Below are positions 1 to 64,000 of a stretch of DNA of 64,000 bases, one piece after another. Origin of the DNA: Prosthecobacter debontii (GTDB lineage Bacteria > Verrucomicrobiota > Verrucomicrobiia > Verrucomicrobiales > Verrucomicrobiaceae); assembly GCF_900167535.1 (NCBI RefSeq), contig NZ_FUYE01000011.1, positions 122,820 to 186,819 of the forward strand, in the 5' to 3' direction. Position 1 is the first letter of the stretch; each line of letters begins with the position of its first letter. The notes under the pieces are model-generated. The model was not told the DNA's origin. It searched no databases and was given only the letters and a program-made list of their open reading frames with translations. The translations under genes and the position numbers were made by a program.

Positions 1-389
1 GTCCGGAGTTGGTCGGGCTGGAAGTGGTGCAGGAAGAGATTGGCGATCAGCACCTCTGAAGGCGGCAGGGTTTGCACAAAGAGATCTCCCTGAGTCCACC
101 CCGCATCGGAAGACCAGTCCGCCGGACGTGGGGCTAGATCGAAGGCATGCAGGGCCGAGGTGGGGCAGACGCCCCGGCAGGCGAGTTTCTGCGAGAGGGC
201 ACCATCGCCAGCACCGATCTCGGTGATATGCCAGCCTGGCTGGGTAAAGCGCAGTAGAGTGCGGCTGATCCAGCCGTGATTCCCCATGATGCCATTGACC
301 AGAAGGAGGTCATCCCGCCCACGAATGGCGTCGGGATGATCTGGCGGCAGGGTTTCTAAAATCTCCGGCTGGACGCTGCGCTGCTGCAT
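1..389 (-). CDS. SAM-dependent methyltransferase, partial (3' end outside window)
   Basis: An open frame starts at ATG 389-387 and runs to the left edge without a stop, so about 129 N-terminal residues are present and the C-terminus is missing. It contains a class I methyltransferase motif I (EIGAGDGALSQKL) followed by an acidic motif II-like stretch (AFDLAP) and then a motif IV-like segment (EVLIANLFLHHF). These are the parts that bind S-adenosylmethionine in the Rossmann-fold methyltransferase family. The substrate cannot be told from this fragment. The family call is good; the exact function is unknown. Confidence 0.75.
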   Translation of the reverse strand, partial: MQQRSVQPEILETLPPDHPDAIRGRDDLLLVNGIMGNHGWISRTLLRFTQPGWHITEIGAGDGALSQKLACRGVCPTSALHAFDLAPRPADWSSDAGWTQGDLFVQTLPPSEVLIANLFLHHFQPDQLR

Positions 390-407
390 GGACGAATCCT
401 AGCACGC

Positions 408-1391
408 TCACTTGTTGGCGCCACGCAGGATCATCTTGGACATCTCGATTCCTGACTTGGCCATGGTTTGTGTCTGGGTCAGGTAGTTCTGCAGGGTGAG
501 TTGCTGGGCGGGGGTGAGGAAGGACTGGGCACGCTCGGCGACGATGCGGTTATTGGTCTCAATCTGCTGGAGTTGCTGGGCGATGACATCGTCGGTGAGG
601 CGATTGGGGTCGGTGCCGGTTTGGTCATTGAGACCGCCCACAGAGCTGGGGCTCATGCGCACCTCGGCCATGAGGTCGATGAGCTGCTGCTCCTGTTGCT
701 GGGAGAGCGGCTCAGAGGAGGCTTCGAAAAGGCCGCGCCCGACGCTGTTGAACTGCGTGCGCTCGGTCTTGGTGTTTTCCCAATGGGCGAAGGTATTCCA
801 GTCATTTTCGTCGTTGAGGAACTGCTTGATGGTGGCCTCATAGACGGAGTGCTGATTCCTCGCTTCCTCAATGAGCTGCTGGCGGCGTTCTGGCGACAAG
901 TTCGGGTCCAGGAGTTGGACGTTGTAGTCTGTGAACACCTTCTGGCGTGCCGTGAGCAGGTTTTTGAGGTGGGCGCGCTCCTCAGGGGTGAGGCGGAGCT
1001 GCTCGAAAAGCTGCGCGTAACCCACCTCAATCTGGGCGGCCTGCTGCTGGTCAATGACCGCGCGCATGGCGGGGGTGCTGTAGAGCTGGCTGAGGTTCTG
1101 CTTCTCCGACGAGGTGGTGGCGAGGGTGGAGTTAGCCGTCTGGCTCAGGGCCAGATTCCCCCCTGGGGTGATGTTGGCGGTGTGCCGGGTTGATTCTTTA
1201 GCAAGGTCGGCCTTGAGCTGAGCAATGGTCTGGCGTGCTTCTTTGAGATCGGACTCCAGCTTGACCAAACGGGGGTCCACTGACGGAGGGGAGGCTAAAA
1301 GCCAAGCGACAGCACCGATGGAAACGATGCTGACGGCTCCGAGAATGGGGATGACGATGTTTTTCATGAAAAAAAGGAGGCTGCTTGCCAT
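408..1391 (-). CDS. Membrane-anchored coiled-coil protein of unknown function
   Basis: Protein of 327 aa. I place the start at ATG 1391 because AAGGAG lies about 6 bases upstream of it; an ATG 21 bases further upstream gives a longer form. A single hydrophobic segment near the N-terminus (roughly residues 8-33) is followed by a charged helical, coiled-coil-like stretch (ESDLKEARQTIAQLKADL) and a Q/E/R-rich helical domain. That domain repeats an LTxxQ/LTPEER-like theme (LTPEERAHLKNLL, LSQQQEQQLIDLM, LTPAQQLTLQNYL), which recalls periplasmic CpxP/Spy-type helical proteins, but I cannot assign it to that family. It is probably an inner-membrane protein facing the periplasm. Product family not recognised. 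Confidence 0.7.
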   Translation of the reverse strand: MASSLLFFMKNIVIPILGAVSIVSIGAVAWLLASPPSVDPRLVKLESDLKEARQTIAQLKADLAKESTRHTANITPGGNLALSQTANSTLATTSSEKQNLSQLYSTPAMRAVIDQQQAAQIEVGYAQLFEQLRLTPEERAHLKNLLTARQKVFTDYNVQLLDPNLSPERRQQLIEEARNQHSVYEATIKQFLNDENDWNTFAHWENTKTERTQFNSVGRGLFEASSEPLSQQQEQQLIDLMAEVRMSPSSVGGLNDQTGTDPNRLTDDVIAQQLQQIETNNRIVAERAQSFLTPAQQLTLQNYLTQTQTMAKSGIEMSKMILRGANK

Positions 1392-1462
1392 CACAGTCTC
1401 CTTTTTACCCATCGGCGTTCATTTTGACCAGCCGAAAATGAATACATTGTCATCACATCCAC

Positions 1463-2470
1463 CTACTTCGCCGAGGGAGCTTTCAACTTCTCGATGAGGT
1501 AATCGTCGATCTGCGGATGCTTCACGTTCGGGGCTCCTGGATACACCAACTCGCAAGGAACGCCGACTTCCTGGCATTTTTCCTGGAGCTTCACCCCGAA
1601 GTTGGAGGTGTGCGTGGGGTCCTTCTGATCCTGACCGAGGGCTGGTGGCGTGGAGTAGGTGAGATAGACGGGGCTATCGTCCACAGTGACGTTGGCGTAG
1701 GGGGAGTATTCCTGAATCCAAGGAAGCACCCGCTCGCGGTCGGCCAGGAAGAGATTGAATTGGGAGTCGCGTTGCTTGGGATCACCCGCTTTAGCCAGGA
1801 ATCCGAAGGCATGACCCCCGTAGCGGCTGTTGGGCGTCCACTCCTTCATCTGCTGGGGGTCCAGGGTGGTTTGAGCCCCAGCAACAGCGGCGCACCAGAG
1901 GCGGGTGGATTCATGGGCGATCGGGTCGCTGCTTTTCGGATCGGCGAGGTCGTTGTGGAAAGCCAGCCACAGACTGGAGCAGGCCCCGGCGGAGCCGCCG
2001 GTGGCGCCGATGCGCTCTTTGTCGAGGTTCCACTCGGCGGCCTTGCTGCGGATGAACTGGAGCGCGCGGGCCGCGTCTTCCAGGGGGGCTTTGACCGGGG
2101 GCATGATTCCCGCCTCATGGGCCTGGGAGACGTAGCGGTAGTTGATGGAAACGACGGAGATCCCTTTGGCGAGATACTTGTCCACGTTGCTGACGCGGCC
2201 TTTGTCCCCATTCATCCACCCGCCGCCGTGGATATTGAAAACCACCGGAGTAGGCTGGTCCGACTTGGCCTGCCAGAAGTCCAGCACCTGCCGCTCGTGA
2301 GTGCCATAGGACACATTGGCCTGGGTCGGTGTCGGGAGCTTGGGAGCTGCGGGTTTGCTTGCTTCAGGCTTGGCCGCCTTAGGTTTGGCGGGCTTGGTGG
2401 CGGTATCCGCAGCGAAAAGCGAACTGCCGATCAGGCTGACGGCACAGAGGGTGAGGTAGGTCGGACGCAT
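1463..2470 (-). CDS. Secreted alpha/beta-hydrolase (carboxylesterase/BD-FAE-like)
   Basis: Protein of 335 aa. The start at ATG 2470 is preferred over an upstream in-frame start at 2539 because it directly begins a signal peptide (MRPTYLTLCAVSLIGSSLFA). A short K/P/A-rich linker follows, then an alpha/beta-hydrolase domain. The oxyanion-hole motif HGGGW and the nucleophile elbow GGSAG are both visible, as in hormone-sensitive-lipase-like esterases and the BD-FAE family. It is likely exported and hydrolyses an ester, possibly acyl or acetyl groups on carbohydrates; the substrate is inferred only from the general context. It lies downstream of, and in the same direction as, the lipoprotein gene at 2527-3033. 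Confidence 0.85.
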   Translation of the reverse strand: MRPTYLTLCAVSLIGSSLFAADTATKPAKPKAAKPEASKPAAPKLPTPTQANVSYGTHERQVLDFWQAKSDQPTPVVFNIHGGGWMNGDKGRVSNVDKYLAKGISVVSINYRYVSQAHEAGIMPPVKAPLEDAARALQFIRSKAAEWNLDKERIGATGGSAGACSSLWLAFHNDLADPKSSDPIAHESTRLWCAAVAGAQTTLDPQQMKEWTPNSRYGGHAFGFLAKAGDPKQRDSQFNLFLADRERVLPWIQEYSPYANVTVDDSPVYLTYSTPPALGQDQKDPTHTSNFGVKLQEKCQEVGVPCELVYPGAPNVKHPQIDDYLIEKLKAPSAK

Positions 2471-2526
2471 GGTGGTAAAGCCGTTTTGAAACGACTCTCG
2501 GCCACCGATGTTTCCAGCAATCCCGC

Positions 2527-3033
2527 TCAGGGCTGCCAATTGCCGTCTAGCACGCCTTTGTCGGTGACCGTGTATTTGTCCCCGGCACGGGTGACGGTCC
2601 AGGTGCGGCGCTGGAAGTGCTTTTTGTAAGACCAGCCAGCCTCATACTCCCAGGAGTCAGGTCCGGTGGATTTCATCAGACGAACCTGAATGACGTAGGC
2701 GGCGATGCGCTGTTCTGGGTCCACGATGATGTTGTCTGGCTGCTGAGTGGTCAGCACGCTGGCACTGATGAGGCGCAGGTTGAGATCGGCAAAGCGCTCC
2801 AGAAAGGGCACACTCGCAGGGGTGTAGTCACGGTTCGGGACGATCTCCCCCAGGGAAATGGAGTAGCTCTTCGGCACGCCGGGGTTCGGATCAGGCAGGG
2901 TGCGCAGCATTTCACGGACCAGCGCCTCTGTCGCATCGGTTTCGTAACGGCTCAGTCTCGTGCCTTCACGATCCACCGGCCCACAGGCGGCGAGGGAGAG
3001 CAGGCAGAGGCAGGAGAAAAGGCGGCGGGTCAT
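2527..3033 (-). CDS. Putative lipoprotein of unknown function
   Basis: Protein of 168 aa. The N-terminus has two arginines, a hydrophobic stretch and a lipobox (LAAC, Cys at about residue 17), so it is predicted to be lipidated and held in the cell envelope. The rest is a compact domain with alternating beta-type stretches and ends in a repeated W/Y-rich region ([20 protein letters not shown]). I do not recognise the family. It is divergent from hflX (start 3116), so the 82-bp gap probably carries promoters for both. Confidence 0.7.
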
Positions 3034-3115
3034 GGAATGTGTTCTGTGGCATGAAATACGGTGCGGAGCAACTGGCTGTGCTTGGCAAGCGCCTGCACTC
3101 CGCTATAGGTGGACG

Positions 3116-4435
3116 ATGTTTGATATTCGTGAAAAGCCTCAGCAGGTGGAACGTGCATTCCTGGTGGGAGCCTATTTTGACCGCCGTAAAGCCCAGGAAT
3201 CGGCGGATCTTCTGGAAGAGTTGAAGGAACTGGTGCAGACCCTGCATATCGAGGTCGTGGCTACCGAACTGGTGTTTGCCCGCGAGATGACGGCCCGGCA
3301 TTTGATCGGTAAAGGCAAAGCCGCCGAACTGATGCAGGCCGCCCGTGATGCTGGAGCGGAGTGCATTGTCTTCGATAACGAACTCTCCCCGGCACAGCAG
3401 CGTGCTTGGGAAGGGGAGTCCAAGCTCGCCGTCATTGATCGCCATGAGGTCATTTTGGACATCTTCAACATGCGCGCCAAGACCCGCGAAGCTCGCCTCC
3501 AGGTGGAACTGGCACGGATGGAATATTCCATCCCGCGTCTGACCCGCATGTGGGCTCACCTTGACCGTCAGGGCGGTGGCGCTGGTGGTGGCGCAGGTGG
3601 TGCTGGAGCCGCCCGTGGTGAGGGTGAAACCCAGCTCGAAGTGGACCGCCGAATGGCCTACAAGCGTCTGGACCGCGTGAAAGCGGAACTGGAGGAAGTG
3701 AAACGCCAGCGCGACACCATGCGCAAGGAGCGCAGCCGTGTGCCCGTGCCGCACGCTGCCATCGTGGGCTACACCAATGCCGGTAAATCCTCCCTTCTCA
3801 ATCACCTGACCCAATCCGACGTCTTGGCCGAGGACAAACTCTTCGCTACTCTGGATACGACGACTCGGCGCATGGAACTGCCTGATGGCCAGTCGATGCT
3901 GATCACCGACACGGTCGGCTTTGTGCGCAATCTCCCGCATGATCTCGTGCAGAGCTTCCGTGCGACGCTGGAAGAAGCCGTGCTGGCGGACTTTCTCATT
4001 CACGTGGTGGATGCCAGCTCCCCCCATGCCTATGCCTTTTACCAAACCACCACGGAAGTGTTGGCCGAGTTAGGCGCAGGGGACAAACGGGTGTTGCTCG
4101 CGTTGAACAAGATGGATCTGGTGGAAGACCATCGGCAGATGGAACTCCTGCGGCAGTTCCCCGAAGCCGTCTTCATCTCGGTGCAAACCGGCCAGGGCAT
4201 GGAAGATCTCTTCCATCGCATTCATGACATGCTGATTGATCGTGTCGTGCGCATGGACCTCAGCATTCCTCTGGATCGCATGGACCTCGTGGCCTTCGCC
4301 CATCAGGAGGGCAAGGTCTTATCCGAAGACTACGATCGCGGGGTCGCCGACATTCAGTGCGTGGTGCCGAAGCGGTTCGAGTCGCGTTTTCTGCCTTTTG
4401 CGGTCACCCAAAAGAAGCCTGCAAAATCACGATGA
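3116..4435 (+). CDS. hflX: GTPase HflX
   Basis: Protein of 439 aa, close to the usual HflX length. The start at ATG 3116 follows an AGGTGG ribosome-binding-like sequence and begins the conserved domain; the open frame extends further upstream without matching the family. The N-terminal HflX domain ends in a glycine-rich linker (about residues 153-166) typical of the family, then a GxTNAGKS P-loop at about 218-225, a DTVGF G3 motif at about 265-269 and NKMD (G4) at about 331-334. HflX binds the 50S subunit and splits stalled 70S ribosomes under stress. The stop codon lies inside the left copy of a 13-bp direct repeat that brackets the neighbouring toxin-antitoxin genes. Confidence 0.96.
   Translation: MFDIREKPQQVERAFLVGAYFDRRKAQESADLLEELKELVQTLHIEVVATELVFAREMTARHLIGKGKAAELMQAARDAGAECIVFDNELSPAQQRAWEGESKLAVIDRHEVILDIFNMRAKTREARLQVELARMEYSIPRLTRMWAHLDRQGGGAGGGAGGAGAARGEGETQLEVDRRMAYKRLDRVKAELEEVKRQRDTMRKERSRVPVPHAAIVGYTNAGKSSLLNHLTQSDVLAEDKLFATLDTTTRRMELPDGQSMLITDTVGFVRNLPHDLVQSFRATLEEAVLADFLIHVVDASSPHAYAFYQTTTEVLAELGAGDKRVLLALNKMDLVEDHRQMELLRQFPEAVFISVQTGQGMEDLFHRIHDMLIDRVVRMDLSIPLDRMDLVAFAHQEGKVLSEDYDRGVADIQCVVPKRFESRFLPFAVTQKKPAKSR
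4423..4435 (+). repeat. 13-bp direct repeat, left copy (in hflX 3' end)
   Basis: AAAATCACGATGA occurs here as the last codons of hflX including its stop, and again at 5174-5186. The two copies bracket the vapBC-type pair. The arrangement could come from insertion of the cassette with duplication of the hflX end, or from chance. Confidence 0.5.
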
Positions 4436-4442
4436 GATCAAC

Positions 4443-4832
4443 TTATCCCCAAAGGATCGGCACGCCATAAGCCGGAAAATGCGTATCACGGCTCACCAAA
4501 ACCAAGCTTTCAACACGAGCTTGGGCGATGAGCAGACGATCAAACGGATCTCGGTGATGCCAAGGGAGTCTCGCGGCTTCATGCAGATGAGCATGTCGGA
4601 TAGGAAGTATCTGAAAGCCGAGTGTCTGGAGACGTGAGGGGAACAAATCTTCGTAAGGAACAGGAAGGTCCAATTTCCCCAGCGAGTGCTTGATGCCCAC
4701 CTCCCAAGCCGTTGCGTCGCTGACGAAGCTCTGGTTTTCGGGGTGACTGATCGCAACACGTGCCACATCAGACAAATGCGCGTGATCTTCTAGGAACCAA
4801 ATCAAAGCATGCGTGTCGAGCAGCAGTTTCAT
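4443..4832 (-). CDS. PIN-domain toxin, VapC-type ribonuclease
   Basis: Protein of 129 aa, the normal VapC size. The N-terminal LLLDTHALIWFL motif carries the first metal-binding aspartate. The middle has DATAWEVGIKHSLGKL with the conserved Glu, and the C-terminal part has RDPFDRLLIAQA and SRDTHF with the later acidic residues. PIN-domain toxins of type II TA systems cut RNA, often tRNA or rRNA, unless bound by the antitoxin. The start overlaps the stop of the upstream antitoxin gene by 4 bases (ATGA), so the pair is translationally coupled. It converges on hflX with only 7 bases between the stops. Confidence 0.9.
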   Translation of the reverse strand: MKLLLDTHALIWFLEDHAHLSDVARVAISHPENQSFVSDATAWEVGIKHSLGKLDLPVPYEDLFPSRLQTLGFQILPIRHAHLHEAARLPWHHRDPFDRLLIAQARVESLVLVSRDTHFPAYGVPILWG

Positions 4833-5077
4833 TCCATGTATTCTTGGAAGTCTTCTAATGGCTCATCGAAATCCTCTGCCATGCGAAAGCCTTTCAGGCT
4901 CCCTGGCTGAGGTGCCCTTGAGACAGGATTTGTTTCGATGCCTGCATTTTGAGTGACAGGCTGCTCTGTCGTGAGGAAGACATGCACTCTTCCGGGTCTC
5001 AACCATGAGGGAAGGGGGGAGAGCAGTTGCAAATTCCCGTCCGTTTGAACCATGGCGTCGGTCTCGAGGATGTTCAT
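4829..5077 (-). CDS. VapB-type antitoxin (DUF2281-like tail)
   Basis: Protein of 82 aa from ATG 5077; a second in-frame ATG at 5053 and a TTG at 5101 are possible starts and no clear ribosome-binding site decides between them. The C-terminal stretch GSLKGFRMAEDFDEPLEDF is the typical end of antitoxins paired with PIN toxins: a G-S-x-K-G turn, then an acidic DDFDxPLEDF segment that occupies the toxin active-site groove. The N-terminal part should form the DNA-binding and dimer domain. It lies upstream of the toxin gene with an ATGA overlap, the normal order for type II TA operons, which usually repress their own promoter. Confidence 0.75.
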   Translation of the reverse strand: MNILETDAMVQTDGNLQLLSPLPSWLRPGRVHVFLTTEQPVTQNAGIETNPVSRAPQPGSLKGFRMAEDFDEPLEDFQEYME

Positions 5078-5173
5078 CAGAGAACATAAGGCTACGAGCA
5101 ACAGACTGCAAATGGATCACCATTCAGTGCGGCGGCTGACTCCTTCTCTTTGCCACAAGCTAAAAGACCCGTT

Positions 5174-5186
5174 AAAATCACGATGA
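5174..5186 (+). repeat. 13-bp direct repeat, right copy
   Basis: Second copy of AAAATCACGATGA, about 97 bp upstream of the antitoxin start and 56 bp before cdaA. It pairs with the copy at 4423-4435 and closes the vapBC segment on its right. Confidence 0.5.
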
Positions 5187-5242
5187 AGACATGAAGTTCT
5201 TGCACAAAGGCTTTCGTTAGGCTTTGAGCAAGGGAGCCGACC

Positions 5243-6046
5243 ATGTGGGAATTTTTAATACAGCACTGGCGTGATGGCGTGGAGATCTTGATCCTCGCTG
5301 TGTTGGTCTATCAGGCCTACCTGTTCTTCCGGGCCACACGTGGCGCACGCATTCTTACGGGCTTGCTGGTGCTGTTGCTCGGCTTGGCGCTTGTTTCGCA
5401 GCTCTTGGAGTTGGAGGTCATCACGTGGCTGCTTCAGCGTATCTCCGTCTTTTTGGCCATTGCCTTGGTCGTGCTCTTCCAGCCGGAATTGCGTCGTGTC
5501 TTGGCCGAGTTGGGCAGTCACCGCTTTTTCTCCCTGAACCGCCCTGACCCAGAATCGCTGGATGTGTTGTTGGTGGCGATGAAGCAGCTCTCCGCCCGCC
5601 GTTGCGGCGCTTTGTTTGCTCTTCAACGTGGCATCAGCCTGCGCCTTCTGGCGGAGACGGGGGTCGCGGTGGATGCCAAGCTTTCGCCGGAACTGATCAC
5701 GACCATTTTCCATCCGAAAACGGCCCTGCATGATGGAGGGGCCATCATTGATCAGGGGCGCATTGCCAGTGCGGGCTGCGTCTTCCCTGTGAGTCAGAAA
5801 GAAGTGCGTGATCGGGCCATCGGCCTGCGGCACCGGGCCGCCATGGGCGTGACGGAGGAGACCGATGCCATCGCGCTGATTGTGAGTGAAGAAAGCGGAG
5901 CCCTTTCCATCGCTTATCGCGGCAAGCTGGAGCACGATTTGGAACCGGATGAACTGCGCAATCGGTTGAATGAATTGCTGACCTTCGGCACTGCTGCCCC
6001 CGAACCTATCCAGGAGGAACCGACTCGTGAGCTGGGATCAATTTAA
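5243..6046 (+). CDS. cdaA: Diadenylate cyclase CdaA
   Basis: Protein of 267 aa with about three N-terminal membrane helices (roughly residues 14-85) and a cytoplasmic DAC domain, the CdaA architecture. The RHR motif is present (GLRHRAAMG, about 195-202). The other active-site motif reads LHDGGAII (about 162-169), so the usual DGA is DGG here. CdaA condenses two ATP to cyclic di-AMP, which controls potassium and osmolyte uptake and is essential in many bacteria. It heads the conserved cdaA-cdaR-glmM cluster. The next small gene starts inside its 3' end (20-bp overlap) with its own AGGAGG. Confidence 0.95.
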   Translation: MWEFLIQHWRDGVEILILAVLVYQAYLFFRATRGARILTGLLVLLLGLALVSQLLELEVITWLLQRISVFLAIALVVLFQPELRRVLAELGSHRFFSLNRPDPESLDVLLVAMKQLSARRCGALFALQRGISLRLLAETGVAVDAKLSPELITTIFHPKTALHDGGAIIDQGRIASAGCVFPVSQKEVRDRAIGLRHRAAMGVTEETDAIALIVSEESGALSIAYRGKLEHDLEPDELRNRLNELLTFGTAAPEPIQEEPTRELGSI

Positions 6047-6182
6047 AAGTTTCTTCACCCGGAACTGGCGTGAGAAAATCATTGCCGTGCTGCTGGCCTT
6101 TTTGTTCTGGTTCATGATCAAGAGCCAGATCCGGCCGGATTTCCGCAATGAGCCTCCGTTGCCGCCTCTGCGGGCGGTTTGA
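6027..6182 (+). CDS. Miniature CdaR/YbbR-like membrane protein
   Basis: A 51-residue gene starting at GTG 6027, 9 bases after AGGAGG (6012-6017), and ending at TGA 6182. The product is a short amphipathic N-terminus, one membrane helix (about residues 18-31, KIIAVLLAFLFWFMI) and a 20-residue tail. The sequence FFTRNWREKIIAVLLAFLFWF resembles the N-terminal anchor of CdaR (YbbR), which normally sits in this position and has several extracytoplasmic YbbR domains. Here those domains are absent. It may still anchor to or modulate CdaA in the membrane. Existence as a gene is supported by the ribosome-binding site and the cluster position; function is inferred. Confidence 0.7.
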   Translation: MSWDQFKSFFTRNWREKIIAVLLAFLFWFMIKSQIRPDFRNEPPLPPLRAV

Positions 6183-6237
6183 CGCCAGACCTGTCTTTGA
6201 CACGGGGCGGCTTCTGCGTTAAACGGCGCGCTCTCTT

Positions 6238-7602
6238 ATGTCTGAAAAGCGTCAATTCTTCGGCACCGACGGCGTTCGCGCCGTGGCCAACCGTCACCCC
6301 ATGACCCCTGAGTTTGTCTTACGTCTGGGACAGGCGGCAGCCACCATTTTGGGAAACCGGACCGAAGGGGGGGAGCGTCCACGTGCCATCATCGGTCGTG
6401 ACACCCGCGCTTCAGGCGAGATGCTGGAAGCCGCCTTGGTGGCTGGCTTGAACTCGGCTGGAGTGGATGTGGTGCTGGCCGGAATGATCCCGACCCCTGC
6501 CGTGGCCATGCTAGCGGCACAGTCGGGAGCCAATTTCGGCGTGATCGTCAGTGCCTCGCACAACCCCTTTGAAGACAACGGCATCAAGTTCGTCCACGGC
6601 AATGGGCGCAAGTTGAATGACCAGACCGAGCTGGCCATTGAAAAGATCGTGCTGGGCAATGCCGAGGAAGCGATCCGCCCTGAAGGCCGTGGCATCGGTC
6701 GGGTCAGTCGCATGACCGACAGCGTGGAGCGTTATGTCGCCCATGCCGTGGCGAGTATGGGTGGCGTGCGACTGGATGGGATGCGCGTGGCCTTGGACAA
6801 TGCCCATGGAGCCGCCTCCTACACCAGCGCTCTGGCTCTGGAGCAACTCGGTGCCGATGTTCAGGTGTTTCACAGCGAGCCTGATGGTTTTAACATCAAT
6901 GAAGAGTGTGGCTGCACTCACAGCGAGGAGTTGGAGCGCCTCGTCCGCCAGTCTCAAGCTCAGGCTGGGATCGCCCACGATGGAGACGCGGACCGCATCG
7001 CTCTCTGTGATGAGGAAGCCATTGCCCTGGATGGGGATGAACTCATGGCCATCGCGGCAGAGTCCATGCTGCGTAAGGGCACGCTGAAGCAAAATACGTT
7101 AGCCGTGACCATCATGAGCAATTACGGCTTGGACGATCTTGTCTCGCGTTTGGGTGGTCGGGTCATCCGCACGAATGTGGGAGATCGTTATGTGCTGGAG
7201 GAGATGAACAGCCGGGGTTTGAACCTCGGGGGTGAGCAGAGCGGTCACATCATCTTCGGTGACTGGGCTTCCACGGGAGACGGTCTCATCGCAGGCTTAC
7301 AGGTGCTGAAGATCATGAAGGAAACCGGGGAGCCGCTGAGCCAACTCCGCAAGTGCTTGAAGAAATTCCCCCAGAGCTCCCGCAACTTGCGTGTGCGCTC
7401 GAAGCCACCGATCACGGATCTCACTGAAGCTCAAAAGATCATTAAGGAGACCGAGAAGAAACTCGGCAACTACGGTCGCGTGCTCCTGCGCTACTCCGGC
7501 ACGGAGTCTCTCATTCGCCTCCTGATCGAGGGGCGCGATGTCGAGTATCTCGAAGCCCAAGCCGACCGCATCGCTTCCGCGATCTTGGCTCAGATCGGCT
7601 AA
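6238..7602 (+). CDS. glmM: Phosphoglucosamine mutase
   Basis: Protein of 454 aa, the standard GlmM length. The active-site phosphoserine loop SASHNP has the catalytic Ser at about residue 107. A magnesium-binding DGDADR loop, a sugar-binding GGEQSGH loop and a phosphate-binding RYSGTES loop near the C-terminus are all present. It converts glucosamine-6-phosphate to glucosamine-1-phosphate for UDP-GlcNAc, peptidoglycan and LPS synthesis. It is third in the cdaA / mini-cdaR / glmM run, an arrangement that links c-di-AMP to cell-wall supply. In other bacteria GlmM binds CdaA and inhibits it, which may also hold here. Confidence 0.97.
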   Translation: MSEKRQFFGTDGVRAVANRHPMTPEFVLRLGQAAATILGNRTEGGERPRAIIGRDTRASGEMLEAALVAGLNSAGVDVVLAGMIPTPAVAMLAAQSGANFGVIVSASHNPFEDNGIKFVHGNGRKLNDQTELAIEKIVLGNAEEAIRPEGRGIGRVSRMTDSVERYVAHAVASMGGVRLDGMRVALDNAHGAASYTSALALEQLGADVQVFHSEPDGFNINEECGCTHSEELERLVRQSQAQAGIAHDGDADRIALCDEEAIALDGDELMAIAAESMLRKGTLKQNTLAVTIMSNYGLDDLVSRLGGRVIRTNVGDRYVLEEMNSRGLNLGGEQSGHIIFGDWASTGDGLIAGLQVLKIMKETGEPLSQLRKCLKKFPQSSRNLRVRSKPPITDLTEAQKIIKETEKKLGNYGRVLLRYSGTESLIRLLIEGRDVEYLEAQADRIASAILAQIG

Positions 7603-7615
7603 GTCTTATCGATTA

Positions 7616-7647
7616 GAGTGAGTCGTCACGCACAGGGCGGCTCACTC
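7616..7647. terminator. Hairpin between convergent glmM and SDR genes
   Basis: GAGTGAGTCG (7616-7625) pairs with CGGCTCACTC (7638-7647): a 10-bp stem with one G-T pair and a 12-nt loop. It lies just after the glmM stop and just before the end of the opposite gene. There is no strong T-tract, so it may be a weak or bidirectional terminator. Confidence 0.45.
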
Positions 7648-7649
7648 AC

Positions 7650-8381
7650 TCACTCTGGTTTAACGGAGAAGTCGCTGTCGTCCAACGAGCGCAACACCAA
7701 CTCACGCGGCACGCAGAAATCATCCATCTCCAAGCAGCGGACGATGCCGTCAGCGATGTGGTGAGGTTGGAGAAACAGCTGTTTCGGGGCATCACGCTCG
7801 GAGGCTTCATCCCAGAAAGCCGTGTCCACACCGCCCGGAAGCAGCGCCGTGACGCGGATGCGATGCGCAGCAGCTTCTTCCGCCAGCCCTTGCGTGAAGC
7901 CGCGCACGCCCCATTTCGCCGCGCAATAGACCGTTTCACTGGGAATACCGCGCAAGCTGGCTGTGGAAATGACATTGACGATGTGTCCTCGACGCTGGGG
8001 CATCATGGCTCGCAGAGCAGCCTGAGAACCAAGGATGGTGCCCTTCAGGTTCACATCGAGCATCAGGTCGATTTCCCCCTTGGTGTAGTCCTGAATCCAG
8101 CGGTGTCGAGCGAGGCCAGCATTGTTGATCCAAACCTGGATGTCGCCGAAGTGAACTGTCGTTTCGGTCACGATGCGAGTCACATCGTCACCCCGAGCGA
8201 TGTTGGCGACGACAGCAAGCACCTGAGTCTCGGGTAAACGCGTAGAGGCTTCGGTGAGAGCGGCAAAGTCTTGATCCACCAGCACCACCTTAGCGCCTCG
8301 GGTGACGAGAAGCTGCGCCGTCGCTAAGCCGATGCCACGGGCTGCTCCGGTGATCACACACACTTGTCCATGCAAATTCAT
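7650..8381 (-). CDS. Short-chain dehydrogenase/reductase
   Basis: Protein of 243 aa from ATG 8381, which begins the Rossmann core; an upstream in-frame start adds an unlikely 13-residue leader. Visible SDR motifs are the cofactor loop TGAARGIG, NNAG, the catalytic Ser region (ISTASLRG) and YCAAK (YxxxK). An Asp after beta-2 (VLVDQD) suggests NAD preference. It is an oxidoreductase of unknown substrate, probably cytoplasmic. It lies directly downstream of the D-2-hydroxyacid dehydrogenase gene on the same strand, 43 bp apart, so they may be cotranscribed. Confidence 0.9.
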   Translation of the reverse strand: MNLHGQVCVITGAARGIGLATAQLLVTRGAKVVLVDQDFAALTEASTRLPETQVLAVVANIARGDDVTRIVTETTVHFGDIQVWINNAGLARHRWIQDYTKGEIDLMLDVNLKGTILGSQAALRAMMPQRRGHIVNVISTASLRGIPSETVYCAAKWGVRGFTQGLAEEAAAHRIRVTALLPGGVDTAFWDEASERDAPKQLFLQPHHIADGIVRCLEMDDFCVPRELVLRSLDDSDFSVKPE

Positions 8382-8424
8382 GCTGGCAGTGTGGCCAGCC
8401 CATCGCCCTTTGCCAAGCAAGGAC

Positions 8425-9423
8425 TCAGGTCAGAAGTGTATCCGGCAAAGCGCTGCCTTGATTCACCAAGCCCAGATTCGCCACGGTGACCCGGGCGATC
8501 TCTCCGAGGGCTTCTTGGGTGAGAAAGGCTTGATGAGAGGTGATCAGGACATTGGGCAGCGAAAGCAGCAGGGCCAAGGTGTCGTCACGCAGCGCATGGC
8601 CGGAGTGGTCTTCGAAAAAGATACCTTCCTCCTCCTCATACACATCCAAGGCCACACCACCCAGGTGACCTGACTTGAGAGCCTCAATGACCGCAGGTGT
8701 ATCCACCAGCTTCCCACGGCTTGTATTGATGAGATACGCCCCAGTTTTCATGCGAGCGATGGTGGTGGCATCGATCAAGTGGTGGCTTTCCGGTGTCAGC
8801 GGCAGGTGCAGGGAGATGATGTCAGCCTGGCTAAAGAGGTCGTCCAAAGGAGCATAAACAATGCCCTGTTGGCTGGCCCAATCCGTCACCGGAAAGGGAT
8901 CGTGAGCGAGCACGTGACAGCCAAAGCCACGGAAGATCTCAGCGGCGCAGCGTCCAATTTTCCCCGTGCCGATGATCCCCACGGTCTTGCCATGGAGATC
9001 GAAGCCGACCAGTCCTGCCAATGAGAAGTTGTGCTCACGAACGCGGTTGTAGGCGCGATGAATCTTGCGATTCAACGTCATGAGCAAGGCCACGGTATGC
9101 TCAGCGACGGCATGAGGCGAGTAGGCTGGCACACGCGTCACGGAAATCCCCAAATTCTTCGCTGCTTGAAGATCCACCTGATTAAATCCGGCGCAGCGCA
9201 GCGCCACGCGTTTGACGCCTGCCTCAGCCAGCTTTTCTAAGCAAGGACGATCCAATCGATCATTCACAAACACGCACACGGCGTCCATGCCCACAGCCGT
9301 TGCCGCCGTCTCGGTGGTGAGCCGAAAATCATGGAAGGTCCACTCGATATCACCCGCCCCTGGAGCTGCGAGGACGGCTTCCCGGTCATAGGTCTTGGTG
9401 TCGTAAAAGGCGATTTTGATCAT
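8425..9423 (-). CDS. D-2-hydroxyacid dehydrogenase (D-lactate dehydrogenase family)
   Basis: Protein of 332 aa from ATG 9423; the upstream extension to 9504 does not match the family. The start (MIKIAFYDTKTYDRE) and length are typical of fermentative D-lactate dehydrogenase (LdhA-like). The NAD-binding loop GIIGTGKIG, the segment VAEHTVALLMTLNRK, the substrate Arg in NTSRGKLVDT and a catalytic His near TSHQAF are visible. It likely reduces pyruvate to D-lactate with NADH, although related enzymes act on other 2-oxoacids. It lies between an AraC regulator and an SDR gene on the same strand. Confidence 0.9.
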   Translation of the reverse strand: MIKIAFYDTKTYDREAVLAAPGAGDIEWTFHDFRLTTETAATAVGMDAVCVFVNDRLDRPCLEKLAEAGVKRVALRCAGFNQVDLQAAKNLGISVTRVPAYSPHAVAEHTVALLMTLNRKIHRAYNRVREHNFSLAGLVGFDLHGKTVGIIGTGKIGRCAAEIFRGFGCHVLAHDPFPVTDWASQQGIVYAPLDDLFSQADIISLHLPLTPESHHLIDATTIARMKTGAYLINTSRGKLVDTPAVIEALKSGHLGGVALDVYEEEEGIFFEDHSGHALRDDTLALLLSLPNVLITSHQAFLTQEALGEIARVTVANLGLVNQGSALPDTLLT

Positions 9424-9620
9424 GACATGGAAGGAGGGTTCAGCATGCGAATCACGAAGGGCATCACGACCCGTCGTTGATTCAATTCCTGAGCGGTCAC
9501 TCACCGCGCAGCTCCTTGAGATGTCTCTTATTCAAGTCAGAAGCAAAGGGTATGCTTCCCGTATGAGCAGGTTTTAGCAAGGATGGCCCAAGTGAGGGCA
9601 AAGGAGGCTGCCTTGGGCAT

Positions 9621-10493
9621 TTAGAGGTCACTGCGTGACTCCGTGGGTGAGCGTCCACTCCAGGCTTTGAAGGCCCGTGAAAAGTGAGCGGCGCTTTTGT
9701 AACCCAATTCACTCGCGACCGCTTTCACTTGGGCATCCGGTTGGCGCAGTTTGATGGCGGCTTGGGAGAGCTTCAGCCTCGTTAGACAAGCAAGCGGCGT
9801 CTCATCGTCGTAGCGTTTGAACAAGCGCGTCAGATAGGCTGCTGAGACATGGCAATGCCGCGCGGCTTCTTCGATGTTGCCAAGCACCGGGTAGTTCCTC
9901 AGGATGTGCCCACGGCAGCGCAGATAAGTCGCATAAGCCGGGTCGAGTTTCGTGGTGGCTGGCTGACGGCTGTCGGCACACAGGACCAAGGCATGCTCCA
10001 GAGCAGCACTGGCAGCACGGAGGCCTAGACGCCCACCACGAAGCGCATGATCAATGACTTCCTCCAGCAGGCTGATGACACGGCTGGCATCCAGCACACG
10101 GATGAGAACCCCAGACGTGAGACCCAGTTCCCCCAACAAGGCGGAGGCGCGGGAGCCGGTGAAGTTGAAAAAATACTTCACCATCGGCTCACCGTAGTCC
10201 GACTGGATCACATGCGGCGTCGCCGGATCAAAGAAGAAGGCATGCCCCGCCGACAGCTCATGCTTCTTCCCCGCCAAGGTCACCTGACCTTTGCCACGAG
10301 CCACGAACTCGAAGGCGATGAAAGGAAACGTCGTGCGACTGATCACAAAGTCCGGCGCACACCACTCGCACCCACCCGCCACCAGTGCGATGCCGCCACT
10401 CTCCCCACGCTTGCTTTTCGGTTCCATCACAAAAAAGCGCCGCGTGCGCAGCACCTGCTGGGAGAAGTAATCAGCTGTGTCGGAGACTTTCAT
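9621..10493 (-). CDS. AraC-family transcriptional regulator
   Basis: Protein of 290 aa from ATG 10493. The N-terminal half is a cupin-like sensor domain (FVARGKGQVTLAGKKHEL, FFDPATPHVIQ). The C-terminal 100 residues contain two helix-turn-helix units: IEEAARHCHVSAAYLTRLFK and VKAVASELGYKSAAHFSRAFK, the latter being the AraC signature. The ligand is unknown. Its start is only 22 bp after the stop of the ROCO GTPase gene on the same strand, so it could be transcribed from the DGR operon, or it could control the downstream dehydrogenase genes. Confidence 0.92.
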   Translation of the reverse strand: MKVSDTADYFSQQVLRTRRFFVMEPKSKRGESGGIALVAGGCEWCAPDFVISRTTFPFIAFEFVARGKGQVTLAGKKHELSAGHAFFFDPATPHVIQSDYGEPMVKYFFNFTGSRASALLGELGLTSGVLIRVLDASRVISLLEEVIDHALRGGRLGLRAASAALEHALVLCADSRQPATTKLDPAYATYLRCRGHILRNYPVLGNIEEAARHCHVSAAYLTRLFKRYDDETPLACLTRLKLSQAAIKLRQPDAQVKAVASELGYKSAAHFSRAFKAWSGRSPTESRSDL

Positions 10494-10515
10494 AACATGG
10501 AGTTCGTTACCCAAA

Positions 10516-13500
10516 TCAAACCTTGCGTCCAAACTGCTGCCACTTTGGATGCACACGATACCAGCGCGATTCCTCGAGCACAGGCTTTAGCCCTCCCCAT
10601 TCGGAGTCATGCTTCACAAATAGCTCGCGCATGGTGTGAATAAACTTGGCATCCTGCTCTTTGGGGAGACCATAACCGGCCACACCTAGCTTGGAAAAGA
10701 TTCCGGCCTCTACATCGGCTTCGTCCGCTTGTTTCAGGTAAGCACGTAGCTCCTTGTTGGTGTCGTCTTGGAGCGCCTTTTCGAAGTCGGCCTGAGTTTT
10801 CGACCATTCGTCCACCTTGGGCTTCCACTCAGCGGGTAAGACATACTCACCAGCAGCCAGCCCACCCGTCTTCCACGCCAGCAGCGCGAACTTCGTGAAC
10901 TGCATCGCCCTCTTCGCATGTTTCACCCACTCTCGACCCACCTTCACCCGCAGCGTGCCACGCCCGTCTTTACCATACTTCTCCCCGAAGAACGGCACCG
11001 GGGCCAGAGACCACTCGCACCAGATGGTGATGTCCACCTCCGTCTCCATCAGGCCCGTTTTCCACCACTCTTTCTCTACCGGCAGGATGCTGAAAAGCCG
11101 TGGCCGATCGTCCTCGCGGTTGGAGAAGGCATTCATCCAGTCTTTTGCATGAGCACGGGCTTCATCGCGGATCGTCGTCACCACCTCGGCGATGTGGTCC
11201 AACTTGCCTGATACGGTCCGTTGCCAGTCCGTGCCGCCTTCTGCCATCTGCTCAATGAGAGTGGTGATCCGTGAGTCAAGTAGGGTGACCTGCTGAGTCG
11301 CACATTCGGCGAACAGGGCCTCTAGCTTCACGGGTTTATTGCATGAGGCACAATTGACTGCGGGGAAGCCCTCTTTCAGGTTCTCGTGGCAAGCGTCCTC
11401 AGAAATGCGGCCCTGACCATTCATCATGTCGTGTCGCGGTTGGCGGCAGGCGGTGCTGCAACTGAGGTAGCGGGTCTTTTTCAATCCATTCCAGCATTCG
11501 TCCGTGTCTGCGCCGATCTGGTGGTCGATCAGGTCAAAGAGGCTGTCGTTGCGCAGGTAACGCAGCTTGATGTGCAGCTCGCGCTCCTTCAGCTCAATGC
11601 GGGCCATGCTATGGTTCTTGTCGCTCACGACCAGCCCGTGTTGCCAGTGAATGGCTTCATCGGGGTTGGTGTGCCCCAGGCTGAGGGAGCGCAGGCGGAA
11701 GATCAGCAGGTAAATGAGCTCCGGCACCTCGCCCGGCTGCAGGCTGCCAGATTGATCGGCAAAGAGGATCGTGCGGCGTGACTCGCGATAGTTCTGGGGT
11801 GTTTCCACAGGCCACACCTCATCCAGCCGTGTAGGCGGCAGCTCCTGCACCATCTGCGTCATCAGCAGCAGATCACCCTCGCCGTGTTTCTGGCCGGGCC
11901 GCTTCGGGCGGTAGGCCAGTTCGTTGATTTCCATGAGCTGGAGCAGCATGTTATGGGTCTCTGCGGGGAATGGCTGTGCCCCATCGCGGGCCTTTGCCAG
12001 CCACAGCTTCTTCAGGTGGTCCAGTCGGATCACGCCATGCGCCTTGCGGGCGGGTTCATCGTCCAGTACACGGGCCACCGCCCGATTCAGCCATTCCGGT
12101 TTCAGAACCACCACGCCTTTCCCTGCCGGAGTATCCTCCCGCCACAGCCAAGTGCCGATGAGATGCCCCGTGCGAATGAAAATTTCCTGGGCGTCTCCAT
12201 CCCTGATGCCATGCTTATCGCAGATGCCCCGCACCTCGTCACAGCTCAGGTATTGCTCCGCGTGTCCTTGGAGAGCCTGAAACACGCCCGCCCATCCAGG
12301 CTGCCACCGTTGGGCATAAGGACCTTTTTTATCGCTTACGATCCCCGCCAGCTCTCGCCGCAATTTCGGGATGCCCGTGCCTTTCACGCTGTCCACCACA
12401 TGCAGCCCGTGGAAGGTAAGTTGGGGAAACTCGCGCTGGAGGTCCTCCAGCTTCAGGGATGCATCCTGCCGTCCGCGCGTGCAGATCACCAGCACGCGGG
12501 CGTTCCCCTGCGTGCGGCGTTGTACCAGCTCCAGCCAACGATGCAGGCCGCGGTCTGCGTCATCCTTCCCCCGTGGGATCATGACCGCCAGATAAATGGC
12601 TTGCGGAGAGAAAAGCATCTGGTGCATGTGCCGGTAATCATGCTGCCCGCCCATGTCCCAGATGTGAAAGTCCAGACCGTCCCGCCCCGGCTCCACATGC
12701 GCGTCGGCGTCCAGTTGCGCCAGCACCCGCCCGTTTTTGTCCAAGCGGAGAAGCGAACGGTTCATGCCCTCGGTGCTCTCGCTAAAGGTATCTCCGTCTT
12801 TCCCCACCTTCTCAGTGACCTGTAACCCACGCAGAGCCTTTTGCAGGCAAGTCTTCCCATGCCCCTTGTCTCCGATGAGGATAAGCTTCGCGGCATAGAA
12901 GGTGATGGTCGGAGCCGCCTCGAGGCCGTCACAGGCATGACGTTCTCGATGCTGTGCCAGCATCTCGCGAGTGATCGCAGAATCCGTCATCCGCAGGTGT
13001 TTCTTCAGGGAGGGCCACGCTTTCTGCTTCCAGGCAGACCGCTGATCAGGGATCAGTTGACTGTCCTCCAGGGCCACATGCTCCAGCGCATCCAGCAGGC
13101 CCATGGAAAGGGGCAGCTCACCTAGCGGATTGGCCGTCAGGTCCAGTTCCACCAGCCGATCCAGCAGGCCGATGGCGAAGGGCAGGGAGATCACCCGGTT
13201 GTCCCGGAGGTACAGCCTCTCCAGCCGATGAAGCCACTCCACTCCTCCCACACTTGCCAGCCGGTTAAAATTCAGCCCCAGCCAGCGCAGTTGGGTGAAC
13301 CGGCTCAGGCCACGTGGCAGCTCTGTCAGCTCATTCCCGGTCAGGTCGAGAAATTCGAGCTGCGTGAGCTGGGCAAACTCGGGGACCGCGTCCAGATCCG
13401 CCGTGCGCAGCCCCAGCTCCGCGAGGTTGAGGTGGTTCCGCCGTTTCCGGTGGCAGAAATGGATGCGCTTTTGGGCTTCAGTCAGGTTCGGGATGCTCAT
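10516..13500 (-). CDS. LRR-Roc-COR (ROCO) GTPase, last gene of the DGR operon
   Basis: Protein of 994 aa. Residues ~22-150 are five to six leucine-rich repeats (LTQLEFLDLTGNELTELP-type). Next is a Roc GTPase domain with P-loop GDKGHGKT (about 210-217) and DMGGQ (about 282-286); the NKxD motif is degenerate (CTRGRQD). A COR-like region follows to about residue 680, then a cysteine-rich stretch (SCSTAC ... CASCNKP, about 690-735) that could bind zinc, and a 250-residue C-terminal region I do not recognise. Roc-COR proteins are dimeric GTPase switches. No signal peptide or membrane helix is seen. Its ATG overlaps the RT stop by 4 bases (ATGA), so it is translationally coupled to the retroelement. 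That link is the main reason to think it works with the diversified protein. Confidence 0.9.
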   Translation of the reverse strand: MSIPNLTEAQKRIHFCHRKRRNHLNLAELGLRTADLDAVPEFAQLTQLEFLDLTGNELTELPRGLSRFTQLRWLGLNFNRLASVGGVEWLHRLERLYLRDNRVISLPFAIGLLDRLVELDLTANPLGELPLSMGLLDALEHVALEDSQLIPDQRSAWKQKAWPSLKKHLRMTDSAITREMLAQHRERHACDGLEAAPTITFYAAKLILIGDKGHGKTCLQKALRGLQVTEKVGKDGDTFSESTEGMNRSLLRLDKNGRVLAQLDADAHVEPGRDGLDFHIWDMGGQHDYRHMHQMLFSPQAIYLAVMIPRGKDDADRGLHRWLELVQRRTQGNARVLVICTRGRQDASLKLEDLQREFPQLTFHGLHVVDSVKGTGIPKLRRELAGIVSDKKGPYAQRWQPGWAGVFQALQGHAEQYLSCDEVRGICDKHGIRDGDAQEIFIRTGHLIGTWLWREDTPAGKGVVVLKPEWLNRAVARVLDDEPARKAHGVIRLDHLKKLWLAKARDGAQPFPAETHNMLLQLMEINELAYRPKRPGQKHGEGDLLLMTQMVQELPPTRLDEVWPVETPQNYRESRRTILFADQSGSLQPGEVPELIYLLIFRLRSLSLGHTNPDEAIHWQHGLVVSDKNHSMARIELKERELHIKLRYLRNDSLFDLIDHQIGADTDECWNGLKKTRYLSCSTACRQPRHDMMNGQGRISEDACHENLKEGFPAVNCASCNKPVKLEALFAECATQQVTLLDSRITTLIEQMAEGGTDWQRTVSGKLDHIAEVVTTIRDEARAHAKDWMNAFSNREDDRPRLFSILPVEKEWWKTGLMETEVDITIWCEWSLAPVPFFGEKYGKDGRGTLRVKVGREWVKHAKRAMQFTKFALLAWKTGGLAAGEYVLPAEWKPKVDEWSKTQADFEKALQDDTNKELRAYLKQADEADVEAGIFSKLGVAGYGLPKEQDAKFIHTMRELFVKHDSEWGGLKPVLEESRWYRVHPKWQQFGRKV

Positions 13501-14783
13501 GACGGTGTGGCTTGAGAAAATGTCCCCGCCGCCCGTGCTGGCCCGGTGCGCTGCACCCTGGGGCTACGGACCGGCGGCGGGGTGCTTTGGGTTTCGTCCA
13601 CAGCAAACGGCTGTGGAGCTGGACAGCAGGCCGGTTCCATCCAGGCGCTCCGGGCTCCGGCTGGAGCTGGGGGAGACACGCAGGCCGATGTTCTCGTTGC
13701 GGTTCTGCGGCTCGTTCCTGTTGCGGATGCTGGCAGCGGCGTTCCTGCCGTTGTTGTTCCAGGAGCCGCCGCGCAGGACGCGCTTGTCGCCCGTGGCCCG
13801 CCGCCCAAAGTCATGATCACTCGCCGCCGCCAGCTCACGCAGTCGGCACGCTGAGTGAAGGCTGTCAGCGCCACGGCGCGTTCCTGGGCCGTGGCTTCAC
13901 TGATCTCCTCATCATTCATGAGATCCTGCAACCGGTGCTGGTAGCGCCTGCGGCTGGCATGGTTCAGCCCCAGCCGATGGGGGAAGACCCGGTGACCCAG
14001 GAAGTCCATCCCGTGCTGACTGCGGTTGATGAAGGCCGTCTTCATTTCCAGTCCCAGCTCATGCTGCGCAAAGGCCACCAGGCTCTCCCGGGCGTACTTG
14101 GCAGCGGCGGCATCTGCCACCCACAGCGCCATGTCATCCATGTAGCGCACGTAGCCAAGTGGGCGCAGGTCCTGCACCGCTTTCACATCCAGCGTGGCGA
14201 GGTAAAAATTCGCCAAATGCTGGGAGATGAGCGTGCCGATGGGCAGGCCCCGGCCCGGCTGGGGTGCATAGGCCGCCAGCAGCAGACGGAAAGTGTCCAA
14301 TACCTGCCTCTCCCGGAACACGCGCGCCAGCCGCGCCATGAGCCGCCCATGGTCAATGCTCTGGAAATACTTCCGCACATCCAGCTTCACAAACCACGTC
14401 CCTTTCCTTGCTGCGGCCTGGGCAGCCTCCAGCGCGGCATAGGTTCCCTTTCCTACACGGCAGGCATAGCTGTGGTGGATGAGCCGCCGCTCCAGCACCG
14501 GGCCGCACACCCGCATGATGGCGTGATGCAGCACCCGCTCACGAAAGACCGGTGCGGTGATCAGGCGCTCCTTCGGATCATGAATGGTAAAGGTGTGGCA
14601 CTCCCCGCAGTGCAACTCACCGGAGGTGAGCTGGCTTTGCAGCGCGTCCAGCTCGACACTCAGATTTGCTAGGAAAGTCCGTACGGCAGGCTGCTGCCGC
14701 CGCCCCTTGGCTGCCAGCCACACAGCAGCGGTCAGGTTCTCTCGCGTCACCATCGCCTGCATGAGACCGCCGACACTTCTCAT
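13497..14783 (-). CDS. Diversity-generating retroelement reverse transcriptase
   Basis: Protein of 428 aa as an open frame. Residues 1 to about 325 are a group-II-like reverse transcriptase: KLDVRKYFQSID (first catalytic Asp about 135), the IGTLISQ motif (about 182-188) that marks DGR enzymes in place of the usual QGxxxSP, and YMDD (about 214-217). The ORF then continues through the template repeat, which encodes residues 334-372 in a different frame from the target protein, and ends in a Pro-rich tail. DGR reverse transcriptases copy the template RNA with errors at adenines and the cDNA replaces the variable repeat. The start overlaps the HRDC gene stop by 4 bases, and the stop overlaps the ROCO start by 4 bases. 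The tail after residue 325 may have no function of its own. Confidence 0.95.
   Translation of the reverse strand: MRSVGGLMQAMVTRENLTAAVWLAAKGRRQQPAVRTFLANLSVELDALQSQLTSGELHCGECHTFTIHDPKERLITAPVFRERVLHHAIMRVCGPVLERRLIHHSYACRVGKGTYAALEAAQAAARKGTWFVKLDVRKYFQSIDHGRLMARLARVFRERQVLDTFRLLLAAYAPQPGRGLPIGTLISQHLANFYLATLDVKAVQDLRPLGYVRYMDDMALWVADAAAAKYARESLVAFAQHELGLEMKTAFINRSQHGMDFLGHRVFPHRLGLNHASRRRYQHRLQDLMNDEEISEATAQERAVALTAFTQRADCVSWRRRVIMTLGGGPRATSASCAAAPGTTTAGTPLPASATGTSRRTATRTSACVSPPAPAGARSAWMEPACCPAPQPFAVDETQSTPPPVRSPRVQRTGPARAAGTFSQATPS
13597..13617 (-). other. Hairpin downstream of the DGR template repeat
   Basis: TCCACAGC (13597-13604) and GCTGTGGA (13610-13617) form a perfect 8-bp stem with a 5-nt loop, 49 bp past the 3' end of the template repeat in the coding direction. 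It would lie in the template RNA and could be part of the structure recognised by the RT or accessory protein. This role is inferred. Confidence 0.5.
13667..13782 (-). repeat. DGR template repeat (TR)
   Basis: A 116-bp repeat inside the 3' end of the RT ORF. It aligns without gaps to 15334-15449 (offset 1667). On the coding strand it has 27 adenines; 16 are changed in the variable copy, and none of the 89 non-adenine positions differ. In the target frame it reads RVLRGGSWNNNGRNAAA and so on, rich in AAC codons, the usual DGR design because AAC changes can reach many residues without making stops. Its 3' end carries the GC-rich block GGCCTGCGTGTCTCCCCCAG shared with the variable copy; the two then diverge (GCTCCAGCC versus TTCCATCC), as expected for IMH* versus IMH. 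Confidence 0.97.
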
Positions 14784-15232
14784 GAAGGTTTGGTCCCTCC
14801 CTTCAGCACTTCCAGAACCTCGGCACCGTACTTCGCCACGCGGGCCTCTCCCACGCCGCTGATGGCCCGCAGCTCCGCCGTGCTCTGGCAGCCGCGCTGC
14901 ACGATCTCCGCCAGTTGCGCATTGCTGAACACGGCGAAGACCGGTGTTCCCTCCCTTTCAGCGATGGTCTTCCTCAACGTACGCAGCCGGGCGAAGAGCT
15001 CAAACTGCTCCGGCGGCAGTGTCTCCTTGTAGTCCACCTTGTCGCTAGCCGGGCTGCAAGTGCTGCTGTTCCCTGGCCCGTCCACATACTCCACGCTGAA
15101 TGCCCACGCCCCCTCTTTCTCATGCCACTGCTGCGTCACCCGCAGCACGCGGTGGCTGCGGAGAAAGGCATTCAGTTCCGCTGCCACGTCCGGGCGGGCT
15201 GCGGCGGGGATGCTGAAGAAGGCAAAGGGCAT
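14780..15232 (-). CDS. HRDC-domain DGR accessory protein
   Basis: Protein of 150 aa from ATG 15232; the open frame upstream only reads through the variable repeat in a wrong frame. Residues ~1-50 form a short domain (FFSIPAAARPDVAAELNAFL, then an RVTQQWHEKEGAWAFSVEYVD segment). Residues ~73-145 are an HRDC fold: LFARLRTLRKTIAEREGTP, VFSNAQLAEIV, ISGVGEARVAKYG. HRDC domains bind nucleic acid in RecQ and RNase D, and small HRDC proteins of this type are a known alternative to Avd as DGR accessory factors. No Avd-like gene is seen here. The stop overlaps the RT start (ATGA). Likely role: bind template RNA or cDNA with the RT. Confidence 0.9.
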   Translation of the reverse strand: MPFAFFSIPAAARPDVAAELNAFLRSHRVLRVTQQWHEKEGAWAFSVEYVDGPGNSSTCSPASDKVDYKETLPPEQFELFARLRTLRKTIAEREGTPVFAVFSNAQLAEIVQRGCQSTAELRAISGVGEARVAKYGAEVLEVLKGGTKPS

Positions 15233-15281
15233 GGAATCAGGCTTGAGAAAAAATTTCGGCTGCTGCGCAGAGTGGATCGCT

Positions 15282-16049
15282 TCACTCGTACCTCGTTGCG
15301 CTCTTTTGGCCTCCGGCCCTGAACTGGATGGAACTGGGGGAGACACGCAGGCCGAAGGACTCGTGGCGGTCCAGCGGCACGTCCCTGTAGCGGAAGCCGG
15401 CAGCGGCGTACCAGCCGTCGTCGTCCCAGGAGCCGCCGCGCAGGACGCGGGAGTCGCTCCCTTGAGCGTAACGTTCAGCACACCACTCCCAGAGCTGGCC
15501 GTGCATGTCATGCAGGCCCCAGTCATTCGACGGGAGGCAGCCCACGGGAAGGGTCTTCTGACGGTAGAGCCATTTAAACCAACCCCTGCCTTCGCCTGCT
15601 GGATGATTCCCGTTAAAATTCGCCAACTGACTATTCAGGCTGTGCCCAGAGCCGATGCCGAAATCCATGTCCCGCCCCGCCCGGCAGGCACGCTCCCACT
15701 GCGCCTCTGCTGGCAGCCAGAGTTCATAGCCTGCGGGCATCACGTCCCGTGATTTCTGGGCGAACTCGCCCGCATCGTGCCAGGAGACGTGATCCACTGG
15801 CTGCTGCGGGCTTTCGTTGAAGCCGCTCCGGTTTCGCAGCCCCAGTGCCACCCACTGCGCCTGGGTGACGAGGTACTTCCCCAGCCAGAAGCCGGGCAGC
15901 TTTTGCTCCGGCGCAGGCGGGCACCAGCAGAAGACCATGCGGGTCTCCTGCCGGGGTTCCTCGGGCGTCAGGTCAAGGTAACACTCATCCCCCGCGTCTT
16001 CACCAATGAGGTCGGGGCGATACTTCGGCAGATCGGTCGTGGGGCTCAT
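15282..16049 (-). CDS. DGR target: FGE-sulfatase/C-type-lectin-fold variable protein
   Basis: Protein of 255 aa made almost wholly of an FGE-sulfatase (SUMF1-like, C-type-lectin fold) domain: LGKYLVTQAQWVAL, PVDHVSWHDAGEF, LPAEAQWERACRAG, NDWGLHDMHGQLWEWC, RVLRGGSW. Residues 201-239 are encoded by the variable repeat. Compared with the template, 15 codons differ, giving D, W, Y, G, F, V, L, H and S at sites that are mostly Asn in the template. It lacks the catalytic cysteines of true formylglycine-generating enzymes, as other DGR targets do, so it should act in binding. There is no signal peptide or lipobox: it appears cytoplasmic. It is first in the operon, 49 bp before the HRDC gene. Confidence 0.95.
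   Translation of the reverse strand: MSPTTDLPKYRPDLIGEDAGDECYLDLTPEEPRQETRMVFCWCPPAPEQKLPGFWLGKYLVTQAQWVALGLRNRSGFNESPQQPVDHVSWHDAGEFAQKSRDVMPAGYELWLPAEAQWERACRAGRDMDFGIGSGHSLNSQLANFNGNHPAGEGRGWFKWLYRQKTLPVGCLPSNDWGLHDMHGQLWEWCAERYAQGSDSRVLRGGSWDDDGWYAAAGFRYRDVPLDRHESFGLRVSPSSIQFRAGGQKSATRYE
15334..15449 (-). repeat. DGR variable repeat (VR)
   Basis: A 116-bp copy of the template at 13667-13782, near the 3' end of the FGE-fold gene. All 16 mismatches are at template adenines (coding strand). The first 33 bp (coding direction) carry no change; the variable zone then runs to the invariant GC-rich block at the 3' end, the initiation-of-mutagenic-homology site (IMH). Sixteen codons and the stop follow the VR. 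Confidence 0.97.
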
Positions 16050-16232
16050 GCACGGTGATCCTAGCGCCTGGCCTCGCCGTTTGGCAACCCGAACTCTGGC
16101 CCCTCACGCATCCTACTTGGGCTTCAGGCCGATTTGCCACGGTCAAGAATCGTCATCCGTCTGCCAAAGATGGGCACAAGCAAGGAGTTGCGAATGGAGT
16201 GGCGGAAGAGGCAAGCTGTGAAACTACCCACC

Positions 16233-17147
16233 ATGTCCCTACCCCAACCTCTTCGCGGGATCATTCCGCCCCTCGTGACTCCACTTTCCGGCCGTGATAC
16301 TTTGGATGTCGCCGGTCTTGAGCGTTTGATTGAGCATCTGCTCTCAGGGGGTGTGCATGGTCTTTTCATTTTGGGAACCACAGGCGAGGCCCCGAGTCTG
16401 AGCTACCGCCTGCGGAGGGAGCTGATCGAGCGCACCTGTCAGTTGGTGAAGGGACGGGTGCCAGTCTTGGTGGGCATTACCGACACCGCTTTTGTCGAAA
16501 GCGTGGATCTCGCTCGCTATTCTGCGGATCAAGGGGCGAGCGCGGTCGTCACGGCTCCTCCCTACTACTTTCCTGCCGCTCCTCCGGAGTTGATGGAATA
16601 CATTCAGGATCTGGTAGAGGAAATGCCCTTGCCGCTGTTCCTCTATAACATGCCCGGCCTAACGAAGGTTAGTTTTGAGATTGATCTGGTTCGGCGTGCG
16701 CTCGACATGCCTGGCATCTGTGGGGTGAAGGACAGTTCTTGTGACATGATTTACTTTCACCGTCTCATCGAGGTGGCGCATCAGAGACCGGAATGGAGCA
16801 TCCTGGTGGGACCGGAGGAGCTGACTGCAGAGGCCGTTCTGCTGGGTGGGCATGGTGGCATCAATGGCGGCGCGAATTTACATCCGTCACTCTATGTGAA
16901 GATGTATGAGGCCGCCGCCGCACAGGATCTTCAACGGACGCGTGAGCTGCATCGCCAAGTCATGAGCTTGGCGGGCAGCATCTACACCGTCGGCAGGCAC
17001 AAGAGTGCCATCATCAAAGGCATCAAGTGTGCCCTTTCACTGCTGGGGATCTGTGATGATCAAGTGGCCGAACCTTTCCATCGCTTCAATCCGCCCGAAC
17101 GGGAATTGATCCGTGAAAGACTCACCGCACTCGGTCTGATTCATTGA
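16233..17147 (+). CDS. Dihydrodipicolinate synthase/N-acetylneuraminate lyase family protein
   Basis: Protein of 304 aa from ATG 16233; the longer open frame to 16134 does not match the family. Class I aldolase features of the DapA/NanA family are seen: GTTGE (about 48-52), catalytic Tyr in LYNMPG (about 138) and the Schiff-base Lys in CGVKDSS (about 166). Family members include DapA, sialic-acid lyase and sugar-acid dehydratases. The following genes are sialidase-like and on the same strand (30 bp to the next), which favours a sugar-acid or sialic-acid lyase over lysine synthesis; this is inference. It is divergent from the DGR operon, with a 183-bp shared upstream region. Confidence 0.88.
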   Translation: MSLPQPLRGIIPPLVTPLSGRDTLDVAGLERLIEHLLSGGVHGLFILGTTGEAPSLSYRLRRELIERTCQLVKGRVPVLVGITDTAFVESVDLARYSADQGASAVVTAPPYYFPAAPPELMEYIQDLVEEMPLPLFLYNMPGLTKVSFEIDLVRRALDMPGICGVKDSSCDMIYFHRLIEVAHQRPEWSILVGPEELTAEAVLLGGHGGINGGANLHPSLYVKMYEAAAAQDLQRTRELHRQVMSLAGSIYTVGRHKSAIIKGIKCALSLLGICDDQVAEPFHRFNPPERELIRERLTALGLIH

Positions 17148-17177
17148 TTCGCCATTTCATTCGACCTACCTCCAACC

Positions 17178-18272
17178 ATGTCTCTCAAATCGCTCCTCCT
17201 TCCGTGTCTTCTGTGTCTTCCGTGGTTGTCCACAGCCGCTGACCCCGCTTTGCTCAAGTCTGAGTTCATTTACGATACGGGACCTTACCCACAGATCCAT
17301 GCAACGACGATTGTGGAAACCCCGACGGGCTTGGTGTCTGCGTGGTTTGGCGGTACGCATGAAAAGAACCCTGACGTGGGCATTTGGGTCTCACGCCTCG
17401 TGGATGGGAAGTGGACGCCGAGTGTGGAAGTGGCGAATGGCATTCAATACACCAAGGCCGATGGCACAGTGGTGCGTCATCCCACCTGGAATCCCGTCTT
17501 GTTTCAGCCCAAGGAAGGGCCTCTGATGCTGTTTTATAAGGCAGGTCCAAATCCAGAGGAATGGTGGGGCATGCTCACCACTTCGACCGATGGAGGCCAG
17601 ACCTGGGAACAGCCACGACGTTTGCCTGAAGGTATTCTCGGCCCCATCAAGAACAAACCCGTGCAATTGGCGGACGGCAGCATTCTGTGCCCCACCAGCA
17701 ACGAGACGCATGAGAAACCCAGCAAGTGGATGGTTCACTTTGAACGCACTCGCGATCTGGGTAAAACCTGGGAGTTGATGGGGCCTGTGAATGATGGGGT
17801 GCAGATCCAGGCCATCCAGCCCAGCATTCTCTTCCTCGGCGGTGAAAAGCTCCTGGCGATTGGTCGTTCTCGGCAGGATAAAATCTTCGAAGTGCAGTCC
17901 GACGATGGCGGTCAAACTTGGGGCGAGATGACTCTGGGATCTCTGCCTAACAATAACAGTGGCACAGATGCTGTGACGCTGAAGGACGGCACCCACCTCA
18001 TCATCTACAATCATATCGGCGGCACCCCCGGCAAGTGGGGGGGCAAGCGTACGCCTCTGAATATTTCCGCCTCGAAAGATGGTCACACCTGGCAGGCGGG
18101 GCTGGTGCTGGAGAGTGAGCCGGGCGAATACAGCTATCCTTCCATCATTCAAACCAGCGATGGTTTGGTCCATGCCACCTACACGTGGAAGCGCCAGAAG
18201 GTGAAGCATGTGGTGATTGATCCCACGAAGCTGACTCTCCGGGATCTCGTGGACGGCCAGTGGCCCCAGTGA
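17178..18272 (+). CDS. Secreted BNR-repeat sialidase-like protein
   Basis: Protein of 364 aa with a short signal peptide (SLLLPCLLCLPWLSTAA). Four Asp-box/BNR motifs are seen: STDGGQTWE, TRDLGKTWE, SDDGGQTWG and SKDGHTWQ, giving a six-bladed propeller of the GH33 sialidase superfamily. The family in these bacteria is annotated exo-alpha-sialidase, but the catalytic Arg triad and Tyr/Glu cannot be confirmed by eye, and related proteins act on other acidic sugars. It is probably exported to the periplasm or outside and lies in a run of similar genes after the lyase gene. Confidence 0.85.
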   Translation: MSLKSLLLPCLLCLPWLSTAADPALLKSEFIYDTGPYPQIHATTIVETPTGLVSAWFGGTHEKNPDVGIWVSRLVDGKWTPSVEVANGIQYTKADGTVVRHPTWNPVLFQPKEGPLMLFYKAGPNPEEWWGMLTTSTDGGQTWEQPRRLPEGILGPIKNKPVQLADGSILCPTSNETHEKPSKWMVHFERTRDLGKTWELMGPVNDGVQIQAIQPSILFLGGEKLLAIGRSRQDKIFEVQSDDGGQTWGEMTLGSLPNNNSGTDAVTLKDGTHLIIYNHIGGTPGKWGGKRTPLNISASKDGHTWQAGLVLESEPGEYSYPSIIQTSDGLVHATYTWKRQKVKHVVIDPTKLTLRDLVDGQWPQ

Positions 18273-18345
18273 TTGGTCGATTTCTCGACCCGCATTTTTC
18301 AGGTTTGAGGTCCTCCTCATCACCCAGATAGGCCCCCTTCAACTC

Positions 18346-19494
18346 ATGACGAAGTTCCTTCTCAGTGCCTCGTGGATGGCCCTTGCCTCAGTGGCTCTAG
18401 CCGACACGAAGCTCGAAATCTTGAAGCTAGACACGTCGGCGTCCGAGCTGCCTACGGTCAGCCCAGCCACACGTGAGAATGTGATCATCTACAAAGAACC
18501 AGGCCGTTATGGCGGCTGGCCTGCCAACCATGGCCTGTGGCAATGGGGGGACGAACTGGTCGTCGGTTTCACCTCCACGTGGTATAAATCAACGACAACA
18601 GACCATCGGATTGATCGCACCAAGCCTTCCTATGAGATCCAGGCGCGCAGTCTGGATGGAGGTAAGACGTGGAAGACCGAAGAGGATGTGCCTTTTGCAG
18701 ATCGTAAAAAAGAAGTGAAAGCAACCGCCCTGAAGGAGCCCCTGGACTTCACAGCTCCAGACTCGGCTCTCATGTTCTGCTTCGGCGGATTGCATAGGGG
18801 GCCGTCGTGGTTCTACACAAGCCTGGACCGCTGCAAGACTTGGCGTGGGCCTTATGCTTTTGAGGTGGAGGGGGTCGAGGGCATTTGCACTCGCACGGAT
18901 CTCATCGTTCTTGGACCCCGTGACTGTTTGATGTTTGGCAGCTGCGGTAAAAAGAACGATGGCAAGGAAGGCCATGTCTTCTGCGCACGCACCACCGATG
19001 GTGGTCTGACATGGACGTTCGTGTCTTACATTGGAGAAGAACCTCAGCCCGGCGGTTTTGCCATCATGCCGAGCACGGTGCGGACTCCAGCAGGAACGCT
19101 GCTGACGACCATCCGCATGGGCAAACCGAGCGCGAGTATTGAGCTTTGGCGCAGTGATGACCTCGGTCAAAACTGGACTCATGTGAGTGCGGTCACCGGG
19201 AACATCGGAGGCAATCCTCCCGCGACGGTATTGCTCCCCGATGGTCGCCTGTGCGTGACCTATGGTTACCGTCGGAAACCGACCGGTATGCGAGCACGCA
19301 TCAGTGCGGACGAAGGCAAAACCTGGTTGCCCGAAATCGTCATTCGTGACGATGGCTTCGATGGTGATCTGGGTTATCCACGCGCTCTGGTTCGACCCGA
19401 TGGCGAGATCTTCAATGTGTATTATTACAATGGCCCACGCGAAGAGGATCGCGCGATCGAAGGCACGTTCTGGACTCCTCCGCAGCCTCATTAA
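18346..19494 (+). CDS. Secreted BNR-repeat sialidase-like protein
   Basis: Protein of 382 aa with a signal peptide ending ALA-D at about residue 20. Asp-box motifs are SLDGGKTWK, SLDRCKTWR, TTDGGLTWT, SDDLGQNWT and SADEGKTWL. It belongs to the sialidase/neuraminidase propeller superfamily but is distinct from its neighbour (different spacing and an extra GGxPxTVLLPDGRL segment). The substrate is unknown. It sits 73 bp after the previous sialidase and 16 bp before the FGE-sialidase fusion, so the three are likely cotranscribed. Confidence 0.85.
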   Translation: MTKFLLSASWMALASVALADTKLEILKLDTSASELPTVSPATRENVIIYKEPGRYGGWPANHGLWQWGDELVVGFTSTWYKSTTTDHRIDRTKPSYEIQARSLDGGKTWKTEEDVPFADRKKEVKATALKEPLDFTAPDSALMFCFGGLHRGPSWFYTSLDRCKTWRGPYAFEVEGVEGICTRTDLIVLGPRDCLMFGSCGKKNDGKEGHVFCARTTDGGLTWTFVSYIGEEPQPGGFAIMPSTVRTPAGTLLTTIRMGKPSASIELWRSDDLGQNWTHVSAVTGNIGGNPPATVLLPDGRLCVTYGYRRKPTGMRARISADEGKTWLPEIVIRDDGFDGDLGYPRALVRPDGEIFNVYYYNGPREEDRAIEGTFWTPPQPH

Positions 19495-19510
19495 ATCACC
19501 CTTTAAAACC

Positions 19511-21574
19511 ATGCGAGTTTTGACTCTTCGTCTGTCCTGGATTGGGATGCTCTTCGGAGTGGTCTCATGGGCATGCTCTCTCTCCGCAGCTGATGATTTC
19601 GTCAATTCCCTGGGCATGCGCTTGGTGCCGATTCAGCCCGGCACATTTGTCATGGGCCAAGATGGGCCGCAGACGGATCATCAGATGCTGAAGCATCCCG
19701 AGAAGTTCGATGATGCCGACTCCGATGAAAAACCCGCGCATCAGGTCACTTTAACACAAAGCTTTCACATGAGTGTGACGGAGGTCACAGTGGCTCAGTA
19801 TCGTCAGTTCAAGCCTGAGCATCTGAAAGGGAAGGGCTATGACGAGGATGCCGTGACGCAGGTGAGTTGGCAGGACGCGATGGCCTTCTGTGAATGGTTA
19901 TCGGAAAAAGAAAAACGCCCCTACCGTCTGCCGACGGAAGCTGAGTGGGAGTATGCTTGCAGGGCTGGCACGAAGACCCTGTTTCATACGGGAGATACCT
20001 TACCCGCCAGCTTCCAGAAATGGGGATCGGACATCGGGTTTCGGGATCGATATTTCCCAGGGAAAACACTGCCAGCGGAATATCGCACTGAGGTGCCGAA
20101 CCAAGAAATGCTGAAGGTCGGGCTCACGGCAGCGAATCTATGGGGCTTGCAAGACATGCATGGCAACGTGGCCGAGTGGTGCGCGGATTGGTTTGGGCCT
20201 TATGCTGCTGCGGCTCAAACCAACCCGTTAGGAGCTCAAGACGGGGACTTCAAAGTGTTCCGTGGCGGCCATCACTCCATCTTCACACGTGTCATCCGTT
20301 CCGCCAATCGCGGAGCTTGGTTGCCAGAGGCTCGGAGTGATCGCATCGGTTTCCGAGTCGTCGCGGGTGCGTTGCCCAAAGGGGCCTACGCCACTCCGGC
20401 AGAGGTGCCTTTGTATGCTCGGGATGTGTCTCAGAGCCTCGCTAAGATCGCTGCTGTTTCGGAAACCGAGCCTTTCTTCGAAGGCCCCAAACCCTATGTC
20501 AAAATCCCGGAGCCGTCTTATGGACCGGTGTTCTTCCGGCACAATCACAGCCCCTCCATCACGGAATGCCCAAATGGAGATCTGCTGGCCGTGTGGTATT
20601 CCTGCGCCAATGAGGATGGCGCGGAGTTAAGCAATGTCGCCAGTCGCTTGCGCCGTGGTCAAACCGAGTGGGAGCCTGCTTCCGTATTTTGGGATGGCGT
20701 GGATATCAATGATCACGGTCCCAAGGTCTGGTGGGATGGCGAACAAACGATGTATCATTTCGCACGCGGTTTGAGAGAGAACATTGTCCGCACTTCGACA
20801 GACAATGGGGCCACGTGGTCCAAGGCGCTTTCCATTCAGCCACCCGGGGAATTTGGCAATCAGGTGATCCGACTGACCGATGGCACGCTGGTGATCTCTC
20901 ATGACGTGCGTCAGGTCAGCTTGGTTTACAGCCAAGATGGTGGCAAGAGCTGGAGCTTCAATGATGTGGCCAAACGCGAGAGTGATTTTCGACCTGGAGG
21001 CCAAGGCTTTCGTTATCCCGGCATTCATGCGCCCATCGTGCAGCTCAAAGATGGCCGGATCATGGCGGTGAGCCGGAATGACCCCGAAGAAGATCAGGCG
21101 AAGTTTGGCTTCAAGACACCGGTCAGCTTCACGGCGGATCTGGGGAAAACCTGGATGTATGATGTGACACCTTTTCCCGCCATCAGCAGTGTGCAGCGTG
21201 CGGCAATGATCCGCCTTCAGGACGGAGCAATTCTGTTGTGCAGCTTCACGGATCAATGGCGCGACTGGAAGAACCGTAAAGGCATGTCTTTCAAGCAGGC
21301 AGGTGGTGGCGAGTTCACGGGATTTGGCCTCTTTGCCGCGTTGTCGTATGATGAAGGCAAGACTTGGGCGGTTCAGCGTCTGATCACACCTGGAGGGGCA
21401 GCGCGGCAGGTGAACGCGATTGATCGCGTGCAGTTCACTTTGAGCGACACGATGGCCGAACCTTGCGGCTACCTCGCAATGACTCAGAGCCGTGACGGCA
21501 AGATCCAACTCATCACCAGCAAGAATCATTACGCGTTCAATTTGGCTTGGCTGAAATCCCTGCCTAACCGATGA
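19511..21574 (+). CDS. FGE-sulfatase domain fused to sialidase domain, secreted
   Basis: Protein of 687 aa from ATG 19511, which opens a signal peptide (LRLSWIGMLFGVVSWACSLSA); the ORF extends upstream into the previous gene. Residues ~30-290 are an FGE/SUMF1-like domain (GMRLVPIQPGTFVMGQDG, VTEVTVAQYRQF, RLPTEAEWEYACRAGT, NLWGLQDMHGNVAEWC, VFRGGHHS, DRIGFRVV). The conserved cysteine after RGG in true FGEs is missing. The rest is a sialidase propeller with STDNGATWS, SQDGGKSWS and SYDEGKTWA boxes. The first part probably binds a ligand or scaffolds. It is not a DGR target: no AAC-rich tail matching the template is present. Confidence 0.88.
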   Translation: MRVLTLRLSWIGMLFGVVSWACSLSAADDFVNSLGMRLVPIQPGTFVMGQDGPQTDHQMLKHPEKFDDADSDEKPAHQVTLTQSFHMSVTEVTVAQYRQFKPEHLKGKGYDEDAVTQVSWQDAMAFCEWLSEKEKRPYRLPTEAEWEYACRAGTKTLFHTGDTLPASFQKWGSDIGFRDRYFPGKTLPAEYRTEVPNQEMLKVGLTAANLWGLQDMHGNVAEWCADWFGPYAAAAQTNPLGAQDGDFKVFRGGHHSIFTRVIRSANRGAWLPEARSDRIGFRVVAGALPKGAYATPAEVPLYARDVSQSLAKIAAVSETEPFFEGPKPYVKIPEPSYGPVFFRHNHSPSITECPNGDLLAVWYSCANEDGAELSNVASRLRRGQTEWEPASVFWDGVDINDHGPKVWWDGEQTMYHFARGLRENIVRTSTDNGATWSKALSIQPPGEFGNQVIRLTDGTLVISHDVRQVSLVYSQDGGKSWSFNDVAKRESDFRPGGQGFRYPGIHAPIVQLKDGRIMAVSRNDPEEDQAKFGFKTPVSFTADLGKTWMYDVTPFPAISSVQRAAMIRLQDGAILLCSFTDQWRDWKNRKGMSFKQAGGGEFTGFGLFAALSYDEGKTWAVQRLITPGGAARQVNAIDRVQFTLSDTMAEPCGYLAMTQSRDGKIQLITSKNHYAFNLAWLKSLPNR

Positions 21575-21583
21575 TCATCTTTT

Positions 21584-22033
21584 ATGAGCAAAAAATACTT
21601 TCTGGGGTTCGCGATTTGTCTGGGCTTGATCCTCTCCGCTCAAGCGGATGAAACCAAGCGTGCTTCGGTCGCCGCCGCAGATGATGCGCGGGTCACGGCC
21701 ATGAAGAAAGTCAGTGTGGATCAGCTTCAGGCCGTATTTTCAGATGAGCTGCGTTATGCCCACTCGAATGGCGTCGTGGATACCAAGGCTTCTTTGATCG
21801 AAGTCCTGACCTCAGGAACCACCAAGTATGTGGAGTATGATTATGTGGAACGTTCCTTCACGTTCCCTGCACCCGATATCGCGCTCATGGCAGGGCAGGC
21901 ACGCATTCAAGCAGAGACGGCGAAGGGCAAGATGGACAGCATCCTCAGCTTCCTGGCGGTGTGGAGGCTGGAGCAGGGACAATGGCGATTCCTGGCTTGG
22001 CAATCCTGCAAGCTACCACCGGCGAATCCTTGA
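21584..22033 (+). CDS. Secreted NTF2-like (DUF4440-type) protein
   Basis: Protein of 149 aa with a signal peptide (FLGFAICLGLILSAQA). The mature part has the NTF2-like cone pattern of DUF4440 proteins: helix (AVAADDARVTAMKKVSVDQL), then LRYAHSNGVVDTKASLIEVL, then beta strands ending WRLEQGQWRFLAWQSC. Such proteins are small binding domains of unknown ligand. It is 9 bp after the FGE-sialidase fusion and closes this run of plus-strand genes. Confidence 0.75.
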   Translation: MSKKYFLGFAICLGLILSAQADETKRASVAAADDARVTAMKKVSVDQLQAVFSDELRYAHSNGVVDTKASLIEVLTSGTTKYVEYDYVERSFTFPAPDIALMAGQARIQAETAKGKMDSILSFLAVWRLEQGQWRFLAWQSCKLPPANP

Positions 22034-22041
22034 AGAAGGGC

Positions 22042-22974
22042 TCAAGCAGATTCAGGCAGGAAGGTGGGGAAGCAGATGCCTATTGTCTCAGTTCCTGGAG
22101 CTGTGCTTTGAGCCACGTGCAGTTCCACATTGCGGGCACCCCAGCTATACAGCCTCTTCACCAGGGCTGCTTCACGGCAAGGCACGAGAAACACCGGGCT
22201 GCGACCCCGCATGGTATCCAGTCCCTGCCATAGAAGGGCCAAGGCTGCTGTAGCATCCACCGCAAAGCCGGGGCCGAGCATGCCAAAGCTCAGTCCAATG
22301 ACCAAGCAGCCTTGTCGCTCTCCCTCGGCGTTTTCCGCCACGAGCACCTGCCACGCGCCGGATTCGTCGGCCAGGAAGTAACGGTAGTCTTTCTCTCGAC
22401 GAATGTGCTGAAGCTTGTGCTCCAGATCAGCAAGAGCGGCGGCTTCATCCGTGTGAGCCAGTCTGACCCGCTCGATGCCGGGAGGAGGTGTTGCCTTCAA
22501 ACCATCCTCAGGGACCTTCATCATCAGATCCTGAAAGATGAGACCTGGAACGAAACCCAAACGTGTGTAAAGCGAGAAGGAATCGATATTCAACAGGCTG
22601 GATACCAAACGGGCGGGTTTACCTGCCGCACGAGCTTTTTCCAACGCCGCCTCCATCATTCGCCGCGCGATACCCCGACCACTGGCTTCAGGAGCCGTGG
22701 CTACGATGCCGATGGAGAGATGTGTCTCGCGCTCATGGGTGAAACAAACGCCTAACAGGGTCTTTGTGACGTGATCCCAAGCCGCAATCGCTTCTCCAGG
22801 ATCCAGATCCTCATAGACTCGTGGAAACTGGAGAAAAGGCTCGTGGCTCTCCCCAAAGCGTGCACCCTGGCCGAGACGACTCTGATACCACTGAACGAGG
22901 GCCTGATGGATCAAACGTGCCACCGCTTCCTCGTGATTGAGCGTTAGCGAGACGAAAGTGATGGAATCGGACAT
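22042..22974 (-). CDS. GNAT-family N-acetyltransferase (double domain)
   Basis: Protein of 310 aa. The N-terminal half has a GNAT motif A with an acetyl-CoA pyrophosphate loop (ASGRGIARRMM, about 97-107) and a motif B-like LYTRLGFVPG. The C-terminal half (from about residue 165) looks like a second, degenerate GNAT domain. The acceptor substrate is unknown. It is convergent with the NTF2-like gene, with only 8 bases between stops. Confidence 0.85.
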   Translation of the reverse strand: MSDSITFVSLTLNHEEAVARLIHQALVQWYQSRLGQGARFGESHEPFLQFPRVYEDLDPGEAIAAWDHVTKTLLGVCFTHERETHLSIGIVATAPEASGRGIARRMMEAALEKARAAGKPARLVSSLLNIDSFSLYTRLGFVPGLIFQDLMMKVPEDGLKATPPPGIERVRLAHTDEAAALADLEHKLQHIRREKDYRYFLADESGAWQVLVAENAEGERQGCLVIGLSFGMLGPGFAVDATAALALLWQGLDTMRGRSPVFLVPCREAALVKRLYSWGARNVELHVAQSTAPGTETIGICFPTFLPESA

Positions 22975-23004
22975 GGCAGGCTAGGCAAGGTTACAAAGAA
23001 TGGA

Positions 23005-24414
23005 TCAGACGATGTCCCATCCAGGTCGTGCGGCTTCACGAATGAAGGCATCAGCCTCCGCATTGCCTTCCACCTTCATGTTTTTGGCATCCCACTTCAG
23101 GGGTTTACCCAGGCGCTGAGACAACACGCCAAGCAAGACCGTCTCCGTGAGCTGTGCTCCGTAATCAAACGGGCAGGAAGCGGGAGCACCCCCTTTGCAC
23201 GCATCGATCCAGTCGCGATGATGCCCGTTGGAACGCTTCAGGCGCGGCTCGGGTTTGACGAACTCTTTACGGCGTGTGTCGGGGAAGAGACGGGGTGGAC
23301 CACCGCTGCCATCGGTCTGAATCACGCCTTTATCTCCGACATAGAGGGCACCTCGACGAGGCAAGGTGTAAGCTCCCAGAGCCTCGTGATGCGCAGGGCG
23401 TCCACCACCCGTATACCAGTTCAGGACAATCGGGCCCCGTTTCTCATTGGCCGGGAAGTGGAAGTGAATCATCGAACCGTAAGGAGCGATATGCTCATTG
23501 CTGAAGCCGATGCTGTAAGCCTCCACCAAGTTAGGCGACCAAAGCTCCAGAGCACGCACAGCACTGTTCATATCATGAGTGCCGAAGTCGCCTAGCCCCG
23601 AACTGCCAAAGGCCCAGAAATCACGCCAAGAAAAGGGATGATAGGCTGGGTGGTAATCGCGCCCCGAACGTGGTCCAAGCCAGAGATCCCAGTTGAGACC
23701 CGCAGGTAAGGCAGGTTTGTCCTCTGGGTAGCCTTTCAATTCGATGTTATAGCGGGTAGCCGGCACCCAGACATGCACTTCCTTGACGGTGCCAATCGCT
23801 CCGCCTTGGATGTATTCGATGGTCTCGCGCGTGCCCACGGAGGAATGGCCTTGGCTGCCCATTTGAGTGGCGACTCCAGTTTCTGCCGCAACCTTGGCCA
23901 CCTGCCGAGCTTCCCAAATATTATGCGTGAGGGGCTTTTCACAATACACGTGTTTACCGGCACGCATGGCGTGCACGGAGATGTAGGCATGGGTATGGTC
24001 CGGGGTCGCACAGAGCACGGCATCGATGGACTTCTCTTTCTCCAGCATCACCCGGAAGTCTTCATAAGGCGCGCAGCTGAAGTTGGGAGATTTTTCAGCG
24101 TAGTGCTTCTCGATCATCGCCTTCGTCGGTATGCGACCGGCCATGTCTTTGTAATAGGCGTGCGAGAGCTTAGGATCGTAACCTTCAGCCGGATCCGCCA
24201 CGGCGATGACCTGGACATCATCGAGCTGAAAGAGGTTCTTCAAATTGGAATGCCCCTGACCCCCCGCACCAATGAGGGCCACATTCACTTTTTCACTCGG
24301 AGGCACAAAGCCTGGGCCGCCGAGAACGTGTCGCGGCACAATGTTAAAGCTGGCAACGGTGCCCGCAGCCGTTTTCAAAAAATGGCGACGATTGGATGAG
24401 TTGGGGGATGTCAT
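23005..24414 (-). CDS. Tat-exported Gfo/Idh/MocA-family oxidoreductase
   Basis: Protein of 469 aa from ATG 24414. A twin-arginine-type signal (SNRRHFLKTAAGTVASF) precedes an NAD(P)-binding loop (VALIGAGGQG) and a Gfo/Idh/MocA C-terminal domain. EKPLTHN carries the conserved Lys of the EKP motif, and a GHHRDWIDACKGG segment is near the end. Enzymes of this group oxidise or reduce sugars and inositols, and Tat-linked members are numerous in Verrucomicrobiota and Planctomycetota. In this sialidase/sulfatase setting it may process a released sugar. Confidence 0.9.
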   Translation of the reverse strand: MTSPNSSNRRHFLKTAAGTVASFNIVPRHVLGGPGFVPPSEKVNVALIGAGGQGHSNLKNLFQLDDVQVIAVADPAEGYDPKLSHAYYKDMAGRIPTKAMIEKHYAEKSPNFSCAPYEDFRVMLEKEKSIDAVLCATPDHTHAYISVHAMRAGKHVYCEKPLTHNIWEARQVAKVAAETGVATQMGSQGHSSVGTRETIEYIQGGAIGTVKEVHVWVPATRYNIELKGYPEDKPALPAGLNWDLWLGPRSGRDYHPAYHPFSWRDFWAFGSSGLGDFGTHDMNSAVRALELWSPNLVEAYSIGFSNEHIAPYGSMIHFHFPANEKRGPIVLNWYTGGGRPAHHEALGAYTLPRRGALYVGDKGVIQTDGSGGPPRLFPDTRRKEFVKPEPRLKRSNGHHRDWIDACKGGAPASCPFDYGAQLTETVLLGVLSQRLGKPLKWDAKNMKVEGNAEADAFIREAARPGWDIV

Positions 24415-24723
24415 TGCGGAGTATTCCAGAAAGTTTGTTGAGTGGTTCAGGGCCTCACACATTGGTTGTGTTTTGTCATGAGATAAGCCCGTTTAGAACC
24501 CCAAAACGCATGCTCTGTTTACGCCGAAGGGGGGCTTATTCTCACGGAAAACTGCGCCCCCAAACGCGACTGAAACTTTTAAAGCGGTCTCTGATATGCA
24601 GGTGATCTTCGGCCTCCTCTCCTCTCCTCGACTAAGTCAAGAATCCGCAAGTTTAGGTCCTGAATTGGCAGTGGGCGATGATTGACTTGTCGAGCGGCTC
24701 ATTGTGCCATGCTTTGTTTCTCA
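24415..24723. other. Divergent intergenic region
   Basis: 309 bp between the divergent Gfo/Idh/MocA and sialidase genes, presumably holding promoters for both. I see a TTGACT (24682-24687) but no matching -10 at a normal distance, and no strong inverted repeat or small gene. Confidence 0.4.
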
Positions 24724-26031
24724 ATGTCTCGTTTACTGACTCTCTCCTTATCGCTATTCTCCGCTTGCGCTCTCCAGGCCCAGGTGAAGCCTTTAGCGCA
24801 AGACTATGTGACCGTTTGGGAGTCGCCCGACCCGAAGCAAATCTTTGGTTATACCCCAGGAATCTGTCGGCTTGATTCGGGGCGGCTGGTGGCGACGCAT
24901 GATGTCTCATCCGCAAGAAAACCCATCAAACCGGATAACAAACCCTTCCATGAAGCTCGGGTTCTGACGAGTGATGATGGAGGCAAGACCTGGACGCATC
25001 GGACAAGCTTCGACATGACTTTTTCCCGGCCTTTCGTCGCGGGTAAAAGTCTCTATGTCATCGGTAAGAGCAAACAAGTCGGGATCATTCGTTCGGATGA
25101 TGACGGTGTGACATGGAGTGAGCGAGTTTTCCTGAATGATAAGGGCATCTGGCATCAGTCTGCCTGCAATGTTTTGTATGCGAAGGGCAACGTCTATCTG
25201 GTGATGGAAAAGCACGCGCCTTTGCGTGGGATCAAAGGTTGGCAAATCGGCGATCTGGCTCCGGTGCTCATGCGGGCCAAAGCCGATTCAGATCTGACCC
25301 AGCGCAAAAACTGGACCTTGGCCAGTGAGCTTGTGTTTGAAGATGTTTGGGATGCCAACAAGAGCCATTACTTTGGAGTCCCCTTTTATCCCGTGGATCG
25401 CGATGAGGTGACGTATCTTGTGCCACCGAAAGGACGCAGCATCTCACCGCTCGGCTGGCTGGAAACCAATGTCGTCCAGTTTAATGATCCCAATCACATT
25501 TGGTATGACCCTGCGGGTAAAACCTTCCATCTGTGGATGCGTGCTCATACAGGTTTAACGAATTATGCTGCGATTGCTCAGGTGAAAGAGAACGATGATG
25601 GCAGCATGACCACCTCCCTGGTCAAAGCTCCTTCGGGACAAACGATGCTGTATGCGCCATGCCCAGGGGGGCAGATGAGATTTCATGTGCTTTATGATGA
25701 GAAAACAAAGCTTTACTGGCTGCTCAGTTCTCAGGCCACCGACTCCATGATCCGCCCCGACAAGATGCCGCCGGATCGATGGGGAACACCTGATAATGAG
25801 AGACATCGTCTCACGCTCCACTTTTCCAAGAACATGATGGATTGGTGCTTTGCTGGGCTGGTCTGCACGGGAGCGACTCCCAAGGAATCGCGACACTACG
25901 CCAGCATGTGCGTAGATGGGGAGGATCTGTGCATCCTCAGCCGCAGCGGCGACTCACGCGCTCACTCAGCGCATAATGGTAACCTGATTACCTTTCACCG
26001 GGTGAAGAAGTTTCGGGAGCTTGTGTACTGA
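24724..26031 (+). CDS. Secreted sialidase-like protein
   Basis: Protein of 435 aa from ATG 24724, which gives a clean signal peptide (SRLLTLSLSLFSACALQAQ); in-frame ATGs at 24682 and 24709 are less likely. Asp boxes TSDDGGKTWT and SDDDGVTWS mark a sialidase-type propeller. Later segments (HWDA-free but with KSHYFGVPFYPVDR and FNDPNHIWYDPAG) set it apart from the neighbours. It is probably an exported glycan-binding or hydrolase protein of unknown substrate. The FG-GAP gene begins 3 bp after its stop. Confidence 0.82.
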   Translation: MSRLLTLSLSLFSACALQAQVKPLAQDYVTVWESPDPKQIFGYTPGICRLDSGRLVATHDVSSARKPIKPDNKPFHEARVLTSDDGGKTWTHRTSFDMTFSRPFVAGKSLYVIGKSKQVGIIRSDDDGVTWSERVFLNDKGIWHQSACNVLYAKGNVYLVMEKHAPLRGIKGWQIGDLAPVLMRAKADSDLTQRKNWTLASELVFEDVWDANKSHYFGVPFYPVDRDEVTYLVPPKGRSISPLGWLETNVVQFNDPNHIWYDPAGKTFHLWMRAHTGLTNYAAIAQVKENDDGSMTTSLVKAPSGQTMLYAPCPGGQMRFHVLYDEKTKLYWLLSSQATDSMIRPDKMPPDRWGTPDNERHRLTLHFSKNMMDWCFAGLVCTGATPKESRHYASMCVDGEDLCILSRSGDSRAHSAHNGNLITFHRVKKFRELVY

Positions 26032-26034
26032 TTT

Positions 26035-27999
26035 ATGAAACGCGTTCTTGTGCTTCTGACTCTAGGGGTTGCCTGCTGTCAGGCTGAACCGCATCTGCCT
26101 CCAGGAATCAAACCCTTGGCATCTGCAGCAGAGAATGGACGGGGGCCTTTGGCCTTGGTGAATCTCAATCATCATGTACTAGGTCACGCTCGGGTGTACA
26201 AAGGCAAGTTTCCTGATCTCTTTGTCGCGGGTTATGGTGGTCCGCAGGCGGTGCATCTTTTCCGATGGGTGGATACGGCTGAAAACGGAGCACCCGTCTT
26301 CGCGCAACCCCTGGAGGTGAAATGCCCGTTTAAAGATAAAGGCACCGTCTTCCAGCTTCCCGATGGAAGCATTCATGGTCTATGGATCGCCCAAGATGCG
26401 CTGGTGCATACGGTCTTCGACATTGAGGCCTTGGAGTTCAAGGAAGAGGGCAAGGTGGCTCTGGATGGAAAAATCAAAAGCCCCTCCAGCCTCGCCGCAC
26501 TCGCGAATACCGATGGCAGTTACGATGTGGTCTTTGACGTGTCGAATGGAGCGAAGGGAACGCCAGGGCACCCCTGGGCTGAGGATTGGCGACCCTACAA
26601 TTCATCGGGGTTTGCCATCGGAGAGCAACGTTACCGTTATCTCATGGGCGCAAGACTTCCATCTCTGATGAAAGAGCCCTTGGAAGGCCTTCGGCAAATC
26701 ACGCTGACTCAACGGGAGGTGTTTTACTCCATGCATCAAGTCACGGCCGTGAATCTTGGGGCCGGGCATGAGCGGGATTTGATGACGGGGTCTCGCCAGG
26801 GCAATTTGGTCTATTATCACAACCCTGCTGAGACGGGATTCAAGCTGGAGAAGAAGCGATTGGCGGCTGGACCGGACGGCAACGCTCTCCGACATCCGAG
26901 CATCAATCCCAGTGTCTGCGCTTATCCGAATGGCCAGGGACACTCCGACGTCATCGCCTGTGGAGAAGGCTCCTTGTGTTTCTATCGATTCACGGGCCAG
27001 TTCACCTCGGCGGGAGCGCCGATCTTCGCCGAGCCGGTGTCCGTCTTGCAAGAGAAGGCGGACCTCTATGCAGGCACCCTTCCGACACCCACGACGGTTG
27101 ACTGGAATGGCGACGGAGCCCTCGACATTGTGGTGGGGAATTCGGAGGGTTTCGTGTTGTTCTTCGAAAACATCGGCACGACCGATGAGCCTCGTTTTCT
27201 GCCAGCCGTGCGTGTTCAAGCCGAAGGGAGGGACATCCACGTGCAGGCGGGTTATTCAGGCAGTCTTCAGGGGGTTCAAGAAGCGCGCTGGGGCTATCTC
27301 TCGCCGAATGTGGTGGATTGGAATGACGACGGTTTGCTGGACATCGTTACGGGAGACATCACGGGCGATACCTTGGTCTATCTGAACCGTGGCACGAAGA
27401 CCGAACCTCGACTGGCTGCGGCGCATCCCATCTACTGCGATGGTCTGGATCTGCGTGGTATGTGGCGTGTGAGACCCGGTGTGGCGAAAGTGGGAAGCCG
27501 GATGGTTTTGGCCGTCGTGGATTCAGAGGATCATCTGCATCTCTACTGGCGCATTGACGACTATAATGTGGAAGATGGTGGTAAGCTGCTGATGGCCGAT
27601 GGAAAACCTGTTGGGGCCAGCGGTGGCATTGGTGGAATGAGCGGTCGCTGCAAACTGGATTTCTTTGACTGGAATCAAGATGGCAAACTGGACCTCGTCA
27701 TCGGCACCGGACGAGTGAACTCGATCCCGGATCGTGAAACGGGACTGCCCATGCCCACCATTGGTAAGAAGACGCTCGGCACGCCGTTGCTGATGCTCAA
27801 TGTCGGCACCAATCAGAAACCTCGTTACGCGATGCCCGTGCCTTTTCGGGATGTGGACGGTGCCGTGGTTCAGCCGGGGGGTGCCCATGAAACGGGTGCC
27901 GTGGGGACGATGCTCGGTGGGAACGGTCCCAATCTTCTGATCTGCAATGAAGCCGGGCGACTGTACTTGATCCCTGGAACGCAAATTCAACCTCGATAA
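26035..27999 (+). CDS. Secreted FG-GAP/VCBS-repeat protein
   Basis: Protein of 654 aa with a signal peptide (VLVLLTLGVACCQA). At least three calcium-binding FG-GAP/VCBS-type loops are clear: DWNGDGALDIVVGN, DWNDDGLLDIVTGD and DWNQDGKLDLVIGTG. These form blades of a beta-propeller used in extracellular binding. It follows the sialidase gene by 3 bp and precedes the sulfatase by 17 bp, so the three form one operon. It may bind the glycan that the neighbouring enzymes attack. Confidence 0.87.
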   Translation: MKRVLVLLTLGVACCQAEPHLPPGIKPLASAAENGRGPLALVNLNHHVLGHARVYKGKFPDLFVAGYGGPQAVHLFRWVDTAENGAPVFAQPLEVKCPFKDKGTVFQLPDGSIHGLWIAQDALVHTVFDIEALEFKEEGKVALDGKIKSPSSLAALANTDGSYDVVFDVSNGAKGTPGHPWAEDWRPYNSSGFAIGEQRYRYLMGARLPSLMKEPLEGLRQITLTQREVFYSMHQVTAVNLGAGHERDLMTGSRQGNLVYYHNPAETGFKLEKKRLAAGPDGNALRHPSINPSVCAYPNGQGHSDVIACGEGSLCFYRFTGQFTSAGAPIFAEPVSVLQEKADLYAGTLPTPTTVDWNGDGALDIVVGNSEGFVLFFENIGTTDEPRFLPAVRVQAEGRDIHVQAGYSGSLQGVQEARWGYLSPNVVDWNDDGLLDIVTGDITGDTLVYLNRGTKTEPRLAAAHPIYCDGLDLRGMWRVRPGVAKVGSRMVLAVVDSEDHLHLYWRIDDYNVEDGGKLLMADGKPVGASGGIGGMSGRCKLDFFDWNQDGKLDLVIGTGRVNSIPDRETGLPMPTIGKKTLGTPLLMLNVGTNQKPRYAMPVPFRDVDGAVVQPGGAHETGAVGTMLGGNGPNLLICNEAGRLYLIPGTQIQPR

Positions 28000-28016
28000 A
28001 CCCAGCCTAACCAACC

Positions 28017-29468
28017 ATGAAAATCCAACAATGGCTCGGCGGCTTTCTGCTCGCCCTCTCTTTCTCCACCCCTGTTTCAGCGGATGAAAAGCTGAATGTC
28101 CTTTTCATCGCGGCCGATGATTTGCGCAACGATCTCGGCTGTTATGGCCATGCGCTGGTGAAGACCCCTCATCTGGATCGCCTGGCGCAACGGGGGGTGG
28201 TCTTTGATAAAGCCTATTGTCAGCAAGCGGTGTGCAATCCCTCGCGTGCCTCCATCATGACAGGACGTCGGCTTGACAGCCTCCGCGTCTGGGATCTGCC
28301 CACGCATTTCAGACAAAATGCCCCGGATATCGTCACCCTGCCTCAGCATTTCAAAAACAACGGCTATTTCACCCAGAACATCGGGAAGATCTTTCACAAC
28401 TGGATTCATGAAATCCAGGGGGATCCTGAATCCTGGAGCGTGCCTGCGGTGATGCACTTCGCCAATCATGGCGCTGATAAACCGGAAGTGACCGGCGAGC
28501 TCCCTCCGAACTCGGCTCAAGATCCCAAGTGTGAATGTCGGGATGTGCCTGATGAAGCCTACTTTGACGGACGAGTGGCGGGCCTCGCGGTGAAAGCCCT
28601 GGGTGAATTGAAAAAGCAGGAGAAACCGTTCTTCTTAGCCGTGGGTTTTTGGAAACCGCATTCCCCGTTCAATGCGCCCAAGAAGTATTGGGACCTCTAC
28701 AAACGCGAGGAAGTGCCCATGCCGAAAAATCCCGACTGGCCGGAAGGAGCCCCGCGCATCGCTTGGCATAATAGCCGTGAGATTTTGTCGGACAAACAGC
28801 GCCAGCTTACCCCTGAAGCCGTGCGTGAGATCCGCCATGGTTACTTGGCCAATATCAGCTACATGGACGCGCAGATCGGGCGAGTCTTGGAGGAGCTGGA
28901 TCGCCAAGGTCTCACTGAAAAAACGATCATCGTTTTCTGGTCGGATCATGGCTACCATCTGGGCGAGCAGACGTTGTGGGCCAAGACCTCGAATTTCGAA
29001 TTGGATGCCCGGGTGCCGCTCATCATCGCTACGCCTAAGGGAGTGACGGCAGGGCAGAAGACGGCGTCCCTTGCTGAGCTGATGGATCTTTATCCCACAC
29101 TGACTGAGCTCTGTGGCCTGCCTGCGCCCTCCGGTGTGGAGGGGGTGAGTCTCACACCCATCCTGGCGGATACCTCAGCGAGTGTGCGGGATGCTGCCTT
29201 GTCCCAGCATCCACGTCCCGCCTATTACAAGGGGGCTCCCGATGCCATGGGTTACACCCTCCGAAGTGCGACCCATCGCTACACCGAATGGCGCGACTGG
29301 AAGACCGGCCAGACCGTTGCCACGGAGCTTTACGATCACCAGACCGATCCTGATGAGACACGAAACATCGCTCAAGATCAGGATGCCGAAGCCATTGTAA
29401 AGGAGCATGCGAAGCTGCTCGAAAAAATGAAGCCGATCGTGCAACCCGGCTGGAAGCCGGTGTTGTGA
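28017..29468 (+). CDS. Sulfatase, iduronate-2-sulfatase-like
   Basis: Protein of 483 aa with a signal peptide (WLGGFLLALSFSTPVSA). It starts with a metal-binding LFIAADDLRNDLGCYG segment and carries the formylglycine site CNPSRAS, where Cys is converted to formylglycine. A QQAV residue run before the motif, TGRR after it, and the later WSDHGYHLGEQTLWAKTS segment match the iduronate-2-sulfatase branch. It removes sulfate from polysaccharides or glycosaminoglycan-like sugars. It closes the operon with the sialidase and FG-GAP genes. Confidence 0.92.
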   Translation: MKIQQWLGGFLLALSFSTPVSADEKLNVLFIAADDLRNDLGCYGHALVKTPHLDRLAQRGVVFDKAYCQQAVCNPSRASIMTGRRLDSLRVWDLPTHFRQNAPDIVTLPQHFKNNGYFTQNIGKIFHNWIHEIQGDPESWSVPAVMHFANHGADKPEVTGELPPNSAQDPKCECRDVPDEAYFDGRVAGLAVKALGELKKQEKPFFLAVGFWKPHSPFNAPKKYWDLYKREEVPMPKNPDWPEGAPRIAWHNSREILSDKQRQLTPEAVREIRHGYLANISYMDAQIGRVLEELDRQGLTEKTIIVFWSDHGYHLGEQTLWAKTSNFELDARVPLIIATPKGVTAGQKTASLAELMDLYPTLTELCGLPAPSGVEGVSLTPILADTSASVRDAALSQHPRPAYYKGAPDAMGYTLRSATHRYTEWRDWKTGQTVATELYDHQTDPDETRNIAQDQDAEAIVKEHAKLLEKMKPIVQPGWKPVL

Positions 29469-29540
29469 GTGACTGGGGCTTGTTGTGTCCCGAGGGCAAG
29501 TCTGTTGCGCAATGCGAGACGGCTCGCCCTTTGTTTGAGG

Positions 29541-29573
29541 CTCGAAAGTCGAATGGCCAAGGCCACTTTCGAG
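29541..29573. repeat. REP-like hairpin upstream of RAYT
   Basis: CTCGAAAG (29541-29548) pairs with CTTTCGAG (29566-29573); inside is TGGCC-AA-GGCCA with a 5-nt bulge on one side. This stem-bulge-stem form is like the REP elements handled by RAYT transposases. Confidence 0.55.
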
Positions 29574-29612
29574 TGCTCCAGCAAACACGCCTTGGCGGCT
29601 TTCGTCGCGCTG

Positions 29613-29663
29613 GGAAAGTGAGGCGAGTAGGCTTCGCCATACTCGCGCTCCAGTCGTTTGGCC
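29613..29663. repeat. 51-nt inverted repeat, left arm
   Basis: It matches the reverse complement of 30325-30375 with only a few mismatches and one-base shifts (shared cores GAAAGTGAGGCGAGTAGGC and TTCGCCATACTCGCGCTCC). The arms bracket the RAYT gene. Confidence 0.8.
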
Positions 29664-29710
29664 TGCCTTGTGCTTGATCAGGAGAGGGAATCTTTTTGCA
29701 TGCGCGGGTT

Positions 29711-30295
29711 ATGTCTATTTCCAATGAGCATTCTGGCTGGTCGAATCGTGGCTTTCTGCCTCATTGTGATCAGCCAGGATTGGTTCAATCGGTGACCTTT
29801 CGGCTGTCGGATTCATTGCCGAGAGAGAAGCGGTTGGAATGGGAGTGTTTGCTCAAGATTACAGACGATGGAGAACACATCCGGCAGATCGAAGAGTATT
29901 TGGACCGTGGTGCAGGGCTTTGTCTTCTCAGGCATCCCGCGTGTGCCGAGATTGTTCAAAACGCATTGCTTCATTTTGACCATCAGCGTTACCATCTGAT
30001 GGCCTGGTGCATCATGCCTAACCATGTGCATGTGCTCTTCGAAACGATCGGCCGATACCCGATTGGCAAGGTCATCCATTCTTGGAAAACTTTTACCACT
30101 CGCGAGGTCAACAAGCTTCTTGGCCGATCTGGTCCACTTTGGCAGGAGGATTATTTCGATACCTTCATGCGAGATGCAGAGCATCAGTTCCATGAAGTCC
30201 GTTACATCGAACGGAATCCCGTGAAAGCCAATCTAGTCAAACATCCTGCCGAGTGGCGCTGGTCCAGCGCCTTCCTTCGCTCACGCATGGAGTAA
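29711..30295 (+). CDS. REP-associated tyrosine transposase (RAYT, Y1/HUH family)
   Basis: Protein of 194 aa from ATG 29711. The start (WSNRGFLPHCDQPGLVQSVTFRL) is typical of RAYTs. The HUH motif is MPNHVHVLFE, followed by the Y1-domain region (IGKVIHSWKTFTTREVNKLLGRSGPLWQEDYFD) and a C-terminal VRYIERNPVKANLV segment with Tyr and Asn-Pro. RAYTs bind and nick REP hairpins and are usually single-copy, domesticated IS200/IS605 relatives. Inverted 51-nt repeats and hairpins lie on both sides. Confidence 0.92.
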   Translation: MSISNEHSGWSNRGFLPHCDQPGLVQSVTFRLSDSLPREKRLEWECLLKITDDGEHIRQIEEYLDRGAGLCLLRHPACAEIVQNALLHFDHQRYHLMAWCIMPNHVHVLFETIGRYPIGKVIHSWKTFTTREVNKLLGRSGPLWQEDYFDTFMRDAEHQFHEVRYIERNPVKANLVKHPAEWRWSSAFLRSRME

Positions 30296-30324
30296 TCCTT
30301 CCCCACCTCTCCTCCAGCGCCGAA

Positions 30325-30375
30325 GGCCAAGCGACGGAGCGCGAGTATGGCGAATGCCTACTCGCCTCACTTTCC
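30325..30375. repeat. 51-nt inverted repeat, right arm
   Basis: Reverse complement partner of 29613-29663. A weaker inverted pair follows (CGTCGAAGGCC near 30381 with GGCCGCTCGACG near 30429). Confidence 0.8.
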
Positions 30376-30457
30376 TGAGACGTCGAAGGCCGTGAAAGGC
30401 ATTTGCGAGTGAGCTCGGAAGTAGCCTTGGCCGCTCGACGCTCCAGACAACCACAAA

Positions 30458-30482
30458 GCGCGAGTCGTTTGCAGACTCGCGC
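30458..30482. repeat. Hairpin between RAYT and alaS
   Basis: GCGCGAGTC (30458-30466) and GACTCGCGC (30474-30482) form a perfect 9-bp stem with a 7-nt loop. It is either part of the REP-like array or a terminator for alaS, whose stop is 28 bp away; no T-tract follows. Confidence 0.5.
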
Positions 30483-30509
30483 TCAATGTTCGGGCTCTCG
30501 GGAACTCAA

Positions 30510-33281
30510 CTAGCCGACCAACTTGCGGGCCTCGGCGAGAGCCGCGTCGATCTTCGACACGTCCTTACCGCCGCCGCGAGCGAAGTCGGGTTTACCGCCG
30601 CCTTTGCCGCCGACGATGGGCGCGATGGTCTGGATGATCTTGCCCGCCTGGACCTTGGCCTGATGATCTTTGGAAACCGTGGCCATGAGGGTGACATTGC
30701 CATGGCCGGTGGAGCCGAGCACCACCACGCCGTTGAACACGCCTTTCAGAGCGTCATTCACGGCCATGGCGTAATCGCCATCCACGTCACCGAGATTGGC
30801 GATGAGGACGTTGTTTTCAGCCGTGGCGATGAGTTCCTTGGCCTTGCCAGAAGCTTCACGTTGCTGAGCGGCTTTGAGGGACTTCTCGAGCTCTTTCTGC
30901 TGCGCGAGGAGGTTCTCGATCTTTTTCTCCAGATCGTGGATGCCCTGAGAGCCGACCTTACCCGACAGGACTTTGAGAAGCTCCGCATCGGCCCGAGCCG
31001 CATTGTAAGCTTCCAGTCCGGCGATGGCTTCGATACGGCGCACGCCTGCAGCCACCGCGCCTTCACCGACCAAGCGGAAGAGGCCGATCTCGCCGGTGTG
31101 GCGGGTGTGAGTGCCGCCGCACAGCTCCATGCTGTAGCCATTCAGAGCGTGAGCCTTGCCACCGATCTGCACCACGCGGACCACTTCAGGATACTTCTCA
31201 CCGAAGAGCTGCATGATGCTAGCATTGGCCTTCACGTCAGTATAAGGAACTTCGGTCCAGGACACGGTGTCGTTGGCGACGATGCGCTCATTCGCGAGAC
31301 GCTCGATGTCGGCAAGCTGGCCAGGAGTCAGGGCACCGCTGTTGAAGTCGAAGGTCAGTTTGTCGGGATTGACGTTGGAACCTTTCTGCGTGGCATCTTG
31401 GCTCACCACTTCATGCAGGGCCCAATGCAGGATGTGCGTGGCGGTGTGGTGACGCTCGATGGCATGACGACGGGTGGCGTCCACCTCAAGCTGGATCTCG
31501 GCACCCGTAGCCGGGGCTTCTTCGCCTTCGATGAAATGCAGCCAGGTATTACCCACCTTCGTGGTGCTGCTGACCGGGTAAGCATTGGCCCCCAGAATGA
31601 TCTGGCCGCTGTCGCCCACCTGACCACCCATTTCGGCATAACAAACACTGCGATCAAGAACCACAGCCGTCTTGTCCTTCATGGACACGACTTCGAGCAC
31701 CTTGGCTTCGGTGCTGAGTTCATCGTAACCGAGGAACTGCGTGGCGTCCTTGGTTTCGATCTCCGTCATCGAGACCACCTTCTTATTCTTCTGACCTGCC
31801 TCACGAGCACGCTGCTTCTGCTCCTCCATCAGTTTTTCAAAACCGATGGTGTCCACGGTCAAGCCACGTTCGCGGGCGAGAAGCTCAGTGAGATCGAGAG
31901 GGAAGCCGAAGGTGTCGTAGAGCTGGAAAGCAAAGTCGCCTGAAATGGATGGCCTGCTGGAAGCTTCGGATTCGAAGAGGGCAATACCGCGATCCAACGT
32001 CCGATTGAACGCCTCTTCCTCCAGCTTCAGCACGCTCTTGATCTGGTCCTTTTTCACGCGCAGTTCGGGGAACACGTCACCCATGTGCTGGGCGAGCACG
32101 TCCACGAGCTTGTAGAAGAAAGGCTCTTTAAACTCGAGCGTGCGGCCATACTTCACGGCGCGGCGCAGGATGCGGCGGAGGGTGTAGTTGCGGTCGCTGT
32201 TGCCGGGTTGGATGCCATCGGCAATGGAGAAGCTCAGAGTGCGCAGGTGGTCAGCAATGACGCGGAAGGCGACATCAATCTTCTCCTGGTCGGTCACGGG
32301 GATCACGTGACCCTGCTCATTGGCGATAGGCAGCGTGCTCAGGTAGTGTTTGCCGCTGAGTTTGGTGAGCTCGTTGAAGATCGGCTCAAACACATCGGTG
32401 TCGTAGTTGCTGATCTTGGCGGTTTCGAAATCCGTGAAGTTCTTCGTGCCCTGGATGATGGAGGTGAGGCGCTCGAAACCCATGCCCGTGTCCACGTGCT
32501 GAGCAGGCAGTGGTGTGAAGGTGCCATCTGGGTTGGCGTTGTACTGAATGAACACGTTGTTCCAGATCTCGATGCAGCTCGCATCGCTGCCGTTCACCAG
32601 CTTGGCACCGGCACGTTGACGGTCTTCGTCCAGGTTGATCGGGCCAGGGGTGAGATCGATGTGGATCTCGGTGCACGGACCGCAGGGGCCGGTGTCGGCC
32701 ATCATCCAGAAGTTGTCCTTCTTGTTGCCATTCACGATGTGGATCTCGGGATCGAGGCCCACGCTGCGGAATTTCTCGGCCCAGAGTTCCCAGCTTTCCT
32801 GGTCACGGTCGGCAGGGTCGCCCTTTTCCTTGTTGGGCTGGTAGATGGTCGCAAAGACGCGGCTGGGCGGGAATTTGAAGCGCTCGACGATCAGCTCCCA
32901 GCTCCAAGAGATGGCTTCCTTTTTGAAATAGTCGCCAAAGGACCAGTTCCCTAACATCTCGAAGAAGGTGTGGTGGTAGGTGTCCAGACCCACATCCTCC
33001 AGATCGTTGTGTTTACCGCCAGCGCGGATGCACTTCTGCGTATCAGCCGCACGGGTGGGCAGGCCTTTGGAAAGCACGCCCGGCCAGGTATCCACATCGG
33101 CTTGGCGTTCGCCCAGGAAGATCGGCACGAATTGGTTCATCCCGGCATTGGTGAAGATGCGGGCGCCGTCGCGGCTGGTGTAGCCGACGTTGTCGCTCGG
33201 GACGATGGTGTGCTGCTTTTCCTTGAAGAAATCGAGGAAGGTGGCGCGAATCTCGGCGGCGGTAGGGATCTTAGCGGACAT
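30510..33281 (-). CDS. alaS: Alanyl-tRNA synthetase
   Basis: Protein of 923 aa from ATG 33281; an upstream extension of 34 codons is rejected because the family begins at KIPTAAEIRATFLDFF. Class II motifs (e.g. TNAGMNQFVPIFLG, RAADTQKCIRAGGKHNDLEDVG), the editing-domain HHTATHILH zinc motif and CGGTHTRHTGE are present. The C-terminal segment ends in a glycine-rich GGKGGGKPDFARGGG stretch typical of the C-Ala domain. It charges tRNA-Ala and is essential. Confidence 0.98.
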   Translation of the reverse strand: MSAKIPTAAEIRATFLDFFKEKQHTIVPSDNVGYTSRDGARIFTNAGMNQFVPIFLGERQADVDTWPGVLSKGLPTRAADTQKCIRAGGKHNDLEDVGLDTYHHTFFEMLGNWSFGDYFKKEAISWSWELIVERFKFPPSRVFATIYQPNKEKGDPADRDQESWELWAEKFRSVGLDPEIHIVNGNKKDNFWMMADTGPCGPCTEIHIDLTPGPINLDEDRQRAGAKLVNGSDASCIEIWNNVFIQYNANPDGTFTPLPAQHVDTGMGFERLTSIIQGTKNFTDFETAKISNYDTDVFEPIFNELTKLSGKHYLSTLPIANEQGHVIPVTDQEKIDVAFRVIADHLRTLSFSIADGIQPGNSDRNYTLRRILRRAVKYGRTLEFKEPFFYKLVDVLAQHMGDVFPELRVKKDQIKSVLKLEEEAFNRTLDRGIALFESEASSRPSISGDFAFQLYDTFGFPLDLTELLARERGLTVDTIGFEKLMEEQKQRAREAGQKNKKVVSMTEIETKDATQFLGYDELSTEAKVLEVVSMKDKTAVVLDRSVCYAEMGGQVGDSGQIILGANAYPVSSTTKVGNTWLHFIEGEEAPATGAEIQLEVDATRRHAIERHHTATHILHWALHEVVSQDATQKGSNVNPDKLTFDFNSGALTPGQLADIERLANERIVANDTVSWTEVPYTDVKANASIMQLFGEKYPEVVRVVQIGGKAHALNGYSMELCGGTHTRHTGEIGLFRLVGEGAVAAGVRRIEAIAGLEAYNAARADAELLKVLSGKVGSQGIHDLEKKIENLLAQQKELEKSLKAAQQREASGKAKELIATAENNVLIANLGDVDGDYAMAVNDALKGVFNGVVVLGSTGHGNVTLMATVSKDHQAKVQAGKIIQTIAPIVGGKGGGKPDFARGGGKDVSKIDAALAEARKLVG

Positions 33282-33403
33282 GGGGACGACGGGAAAAGGG
33301 GCGCGCATTATGTCCGGGAGCGGCGCGTGGTAAAGTGGGGAGTTCAGGACCCTAGGTGGAGCGACAGCTTCCTCTCCGCACAAATGTCGCTCTTAAAGCG
33401 GGC

Positions 33404-34267
33404 TCATCGCCTCAAATGCCGGTCCAGAAAGCCGATGGCTTCATCCAGAATCTCTCCATAGGCCAAGAAGGCCCCAACGTGGCCACGCCCTTTTTGCCAG
33501 ACCAGTTCATGTGGGATGCCTGCCTGGGCCAGTGCCGCGGCATAGCGGGTGGTTTGATCTGGCGGCACGAGGGTGTCGCGTGTGCCGTGATAAAGGAACA
33601 CGGGAGGGTCGGAAGGGTCGAGATGAGTCACGGGCGAGGCCTCGGCATGAAGGCTGGGTTTTTCCGCCAGTGAACCGCCTAAATAGGCGGCGACGATGGG
33701 ACTGCGTGGGAAGCGACGAAGGTCTGTGGGTGCTCCACCCGCCACCACGGCCTGAATCCGCAAACTCGCGGGACCGTTGACGGCGCCGAGTTGGGCCGCC
33801 AGTTGCCCGCCTGCCGAATACCCAAAGGCAGCCAGGCGGTCAGCACGCAGATGCAGTTCTGCCGCGTGGGCACGCAGGTAGCGCAAGGCCTGCTGGAGGT
33901 CGTGAAGCTGAGCCGGGTAAATCGCTTCTGGGGCGAGGCGGTAGGTGGCGTTCAGGACCACATATCCGCGCCGCGCGAGGTGTTCGGCAATGCCCTCCAT
34001 GTCACTGCGGCGGTCGGTATTGGCCCAGCTACCGCCGTGAATCAGCAACACTCCCGGCCAGGGACCGGGGCCCTGAGGCACATACAAATCTGCGGGGATC
34101 GCCTGCGGCCAACTCGGCGGGGTGTAAACTATATCGCGTTGATAATCAAAGCCACCCACGCGGATCGGTTTCACGGGCTGCCCCGTGAGGGAACCCTCCC
34201 GAGACGTGCAGGAGTTGAGCGAGACCAGCAGAGTGCCGAGAAGGAAATACCAGGACTTTTTCATCAT
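33404..34267 (-). CDS. Lipoprotein alpha/beta-hydrolase (esterase)
   Basis: Protein of 287 aa. The N-terminus (KKSWYFLLGTLLVSLNSC) is a lipoprotein signal with the lipobox Cys at about 21; either of two adjacent ATGs (34267, 34264) may be used. HGGSW gives the oxyanion hole, GYSAGG the nucleophile elbow, and DTLVPPDQT plus a late His (GRGHVGAF) supply the Asp and His of the triad. It is likely an envelope-bound esterase related to the BD-FAE group. It is a minus-strand gene between alaS and the divergent plus-strand gene at 34392, so it faces the same way as alaS, upstream of it. Confidence 0.88.
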   Translation of the reverse strand: MMKKSWYFLLGTLLVSLNSCTSREGSLTGQPVKPIRVGGFDYQRDIVYTPPSWPQAIPADLYVPQGPGPWPGVLLIHGGSWANTDRRSDMEGIAEHLARRGYVVLNATYRLAPEAIYPAQLHDLQQALRYLRAHAAELHLRADRLAAFGYSAGGQLAAQLGAVNGPASLRIQAVVAGGAPTDLRRFPRSPIVAAYLGGSLAEKPSLHAEASPVTHLDPSDPPVFLYHGTRDTLVPPDQTTRYAAALAQAGIPHELVWQKGRGHVGAFLAYGEILDEAIGFLDRHLRR

Positions 34268-34391
34268 GATGATGGGAGGCTGGGTAACATTCGGATGAAG
34301 CCGTGAAATAGATTCACGGATTGCTCGGGCGAGACGTGGTCAGGGCAGCGGAGAGCTTGCAGCTTATGGGATTTCAGCGCATAGGGAGGCC

Positions 34392-35495
34392 ATGCTTCGG
34401 GGCGCAGAACAGTGGCTTTGGCCGTATTTGACTCGTGAGCGGCATCGGGTGAAGATTTCACCGAATCAGCCGCTGCACGCTTGCATTGCCGTGTGCGATC
34501 ACTTTGAGCCGCTGCACCATACCGACAAAGCGGGGGCGCTGCGGGCCATTGGAGATTGGCAGAAAAACTGGCCGAACTTGGTCAGTCAGAATCGCGACAG
34601 CGGGGGCCGCGGGCCGAGACACACGTATTTTTACCCGATCGAGCAGTATGATGGCGATCTGCTCGCTCCCGTGGCGGAGCTTTGTGCCCGCACCGGAAGT
34701 GAGGTGGAGATCCACCTCCATCACGACAATGACACCGAGGAGACCGTGACCAAGCTGCTGACGGACGGGGTGGAAAATCTCGCCCGCCATGGATTACTGA
34801 GCCGGGCCGACGACGGCAGCCCGAAATACGCGTTCATTCATGGCAACTGGGCTCTGGATAACTCGCGCCCAGATGGCCGTTGGTGCGGGGTTTCCAATGA
34901 GCTGACCGTCCTACGCCGCACGGGCTGCTATGCCGATCTCACCATGCCGAGTGCGCCTGACCCCTGCCAGACTTGCACCCTCAACGCCGTCTATTATGCC
35001 CGTGAAGATGGCTGCGCGAAGTCGCATGACCACGGCATCCCGGTGCAGGCCGGGAAAACGGCGGCTTTGCGTGATGAGGCGGATCAGTTGCTCCTGATTC
35101 AAGGACCGCTCGGACTGAACTGGAAACGGCGGAAGTGGGGCGTCTTGCCTCGACTGGAAAATGGTGATCTGACCGGGGCAAACCCGCCGACGATTCAACG
35201 GATGCGTTTATGGCTGGAGCTCTGCCCACGAGTCAAGGACGGCGCACCGTGGGTTTTCATCAAACTGCATACCCATGCTGGCATTCCGCAGAATTACCGC
35301 ACGCTGCTGGGTGATCCCGCTCGACGGTTTTATCAAGGGTTAGCTGACCTCGCTGCCTCCTGGCCAGGGTTTCATTATCACTTTGTGACGGCTCGCGAGA
35401 TGGTGAATCTCATCCACGCGGCTGAGGATGGAAAAACGGGGTCCCCGTCAGAATGGCTGGATTATCGCCACCGCCGTCCGCCCGTGTTGGGGTAA
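34392..35495 (+). CDS. Conserved protein, possibly polysaccharide-deacetylase-like
   Basis: Protein of 367 aa preceded by GGGAGG close to ATG 34392. No signal peptide. It has an alternating pattern with metal-site-like pieces (CDHFEPLHH, EIHLHHDND, FIHGNWALD, KLHTHAG, HYHFVTAREM) that resembles the NodB fold of polysaccharide deacetylases, but I cannot assign it with certainty. Similar proteins occur in Verrucomicrobiota and Planctomycetota. If correct it would remove acetyl groups from a glycan; the missing export signal argues for a cytoplasmic substrate. Confidence 0.5.
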   Translation: MLRGAEQWLWPYLTRERHRVKISPNQPLHACIAVCDHFEPLHHTDKAGALRAIGDWQKNWPNLVSQNRDSGGRGPRHTYFYPIEQYDGDLLAPVAELCARTGSEVEIHLHHDNDTEETVTKLLTDGVENLARHGLLSRADDGSPKYAFIHGNWALDNSRPDGRWCGVSNELTVLRRTGCYADLTMPSAPDPCQTCTLNAVYYAREDGCAKSHDHGIPVQAGKTAALRDEADQLLLIQGPLGLNWKRRKWGVLPRLENGDLTGANPPTIQRMRLWLELCPRVKDGAPWVFIKLHTHAGIPQNYRTLLGDPARRFYQGLADLAASWPGFHYHFVTAREMVNLIHAAEDGKTGSPSEWLDYRHRRPPVLG

Positions 35496-35512
35496 GTAAG
35501 TGCCCGGCAGGA

Positions 35513-36250
35513 TCAACTGACGAGGCGAAGCAGGTAGCGCACCTCCTCCTGCCAGTCATCCCCCTCCACCGTTTGCTGAACGAGACGTTGAAACTCATGC
35601 GCCGCCTCTTTGCGGATTCGGTGCAGGCAGACTTTGAAATCCGAAAGGCTGGGCAGCCCGGCTAAGGTTGCCAGTTCTTGGGAACTGAGGGTTTGCTCTT
35701 TCAAATCCGTCAAAATCAAGGGATGCAAGACGTCATACACTTGCGAGCGATTGCGATAGCCGTAGGAACATTTCAAGGTGCTGAGGACCTGTTGCCAAAG
35801 CTGTCGCGCAAAGGCGCGATCAAAAGCGAGTTCGGGATTCTGAGTGTCCTCACTGGCATGGCGAAGGTACTGGGTCTCCGCCAGGACAAAGTCGAGCGGC
35901 AAATGCTCAATACCTCCGCCCCGGATTTGGGTCTGCTGGCGGGAGAGATTGCTGGAGAGGCGGCGGCGGTAGATGGTGATGATCCAAGTTCGCAGTTTGC
36001 CTTGTTTACCGTCATAGCAGGCAAAACCATCGGCATTGGTCAGGATGTGCTGGAAAAACTCTTGGACGGAATCTGCGGACGTGGGCTCATTCAGGCCCGT
36101 CCGGCGTGCGAAGTCGTAGAGAGGCAGCCAGTAGCGCAGGGCGACTAGGCGGATGGCTTCATCCCTCAGCGCCTGATCTGTGCTCCGGAGCCTGCCGACA
36201 AGCGTTAAGCTTGTTTCTGGAAAACCGTCATTGGCAGAGATGTTCGACAT
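35513..36250 (-). CDS. RNA polymerase ECF-like sigma factor
   Basis: Protein of 245 aa. A region-2-like segment is seen (LVALRYWLPLYDFARR, then SVQEFFQHILTNADGFACYD and GKLRTWIITIYRRRL). The C-terminal half holds a helix-turn-helix-like region-4 segment (LSSQELATLAGLPSLSDFKVCLHRIRKEAAHEF). It is longer than a standard ECF factor and fits the kinase-associated sigma factors common in Verrucomicrobiota and Planctomycetota. It is divergent from the Ser/Thr kinase gene (start 36357), 106 bp away, with a consensus-like TTGACA in that gap (36264-36269). The kinase may control it. Confidence 0.75.
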   Translation of the reverse strand: MSNISANDGFPETSLTLVGRLRSTDQALRDEAIRLVALRYWLPLYDFARRTGLNEPTSADSVQEFFQHILTNADGFACYDGKQGKLRTWIITIYRRRLSSNLSRQQTQIRGGGIEHLPLDFVLAETQYLRHASEDTQNPELAFDRAFARQLWQQVLSTLKCSYGYRNRSQVYDVLHPLILTDLKEQTLSSQELATLAGLPSLSDFKVCLHRIRKEAAHEFQRLVQQTVEGDDWQEEVRYLLRLVS

Positions 36251-36356
36251 GAAGCGACTGATTTTGACACAATCACCTTTTGAATACCGCTTTAGTAGTT
36301 CGGTGGTACAGTTAATCTGTGGATTAATGTGAAATGCCTAGTTTTTTCTTAACAGG

Positions 36357-39300
36357 ATGAGTCCCGGTCCTTCAGACTTAGATGATGATGAAGTGCCCTC
36401 TTTTCAGGCCATCATCGAGAATTCATTGAATGAAGAGAATCTCCCGACCGCTTCCTGGTATGGGCCTGAGATGCTTCCACGTGCCGTCGTGATGCAGCAT
36501 TTACCCCATTACGAGCGTTGGGAGTTTCTGGGAGCCGGTGGCATGGGTATCGTTTATAAAGCTTGGCACAGGGAACTGATGCGGTGGGCCGCGATTAAAT
36601 TCCTGATCCCCCGCCAAGCCAGCTCACCCCGAGCGCTGGCGCGATTCCAAAACGAAGCGGCTGTGCTCGCGCGCCTGCATCATGCCAATATCGTCCCGGT
36701 TCATGACTTTGGTTCGGAAGGCGATGTGGCGTGGCTTGTCATGGAGTATGTGGATGGCATACCGTTGGCGTTATGGGCTAAACAAGCGGTCCGAAAACCC
36801 ATCGAAACGGCTCAAATGCTGGCCAAGATCGCCCGCGCAGTCGGGGTCGCCCATGCGGCTGGCATCGTTCATCGTGACTTGAAGCCGGGCAATATTTTGG
36901 TGGTGGATAATGAGCCCGTGCTTCTGGATTTCGGTCTCGCTCAGCATGCCGCATGGCAGCATGATACTCGCCTCACCGAGGCGGGTGAGCTTGCTGGCAC
37001 CGTGGCTTACCTGGCACCAGAACAGGTGGACCCAACCCTGGGTGAACCCTCCCCGGCGACCGACGTCCATGCCTGTGGGGTGATGTTGTTCGAGCTCTTG
37101 GCAGGGCGGCTGCCACGTTCAGGCTTGGCCTCTCAAATCATTACCAGGCTGCATGAAGATAAACAACCACCACGCCTGGGGAGCGCGGTCAAATCGGTTC
37201 GCAAGGAGCTTGATGCCATCTGCTGGAGATCCATGCAGCGCATCCCGGAAGATCGATATGCCAACGGGACGTCACTGGCTGAAGATTTGGAACGCTTTTT
37301 AGATGGCCGACCTGTCCGTGCCAGGAATCCCGACTGGTTGGAAACGGCCTATCTCACAGTACGACGCTATCCATGGCTCATTGCGGCAGCAAGCGTGGCC
37401 CTCTTTGCCATGGTGATCGCCGTCTGGTCCATCCGACGCATGGAGTGGAGTAAGGAGCGCGCAAGTCTTCTCTCCGAAATCCATCATCAATTGGCCAGTC
37501 CCGACTGGACCTCCGAACGGCTGGCCCTCACAGAGAAAAACTTATCTAAAATGAAGACCCTCGACACGGTCTTCGGCAGGTATCTCACAGAATCTCTCAT
37601 CAACCGAACTCATGCCGAGGTCGTTCGGCTGATGGATGAGCCTCGCCTTTCGGAACAGGAACGGGATCAAGTTGGCGAATTCATCGCTGTTTTAAAAAGC
37701 AAAAAATATCCCGAGGCAGAGGCGTTGGCACAAGACTGGGCTGCACGTGACTTGGCGTGGGAGACGATCGGAAGTTTCAATGCCATTTCGGGTCAGGGAA
37801 TGGCGCCAAATGTTTTGCGCAGGGGTGGGTGGAAAATGTTATCCGATGGAATCCATGCCGTTCCCAAATCGTCTGGCCAGACGTGGAGTTCCCTGTTGGG
37901 GGTCCAGAAAGTGGAAGGAGCGATTGAAATCGAAGTGGAGTTCGGTCCGCATTGGCAACAATCCAAAGCCTGTGGGATCAACCTTCTGATTCCTGCGCTT
38001 AAAGATGTGCGCTTTTTTGTCTATCAAGCGGAGCGCTTTGCCAATCTTTTGCCGACCTTTGAAAATCCGCAGAAAGAGATGGTTATGGCCATTTCGGTGG
38101 AAGATGCCCCCGTGACTTACATGCTTCTGCCGCCTGAGGTGCAAAAGAGCTCTCATCTGGTGATGCGCGGTCGTTATGAAAATGGTGACATGCAAATGTC
38201 TCTCAATGGCGGTGATCTCTTGCATTTCACCAGTGTATTTGATTTGGCTCGTCCGCTGACGAACACTTCGTTTTCCATTGTCCTCCCCAGCGAGACGAGC
38301 CTGCATAGGGTGGAACTGAGGCGCCGAAACATGACCGTGCCGGCCTCACCATTTGCCAAAGCAGATGACTTGGTCAGCGCTGGCCATCCAGAGGAAGCCA
38401 TTAAAATCTATGAGAAGTACCTCAATCGGGCCAGTGTACAGACCGAATGTCGGTTTAAGTATGCCGCCTGTCTCGACAGTTTAGGGCGTCCTGTCGATGC
38501 CATTCAAGTGTGGCAGCAAGTGGCGGAAGAGTCGCAAGAACCTTGGAAGAGTTTTGCCATGTATGAACTCTGGCGCTGCCAGCTCAGCCAAGGAGACATG
38601 GAAAGTGCAAACGCCTGGTTCGACTTACTGATGGCGACACGCCTGCCTCAAATCGTCGCTATGGGGATCCCCACCGCCGAGCGTTTGTTGTTGAATCAGC
38701 ATTATCTCCCTTTCACTCGAAGCCTCAATTGTCTGCGCCTCTTGCCCAACCAGATTGAGGATATCGATCGAGCGGTGCGGGTGCAAAAGTTTCTCGGGGC
38801 CGATGATCGTGAAATTGCCGTGAGAGTTGCGATGGCGTTTCACTTTGCCGAGCGTGACAACCAAGCCCGCCAATATTTTTCACGTGCCATCTCAGCCATC
38901 AGACCTTCCACAGTACTGCCGCAGGCGGAGGCTGAGTTAACGTTATCATGCCTGGATCAGTGGGCCAGTGTAGGTGCTTCGGATGGGGATGAGATTTTCC
39001 AAGTCTCATTAAAAGCCTGGTTGGAAGCGGTCAGAGGTAGGCCGGTCCCCTATCGGGCGATTCCACAGCTTGAGGATTTGCGCCGGAGACTACGGCGAGG
39101 GGTGGTTTTAAAACCCCCGCACTTAGAACTGCTTAACGGCTTGATCTCAGCGCCGGATGTTCTTGCGAGGCATCGGATCGAAGCCTGTCTGATGGCTGGC
39201 GAGATCGAAAAAGACCCTGTGCGCCAGCAGGCTGTGTGGAAACAGGCCGCTGAACTCCTTCAATTGAAGGAGGTTGTGCAAGATTACTCCCAACAAAAAT

Positions 39301-39896
39301 TGCATGTCGAATTCGTAGCCCGCAGTTTGGCAAGAGGCTGGACGCCCAATCAAACGATCGAGTGGATGGCCGCTGTTTTGGGTAAAACACGTCCTCTCGT
39401 GCAGAAAGAAAGATGGGCTGGACCTTTGATTGGGAGTTTGTCAGGAGAAGAATTCGCGCGTGCTTTCAATCGGGTGTTGCACACCGAACGAGGGCGCCAG
39501 TTTGCGCATGATTACATTCTCCGTTCCAGATTGGCTCGTGATCTTGCGAAGGAGGCTTTCCAGATGGTGCTAGTCGCCATCTTCAGCGAAGGGACGGGAG
39601 AACGGATCGAAGATCCGTTGGTGACGAAAAATGCAGAACTCTTGGTTCGGGCGTTTTGTAACCACCAGCTTTCGGAGGTGTCCCTCATGCAGTTTCATAT
39701 TTTGTGGAGCGGCATCAAGACGCCTGCCACCTGGGATGTCTTGATTGAAAACCTGGATCCGGGTTTCAAGGAATCGTTGGCAGCTTTGCTGGCGAAGCGT
39801 TACCAAAAACTGGGCAAATCTGAGGAATCTGCCGAATTCACCCGATTGAGCGAAAAAGAAAAACCTGCGCCGAAGACGACGCAGGTTTCTCAATGA
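36357..39896 (+). CDS. Serine/threonine protein kinase with membrane helix and C-terminal sensor region
   Basis: Protein of 1179 aa. The kinase domain (about 54-320) has a GAGGMGIVYKAW loop, catalytic Lys about 81 (AAIKFL), HRDLKPGN at about 172-179, DFG at 191-193 and an APE at 220-222. A membrane helix is at about 340-358 (LIAAASVALFAMVIAVW), so the C-terminal 800 residues face outside. That part contains TPR-like helical pairs (e.g. AIKIYEKYLNRASVQTECRFKYAACLD) and a beta-type segment before them. Such kinases often pair with ECF sigma factors; the divergent sigma gene supports this. The last codons contain the terminator of the opposite gene. Confidence 0.93.
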   Translation: MSPGPSDLDDDEVPSFQAIIENSLNEENLPTASWYGPEMLPRAVVMQHLPHYERWEFLGAGGMGIVYKAWHRELMRWAAIKFLIPRQASSPRALARFQNEAAVLARLHHANIVPVHDFGSEGDVAWLVMEYVDGIPLALWAKQAVRKPIETAQMLAKIARAVGVAHAAGIVHRDLKPGNILVVDNEPVLLDFGLAQHAAWQHDTRLTEAGELAGTVAYLAPEQVDPTLGEPSPATDVHACGVMLFELLAGRLPRSGLASQIITRLHEDKQPPRLGSAVKSVRKELDAICWRSMQRIPEDRYANGTSLAEDLERFLDGRPVRARNPDWLETAYLTVRRYPWLIAAASVALFAMVIAVWSIRRMEWSKERASLLSEIHHQLASPDWTSERLALTEKNLSKMKTLDTVFGRYLTESLINRTHAEVVRLMDEPRLSEQERDQVGEFIAVLKSKKYPEAEALAQDWAARDLAWETIGSFNAISGQGMAPNVLRRGGWKMLSDGIHAVPKSSGQTWSSLLGVQKVEGAIEIEVEFGPHWQQSKACGINLLIPALKDVRFFVYQAERFANLLPTFENPQKEMVMAISVEDAPVTYMLLPPEVQKSSHLVMRGRYENGDMQMSLNGGDLLHFTSVFDLARPLTNTSFSIVLPSETSLHRVELRRRNMTVPASPFAKADDLVSAGHPEEAIKIYEKYLNRASVQTECRFKYAACLDSLGRPVDAIQVWQQVAEESQEPWKSFAMYELWRCQLSQGDMESANAWFDLLMATRLPQIVAMGIPTAERLLLNQHYLPFTRSLNCLRLLPNQIEDIDRAVRVQKFLGADDREIAVRVAMAFHFAERDNQARQYFSRAISAIRPSTVLPQAEAELTLSCLDQWASVGASDGDEIFQVSLKAWLEAVRGRPVPYRAIPQLEDLRRRLRRGVVLKPPHLELLNGLISAPDVLARHRIEACLMAGEIEKDPVRQQAVWKQAAELLQLKEVVQDYSQQKLHVEFVARSLARGWTPNQTIEWMAAVLGKTRPLVQKERWAGPLIGSLSGEEFARAFNRVLHTERGRQFAHDYILRSRLARDLAKEAFQMVLVAIFSEGTGERIEDPLVTKNAELLVRAFCNHQLSEVSLMQFHILWSGIKTPATWDVLIENLDPGFKESLAALLAKRYQKLGKSEESAEFTRLSEKEKPAPKTTQVSQ
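39852..39888 (-). terminator. Rho-independent terminator of the PQQ-propeller gene, inside the kinase 3' end
   Basis: AAACCTGCG (39861-39869) pairs with CGCAGGTTT (39880-39888), a 9-bp stem. On the minus strand a T-rich run follows (39860-39852). It lies 32 bp beyond the stop of the minus-strand PQQ gene and within the coding end of the convergent kinase gene. Confidence 0.75.
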
Positions 39897-39920
39897 CTGA
39901 AGTTGAGGCGTTTGCCCGAC

Positions 39921-41198
39921 TCAATGAATCTCTAAGCACACGCCTTCTTTGGTGCTGCGAGCAAAGATGCGATCGTAGGCCAGAACGGGGTAGCTCCACA
40001 CTTTGCCGTCCAGGACATCATCGCGCTTCAGCTCGATGTATTTTTCGGGGTTGGCTTCCACCACGACGATCTCGCCTTTGTCGCTGAGAGCGATGATTTT
40101 ATCACCTGCCAAGATGGCCTGGCCAGGGCCAAAGCCGGGCTCTTTCCACATGTCTTTTCCCGTGCGGATGTCCACGCAGGCCAGAGGGCCAGCCCCGTAT
40201 TCCTTGAAGCTGAACATGCCATAGAGATAACCATCCTTCACGAAGGGGGTGCTCCAGTGATTGAAGCACTCGTTTTCCCGACGCCAGATCTGTTCCGCCG
40301 AGAAGTCGTTGCCTTTTTTGCTGACCTTGAAGGCACCTGCTCCCACGCCGTAACCGGCCGAGCAATAGACGATATCTTCCCACACCACAGGGCTGGCCGC
40401 CGTGGAGACTTTGAAGGGGTAATCCGCACGCCAGAGCACCTTACCATTTTCCGGTGTCACGGCGACGAGGCCCACTTGGGTGAAAAAGATGGCCTGATGC
40501 ACACCATGGATGTCCGCAAGGATCGGGGTGGCATGGGTCATCTTGTCGTTCTCACCTTTCCACACGACATCTCCGGTCTCCTTATTCAGGCCGAGCAGGG
40601 CTTGGCCTTCACCGCCCCCGCACATGAGCAGGATGTTGCCATCAATCACAGGTGAGGCGGCGTTCTGCCACTTGATCTGCACACCGGCGTTCTCCTTCAT
40701 CACGTCACGGTTCCAGATCGGCTTACCCGTCGCTGCGTCAAAGCAGAAGACTCCGAGGTTGGCATCGATGGCATAAACCTTGTCGCCATTCACCACGGGA
40801 GTGGAACGAGGGCCATCGCCACCTTTGTTTTCAGGGGTGCCCGCGTCACCACCACCATCATATTTATTGATCACCGTCAGTGGCTTGCTCCACAGCTCTT
40901 TGCCAGTCCGCACATCCAGTGCCACCAGGGTTTCGCCGACGTTACCTTCACTCTCACCAGTGACGATGGTAAAGGCCTTGGCACCAGCGACCGCAAAAGA
41001 ACTGAATCCGCTAGGGGTATCGGTCTTCCACAGGGTCTTGATTTGGGCGTTCTTCCAGTTGGCCACTTTGGTGGCGGCGGTGGTGCCGTCATTGTTCGGG
41101 CCGCGAAACTTGCCCCATTCGGCAGGGGCGGTTTGGGCATAGAGTCCGGCTGTCGTGAGCAGAGAGCCACTGATCAGGGCAAGGGTAGAGCGGTTCAT
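39921..41198 (-). CDS. Secreted PQQ-type beta-propeller protein
   Basis: Protein of 425 aa with a signal peptide (TLALISGSLLTTAGLYA). Repeated segments such as GKELWSKPL, GKPIWNRDV, GDVVWKGEN, GKVLWRADYP and GKDMWKEPG are PQQ/BamB-like propeller blades with the tryptophan-docking pattern. These proteins bind ligands or act as scaffolds in the periplasm; no bound cofactor need be implied. It lies downstream of the GspF-like gene (87-bp gap), on the same strand. Confidence 0.88.
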   Translation of the reverse strand: MNRSTLALISGSLLTTAGLYAQTAPAEWGKFRGPNNDGTTAATKVANWKNAQIKTLWKTDTPSGFSSFAVAGAKAFTIVTGESEGNVGETLVALDVRTGKELWSKPLTVINKYDGGGDAGTPENKGGDGPRSTPVVNGDKVYAIDANLGVFCFDAATGKPIWNRDVMKENAGVQIKWQNAASPVIDGNILLMCGGGEGQALLGLNKETGDVVWKGENDKMTHATPILADIHGVHQAIFFTQVGLVAVTPENGKVLWRADYPFKVSTAASPVVWEDIVYCSAGYGVGAGAFKVSKKGNDFSAEQIWRRENECFNHWSTPFVKDGYLYGMFSFKEYGAGPLACVDIRTGKDMWKEPGFGPGQAILAGDKIIALSDKGEIVVVEANPEKYIELKRDDVLDGKVWSYPVLAYDRIFARSTKEGVCLEIH

Positions 41199-41285
41199 AG
41201 AAATGGGTGCGAGCCGTTTTGAACGGATTTCAGGCGCGGAGTCTTGCCAAACCAGCGTCTTACAGCAAGCAAAGTCCTAGAAAAT

Positions 41286-42275
41286 TCACAAATTCTCCAT
41301 GAGTTGCCGGACCTCACCATAGTAACCCGCAACCATGGCGTAGATCCGATAAACGACGAAGACGACAATGATTGCGTATCCGATCTTGGGAATCCAGAGG
41401 CTGGCCCGTTGAAGAGCCTGCTCGGCATTTTCACTCTCCCACTCGGCCCACCGAGCCATTTCCTCATCCAGTCTGCCGACTTCCTCCGCCGTGGCCATGG
41501 CGTTGACGAAGAGCGTATCAAAGCCGTTCGAACTCGCCAAAGCGGAGGCTAAGGGTTCTCCCGCCTCCACATCTTGAGCCGCTTTTTCAGAGCCCGCTTT
41601 GAGCAAACCCGATTGAGAAGCTTCCCCCGCCATCTGGCAGACGGTTGAGATGCGGATGCTCGATAAAAGTCCAGCGTGGAAGACGCGGCAAAAACGTGCC
41701 AAAGCCCAATGCCGACGAGCCGCCCCGAGCCAAGGCAGGCGATTGAGCTGAGCGTCCATGGCTTGCGAGTGGGCTGCCATGAGATTGACCCTTTTCCATA
41801 TCCAACCGGCGCATCCTAACCCGATCCAGAGCAACAGGAAGGCACCTCCTACCCGGGAGAGAAAACCTTCAGCATCACCCCGAGAAACCGCAGCGGGAAT
41901 TTCAGGCAGTAAGATGGCCAGATGCAGCAGAATCAGAGGATAAACCATGGCGCTACGCATCTGCCGAGTTGCTTTGCTAGAGGCTTCGTAATAATGAGCG
42001 AGGTGACCGAAGGCGGTGCTGAGTTGACCACTATGCTCGCCAGCCTGAATCATGGCCAAATCCAGTCCGGTAATGAGGCTGCTGTTATGAAGGCGGAGGG
42101 CTTCCGTGAGACTATGACCTTCAGCAAGACCACGCTGCAAACCGAGGGCGAATTGTCGGCTCGCAGGCGGTGTCTTTTGGGCAAGCAGCAGGGTCAAAGA
42201 ACGATCCAGGTGAAAGCCCGCCTGGATCATTTTGGCGAGCTCTCGGTAGAGCGCAGTTTTTTCCGCAGCATTCAT
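41286..42275 (-). CDS. Type II secretion/type IV pilus GspF/PilC-like protein
   Basis: Protein of 329 aa. It has a GspF-type domain with SLTLLLAQKTPPASRQ, a GLAEGHSLTEALR stretch (the conserved G-xxL-xxAL motif), three membrane helices (about residues 109-125, 142-160 and 305-325) and a second repeat (EAGEPLASALASS, MATAEEVGRLDEEMARWA). GspF is the inner-membrane platform of type II secretion. The gene is alone here, away from the secretin gene at 58.4-60.7 kb, as is common in these bacteria. Confidence 0.85.
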   Translation of the reverse strand: MNAAEKTALYRELAKMIQAGFHLDRSLTLLLAQKTPPASRQFALGLQRGLAEGHSLTEALRLHNSSLITGLDLAMIQAGEHSGQLSTAFGHLAHYYEASSKATRQMRSAMVYPLILLHLAILLPEIPAAVSRGDAEGFLSRVGGAFLLLWIGLGCAGWIWKRVNLMAAHSQAMDAQLNRLPWLGAARRHWALARFCRVFHAGLLSSIRISTVCQMAGEASQSGLLKAGSEKAAQDVEAGEPLASALASSNGFDTLFVNAMATAEEVGRLDEEMARWAEWESENAEQALQRASLWIPKIGYAIIVVFVVYRIYAMVAGYYGEVRQLMENL

Positions 42276-42322
42276 GGACTCATGATCTGAATTGAGCAGA
42301 CAGAATCGAGTTCAAAATGAAC

Positions 42323-43510
42323 TCAATGATCGGACGCATACCGGTAGGCCTTCAGGAGAGATTCGACACTGCGATCCCAGCTCAGTTCTTCCGTGAGTCG
42401 TTGATGACCGATTTGGCCCATGCGTTGGCGGCGTGGGGCGTCGTCCAGTAGCTCCAAGATGCCATCGCCTAACTGAATGGCTGAGTTCTCTTCGATGTAC
42501 AAGGCGGCGTCACCTGCGGAGTAGCGTCCTTCACGAGTGCCAAATAGGACTTGGGGTTTGGCAAAGGCCATGTACTCCAGCGTCTTGTTCATCGTGCAGT
42601 GGTCGTTGTAGTCGTTGATGGGATCACAGGCCACCCCCAGGTCCATGGTCTTCAATCCCGTAAACAAGAATTCGTTGCTGACTCTTCCTGGCATGGAGAT
42701 GAAGTCCTGGAGGCCGAGTGAATCTCGCAGTCTCACCAACTCATCATGCTCGGGACCACTCCCCATGAGGAGGAACTGCACATCCGTGCGTTGGCGAGTT
42801 CCCACGATGTATTTCGCGGCTTCGATGAGGTAATGCACGCCATCCGCATTTCCCATGACGCCGATGTACCCGACGAGAAAAGTCCGGCCGTTTTTAAGGG
42901 CGGGATCAGCGGAGATGGCAGTATCCAATTGGTTAGGCGCCGTGCGCACCACATAAACTTCATCGTCACGCTTACTCCCGCGTTTTTTCACGGCGGCGAG
43001 TACACTTTGATTGGTGGCCATCACGGCGTTGGCGAGGGCCAAGGTGCAGCGTTCCGCCGCTCTTACAGCCCAATACAGCCATCCCCGCCGACCAAACTTG
43101 GCTTCGAACATTTCAGGCCAAAGATCGTGAACATCATAGATTACCTTCACGCCTCCGAGTAGCTTGAACGGCCACGCGACGAGGAAGAGTAAATCGGGAG
43201 GATTGCAGAGATGGATGATGTCAAAACCCTGTCGTTTCCAAGCCTTAAGCGCGCAGGTCCACTCGCCCCAAAGCGCCGTGGCATATTCCAAGATGAATCC
43301 ACGGATGCCCCGAGCCTCATCGCTGATCCAATGCCGATAAATCTGGATGCCTTCCAGGAGCTCTTCGGCCTGGGTGTAGCCGCGCATTTGTGGGCAGATC
43401 ACAGTGACGGTGTAGCCCGCATCACGTAGAGCACAGGCTTCTTGCCACACACGACGATCCAGAGGAACGGGCAGATTTTCGACAAGGATCAGGACGCGCT
43501 GGCTGGCCAT
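42323..43510 (-). CDS. Family 4-type glycosyltransferase
   Basis: Protein of 395 aa. The N-terminus (RVLILVENLPVPLDRRVWQEACALRDAGYTV) matches GT-B glycosyltransferases that act on exopolysaccharide. A UDP-sugar-binding C-terminal region is seen (VGYIGVMGNADGVHYLIEAA, GSGPEHDEL, PGRVSNEFLFTG, YSAGDAALYIEENS). No signal peptide. It probably adds a sugar to a lipid-linked or surface polysaccharide. It is divergent from the sulfatase gene at 43600 with an 89-bp gap. Confidence 0.9.
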   Translation of the reverse strand: MASQRVLILVENLPVPLDRRVWQEACALRDAGYTVTVICPQMRGYTQAEELLEGIQIYRHWISDEARGIRGFILEYATALWGEWTCALKAWKRQGFDIIHLCNPPDLLFLVAWPFKLLGGVKVIYDVHDLWPEMFEAKFGRRGWLYWAVRAAERCTLALANAVMATNQSVLAAVKKRGSKRDDEVYVVRTAPNQLDTAISADPALKNGRTFLVGYIGVMGNADGVHYLIEAAKYIVGTRQRTDVQFLLMGSGPEHDELVRLRDSLGLQDFISMPGRVSNEFLFTGLKTMDLGVACDPINDYNDHCTMNKTLEYMAFAKPQVLFGTREGRYSAGDAALYIEENSAIQLGDGILELLDDAPRRQRMGQIGHQRLTEELSWDRSVESLLKAYRYASDH

Positions 43511-43599
43511 GAGACAAAGCCTTGTCTCGCTGATCCAATCCGCAAGTGAGCTTATCGATTTTCACGCGAAATCACGGTCTTTGGCATCGTTCCCCTGAG

Positions 43600-44988
43600 A
43601 TGCGCTATTTTCTGTTGTTCCTGTTTGTCTGCAGTTCCCTCCTGGCGGCTCAGCCCAACATCATTCTCATCGTCAGTGATGATCAGGGATATCCGGACCT
43701 GAGCTGCATCGGCACTAAACCAGTGAAAACCCCGAATCTGGACAAGCTCGCGGCAACGGGAGTGCGCGGGACGGATTTTTATGTCACTTGGTGCGCTTGT
43801 ACACCCTCACGTGGGAGCATCCTGACGGGACGTTACCCACCACGCAATGGACTCTATGACATGGTGCGCAACGATCTCGTGAACTATGGTTATGTCTATT
43901 CGCTCTCGGAATATTCGGTGTCGCCCGAGATGACCTTGGGACTCGACCCGAAGGAAGTGACCATCGGCGACATGCTGAAAAAAGCAGGCTATGCCACCGG
44001 GTGCGTTGGCAAATGGGACATGGGTCAAGCCAAGCGTTATCTGCCGCTTCAGCGCGGCTTTGACTTCTTCTATGGCCATGGCAACAACGGCATCGATTAC
44101 TACACCCACGAACGTTATGGGGTGCCCTCCTTGTTCCGTGGTAATGAACGCACCCAGGAAGATCGGGGGAAATACATCACCGATGTGTTTCGCCGGGAAG
44201 CTCTCTACTTCATGAATGAGCATCTGGGGCGCAAACCTCTCTTTCTCTATCTGGCATTCAATGCTCCGCATAGCGCCTCTTCATTCCCTGAGGACACCGT
44301 TGCGGGTAAAAAGAAGAGCGGGGTGGGTGTGCAGGCACCGGAAGAGTATGTGGCGATGTATCGTGACACGGTGAAGGACGAAAAACTGGCGCGTTATTAT
44401 GCGGCCGTGACCTGTATGGACGATGCCATTGGCGAGCTCATGAAGACTGTGGAGAAGGCAGGGCAAAGCGAGAACACGCTGTTCCTCTTCCTTTCAGATA
44501 ACGGCGGCAGTGGCAATGGTGGCAATGCTCCTCTGAGAGGCAGCAAGAGCACCATGTGGGAAGGAGGCCTGCGGGTGCCTTTCATTGCCTGCTGGCCGGG
44601 TAAGCTGCCTGCGGGGAAAGTGACGAATGAGTTCATCACCTCCCTCGAGCTCGTGCCTACCCTCCTGGGTGTGGCTGAGACAACACCGCCTCAAGACATC
44701 ACCCTGGATGGCTTCGACATGCTGCCGATTCTTCAGGGAAAAGCGAAGTCCTCGAGACAAGACATGTTCTGGCAGCGCCAAGATGATAAGGCCGCTCGAG
44801 TGGGCCATTGGAAGTGGCTGGATTCCGCCAAGGGCAAAGGTCTCTATGATTTGAGTACGGACATCGGTGAAACCAAGGATCTCTCCCAAGAGAAACCCGA
44901 GGTGCTGAAGATGATGCAAGACCGCTTCACCGCCTGGCGCCGGGAGATGGATGCCACCGAGCCCCGTGGACCGTTTCGTGACTATTGA
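43600..44988 (+). CDS. Secreted sulfatase (arylsulfatase-type)
   Basis: Protein of 462 aa from ATG 43600 (signal peptide MRYFLLFLFVCSSLLAA); the ORF start at 43546 adds an unrelated leader. It has the metal-binding IVSDDQGYPDLSC segment, a formylglycine site CTPSRGS, TGRYPPRNG, and later SDNGGSGNGGNAPLRGSKSTMWEGGLRVPF. It hydrolyses sulfate esters of polysaccharides. It differs in motif and size from the iduronate-type sulfatase at 28.0-29.5 kb. The following gene is 128 bp away. Confidence 0.92.
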   Translation: MRYFLLFLFVCSSLLAAQPNIILIVSDDQGYPDLSCIGTKPVKTPNLDKLAATGVRGTDFYVTWCACTPSRGSILTGRYPPRNGLYDMVRNDLVNYGYVYSLSEYSVSPEMTLGLDPKEVTIGDMLKKAGYATGCVGKWDMGQAKRYLPLQRGFDFFYGHGNNGIDYYTHERYGVPSLFRGNERTQEDRGKYITDVFRREALYFMNEHLGRKPLFLYLAFNAPHSASSFPEDTVAGKKKSGVGVQAPEEYVAMYRDTVKDEKLARYYAAVTCMDDAIGELMKTVEKAGQSENTLFLFLSDNGGSGNGGNAPLRGSKSTMWEGGLRVPFIACWPGKLPAGKVTNEFITSLELVPTLLGVAETTPPQDITLDGFDMLPILQGKAKSSRQDMFWQRQDDKAARVGHWKWLDSAKGKGLYDLSTDIGETKDLSQEKPEVLKMMQDRFTAWRREMDATEPRGPFRDY

Positions 44989-45116
44989 GAGTGAGTTTAG
45001 GAAGGGGGAAGTGTGGTTTTCCGATTTTTACGCAAGTCGGAGGGTGGGCATGCATCAGGGGGATGAAGGGCAGCGAGACGTTGCTCGGATTTACCTGACT
45101 TCAGCATTTCCATCTC

Positions 45117-46187
45117 ATGAAAACATCCCTCTCCATCCGCTCGGTTTCGCAGATCCTCGGCTTCTGTGCCTGTCTGAGCCTCAGCCCCGCTGCTGTCGAG
45201 GCGGCCAATGTCACGATCCCTGGGCTGCGTCTTCCCAACATCACCTCTTACGCTCCACCCTATGCCACTGCGGGAGCCAAGGTGTATGCCAACATTGAGT
45301 ATCCCCAGTTCTCCAACTCGAAACCCGTCACCCCCACGGGTGTCGAGTTCCTTCGTTCCGACGGTCGTCGCGTCGCAGTGGCTGCCGTTGCGGAGACGAG
45401 TGGTTTGATCAGCTTCGTCCTCCCGTCCAACGCCGTGACCTGTCGCCCAGCTCTTTTGGGGCCGAGTGGCATGCGATTGGAAGAGCAGCTTGAGTTTCGC
45501 GTGGTTTCGCTCACGCAGACCCCACGTGGTGTCACTCTCATCAATCGGACCCAGTATGTGGTCGGTAGCGTGAGCACCAGTGGACGTGAGTTGTTGCCCT
45601 CAGACAGCACGATTGACCAGACCCGGGCACGATTCTTCAGCCTGAGCATGACTTCGACCCCCACGGCTTTGAAGCTGCAGATGCAGCGTCGCACGGCGAG
45701 TAATGCTCTGATTCCGATGATGGAACTGCAGGAGACGGTGGGTGGTGCTTTTCCAGGGACCCAAGTGCCGGTGATTTACACCGTGCTGGATCTCGAACGG
45801 CTGACGGTGGCGGAGATGCTCGGAGCTGGCAACGGGTCTTCGGAATGGACCCTTCATCATCGGGGGCAGAACCGTCGGATGATGGTTCAATACAACGGCA
45901 CGGTGACGCTTGAAGAACGTGTCAGTGGTACGGTGCAAGTGCAGAGATACATGCTGAAAGAGGTGTCGTGGTCTAACAACTCACCCAATGTTCAGTTTGC
46001 CTTGGTGGATAGTTCGGGGAACCTGGGTGAGACCGTCGTTTTACACCCGCCGTTTCAGACTTTTGCGGCAATGAAGTTCGGTCAGTTCAGCTACGAAGAT
46101 GTACCGCCAACGCTGCTCTCCTCCGGCTCTGGAGAGCCTGGAGCGGTGACCACCCCGGTGCCTTTGTTCATGGTTCGTGTGCGCTGA
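45117..46187 (+). CDS. Secreted protein of unknown function
   Basis: Protein of 356 aa with a signal peptide (SQILGFCACLSLSPAAVEA). The mature part is rich in Ser, Thr and Val with beta-strand-like stretches (SGLISFVLPSNAVTC, RGVTLINRTQYVVGSVSTSG). No domain recognised. A strong terminator follows the stop, so this gene ends its transcript. Confidence 0.65.
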   Translation: MKTSLSIRSVSQILGFCACLSLSPAAVEAANVTIPGLRLPNITSYAPPYATAGAKVYANIEYPQFSNSKPVTPTGVEFLRSDGRRVAVAAVAETSGLISFVLPSNAVTCRPALLGPSGMRLEEQLEFRVVSLTQTPRGVTLINRTQYVVGSVSTSGRELLPSDSTIDQTRARFFSLSMTSTPTALKLQMQRRTASNALIPMMELQETVGGAFPGTQVPVIYTVLDLERLTVAEMLGAGNGSSEWTLHHRGQNRRMMVQYNGTVTLEERVSGTVQVQRYMLKEVSWSNNSPNVQFALVDSSGNLGETVVLHPPFQTFAAMKFGQFSYEDVPPTLLSSGSGEPGAVTTPVPLFMVRVR

Positions 46188-46214
46188 AAAGAAAGATGAA
46201 GCCATGTTCACTCG

Positions 46215-46251
46215 GCCTCGTGAAATCTCAGAGATTTCACGAGGCTTTTTT
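46215..46251 (+). terminator. Strong rho-independent terminator
   Basis: GCCTCGTGAAATCTC (46215-46229) and GAGATTTCACGAGGC (46231-46245) form a 15-bp stem around one central A, followed by six Ts (46246-46251). It lies 27 bp after the stop at 46187. T-tracts are absent on the other strand, so it works in the plus direction. Confidence 0.9.
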
Positions 46252-46268
46252 CGTTTCAAGATCACGAA

Positions 46269-47828
46269 TCAATGACTTGGAGGGAGAAGATAACCCTCGG
46301 CGAGCTGGACATAGGCTTTGATTTGGCGGGCCTCCCAGGCGGCATCTCGCCCCAGCTCCACGGCCAGCAGATGGGCGACGGTCGGCGCTGCCTCCATACT
46401 CGCTCGTGCATCGAGGAGTAGCGCGCGGGTGCGCCGGGCCAGGACATCCTCCACCGTGCGAGCCATCTCGTGACGCGCATGCCACACCACTTCGGCTCTT
46501 AGAAACTCCAACTTCGGATGCAGCGGCTCACCCAGACTCGGGTTTTCCTGAATGAGGGCGCGGACACCCACGGCGTCGCTGCCGTAGTAGTGCAGATGAC
46601 TGGCGGCTTCCTCCTGGCTGGCACCCGCCCCATGGATGGTCAGATCATGGGTGCCGCAGTGGTGATGCTCTAAGGCTCCGATCATCTCCGCATGGTCAAT
46701 GACATCCTCCGCCATCTTGCGATACGTCGTCCACTTGCCCCCCGCGAGCGTGATGAGACCTGAGTCCGAGACGGAAATGAGGTGATCTCTCGACAAAGCG
46801 GCGGTGGAACTGGCATCGGCTTTGATCAAAGGACGCAACCCGGCATACACACTCAGGACATCCGCCGGCGTGGGGTCACGCGTCAGATAGCGGGTGATTT
46901 GGGTGAAGATGAAAGCGATCTCTTCCTCCAAAGCGCGAGGTTCGAGTGAAGCCTCTTCCACCGGCGTGTCCGTCGTGCCCACCACCACGCGACCGTGCCA
47001 AGGCACTGCAAAGAGCACTCGGCCATCATCTGTTTTGGGGATCATGATGGCCGTTTCGCCTGGCAGAAACTCACGCGGCAGCACAAAATGGATGCCTTGA
47101 CTGGGGCTGAGCATGGTCTTCGCTTGGGCATCATCCATGCGGCGGACTTCGTCGGCAAAGACACCCGTCGCATTAATCACGGCACGGGCTTGGATCTCCC
47201 TTTCTTCTCCGCTCTCCTCATCTCGAAGTCGAACGCCAGAGACATGCGGCCCCTCTTTGAGCACGCCGCAGCAGCGCGTGTAGTTCATCAACACCGCTCC
47301 GAGTTCCTCAGCGGTTTGCGCTAGATTGATCGCGAGCCTTGAGTCATCAAACTGACCATCGTGATAAATGATGCCACCGGTGAGATCTTGCTGCTCAATG
47401 TTCGGGAGCAGGTCGATCACGTCCTCTCGATTCAAATAGCGGGAAGGTTCCAGCCCGAGTTTCCCGGCTAGGCCGTCATAGACCTTCATGCCGATGCCGT
47501 AGAAGGGCCCCTCCCACCAGTGGTAGTTCGGGATCACAAACGGCAGGCTATGCACCAGATGCGGTGCATTTCGGCACATCAGTCCACGTTCACGCAGGGC
47601 CTCCAGCACCAGGGAGACATTGCCCTGCTTCAGGTAACGCACCCCGCCATGCACCAGCTTCGTGCTGCGGCTGGAGGTGCCTTTGGCAAAATCCGCCTGC
47701 TCCACCAGTAGGACGGTGTGTCCACGCTCGGCGGCATCCACAGCTGCGCCCAAACCTGAGGCCCCTCCACCGACGATGACGAGATCGAATGACGACGGCA
47801 GCTCGGCGAGGGAAGCGGGGCGTTTCAT
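46269..47828 (-). CDS. glpD: Glycerol-3-phosphate dehydrogenase (FAD)
   Basis: Protein of 519 aa. N-terminal FAD-binding GGGASGLGAAVDAA is followed by ERGHTVLLVEQADFAKGTSSRSTKLVHGGVRYL, the GlpD signature. It oxidises glycerol-3-phosphate to dihydroxyacetone phosphate and passes electrons to quinone at the membrane. The C-terminal domain (EVVWHARHEMARTVEDVLARRTR) is also typical. It is convergent with the gene at 45117-46187. Confidence 0.95.
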   Translation of the reverse strand: MKRPASLAELPSSFDLVIVGGGASGLGAAVDAAERGHTVLLVEQADFAKGTSSRSTKLVHGGVRYLKQGNVSLVLEALRERGLMCRNAPHLVHSLPFVIPNYHWWEGPFYGIGMKVYDGLAGKLGLEPSRYLNREDVIDLLPNIEQQDLTGGIIYHDGQFDDSRLAINLAQTAEELGAVLMNYTRCCGVLKEGPHVSGVRLRDEESGEEREIQARAVINATGVFADEVRRMDDAQAKTMLSPSQGIHFVLPREFLPGETAIMIPKTDDGRVLFAVPWHGRVVVGTTDTPVEEASLEPRALEEEIAFIFTQITRYLTRDPTPADVLSVYAGLRPLIKADASSTAALSRDHLISVSDSGLITLAGGKWTTYRKMAEDVIDHAEMIGALEHHHCGTHDLTIHGAGASQEEAASHLHYYGSDAVGVRALIQENPSLGEPLHPKLEFLRAEVVWHARHEMARTVEDVLARRTRALLLDARASMEAAPTVAHLLAVELGRDAAWEARQIKAYVQLAEGYLLPPSH

Positions 47829-47887
47829 AGCAAGTGAAGACTAACCGATTTCGCAGCCCGCTGCCGAGAACAATCGGCGACCGCGGC

Positions 47888-50410
47888 TCAAGACTTCACT
47901 TCAAGCCCAATCAACTTCGCGGCATCCAGGATCATTCGTTTGAATCTTTGCCGCAGAGCCCAGATGAAAGTGCTGAGCCCCAGGATGCTGAGGGTTGCCA
48001 AATCCGCCAACAGGGGATGTGGATGAGCCAGCAAGCCCACCAGCCCCAGTAGAGCGGTCACACCGAAGATGAGTCGCCATTGGATGCGCATCAGAAGCTT
48101 GATGCGTGTCAGCCGCTGCCGTTCTCCATGGTATTCGGTCACCGTCAAAAAAGCCGGTGAAATGATATGATGAGGCACGGCTTCCAGGTCAAAGAGACGC
48201 CAGCCTTGGTCTTCGCGGATGGGGATGTTTTTTTGAGCGAGATGCCGCCGCATCGCATCGAGCCATTGAGTGCGTCCTACACCTACTTCGTTCCAGAAGC
48301 ACAGTTCCAGCAATGGGATGGACACCTTGCTAGGCCTGCGAACCACCGGGTTTGGAGGCGGATTGGCGTGTGATCCGGCGGGTCTGGCCCCCAGTTGCAC
48401 CATGCCGACCAGGCGCTTCCATTCACGCACCACAGGCTGGATCCAGCAGAGGCCTAACAAAAGAAGTGATTCGGAAGTTCCGAGTGAAAAAGGTGGGTGC
48501 GTCAGCAACCTCTGTCGATAAGCCGCTTGGAGCCACGAAAGTGCGATCACGACCGCAGCCGTGGACGGACACTGCGCTACCAGGGCCCCCAGCACGAGCG
48601 CCACCCAGATCACGCCACCTGTCCAGTCCAGCCAGCAGCGCAGGCCCTGGCGGTAGATGCCTTGGAATAAACCTTCTCCCTGAGGCCCGTGGTAAATGCT
48701 GCCTTCATCGAGGGGCGGAGCCACAGCGCGGTCACCATAAATACCGCCGATCCAGCGTGCCCCCCCCAGCGCTCCGAAGCGCTCAGGATGATCTTTCATC
48801 AGCAAGGCCTCCGCACGGCCATAGCCGGCTTGCTGGCGGAAATAGGCCTGGATGCTGTAGCGGCGGTGATGCCAGACCATGGCTCCCGGCACGAAGCGGA
48901 GTTTGCCACCCGCTTGCTGGAGCCGCCAGCAGACGTCCACATCATCTCCTGCCGCCACATATTGAGCCTGAAAGCCGCCAATGGCCTCCAAGGCTCGTTT
49001 TCGGATGGCCAGATTGCATCCGGGCAGATGCTCCGCCTCAATGTCATTCAGCAACACATGCGCCGGAGCCCCTGGAGCCGCCGCCACGACCGCCTCGGTG
49101 CGATTACGTGGGCGGGGTGGAATATTTGGCCCCCCTGCAGCCACCCACTGAGGATCATCGAAGCCCGTGGCCAAATGCGTCAGCCAGTCTTCATCGGCGA
49201 TGCAGTCATCATCCGTGTAGGCGACGATCTCACCCGTGGCCAGCGAGGCACCTCGATTGCGCGCGACACTCAGCCCAGCGTGGTCTTGCCGCACGTAGAG
49301 GACGCTGGGAAAGCGATGGGCAATGGCAGCGATGTCCTGCGTGGAGCCATCGTCGATCAAGAGCACCTCAAAGTTCGGATACCGCAGCTTTTGCAGCGAG
49401 CTCAGGCAATCCGCCAGCGTCGCACCGCCATTCCAGGTGCAGACCACCACGGAGATGCGAGGCGGGTTATCCACGAGGGGGCCAGGGGATAGATCCAAAT
49501 GGCAGGCGGCTCGCTCCTGTCGGTCTGTCGTGACCAGCCCGAAGGACCAGCGTGTGATGTCATCTCCACCTCGGAACCATTCATCCGTGAAGCTAAACCA
49601 CACCGTTCCAGCGACGGCGTTACGATGACAGAGTCGGTGAAACCACGCCCGAGTCTCCGCCTGCGCCTGCTCGCCATGAGCCGCCACATCCAGGCCAAAT
49701 TCAGTGATGACCAGCGGTTTGTCTCCCGCCAGATTCTGCAGCCGTTGCAGGTAGGACTCCAGCGCCGCCGGGTGCTCCAGATACAAGTTCACCGCCAGGA
49801 AATCCACATTCGAAGGCACCAGATATTCCGTGCTCGGATAGGTGGCGTAGCTGAAGAGCTTCGCCGGAGCCTCGCGTCGGCCGATTTCGATCAGCCCCTC
49901 CAGAAAGCGCCGCACCCGCCCCGGTTCCATCCAGCGAGCCAGGTTTTTTTCGATCTCATTGCCGACCAAAAAACCGGCGACACAGGGAACATCTCGAAAC
50001 CGCCGCGCCGCATCGGTGATCGTCTGCTCGATCTGTTGCCGCAGAGCCCCATCATGCATGAAATCCACATGATCCGTCCAGGGAATGCCCACCAGCAGGC
50101 GCAATCCCTCCGCCTCCGCCCCCTCTAGCACGTCCTCCGTCGGCAGATCATACAGCCGCACCGTATTGAATCCCAACCGCCGGATCTGCTGGAAATCTGC
50201 CGCCAGCCTCTCGGGAGCGGGAAACGACGCCCCATCCTCTCGGGGGCGAAAGGGGCCATAACTCACCCCATGGAGATTCCATTTATCTCCATCGACCCGC
50301 AGCCACTTCCCACTCGCGACGAGCGGTGAAAAGGGATGACTGGCAGGGAGGGAGGGCAGCATGAGAAGGGAGGGTGACTCAAGCATGGACGTGATCCATG
50401 CGAAAGCCAT
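47888..50410 (-). CDS. Glycoside-hydrolase-like domain fused to GT2 glycosyltransferase, membrane protein
   Basis: Protein of 840 aa. Residues ~35-300 resemble a TIM-barrel glycosidase of the GH2/GH5 type (LRVDGDKWNLHGVSYGPF, GFLVGNEIEKN with acid/base Glu, PLVITEFGLD with nucleophile Glu). Residues ~320-560 are a GT2 domain (ISVVVCTWNGG, DDGST, AYTDDDCIADEDW, RRYSIQAYFRQQAGYG). Two to four membrane helices follow (about 600-640 and 780-820). It may make a surface glycan and trim it. M9 and M17 are other possible starts. It is 6 bp after the upstream hydrolase stop, so cotranscribed. Confidence 0.85.
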   Translation of the reverse strand: MAFAWITSMLESPSLLMLPSLPASHPFSPLVASGKWLRVDGDKWNLHGVSYGPFRPREDGASFPAPERLAADFQQIRRLGFNTVRLYDLPTEDVLEGAEAEGLRLLVGIPWTDHVDFMHDGALRQQIEQTITDAARRFRDVPCVAGFLVGNEIEKNLARWMEPGRVRRFLEGLIEIGRREAPAKLFSYATYPSTEYLVPSNVDFLAVNLYLEHPAALESYLQRLQNLAGDKPLVITEFGLDVAAHGEQAQAETRAWFHRLCHRNAVAGTVWFSFTDEWFRGGDDITRWSFGLVTTDRQERAACHLDLSPGPLVDNPPRISVVVCTWNGGATLADCLSSLQKLRYPNFEVLLIDDGSTQDIAAIAHRFPSVLYVRQDHAGLSVARNRGASLATGEIVAYTDDDCIADEDWLTHLATGFDDPQWVAAGGPNIPPRPRNRTEAVVAAAPGAPAHVLLNDIEAEHLPGCNLAIRKRALEAIGGFQAQYVAAGDDVDVCWRLQQAGGKLRFVPGAMVWHHRRYSIQAYFRQQAGYGRAEALLMKDHPERFGALGGARWIGGIYGDRAVAPPLDEGSIYHGPQGEGLFQGIYRQGLRCWLDWTGGVIWVALVLGALVAQCPSTAAVVIALSWLQAAYRQRLLTHPPFSLGTSESLLLLGLCWIQPVVREWKRLVGMVQLGARPAGSHANPPPNPVVRRPSKVSIPLLELCFWNEVGVGRTQWLDAMRRHLAQKNIPIREDQGWRLFDLEAVPHHIISPAFLTVTEYHGERQRLTRIKLLMRIQWRLIFGVTALLGLVGLLAHPHPLLADLATLSILGLSTFIWALRQRFKRMILDAAKLIGLEVKS

Positions 50411-50416
50411 TCACGA

Positions 50417-51247
50417 TCAAAGGCTAGACATCGTATCTCCCACTTCCACCCCGATGTTGTTCAGGATGTAATTGTGATCCTCCCCCTCTTTCTCGTGCAG
50501 GGTCACTCGCCCCGGATGCGCAGCGGCCAGTTCCCGGCTCATGGAGATGGGGATGACCTGATCGGCCGTGCCGTGGAAAATCACCACCTTGGCCCCTTTA
50601 TCCACCACATGCGCCAGATGCCGACGGTTGTTAAACCGGTGCATGTTCACATAGCAGAGCGGCCAGCCGATGAAGCGTTTTCCCATCTCCGTCAGGGTCG
50701 TGAAGGGGGCGATCAGGATCACTCGCCGGATATTGAGATCATCAGCCGCCATCAGACCCGCCGCACAGCCGATGGAGTGGCATAGGACGCCCATCCGAGG
50801 CAGGAGGAGTTCCGGGGTCTCATTCAGATGTCGCGCCAGGGCTTGGACCGCTTCTCGGGAGCTGTCTCGGATACGGCCCGGGTTCGGGATCCCCTGGCAG
50901 TCCCCATAGCCTGGGTAATCCATCAGCAGATAACCAAAGCTGGGGTCCCAGGCCGTAAGATACTGCATCCAGTCCAGCCCCAGGTAGTTGTTCCCCCCAT
51001 AGCACAGCCACACCTTCGTGGGTTTCTTGCCATTCATCGGCGGCATGTAGTGCGCCACCTGCTGGCCCTGTCCCGTCGTGTATTCGATCCGCGCCCCACT
51101 CCGTTTCGCCAGCACCTTGCGGTAACCCTCATGATACGACCGCGGATAATAAATGAGCTTGGCCTGGCAACTGGTGAGTAACACGACCGCTGAAAGAACG
51201 AGAACGGTGATGGGGCGTAAGACTCGAAACAGAAAACTGACGGGCAT
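50417..51247 (-). CDS. Lipoprotein alpha/beta-hydrolase
   Basis: Protein of 276 aa. The N-terminus (RPITVLVLSAVVLLTSC) has a lipobox with Cys at about 27. It has a lid-less alpha/beta-hydrolase core: CHSIGCAAG carries the nucleophile Ser in a GHSxG-like form (CHSIG), DYPGYGDCQG is the dominant loop, and GTADQVIP and EGEDHNY carry the Asp and His. It is likely an envelope hydrolase of the BEM46/FrsA type with unknown substrate. It is first in an operon with the glycosidase-GT2 fusion. Confidence 0.82.
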   Translation of the reverse strand: MPVSFLFRVLRPITVLVLSAVVLLTSCQAKLIYYPRSYHEGYRKVLAKRSGARIEYTTGQGQQVAHYMPPMNGKKPTKVWLCYGGNNYLGLDWMQYLTAWDPSFGYLLMDYPGYGDCQGIPNPGRIRDSSREAVQALARHLNETPELLLPRMGVLCHSIGCAAGLMAADDLNIRRVILIAPFTTLTEMGKRFIGWPLCYVNMHRFNNRRHLAHVVDKGAKVVIFHGTADQVIPISMSRELAAAHPGRVTLHEKEGEDHNYILNNIGVEVGDTMSSL

Positions 51248-51363
51248 GGGGCAGACGCAATGTTACGGAGAGTGGCTGGGAGCAAGTTCGAATCCCAACT
51301 CTCTTGAATCGTCTGAACGGCACGTATGGCCCCATTTCCCCGTCAATTCAGATACAGAAAGAG

Positions 51364-52131
51364 TCACGGATGATCACTCAACGGCAAAGTCGGTGGCAAA
51401 GTGCGCGGTTGGCCGTTGGGGGGGATTTCGTCGGGGAAGATGACGGTGATGCTCTGCACCTGATCACGCAGGGTGGGATCTTGCTGGAGGAACCATTTTT
51501 TCACGAACTCGGCGACAGATTTGCGCGAAGATTCACGAACGAGGTTGAGGTGACTGCGATTCCCGGCGCGTTTTTCCAGGGTGGGAGTGAGGTTTTTTTC
51601 CAGCTCAGCCAGGTTTTCAGCGGCGTTGAAGCGCAGCCAGCCAGCTTCGGATTTCTTTTGCATGCCGTCGGTGCGGATGGCGGGAGGCTGGGTCGGGCGG
51701 AGCTGTGGAGCGTGGACGATGCATTGGCCGTTCTCCACCCGAAGCTGCCATTTGTCAGAGAGCTTGATGTGGTAGCGATAAACCACCGGGGTGCGGATCT
51801 CCGAGATGGTGGTGCCGAGATAGACCGTCTGGTTGAAGAGGGTCTTCATGTCGTATTTCGTCACGGTTTCATCCGTCTCCATGGTGGCCACCTCCAGGAT
51901 GTCACCATCGGTGGAGGCAATGCGAGTCACCGACTGGCGGAAGGTCTCGTTGATGTCCTGGGTGATGAGCTTGGAATTCATCCACTCCAAGCCGAGGCGA
52001 GTGAGATCGGTGAATTTCCAAGCGATCAATCCGCCGCCGATGAGGAAGAGGGCAAGAAGGATACCCAACAGCCGCCAACAGCCGGAGCGGCGGGCGGGTT
52101 CCTGAAGCGAAGCTGGGGTCTCCTCGGCCAT
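51364..52131 (-). CDS. DUF4230-type membrane-anchored protein
   Basis: Protein of 255 aa from ATG 52131; the ORF begins earlier at 52167. One membrane helix (LLGILLALFLIGGGLIAW, about residues 20-37) is followed by a large extracytoplasmic part that matches the DUF4230 pattern (LEVATMETDETVTKY, TVYLGTTISEIRTPVVYRYHI, LKNL-type helices, FVKKWFLQQDPTLRDQVQSITVIF). Function unknown. It is divergent from psd with an 84-bp gap. Confidence 0.7.
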   Translation of the reverse strand: MAEETPASLQEPARRSGCWRLLGILLALFLIGGGLIAWKFTDLTRLGLEWMNSKLITQDINETFRQSVTRIASTDGDILEVATMETDETVTKYDMKTLFNQTVYLGTTISEIRTPVVYRYHIKLSDKWQLRVENGQCIVHAPQLRPTQPPAIRTDGMQKKSEAGWLRFNAAENLAELEKNLTPTLEKRAGNRSHLNLVRESSRKSVAEFVKKWFLQQDPTLRDQVQSITVIFPDEIPPNGQPRTLPPTLPLSDHP

Positions 52132-52215
52132 GGGTCTTACCATGCAATAAACGCGCCATACGGCCAAGCGGCATTTGCTCTGCGCATATTACATTGTCAT
52201 ATGATCTGATTGACC

Positions 52216-53154
52216 ATGCCAGCCGCACCCATTCAGTTTTATAATCGCCGGACGCAACGCCTCGAGACGGAGGCGGTGTATGGGGAGGGGCCCCTGCGTT
52301 TTGTGTATGAAAACCCGTTGGGCAAGCTGGCCCTGCATCTGCTCGTGAAGCGGGCGATCTTTTCGGAGATCTACGGGCAGCGGATGGATGACCTGGATAG
52401 CGCGGCGAAGATCCGCCCTTTCCTGGAAACTTACGGGGTGGATACCTCGGAGTTTGCGGAGCCAGTGGAGAGCTATCGCACCTTCAATGAGTTCTTCTAT
52501 CGTCGCCTGAAGCCAGGGGCCAGGCCGATTGTGGCGGATCCTCAGGCGGTGGCTCTGCCTGCGGATGGGCGTCATTTTGTGATCCCCGACGTCTCGCTCT
52601 GTCGGGACTTTTTTGTCAAAGGGGTGAAGTTCCATCTCCCGGCTCTCCTGGATGATGCGGAACTGGCGGCTCGCTATGAAAAGGGGGCGGTGCTGATTTC
52701 CCGCCTCTGCCCCACGGATTACCATCGCTTTCACTTCCCCTGTGGCGGGGTGGCAGAGACACCCCGATTGATCAATGGCCCCCTGTATTCGGTGAGTCCG
52801 ATCGCCTTCATGAAACGCCCCAGCATTTTCTGGGAGAACAAGCGTTACGTCACTCGCCTGCAGACGGGGCAATTCGGTGAGGTGTTGCTCTTGGAAGTCG
52901 GGGCGACTTGTGTGGGGTCCGTCGTTCACACGTCTCCCGCAGATGCGCCGGTCTTGAAGGGGGACGAAAAAGGCTATTTTCGCTTCGGCGGGTCTTGTTT
53001 CATCACGATCTTTGAACCGGGCCGCATCCAGTTTTCGGACGATCTTTTACAGCAGAGTGCCCAGGGGCGTGAAGTCTATGCTCGGATGGGGGATGTGGCG
53101 GGATTTGCCATCGAACCTAGGGATTCCAGCTTGCCAAGCGGCCCGGCTTCGTGA
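52216..53154 (+). CDS. psd: Phosphatidylserine decarboxylase
   Basis: Protein of 312 aa from ATG 52216. Type II PSD features: ALPADGRH (Asp), CPTDYHRFHFPCGG with the conserved His residues, and the pyruvoyl-forming cleavage site GATCVGSVV near the C-terminus. The enzyme cleaves itself there to form pyruvate, then makes phosphatidylethanolamine from phosphatidylserine at the inner membrane. A CII-like regulator gene overlaps its stop and a polyprenyl synthase follows. Confidence 0.93.
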   Translation: MPAAPIQFYNRRTQRLETEAVYGEGPLRFVYENPLGKLALHLLVKRAIFSEIYGQRMDDLDSAAKIRPFLETYGVDTSEFAEPVESYRTFNEFFYRRLKPGARPIVADPQAVALPADGRHFVIPDVSLCRDFFVKGVKFHLPALLDDAELAARYEKGAVLISRLCPTDYHRFHFPCGGVAETPRLINGPLYSVSPIAFMKRPSIFWENKRYVTRLQTGQFGEVLLLEVGATCVGSVVHTSPADAPVLKGDEKGYFRFGGSCFITIFEPGRIQFSDDLLQQSAQGREVYARMGDVAGFAIEPRDSSLPSGPAS

Positions 53155-53165
53155 AAAAGGGGCGT

Positions 53166-53645
53166 ATGGAGTCCCACGAAGTCATTCGCCAGGCGCTGGA
53201 TAAGGCCCACGTCAAAGAAATCGCAGCCCAGATGGGAGTCTCTCTCTCATTGGTCTATAAGTGGGGACAGCGCGATGAAGAGGAGGGCAGTGGTGCCTCC
53301 AATCCGCTGGATCGCGTGAAGCAGCTGTATGAGCTTACCGGCAACGATCATCTCATCCAATGGCTCTGCCAGCAGGCTGGCGGCGTCTTTGTACGGAACC
53401 CTCCCACAGGGAAAGCGCCGGGCCGGGAGGTGATGCCAGCCACGCAGGAGATCGTGCAGCAATTCGCTGGACTGCTGGCGGCGATCAGCCACGCGGCGGC
53501 GGATAACACCATCAGCCCGGACGAGTCCGAGAAGATTCGTCATGAGTGGGATGAGTTGAAGCGCCTGACGGAGCGTTTTGTGAAGTGGTGTGAGGCGGGT
53601 GACTTCAAGCACCTGGCCGAGGACCTTCGCCGTAACCACCACTGA
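53166..53645 (+). CDS. Phage CII/CP76-like helix-turn-helix protein
   Basis: Protein of 159 aa from ATG 53166; an in-frame GTG at 53151 overlaps the psd stop (GTGA). The N-terminal HTH (VKEIAAQMGVSLSLVYKWGQ) and the following linear helical part (RVKQLYELTGNDHLIQWLCQQAGG, then an EWDELKRLTERFVKWC helix) match the phage CII-type regulatory family PF06892. A DNA-binding regulator, perhaps a domesticated phage protein. Target genes are unknown; it may act on the psd/ispA group. Confidence 0.75.
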   Translation: MESHEVIRQALDKAHVKEIAAQMGVSLSLVYKWGQRDEEEGSGASNPLDRVKQLYELTGNDHLIQWLCQQAGGVFVRNPPTGKAPGREVMPATQEIVQQFAGLLAAISHAAADNTISPDESEKIRHEWDELKRLTERFVKWCEAGDFKHLAEDLRRNHH

Positions 53646-53687
53646 TGGGTTCAGAACCCCGTCCTATTTTTCTTTTTTGTTCGCTAA

Positions 53688-54572
53688 ATGTCTGATCTCA
53701 AAACCTACCTCACCGACCGTTGTGCCTATGTGGATGGCGTGCTTGACCGTTTGATCCCGTCTGCCGAGACCGCTCCGGCGACGATACACAAGGCGATGCG
53801 CCACAGTGTTTTCGCGGGTGGCAAACGGCTGCGCCCGATTCTTTGCCTCGCTGCGGCGGAGGCGAGTGGCGGTAGTAAGGAGGCGGCTTCCTTTGCGGCG
53901 GCTGCGGTGGAGTGCCTGCACACTTACTCGCTGATCCATGATGATCTCCCCAGCATGGACAATGACGACTTCCGTCGTGGCGTGCCTACCTGTCACAAGG
54001 TGTTTGGCGATGGAGTCGCTGTTCTAGCGGGGGATGCCCTCCAGGCGCTGGCCTTTGAACTGGTGGTGAAGACTCAAGTGACCGTTCGCTACAGTGCTGC
54101 GGCCCTGGTGCGTGAGCTGGCCAAGACGGCGGGCAGTCTGCACCTCGTCGGTGGGCAGGTGGCCGACCTGGAAGGCGAGGGGAAAAAGCTGCCCTTGGAG
54201 GCTCTGCGTTTCATCCACGAGAACAAAACCGCTGCCCTGCTGACCACGAGCCTGAAGCTCGGGGGCATGAGTGCGGATTGCCAGCCGGAAGAACTGAAGG
54301 CGCTGGAAGACTTTGGCATGGCCACCGGGCTGGCCTTTCAGATCATCGACGACATCCTGGACGTCACCCAGACCAGTGAAAAGCTGGGCAAGAGTGCCGG
54401 GAAGGATCTGACCTCGGAGAAGTCCACGTATCCGGCCCTCATCGGCCTGGACGCCTCCCGAGATGAAGCCCATCGACTCACCCAAGCGGCCCATCAGGCC
54501 CTGGAAGTCTTTGGCAATCGCGGTGGCCGCCTCCGTGAGCTGGCAGATTATCTGCTCGCTCGGGATTATTGA
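53688..54572 (+). CDS. ispA: Polyprenyl synthetase (farnesyl diphosphate synthase type)
   Basis: Protein of 294 aa. Both aspartate-rich motifs are present: IHDDLPSMDND (FARM) and FQIIDDILD (SARM), with AGGKRLRP and KTAALLT in between. Size and FARM layout fit IspA-type short-chain synthases that make geranyl and farnesyl diphosphate for quinones and undecaprenyl carriers. It is 42 bp after the CII-like gene, likely cotranscribed with psd. Confidence 0.92.
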   Translation: MSDLKTYLTDRCAYVDGVLDRLIPSAETAPATIHKAMRHSVFAGGKRLRPILCLAAAEASGGSKEAASFAAAAVECLHTYSLIHDDLPSMDNDDFRRGVPTCHKVFGDGVAVLAGDALQALAFELVVKTQVTVRYSAAALVRELAKTAGSLHLVGGQVADLEGEGKKLPLEALRFIHENKTAALLTTSLKLGGMSADCQPEELKALEDFGMATGLAFQIIDDILDVTQTSEKLGKSAGKDLTSEKSTYPALIGLDASRDEAHRLTQAAHQALEVFGNRGGRLRELADYLLARDY

Positions 54573-54625
54573 GAACACGCTCAACTAAAAGGCTGCTAGT
54601 CTCATAAGGGGCCTTCAGTCTCAGG

Positions 54626-54917
54626 CTGCATGATGCAGAGTGTCCGTGGAGCGATGCAGGGTGTGCGGACAGCGGTCCCACCGTAGGCTGGGTTTGTCCG
54701 GCTGGGGAGAGACTTTTCTTCTGACGCCCTCGTTGCCGGATAACCCGGCTCATGAGCGAGGTGGCAGCCCTTGGATGTGGCGGTCAAGAAAGGCATGCCT
54801 TTCTCTGCCTTTGTTTTGTAGATCGAAGGCCTTGAGGTCTCGTTACGTCGCTCGGATAGACGGGTTATCCGGCAACTTGATCCAGCGAGTTAAGGAGGTC
54901 CAATGCCGGACAAACCC
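54626..54917. repeat. Structured intergenic element with nested inverted repeats
   Basis: A 399-bp gap (54573-54971) lies between the convergent ispA and DAHP-synthase genes. It holds nested inverted repeats: outer GGGTTTGTCCGGC (54690-54702) with GCCGGACAAACCC (54905-54917); inner GTTGCCGGATAACCCG (54732-54747) with CGGGTTATCCGGCAAC (54861-54876), 16 bp perfect; a central perfect 18-bp palindrome AGAAAGGCATGCCTTTCT (54787-54804); and a small palindrome CTGCATGATGCAG (54626-54638). No convincing ORF. It could be a MITE-like or structured-RNA element; identity unknown. Confidence 0.7.
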
Positions 54918-54971
54918 GTCCAACGACTGAAGCTGACCGTGTGAAGGCGCGTTATCGCGTCAGGTCGGGGT

Positions 54972-56015
54972 TTACCCGAGCAGGGCGTGGGCTTCGCGCA
55001 GGGCTTGCTCGGTGGTGGCCCAGTCCATGCAGGCGTCGGTGATGGATTGGCCGCGGGTCAGCTCGTTGAGAGGGCGGGGGAACTTCTGGTTTCCTCCCAC
55101 GAGATTGCTCTCCAGCATGGCACCGATGATGGAGTCCTCGCCTGCGGCTCGCTGGCGGACGATCTCACGGAAGACTTGGGGCATCTTGGTGTGATCCTTG
55201 GCACAGTTGCCGTGGCTGGCATCGATCATGATGGAAGGCTTGAGCTTCGCGGCCTCCAGGGCGGCACGGGTTTCAGCCACGTCGTCGGCTCCATAGTTGG
55301 GACCGTCCTCACCGCCGCGCAGGATGATGTGGCAGTCGGGATTCCCGCTGGTGGTCACGGCGGAGGCGATGCCGTCTTCACTGACGCCGAGAAAAGTTTG
55401 GGGTTGGATGGCGGCCTTGATGGCATTCACCGCCGGGGAGATGTGGCCGAAGGTACCGTTTTTGAACCCCAGCGGCATGGAAAGGCCGGAGGCCATCTGG
55501 CGGTGCGTCTGGGATTCGGTGGTGCGAGCCCCCACGGCGCTCCAGCAGATGAGATCGGCGATGTATTGGGGGGTGATGGGGTCCAGGAGCTCGGTGGCGG
55601 TGGCCATGCCGAGTTCGAGGACATCGCGCAGGATGCGGCGGGCGAGGCGGAGGCCATCCGGGATGTTGCAGGTGCCGTCCAGATCGGGGTCCATGATCAG
55701 CCCCTTCCAGCCCACGGTGGTGCGGGGTTTTTCAAAATAGACGCGCATGACGATACAGAGGCGGTCTTTGAGCTCTTCAGCCAGTTTGGCCAGTTTGGTG
55801 GCGTATTCGAGGCCGGCTTCGGGATCGTGGATCGAGCAGGGGCCGACGATGACCAGGAAGCGTTTGTCATCTCCAAACAAGATGTTCCGAATCTCCTGCC
55901 GAGCGTGGCTCACGAAAGCGGCCTGGCTTTCGGAAGGCGGAATCTCGGCCACCAGGGCGCGAGGCGCGGGCAGGGGGATGTTGGAAGCGATGTGGACGTT
56001 GGCCGTGGAATTCAT
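54972..56015 (-). CDS. 3-deoxy-7-phosphoheptulonate synthase (class I DAHP synthase)
   Basis: Protein of 347 aa, the size of AroF/AroG/AroH. Typical pieces are FLVIVGPCSIHDP, MRVYFEKPRTTVGWKGLIMDP, IGARTTESQTHRQ (here VGARTTESQ), SGLSMPLGFKNGT and IMIDASHGNCAKDH. It condenses PEP and erythrose-4-phosphate to DAHP in the shikimate pathway. The isoform and its feedback regulator cannot be read from sequence here. It is convergent with ispA across the structured element. Confidence 0.95.
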   Translation of the reverse strand: MNSTANVHIASNIPLPAPRALVAEIPPSESQAAFVSHARQEIRNILFGDDKRFLVIVGPCSIHDPEAGLEYATKLAKLAEELKDRLCIVMRVYFEKPRTTVGWKGLIMDPDLDGTCNIPDGLRLARRILRDVLELGMATATELLDPITPQYIADLICWSAVGARTTESQTHRQMASGLSMPLGFKNGTFGHISPAVNAIKAAIQPQTFLGVSEDGIASAVTTSGNPDCHIILRGGEDGPNYGADDVAETRAALEAAKLKPSIMIDASHGNCAKDHTKMPQVFREIVRQRAAGEDSIIGAMLESNLVGGNQKFPRPLNELTRGQSITDACMDWATTEQALREAHALLG

Positions 56016-56051
56016 GACAGAGACGAGACGGGAAGGTAGGGATACGTTTGG

Positions 56052-56843
56052 TTAGGCCTTTTGACCGCCAAAGAAATGGGACAGGGCTTCGATCATGCCC
56101 TCACTGGCGTAACGCGTGGCGACAAAACCGCCATGGTTCTGCACATGCTGCTTCACAGCGGGCAGGCCATTGCCGGGGGTGGCGATCATACGGGCATGAA
56201 GGGGATTGAGCATGGAGAGATCGTTCAGGTTATCCCCTGCCGCGAAGCAATGATTGGCAGTCAGCCCGAGCAGGCGGGCCAGTTCACTCAGAGCGGTGCC
56301 TTTGCTGTAGCCGCTGTGGGAGAAGCGCAGGTAGATGCCATTGCGATGGTAACCGATGTCAGGGAACTGCGTGGCATGGGTATCAATGTAGGCGCAGATA
56401 GCATCCAATTCTTCTTCACTGCTGCCCACGATGCCTAACTCTCCATATTCACCGGCGAGGAATTGGGCTTGAGTCTGGCTCTCCACCATGTGGCGGATGG
56501 CGTCCAGAGAGGCGCGGTGCTCTTTCACGAAACGCTCATGGGCTTTCCGCGCCTGTTTATTCCAGGGGCCGAAGTCCGTCCATTTGCTGAACAGGCCGGG
56601 CTTATGGATATCGCACTCCATGGCGATGATGTAGTCCGGCTCCATGAAGATGCCGTATTGGGCCAAGCCTTGAAGCGTTTGAGGTAAACTGCGACCGGTA
56701 TTGATGACCCAAGCGGCCCCCTGGGTCCGTAATTGCTGGATCATCTGCCCCAGCATGGGATGAAAAATGGGGGTGCTCTCAGGATGAACCAGCGTGCCAT
56801 CGAAGTCGAAGGAGAGGATGAACGTGGGCTTACGGGCGGACAT
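56052..56843 (-). CDS. HAD-family sugar phosphatase
   Basis: Protein of 263 aa from ATG 56843. Motif I FDFDGTLVHP, a Cof-type cap region with PDYIIAMECDIH and a C-terminal AGDNLNDLSML (motif IV) place it in the HAD subfamily IIB (Cof/SPP-like), which hydrolyses sugar or nucleotide phosphates. It is 36 bp upstream of the DAHP-synthase gene, on the same strand. Confidence 0.85.
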   Translation of the reverse strand: MSARKPTFILSFDFDGTLVHPESTPIFHPMLGQMIQQLRTQGAAWVINTGRSLPQTLQGLAQYGIFMEPDYIIAMECDIHKPGLFSKWTDFGPWNKQARKAHERFVKEHRASLDAIRHMVESQTQAQFLAGEYGELGIVGSSEEELDAICAYIDTHATQFPDIGYHRNGIYLRFSHSGYSKGTALSELARLLGLTANHCFAAGDNLNDLSMLNPLHARMIATPGNGLPAVKQHVQNHGGFVATRYASEGMIEALSHFFGGQKA

Positions 56844-56886
56844 TGGGGGAGTGAAAGGTGTCCACCCTGGCGGAGAGAGAGTCAAG

Positions 56887-58302
56887 TCAAGGCAGGCTGG
56901 GCAGTGCTTCGGGGTGAGTTTGCCAAATTTGGAACCATGTCGCTCCGAGCAACACCCACAGCACCGCCTGGTATCCGCCAGTCAGCATGGGGCCGGCCCC
57001 CCGGCGCCGGGCGCGGCGGAGCACGCTTTCGTAGCCCCACAGTAAGCTGAGGGCGAGAGGCCCGGTGAGTGCATGCAGGTAGCGTATCTCCACCAGGGCT
57101 GAATCCCAGGCGGCGATGATGAGGTAGGCGGCTGTGGCCGCGACCACGAAGATCACTGCCGTGGCGGTCTCGGGATGCAGACGCTCCCCGGCATGACAGG
57201 CCCGGGGCGTGCTGCACCAGCAGGCGAGCACCGTCACGATGAGGAGGACTAGTAGCACGGCGAGGGCCTCTCCGCCGTGACCTTGCCACTGGGTCATGAC
57301 GCGTCCTAGCCCACTGAGCAGGCGGCCCTGCACCTGTTCCGAGGCGTGACTCTGGAAATACAGTCGGGCTGTAGGGCGTTCCAGGGCAGGGACCTTTTTC
57401 AGGCTTGAACGGTCTGGATGAGCCTCAATCCAGGCTTCTCCCTCGGCGGGGGTATCCAGCCAGCGGATGTGATCCACATATTGAAAAGCCGCATCTCCGA
57501 ACTTCTGGTGGGCCTCGGTGAGGCGGGGGCCGCTGACAGCACAAAAAGCCGCCACGAGTAAGATCAAGCCAAACAGGTGATTGTCCCGTAGCCACAGGGT
57601 GGTGCCTTCTCCCAGCCGCCAATGCGCAGACAACCATCCCCAAAAGGCCCGCAGACTCGTCACCAGGATGAAGGTGACCAAGAGGGGCAGAATACGGTCC
57701 TGCGAAAGGTAAGCGAGGCCTCCAAAGACCCCCACCGCCCCATAGACCCATAGAGAATTCCGCTGCAGGCCATAGACGCAGCCCAGCCACGTCAGCAGAA
57801 AGAACAGTTGGAAGAGCGTGGCTCCCGTGAAGTGCGACAAGGTCTCGGCCCAGCCGTGGAATCCGGTGAGGGTCACGACCAGAAGCGTGGCAGGCAGGGC
57901 AAAAAAGCGCATGCAGGCCAGTCCCAGAAGGATAAGGCAAGAGGCGGTCAAACCGGTGCGAAACCAGGTGATGTAAGCCAGCGATTCTTTTGGGTGATCT
58001 GGATCCAGCATCCAGGCGGCTAGCCAGGGACTGAGCGGTTGAATGAGACCGTCCGTGCGGTGCGGTGCGAGCTTTTTCAGCGGTGCCGAAACGCTCTCTC
58101 GGAAGTCGGGGCGTAGATCTTCCGCAGTGGCCTCAGCCAGAGAAAGATGGCGGGTTTCCAAAGGGCTGAGCTGACGTTCGGAGATGCTCAGGATGTCTTT
58201 CTCCGCCAGTTGAACGTAGCCCGTGCCGAGAGCCCCCAGGATCAGACCAAAGACGAGCCAACGCAGCCAGGTGTAGGGACTGGAGGTGGAGGCGGGGGCC
58301 AT
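56887..58302 (-). CDS. Polytopic membrane protein of unknown function
   Basis: Protein of 471 aa with about ten hydrophobic helices (e.g. WLVFGLILGALGTGYVQLA, LTASCLILLGLACMRFFALP, LLVTFILVTSLRAFWGWL, LALSLLWGYESVLRR). A large loop early in the protein (residues ~35-105) is extracytoplasmic. The layout recalls GT39/PMT-like or O-antigen-ligase-like membrane proteins, but no signature settles it. It lies downstream of the secretin gene, 97 bp away, same strand. Confidence 0.65.
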   Translation of the reverse strand: MAPASTSSPYTWLRWLVFGLILGALGTGYVQLAEKDILSISERQLSPLETRHLSLAEATAEDLRPDFRESVSAPLKKLAPHRTDGLIQPLSPWLAAWMLDPDHPKESLAYITWFRTGLTASCLILLGLACMRFFALPATLLVVTLTGFHGWAETLSHFTGATLFQLFFLLTWLGCVYGLQRNSLWVYGAVGVFGGLAYLSQDRILPLLVTFILVTSLRAFWGWLSAHWRLGEGTTLWLRDNHLFGLILLVAAFCAVSGPRLTEAHQKFGDAAFQYVDHIRWLDTPAEGEAWIEAHPDRSSLKKVPALERPTARLYFQSHASEQVQGRLLSGLGRVMTQWQGHGGEALAVLLVLLIVTVLACWCSTPRACHAGERLHPETATAVIFVVAATAAYLIIAAWDSALVEIRYLHALTGPLALSLLWGYESVLRRARRRGAGPMLTGGYQAVLWVLLGATWFQIWQTHPEALPSLP

Positions 58303-58399
58303 AGAAGGGGAATACCTTTCTTATGGCACGCTAAGAGGATGGGATGCAAAAGGAAAATGGGGCTCTGTTTTAGCCCAAGCCTTTTCTTTATTGCGAAGG

Positions 58400-60664
58400 C
58401 TACTTTTGATAGGGCTTTGCCTTCGGCACCTCGTCCAGAGGCATACCAAACCGGATGGTCTCTTCCATGATCGTGCTCCGCTTGGATTCGATGGTGTTCG
58501 GGCTATCGAGCGGGGCCGTGGAATTGATGATCTTGGGCTGGATAAAGATCAGGAGTTCATCCCGGGTGGTGGTCTTTTCCGTTGTTCCGAAGAGGTGCTT
58601 CAAGACGGGCACCCGGCGCAGGAAAATAGCTCCACGCTCGCTGTTGCCCGTGCGTTCGGTGATCAGCCCGCCCAAGACAATGGTGGAACCGTCTCGGACC
58701 GTCACTGTGGTGAGCAACTCTTGGGTGCCGATGGTGGGGACCGTATTCCCCGAGATGTTTTGCTCTCCCACGATGTTATCGTTCACCTGAGCGATGCGCA
58801 GGGTGACCTCGTTGTCGTTGTTGATGAGGGGGACCACCTCGAGTTTCAACACGACGTCCCGATAATCAATGCTAGCACTGGTGGCGGCGATGTTGTTGAT
58901 GCCGGCATTGGAGAGAATATTCACTGGCACCGCGATGCGTTGGCCGCTGGAGATGACCGCTTTACCGTTGTTCGTGGTGAACATGCTCGGGCTGGAGAGG
59001 ACTTTGAAGTTCTTGTTACCTTCCAGAAGATTGACATACCGGCTGAGGGATCCCAGTTGACCGTAAAAGCTCATGGAACTGGTGCCGAAGTTTTCCATGT
59101 TGAAGGGAATGTCTAGGGCCCCTGTTAGCGCAGTCGAGCTACTGGGTTGGCTGACGTCTTTTTGCCGAATGGTGAAGTCATCCAGCATATTCAGGAAGTC
59201 GAAGCCGTAGTTGAACTCGCCGCCCAAGTTGAGCTGGCCAATGATGGTGCTGATGTAGACCTGCTGCGGGCGCACATCCATTTCACGGATGAGTTGATCA
59301 ATCACCGCGATGTGCTCGGGGGAGCCGCTGACCACGAGGCTATTCGATTGAGGATCGGCGATGAGGAGGGTCTTACCGACGATCAGAGATTCGGGAGCGG
59401 AGATCACATCCGGATCATCCAGCAGGCTGCGCTCTGCACGGCTCGTCTGTTGGCTGCCTGTATTGAAACCATAGCCGCCTAAGTAAGGTTGATTCAGGCT
59501 GGAAGAGTCGTTTTGAGCCGCATCCGTGGATGGGGTATTGGAGCTTGCACTTGGCCGACGGGCACTGCTGCCACGGCGGCCTCCTCCTGACATGGCATCT
59601 CCTGCTTCATTCTGAATGTCCGTGTCTTTCGCCAAGGCGTTATAGGCCACCGGGAGAAAGTCACCGACATCCAGATAGGCCAGCTTGCGCTTCAGGAAGG
59701 TCACGTCATCCGCCTGCTGATCCAGTTTCTCCACCAGACCTCGAATGTAGGTGATGTCCACAGGGCGGGCGATGACCAGCAAGCTGTTCGTGCGGCGGTG
59801 GGGGATGACTTTGACCTTGGCTACGCTGGGATTGGTGTTGGCCGTATTCGCAGCCCCCATGGGATTGATGACCGGAGTACGTGCTCCATTGGCAGCGACG
59901 ACTTGGGGTGCTGTCGTGGCGGGAGCAGGGATAGTTTCGGTCTTCTCTTCCTCCGCGTAGATTTCATTGATGATCTCCGCGACGCTTTCGGCATCGCTTC
60001 GCTCGAGCTTGATCATCTCATTGGCGATCTCCGCCGGAGGTACATCGATCACCTGGGCGATCTCATAAATGCTACGAATGGTGGTGCTGTTTTCCGTGAT
60101 GATCAGCGCGGCTGCGTTTTTCATCGGCATGATGGCCCCGTAGCTGTGCAATTTGATCACTTGCTGAAAGGCCTTGGAGGCTTCTTCCGGCGAGATATGC
60201 ACCAGGGGCATGACGAAGTGGCAGAGCTCTTCGGTTGCAGGCAAGTCTTTGATGGAGTTATAGACCTTGAGCCCTTCAGGTGTGGGGCTCTTACCACCGC
60301 TGTGATGGATGAGTTTCACCGTGGTATCATCCACCGGGACAATAGCATAGCCATTGAGCAGTAGAGTGGCCTCGATGAAGGCGACCGCCTCCTTCCGGGT
60401 CAGAGGCTCAGGGGAAATGATGCGGAGCGGCTCGCCCTGGAGGGCGGAGTCCAAGATGATTTTCTTCCCTGTGATCTGCGTATAAAAGGGAATGATCGCT
60501 TGGACGGGTGAGTTGGGAAAATTGACCTTAATGGTGGCGCTGTCATTGAGGGCAGACGGGCTCTGAGCGTGCACGCTGGCGAGTATCAGAGCGGCCACAG
60601 CCACGGCGATCAACCATCGCTTAACGATGGCGCGAGGCGAGGTAGAGGCTGAAAACGCGCGCAT
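58400..60664 (-). CDS. gspD: Type II secretion/type IV pilus secretin (GspD/PilQ-like)
   Basis: Protein of 754 aa from ATG 60664; the ORF begins earlier but the upstream part lies over the promoter. A signal peptide (IAVAVAALILASVHA) is followed by secretin N0/N1 domains (IKVNFPNSPVQAIIPFYTQITGKK; PLVHISPEEASKAFQQVI; KLERSDAESVAEIINEIYA; VKVIPHRRTNSLLVIA) and the C-terminal secretin channel (VPTIGTQELLTTVTVRDGSTIVLGGLI; RRVPVLKHLFG; LLIFIQPKII). It forms the outer-membrane pore. An N-rich S/T-rich linker is seen near residue 415. Confidence 0.95.
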   Translation of the reverse strand: MRAFSASTSPRAIVKRWLIAVAVAALILASVHAQSPSALNDSATIKVNFPNSPVQAIIPFYTQITGKKIILDSALQGEPLRIISPEPLTRKEAVAFIEATLLLNGYAIVPVDDTTVKLIHHSGGKSPTPEGLKVYNSIKDLPATEELCHFVMPLVHISPEEASKAFQQVIKLHSYGAIMPMKNAAALIITENSTTIRSIYEIAQVIDVPPAEIANEMIKLERSDAESVAEIINEIYAEEEKTETIPAPATTAPQVVAANGARTPVINPMGAANTANTNPSVAKVKVIPHRRTNSLLVIARPVDITYIRGLVEKLDQQADDVTFLKRKLAYLDVGDFLPVAYNALAKDTDIQNEAGDAMSGGGRRGSSARRPSASSNTPSTDAAQNDSSSLNQPYLGGYGFNTGSQQTSRAERSLLDDPDVISAPESLIVGKTLLIADPQSNSLVVSGSPEHIAVIDQLIREMDVRPQQVYISTIIGQLNLGGEFNYGFDFLNMLDDFTIRQKDVSQPSSSTALTGALDIPFNMENFGTSSMSFYGQLGSLSRYVNLLEGNKNFKVLSSPSMFTTNNGKAVISSGQRIAVPVNILSNAGINNIAATSASIDYRDVVLKLEVVPLINNDNEVTLRIAQVNDNIVGEQNISGNTVPTIGTQELLTTVTVRDGSTIVLGGLITERTGNSERGAIFLRRVPVLKHLFGTTEKTTTRDELLIFIQPKIINSTAPLDSPNTIESKRSTIMEETIRFGMPLDEVPKAKPYQK

Positions 60665-60685
60665 GGATTGATTGAAATCACATCT

Positions 60686-60713
60686 ATTATATTTTCCATA
60701 GAGATAAAGGCAA
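60686..60713 (-). promoter_or_regulatory. Candidate sigma-70 promoter of the secretin gene
   Basis: On the minus strand, TATAAT (60691-60686) is a perfect -10 and TTGCCT (60713-60708) a 4/6 -35 with 16-bp spacing. The predicted start of transcription is about 15 nt before ATG 60664, and AT-rich sequence lies upstream. Confidence 0.55.
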
Positions 60714-60796
60714 TGGAATTGTTTGTTTTTGTTAAAATTCAAACAAAGAGGTAATTTCAATCGAATCCACGACGCGCGCGGATTCTGAGCCAATTT

Positions 60797-61351
60797 CTAT
60801 TGGCCAAGCCATTCCGCCAAGGCGGTAGCTCCCGCGGAGAACATGGCAATGATTTCGCGAGCGAGCGGCGTGGCTTCCTTCCACAGGAGCCAAATGAGAG
60901 TCACCCAGACGAGGCCATTGAGCACGAGCATCCCCGTCACGAGACGCTCGGTCCATTGAGGCCACTGACAAAGGTATCCACGATCATCCTTTTTCGGCGT
61001 GTAGATCCGATCCTGATAAATCGAGATTGCGGCTTTCCAAAGCATCGGCGGAGCGATGAGGAACCCCCAGATGAGGCGCCATATCACGATTCCAGAGCGG
61101 CGATTTGCCGGCACCTTGCCGTAGTCCCGGTAGCGGGCTGTGCGGCGGCGTGTCGTGATGTCCTTGGCTTGATCCGCCGTATTTGTTTCCAGTTCGCTCA
61201 ATGAGCGTAGAGGCGTCCACTCTGTGGAGCCATCCCTCCGAACGAGATCATTGTCTCGTACGGAACCATATGCTACGTAGCTGTAGAGATCGTCGAGCGT
61301 GCACGGTCCGACGGTCTTTTGGCCTTTTGAGATGTAATAGAGCGCTTCCAT
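60797..61351 (-). CDS. GYF_2-domain membrane protein
   Basis: Protein of 184 aa from ATG 61351. The N-terminus (ALYYISKGQKTVGPCTLDDLYSYVAYGSVRDNDLVRRDGSTEWTPL, shown here only in part) is a GYF_2/DUF4339 domain, identified by YYIxxxGQxxGP and xLVxxxGxxEWxPL. Two or three membrane helices follow (about residues 95-115 and 140-165). GYF_2 domains bind peptides. Function unknown. Confidence 0.78.
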   Translation of the reverse strand: MEALYYISKGQKTVGPCTLDDLYSYVAYGSVRDNDLVRRDGSTEWTPLRSLSELETNTADQAKDITTRRRTARYRDYGKVPANRRSGIVIWRLIWGFLIAPPMLWKAAISIYQDRIYTPKKDDRGYLCQWPQWTERLVTGMLVLNGLVWVTLIWLLWKEATPLAREIIAMFSAGATALAEWLGQ

Positions 61352-61441
61352 CCTATGCCGGGAGTTAAGGATTGCGTGGGAAGTACGTTCGCTAGCAAAT
61401 CCCGGGCCTGTCAAGCAGCTCTCGATAAATTTTCGTAAAAC

Positions 61442-62419
61442 CTAACTTTTAATGTGTGCCCAACAGTGCACATGCGGGTCTCCCCGGAAATACCAAATCA
61501 TGTTAGGCCCTTCCAGCTGCCAGACGTCCCAGATCCCGTCATTGCCGACATCTTGGTTTTTGTAAAAAGCCATGTGCAGATGATCAAAACCTGCGGCTTC
61601 GATGTATTTCATGGCCTCTTGAGAATCCTCCGGCCGAAAAGGCGCGAGCAGGTCCCCAATGACCTGTCGCACTAGGCCTTGTTGATCAGCGCTCAACTCG
61701 GTCATCGGGATGCCGTCCAGTCCAGTGGTGCGGCCGGTCAGACGTACCGTTTTGTTTCCAGTCTCTTCGCGGCCCTCGCCGAGCAGGGCCATCTGTCGTT
61801 GTTTCCCATCCAAGGCCTGGAAGACCTCATTGGCTCGTTTTGCCTGAAACCAGTAGGCATTGCCAGCGTGATCTGGCTTTTCATAAAAACCGTTGGCCGC
61901 ATGCCCATAGAAAATGGGGCCTCCGAAAGCCGTGCCGGCCTCACTATCTCCGTCGCAACGTCGTGTGCAGTGACGTCCGGTGAGCACAAACTCAAACTGG
62001 CCGCTGCCCGGCTGGCCGAACAAGGCCATGGAGGAACTGGCAAAACCGCCATCGCTCTTATTGTCCTGGTCGAACTGTCGCCAGACCTCTTTTTTATAAG
62101 CCTCGCTGTGGAGACTATCGAAGATCTGGCGCACCAGATCCTGTTGATCACCACTCAAGACATCGCGGAGTTTTTGCGGTGTGATGTGCCAGTTATTATC
62201 GACTTTGAGGCGCCGCGGATCCTCCCATCCAAAGCATAGCAGCTTCTTTTGGTCTTCTTTCAGGCTGCCATAAAGCTGCTGAACGAGGGTTTCCCCTCTG
62301 GGGGCTTGAGTGGCGGAGGCTGGCGCTGCGGTCAGCAGCGGTGAAGCGAGGAGGCCGGAGGCGAGAGCCTGGCCACTGCACTGGAGAAACTGGCGGCGAG
62401 AAAAAGATTCCGTATTCAT
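61442..62419 (-). CDS. Tat-exported DUF3500-family protein
   Basis: Protein of 325 aa. A Tat signal (SRRQFLQCSGQALASGLLA) leads into the DUF3500 pattern: LLCFGWEDPRRLKVDNNW, then RQIFDSLHSEAYKKE, then GRHCTRRCDGDSEAG, FGGPIFYGH and RDVQGLVRQVIGDLL-like segments. Function unknown; related proteins are secreted in Planctomycetota/Verrucomicrobiota. It ends 22 bp beyond the 90-bp gap after the GYF_2 gene, same strand. Confidence 0.78.
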   Translation of the reverse strand: MNTESFSRRQFLQCSGQALASGLLASPLLTAAPASATQAPRGETLVQQLYGSLKEDQKKLLCFGWEDPRRLKVDNNWHITPQKLRDVLSGDQQDLVRQIFDSLHSEAYKKEVWRQFDQDNKSDGGFASSSMALFGQPGSGQFEFVLTGRHCTRRCDGDSEAGTAFGGPIFYGHAANGFYEKPDHAGNAYWFQAKRANEVFQALDGKQRQMALLGEGREETGNKTVRLTGRTTGLDGIPMTELSADQQGLVRQVIGDLLAPFRPEDSQEAMKYIEAAGFDHLHMAFYKNQDVGNDGIWDVWQLEGPNMIWYFRGDPHVHCWAHIKS

Positions 62420-62520
62420 GGCTCAGTGTCTCCTTAACGTGCGAGATGCGGTTCCCTTGAGATAAAGATACAGATTCCGAGTTGAGAAGGGTAGCTCTTC
62501 GCACGTGATTGAAGGCCTTG

Positions 62521-63267
62521 ATGAATCCACCGGCCAGCGATCCTCTTTCCTCCGATCCTACTCCCAACAGCTCGGAACAATCCATGCAGGCGCATGTGCA
62601 AGCCGAAACGGGTAAGTCCATGCGGAGAGAAAACCGGCGGGTGCTGATCATGGTGGCAGTCATTGCCCTCTTCATGATCGTGGCGCATTTCACTCCTCTG
62701 AAGGCCTGGATCACCAATGTACAGATATGGAAGCAGTTTGTAGATGACCTAGGCTGGCTGGCTCACTTTGCCTTCATTGCCATGTGCGCGGTAGGGGTGA
62801 TGATTGGGCTGCCTCGATTGCCCTTGTGTGCCGCAGCCGGTCTCATTTTTGGGTTTATGGAAGGGTTGATCCTTTCCTTGAGCGGATCTGTGCTGGGTTC
62901 CTACGGGGCTTTTATGATGACGCGTGCGGGGGCGCGGCGTGCGGTGTTGGCACGTGCTGAACGCTGGCCGTGGCTCAAGCAGATGCTGGAGAAGCCGTCC
63001 TTTCTTAAAGTCTTCTGGGTTCGGCAAATGATGCTGCCCGGTTTGGTCCTGAATGTCCTGCTCGGCGTCTCTGGAGTCGCCCACTCCATCTTTCTGTTGG
63101 GGACAGTGGCGGGTTACCTGCCCTTGAACCTTGCCTTCACATTGGTCGGCAGCGGATTGGGAAAAGGATCTCTGGCGCAATCCCTCACGCAGCTTTTAGG
63201 AGCCTTAGCCGTCGTGAATATTGTGGCTTGGCTAGTCTGGAGACTGGCTAAGAAACCCAGGGTCTGA
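62521..63267 (+). CDS. TVP38/TMEM64 (DedA-like) membrane protein
   Basis: Protein of 248 aa from ATG 62521. A charged N-terminus of about 40 residues is followed by five to six helices with the SNARE-associated/TVP38 signature: LPRLPLCAAAGLIFGFMEGL, GSVLGSYGAFMMTR, RQMMLPGLVLNVLLGVSG, and a late GTVAGYLPLNLAFTLVGSGLG stretch. These proteins act as membrane lipid-scramblase or transport factors. Ends with a terminator. Confidence 0.85.
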   Translation: MNPPASDPLSSDPTPNSSEQSMQAHVQAETGKSMRRENRRVLIMVAVIALFMIVAHFTPLKAWITNVQIWKQFVDDLGWLAHFAFIAMCAVGVMIGLPRLPLCAAAGLIFGFMEGLILSLSGSVLGSYGAFMMTRAGARRAVLARAERWPWLKQMLEKPSFLKVFWVRQMMLPGLVLNVLLGVSGVAHSIFLLGTVAGYLPLNLAFTLVGSGLGKGSLAQSLTQLLGALAVVNIVAWLVWRLAKKPRV

Positions 63268-63295
63268 GTTTCAACATTCCAATAAACCAAGGATC

Positions 63296-63321
63296 AGGAG
63301 TGTCTTAGACACTCCTTTTTT
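63296..63321 (+). terminator. Rho-independent terminator
   Basis: AGGAGTGTC (63296-63304), a TTA loop and GACACTCCT (63308-63316) form a perfect 9-bp stem, followed by T5 or more to 63321. It ends the TVP38-type transcript. Confidence 0.9.
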
Positions 63322-63684
63322 ATGTCCAGATCTCGAAAAGAGACAGCCCACAACGGCACCGAACTCACGTTTGCAGTCACCGAAAGCGAGATTGAGCCGC
63401 ATCGAGAGGCTCTCGGTAATATTCATGTGAACACATGAAGCTAACCTTCGTTGATCGTTGTGAGAAGGATTCCTCGAAAAATGAAGCCCCAACCCTCACG
63501 GACAGACCTTTTGAGCTCTGAAAAGCTCCGCCAAATCGTTAACAGAGCTGATACGTTCGTAATCGTTAACAAACTTGAAGTTAGCGAACCGAGTCTAACA
63601 AAGAGCGATTTGAAAAAACCGCCAATTTTGGGGTGTTTTCCGGCCTTTTTGGTCAAAAAACTTTAAAAAAGGAGCAGAAAGAGG

Positions 63685-63712
63685 TTGCGGGGAGCGGGGA
63701 ACTGTCCATACT
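63685..63712 (+). promoter_or_regulatory. Candidate rRNA promoter
   Basis: TTGCGG (63685-63690) and CATACT (63707-63712) are 16 bp apart and follow an A/T-rich block (63646-63672) that could act as an UP element. The hexamers are only partial matches, so this is tentative. Confidence 0.3.
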
Positions 63713-63885
63713 GCCAATCCGCCACCGAAACAGGAGCGGCTGAGACGAGGGAAGCGAGACGCTGTAAGCGGTTCACTTTCAGCGGATTAGAAATGGATCT
63801 TTCAGAAAACAACATCTTCAGATTACGAGAGCGAATGAGCCTCTAGGGCGAGTGAGTTTGAGGAATTTGGAGAGACAAAAACGAA

Positions 63886-63973
63886 AGCTAAATTGTGCGC
63901 TGCGTGTGGATAACGCGTGGCTTGTTTGAAAGAAAACAAGGTTCAATTTAGCTGGCATTCAAAAGATGCCAGC
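63886..63973 (+). other. 16S rRNA leader structure with two alternative stems
   Basis: AGCTAAATTG (63886-63895) pairs perfectly with CAATTTAGCT (63944-63953), enclosing a smaller hairpin CTTGTTT (63921-63927)/AAACAAG (63934-63940). GCTGGCAT (63951-63958) pairs with ATGCCAGC (63966-63973). The two main stems share 63951-63953. This is a likely leader for pre-rRNA folding or processing. Confidence 0.5.
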
Positions 63974-63978
63974 ACCAA

Positions 63979-64000
63979 TTTTTGGAGAGTTTGATTCTGG
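63979..64000 (+). rRNA. 16S ribosomal RNA, 5' end only
   Basis: GAGAGTTTGATTCTGG at 63985-64000 is the conserved start of 16S rRNA (the 8F/27F primer site). By alignment to the E. coli numbering, the 5' end is about 63979. The rest lies outside the window. Confidence 0.9.

What the first reader, a model, noticed from the sequence alone, without database searches (positions are those of the whole stretch)
10516..16049. A diversity-generating retroelement coupled to an LRR-Roc-COR GTPase in one operon
Four minus-strand genes lie head to tail: FGE-fold target, HRDC accessory, DGR reverse transcriptase with template repeat, and a 994-aa ROCO GTPase. The last three are joined by ATGA overlaps (14780-14783 and 13497-13500). 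No product has a visible signal peptide or membrane helix, so the diversified protein seems to act inside the cell. DGR-diversified FGE/lectin-fold proteins have been linked to NTPase-based conflict and signalling systems in other bacteria; the pairing with a Roc-COR switch by translational coupling is, as far as I know, not a standard arrangement. Inference: the variable FGE protein senses a ligand and the ROCO protein acts as an NLR-like switch.
Basis: partly seen in the sequence, partly recalled or inferred. Interest (0 to 1): 0.93.

Follow-up and report, generated by a model that had tools for sequence, protein, structure and literature searches.

The report
Self-mutating sensor paired with GTPase switch
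A bacterial gene cluster joins a retroelement predicted to keep rewriting the tip of one protein to a large switch protein of the LRRK2 family, and seven genomes keep the genes for that protein and the switch side by side even where the retroelement is partly or wholly missing, so the pair likely works as a custom-fitted sensor and its alarm.

Summary
Window 10516-16049 (minus strand) carries an FGE-fold gene with a variable repeat, an HRDC accessory, a DGR reverse transcriptase whose ORF contains the template repeat, and an LRR-Roc-COR (ROCO) gene. Both ATGA overlaps exist; 18 of 21 TR/VR mismatches are at template adenines. An 89%-identical FGE keeps 6 of 21 adenine-coded residues against 224 of 234 others. 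The "operon" reading needs correction. Of 34 other loci with HRDC and RT, none has a ROCO. But the seven ROCO orthologues with upstream sequence, window included, all have the FGE gene upstream on the same strand. Only the window has an intact RT there: one keeps HRDC plus an RT stub, three an HRDC stub, two neither. So the unit is FGE+ROCO, and the DGR is a removable mutator. One locus keeps FGE+LRR but has SIR2 instead of Roc-COR. A second locus (L226) has three template-matched FGE-like ORFs beside another LRR-Roc-COR gene. Best reading: a hypermutable intracellular sensor feeding a Roc-COR switch, probably defensive; binding, ligand and output are untested. Hypermutated FGE joined to NTPases, AP-GTPase included, was already predicted in print: a new variant of a known kind.

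The parts
15282..16049 (-). FGE-fold target protein, 255 aa, no strongly hydrophobic segment
   Evidence: PF03781 E 7e-28; top solved relative by E-value is T. denticola variable protein 1 (TvpA, 2y3c), by profile E 1e-26 and by fold E 9e-12 (PvdO has a slightly higher TM-score)
15326..15457 (-). variable repeat (VR), codons 198-242 of the FGE gene; 21 residues coded by TR adenines
   Evidence: 84% identical to TR, 18 of 21 mismatches at TR A; residue count; 6/21 vs 224/234 identity to P0139
14780..15232 (-). HRDC accessory protein, 150 aa
   Evidence: PF00570 E 3e-19; a relative lies in the same locus as the RT in 34 other loci
13497..14783 (-). DGR reverse transcriptase ORF, 428 aa; RT domain about 14783-13812, remainder is TR and spacer read in frame
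   Evidence: PF00078 E 2e-13; IGTLISQ and YMDD motifs read in the sequence; open tail in all 16 rows of A2
13659..13790 (-). template repeat (TR), inside the RT ORF
   Evidence: only TR and VR match strongly in the genome
14780..14783 (-). ATGA overlap, HRDC stop / RT start
   Evidence: L076 also reads ATGA at the end of its HRDC gene
13497..13500 (-). ATGA overlap, RT-ORF stop / ROCO start
   Evidence: L264 has the same ATGA between its HRDC stub and ROCO
10516..13500 (-). ROCO protein, 994 aa: LRR, Roc GTPase, COR-A, COR-B, C-terminal module
   Evidence: Pfam; full ROCO in the PDB list: Rab family protein 6hlu, E 9e-54
13051..13449 (-). LRR region of ROCO (residues 18-150), the part that stays with FGE when the back end changes
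   Evidence: 73% identical in L081 while COR is 23%; 54% in L082, which lacks Roc
12478..12888 (-). Roc GTPase domain (residues 205-341)
   Evidence: PF08477 E 1.4e-12; GDKGHGKT and WDMGGQ motifs read in the sequence
11314..12294 (-). COR-A and COR-B (residues 403-729)
   Evidence: PF16095 E 2e-21, PF25497 E 1e-5
10516..11283 (-). C-terminal module (about residues 740-994), unknown; conserved cysteines C681, C685, C717, C720 lie just before it
   Evidence: no Pfam family above cut-off, no PDB sequence, model pLDDT 64 with no fold match; cysteines

Best explanation
The FGE-fold protein and the LRR-Roc-COR protein are likely a two-protein recognition switch inside the cell, in which the retroelement is predicted to keep rewriting the binding face of the FGE protein and the ROCO protein would turn binding into a GTPase-controlled response. 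Predicted steps: (1) RT with HRDC copies TR RNA with errors at adenines, and the copy replaces VR, changing up to 21 residues on the C-type-lectin-like face; (2) the FGE protein docks on the LRR end of ROCO; (3) ligand binding shifts the Roc-COR state; (4) the C-terminal module gives the output, most likely a defence or cell-suicide response. Shown here: the gene unit, the A-specific TR/VR pattern, differences between near relatives concentrated at the adenine-coded sites, the recurring FGE-ROCO pairing, and a DGR that is broken or missing in six of seven loci. Inferred: docking, ligand, switching, output, and that a lineage without the DGR lives with a frozen sensor.
For: FGE upstream of ROCO, same strand, in 7 of 7 orthologues with upstream sequence (window, L076, L077, L078, L079, L081, L264). 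Of 41 six-frame ORFs from window 1-30000, the ones matching these loci are the four genes, ORFs antisense to them, one more ORF (19262-21574) that hits the FGE genes, and ORF 28017-29468 in L079 alone. Seven more distant ROCO loci with context have no FGE hit (L053, L054, L055, L074, L075, L265, L266). DGR decay: L076 keeps HRDC (73%) and about 70 RT codons, then lacks the stretch matching window 14572-13641, TR included; L078, L079 and L264 keep only HRDC residues 1-36, 1-42 and 1-53; L077 and L081 keep neither gene. The DGR-RT profile finds no RT domain in the genomes of L079, L081 and L264. Diversification: P0139, p=2e-13; L081 differs from the window TR at 19 of 31 A sites against 17 of 101 others, p=4e-6. 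FGE identity follows LRR identity (Spearman 0.65, p=0.03, n=11) but not COR identity (-0.03, n=10) (4 of the 11 pairings rest on contig length). SIR2 in place of Roc-COR in L082. Second DGR+FGE+ROCO locus, L226, with three VRs. Some sister DGR loci carry caspase, TIR, nSTAND1 or AAA partners. Equal contig lengths suggest intact RT+ROCO in three further metagenomic lineages (18401, 39038, 5511).
Against: No contact between the proteins was tested. FGE and the LRR-coding end are physical neighbours, so their matching identities could be plain linkage. Among loci whose DNA I could read only the window holds an intact RT next to this ROCO. PADLOC has no model hit for FGE or ROCO. The C-terminal module resembles no known effector. 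In 10 of 16 DGR loci viewed I picked out no conflict-type partner.
Confidence: 0.6

Rival explanations
1. FGE and ROCO work together but not in defence: the variable protein would recognise kin, surfaces or nutrients and the ROCO switch would steer growth or development.
For: No PADLOC hit for FGE or ROCO; ROCO functions in bacteria are poorly known (recalled). A diversified ligand-binder suits any changing target.
Against: All four products look cytoplasmic by hydrophobicity; some sister DGR loci carry caspase, TIR, nSTAND1 or AAA genes; the front end sits beside SIR2 in L082.
Confidence: 0.25
2. ROCO regulates the DGR, for example by tying translation or RT activity to cell state, and is not the partner of the FGE protein.
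For: The RT ORF and ROCO share an ATGA junction, and both lie downstream of HRDC.
Against: FGE and ROCO stay together where RT and TR are gone: L076, L077, L078, L079, L081, L264.
Confidence: 0.06
3. ROCO is an unrelated neighbour that happens to follow a DGR.
For: 0 of 34 other loci with HRDC and RT have a ROCO (18 of the 34 hold at least 4.5 kb beyond the RT).
Against: 7 of 7 ROCO orthologues sit behind the FGE gene, in loci that otherwise share almost no genes with the window.
Confidence: 0.04

Closest known systems
DGR-diversified STAND-NTPase and MoxR ternary conflict systems of multicellular bacteria (Dore et al. 2024, PMC10907252; abstract and section 11 part 1 read)
   Same: DGR-varied FGE/C-type-lectin sensor linked to an NTPase switch, proposed antigen sensing
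   Different: There the NTPase is STAND/NACHT (in the target protein itself) or MoxR; here it is an LRR-Roc-COR GTPase in a separate gene, with an HRDC accessory. The paper's main text has no hit for Roc, COR, LRR, leucine-rich, HRDC or GTPase.
FGS-NTPase and AP-GTPase counter-invader systems (PMC8195603; section 15 read, section 7 passages)
   Same: Names AP-GTPase (Roc) as one NTPase joined to FGS domains, says FGS genes are often DGR-associated, and proposes hypermutating receptor analogues; describes LRR-AP-GTPase-COR proteins with variable C-terminal domains, FGS among them
   Different: Described as domain fusions, with a four-helical DGR accessory; no separate FGE + LRR-Roc-COR gene pair with TR/VR and HRDC, and no series of DGR loss, in the passages seen
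Treponema denticola DGR with TvpA (PMC4891356; passages; TvpA also in a passage of PMC7159879)
   Same: FGE-fold target, HRDC accessory overlapping the RT; TvpA is the top solved relative of the window FGE by E-value
   Different: Targets there are predicted lipoproteins; no ROCO partner in the passages seen
Chlorobium tepidum ROCO (entries 3dpu and 6hlu, 'Rab family protein'; organism from a reference title and from recall)
   Same: LRR-Roc-COR architecture, found by profile
   Different: No DGR or FGE partner is known to me for it (recalled)

Membership tests
Diversity-generating retroelement | TR/VR pair with changes confined to template adenines | tested here: met
   18 of 21 mismatches at A; the three others lie near the repeat ends
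Diversity-generating retroelement | DGR-type RT (YMDD; [IVL]GxxxSQ in place of QGxxxSP; motif rule recalled) | tested here: met
   VRYMDD and IGTLISQ read in the RT
Diversity-generating retroelement | accessory protein (Avd, HRDC or MSL) | tested here: met
   HRDC E 3e-19; HRDC and MSL named as DGR accessories in PMC10053308 (passage)
Diversity-generating retroelement | active mutagenic retrohoming | not testable with these tools
   only indirect: differences between near relatives concentrated at adenine-coded sites
ROCO (Roc-COR) protein | Roc GTPase followed in tandem by COR | tested here: met
   Roc 205-341 and COR-A 403-534 above cut-off, COR-B 600-729 just below cut-off
STAND/NACHT antiphage NTPase | STAND NTPase domain | tested here: not met
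   no STAND or NACHT family among Pfam hits
MoxR-vWA ternary conflict system | MoxR ATPase with vWA partner | tested here: not met
   neither among Pfam hits of the four products and the next gene, 9621-10556; farther genes not scanned
Formylglycine-generating enzyme | catalytic cysteine pair (C336/C341 of the human enzyme) | tested here: inconclusive
   the VR translation has no Cys; that the pair falls in this segment is recalled, not aligned here
Known defence system in PADLOC | match to a curated model | tested here: not met
   0 hits for FGE and ROCO; RT matches many RT models and HRDC matches DpdF models

The most novel reading that the evidence does not exclude
A bacterial counterpart of receptor maturation and germline fixation: a DGR mutates an FGE receptor that plugs into the LRR of an LRRK2-like GTPase, lineages then delete RT and TR and inherit the chosen receptor as a fixed innate sensor, and the FGE+LRR front end is passed between different alarms (Roc-COR variants, SIR2).
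Probability: 0.35. Interest if true: 0.9.

Novelty: new variant of a known kind. Interest (0 to 1): 0.68.

Why it matters
It gives a defined two-gene receptor (FGE + LRR-Roc-COR) that can be studied with and without its own mutator, so the open question of what DGR-varied proteins do in cells becomes testable: the same receptor exists next to an intact DGR, next to a deleted DGR, and with another output domain. It would also give Roc-COR GTPases, the LRRK2 class, a natural input signal in bacteria.

Tried and rejected
ROCO as a standard part of FGE-HRDC-RT loci: rejected, 0 of 34. ROCO as a mobile or viral gene: no match in the plasmid collection and no confirmed relative in viral contigs. The long HRDC ORF: rejected, its first part reads the FGE gene in another frame. 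RT relatives above 50% identity among fetched loci: none apart from the window and the L076 stub; the many weaker RT hits were not classified. ROCO C-terminal effector by fold: model pLDDT 64, best Foldseek E 1.2, dropped. A trans-acting template for the decayed loci: the L076 genome has another DGR (L244), but the L076 FGE end has no match there better than E 0.97, so that contig holds no fitting template (its other RT contigs were not tested). No TR/VR pair in L076, L077, L078, L079, L081, L082 or L264. RT tree: the RTs thought to have a ROCO (window, P0020, P0028, P0034) fall in one clade, L226 was set as root; support values were not printed, so I use it only as a sketch.
Full report
What is there. 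Four minus-strand genes lie head to tail at 16049-10516. Pfam gives FGE-sulfatase (E 7e-28), HRDC (3e-19), RVT_1 (2e-13), and LRR + Roc (1e-12) + COR-A (2e-21) + COR-B (1e-5, just below its cut-off). A 132-nt repeat pair links the RT ORF (TR 13790-13659) with the 3' end of the FGE gene (VR 15457-15326): 84% identity, 21 mismatches, 18 at template adenines although A is only 31 of 132 template bases. This is a diversity-generating retroelement. The junction sequences confirm both ATGA overlaps. TR and VR are the only strong genomic matches to the template (the next best has E 0.5). The template codes 21 FGE residues through adenines at codon positions 1 or 2.

Is the diversification real? The metagenomic FGE P0139 is identical to the window FGE at 224 of 234 residues outside the adenine-coded set and at only 6 of 21 inside it (Fisher p=2e-13). 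I compared 16 of the 120 listed FGE hits: 15 are less alike at the adenine-coded sites (p from 2e-13 to 0.04) and one, P0157, is not (p=0.36). These include proteins from loci without a DGR, so part of the effect may be that these sites tolerate change. By E-value the closest solved protein, by profile and by fold, is TvpA of T. denticola, itself from a DGR system (FGE model pLDDT 82).

Does ROCO belong to it? Two surveys give different answers, and both matter. Seen from the RT: of 118 fetched loci (18, 80 viral contigs, 20) 117 give an RT hit, 34 also have an HRDC relative, and none of the 34 has a ROCO hit at E 1e-6. Five of the 34 are viral contigs, some near-identical; 18 of the 34 hold at least 4.5 kb beyond the RT. 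So FGE-HRDC-RT is common without ROCO. Seen from the ROCO: I searched one genome per species by pattern (18 loci), 142 relatives, 387 phylum genomes, 7 genomes of the family of the L079 genome and 245 genomes of the order of the L078 genome. Orthologues with upstream sequence are the window, L076, L077, L078, L079, L081 and L264. All 7 have an FGE homologue upstream on the same strand. Dropped before this count: L080 (319 nt upstream only), L083 (contig starts inside the gene), L082 (LRR only, treated below), ten weak partial matches L084-L093 (no FGE hit), and hits whose context I did not fetch. Seven more distant ROCO loci with context have no FGE hit (L053, L054, L055, L074, L075, L265, L266).

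A decay series. Between FGE and ROCO the window has HRDC + RT + TR. L076 has HRDC (73% identical) and about 70 codons of RT by DNA alignment (to residue 85 by tblastn); its DNA then resumes about 20 nt beyond the TR equivalent, so roughly 930 nt matching window 14572-13641 are missing. L078, L079 and L264 keep HRDC residues 1-36, 1-42 and 1-53. In L264 that stub ORF ends ATGA on the ROCO start, as the RT ORF does in the window. L077 and L081 keep neither gene (57- and 80-nt gaps). No TR/VR pair was found in any of the six. The DGR-RT profile finds nothing in the L081 genome, and in the genomes of L079 and L264 only the repeat-like end of their own FGE genes. In the L077 genome it finds one weak RT hit (E 1.7e-27) and two short matches to the repeat part. 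The L076, L078 and L082 genomes have other RTs: of the four loci fetched, L244, L246 and L249 have another FGE gene and L245 has none by tblastn. The L081 FGE still differs from the window template mainly at adenine sites (19 of 31 against 17 of 101, p=4e-6), as expected if it was once diversified; relaxed constraint at the same sites would look alike. Loss from a four-gene ancestor is my reading of the stubs; independent gain is not excluded for L077 and L081, which have no stub.

How old is the four-gene unit? I could not fetch the metagenomic contigs. But 'longest contig' values coincide: ROCO P0005 and RT P0020 (18401); ROCO P0015, RT P0028 and FGE P0189 (39038); ROCO P0014 and RT P0034 (5511); FGE and ROCO without a listed RT on 279078, 2345000 and 13373 (120 of 1482 RT hits and 120 of 327 FGE hits were listed). 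By this inference intact RT+ROCO occurs in lineages whose ROCO back half is only about a third identical to the window's. Against that, seven contig lengths show RT and FGE but no ROCO among the 18 ROCO hits (81400, 98704, 528916, 95926, 6229, 6466, 8253); that ROCO search scored only residues 540-994 and a capped set.

Modularity. In L081 the FGE (69% outside VR) and the LRR (73%) are close to the window, while Roc is 35%, COR 23% and the C-terminus 28%. Over 11 loci FGE identity tracks LRR identity (Spearman 0.65, p=0.03) but not COR (-0.03, 10 loci); 4 of these FGE-ROCO pairings rest on contig length. In L082 the FGE is followed by an LRR protein (54% in the LRR) without Roc and then a SIR2-domain ORF (E 1e-16); L083 has a similar LRR beside an ORF with weak matches to SIR2 defence models. 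I infer that the LRR is the docking end for FGE. Plain linkage of FGE with the LRR-coding end is the alternative.

A second case. L226 (same class as the window, RT 39% identical) has one TR, three FGE-like ORFs each with a VR (89, 75 and 73% of mismatches at A), the RT, and on the same strand next to the last FGE-like ORF an 859-aa LRR-Roc-COR protein (Roc E 6e-12; COR-A E 1e-7, 32.2 bits against a cut-off of 35.3). I listed the neighbours of 16 DGR loci, picked nine genes of six loci by eye and scanned them: AAA gene with a caspase-family gene (L035), AAA gene with TIR (L044), caspase-FGE (L037), nSTAND1-WD40-FGE (L223), kinase-FGE (L221), WD40-FGE (L040). The other ten showed no such partner by eye and were not scanned. 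The company in those six and the SIR2 locus are why I favour defence.

What is known. Passages of PMC8195603 say FGS domains are joined to STAND, KAP or AP-GTPase (Roc) NTPases, are often associated with DGR parts, and may be analogues of hypermutating immune receptors; its section 15 describes LRR-AP-GTPase-COR proteins with variable C-terminal domains including FGS. PMC10907252 describes DGR-varied FGE sensors with STAND and MoxR systems (section 11 part 1) and its main text has no hit for Roc, COR, LRR, HRDC or GTPase. PMC8144416 has none for GTPase, leucine or HRDC. Searches for DGR+Roco, DGR+leucine-rich repeat+GTPase, Roco+anti-phage and Roc-COR+defense system listed no paper whose listing or passages that I saw describe a DGR-ROCO operon; only open-licence papers are held and supplements were not readable. 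HRDC as a DGR accessory is known.

Verdict. A real, recurrent sensor-switch gene pair with a removable mutator: a new variant of the predicted FGS-NTPase systems. The pairing and the broken or missing DGRs are shown; docking, ligand, switching and defence are not.

Noticed in passing
L082:459-5492; L083:22-2369: FGE gene, then an LRR protein like the ROCO front end but without Roc, then a SIR2-domain ORF; in L083 the LRR protein and an ORF with weak matches to SIR2 defence models (contig starts inside the LRR gene).
   Followed up: partly
L226:4523-11989: A separate DGR with three FGE-like targets and an LRR-Roc-COR gene on the same strand; the TR again lies inside the RT ORF.
   Followed up: partly
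L253:8434-10673: TIR-FGE fusion followed by an HRDC stub that matches only residues 1-36, like the stubs in L078 and L079; suggests HRDC-RT loss also at a TIR-FGE locus.
   Followed up: no
window 13497-13812 and alignment A2: The RT reading frame stays open through TR and spacer in all 16 rows I aligned; P0020 and P0021 extend it with repeats. Whether the tail is made or needed is unknown.
   Followed up: no
L073:5396-5650: A lone 87-residue match (51%) to the ROCO C-terminus in a genome whose DGR lies on another contig; perhaps a ROCO remnant.
   Followed up: no
window 19262-21574: A 770-aa plus-strand ORF that matches the FGE genes of the related loci (27-36%), outside the DGR; no template match there.
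   Followed up: no
   Followed up: no
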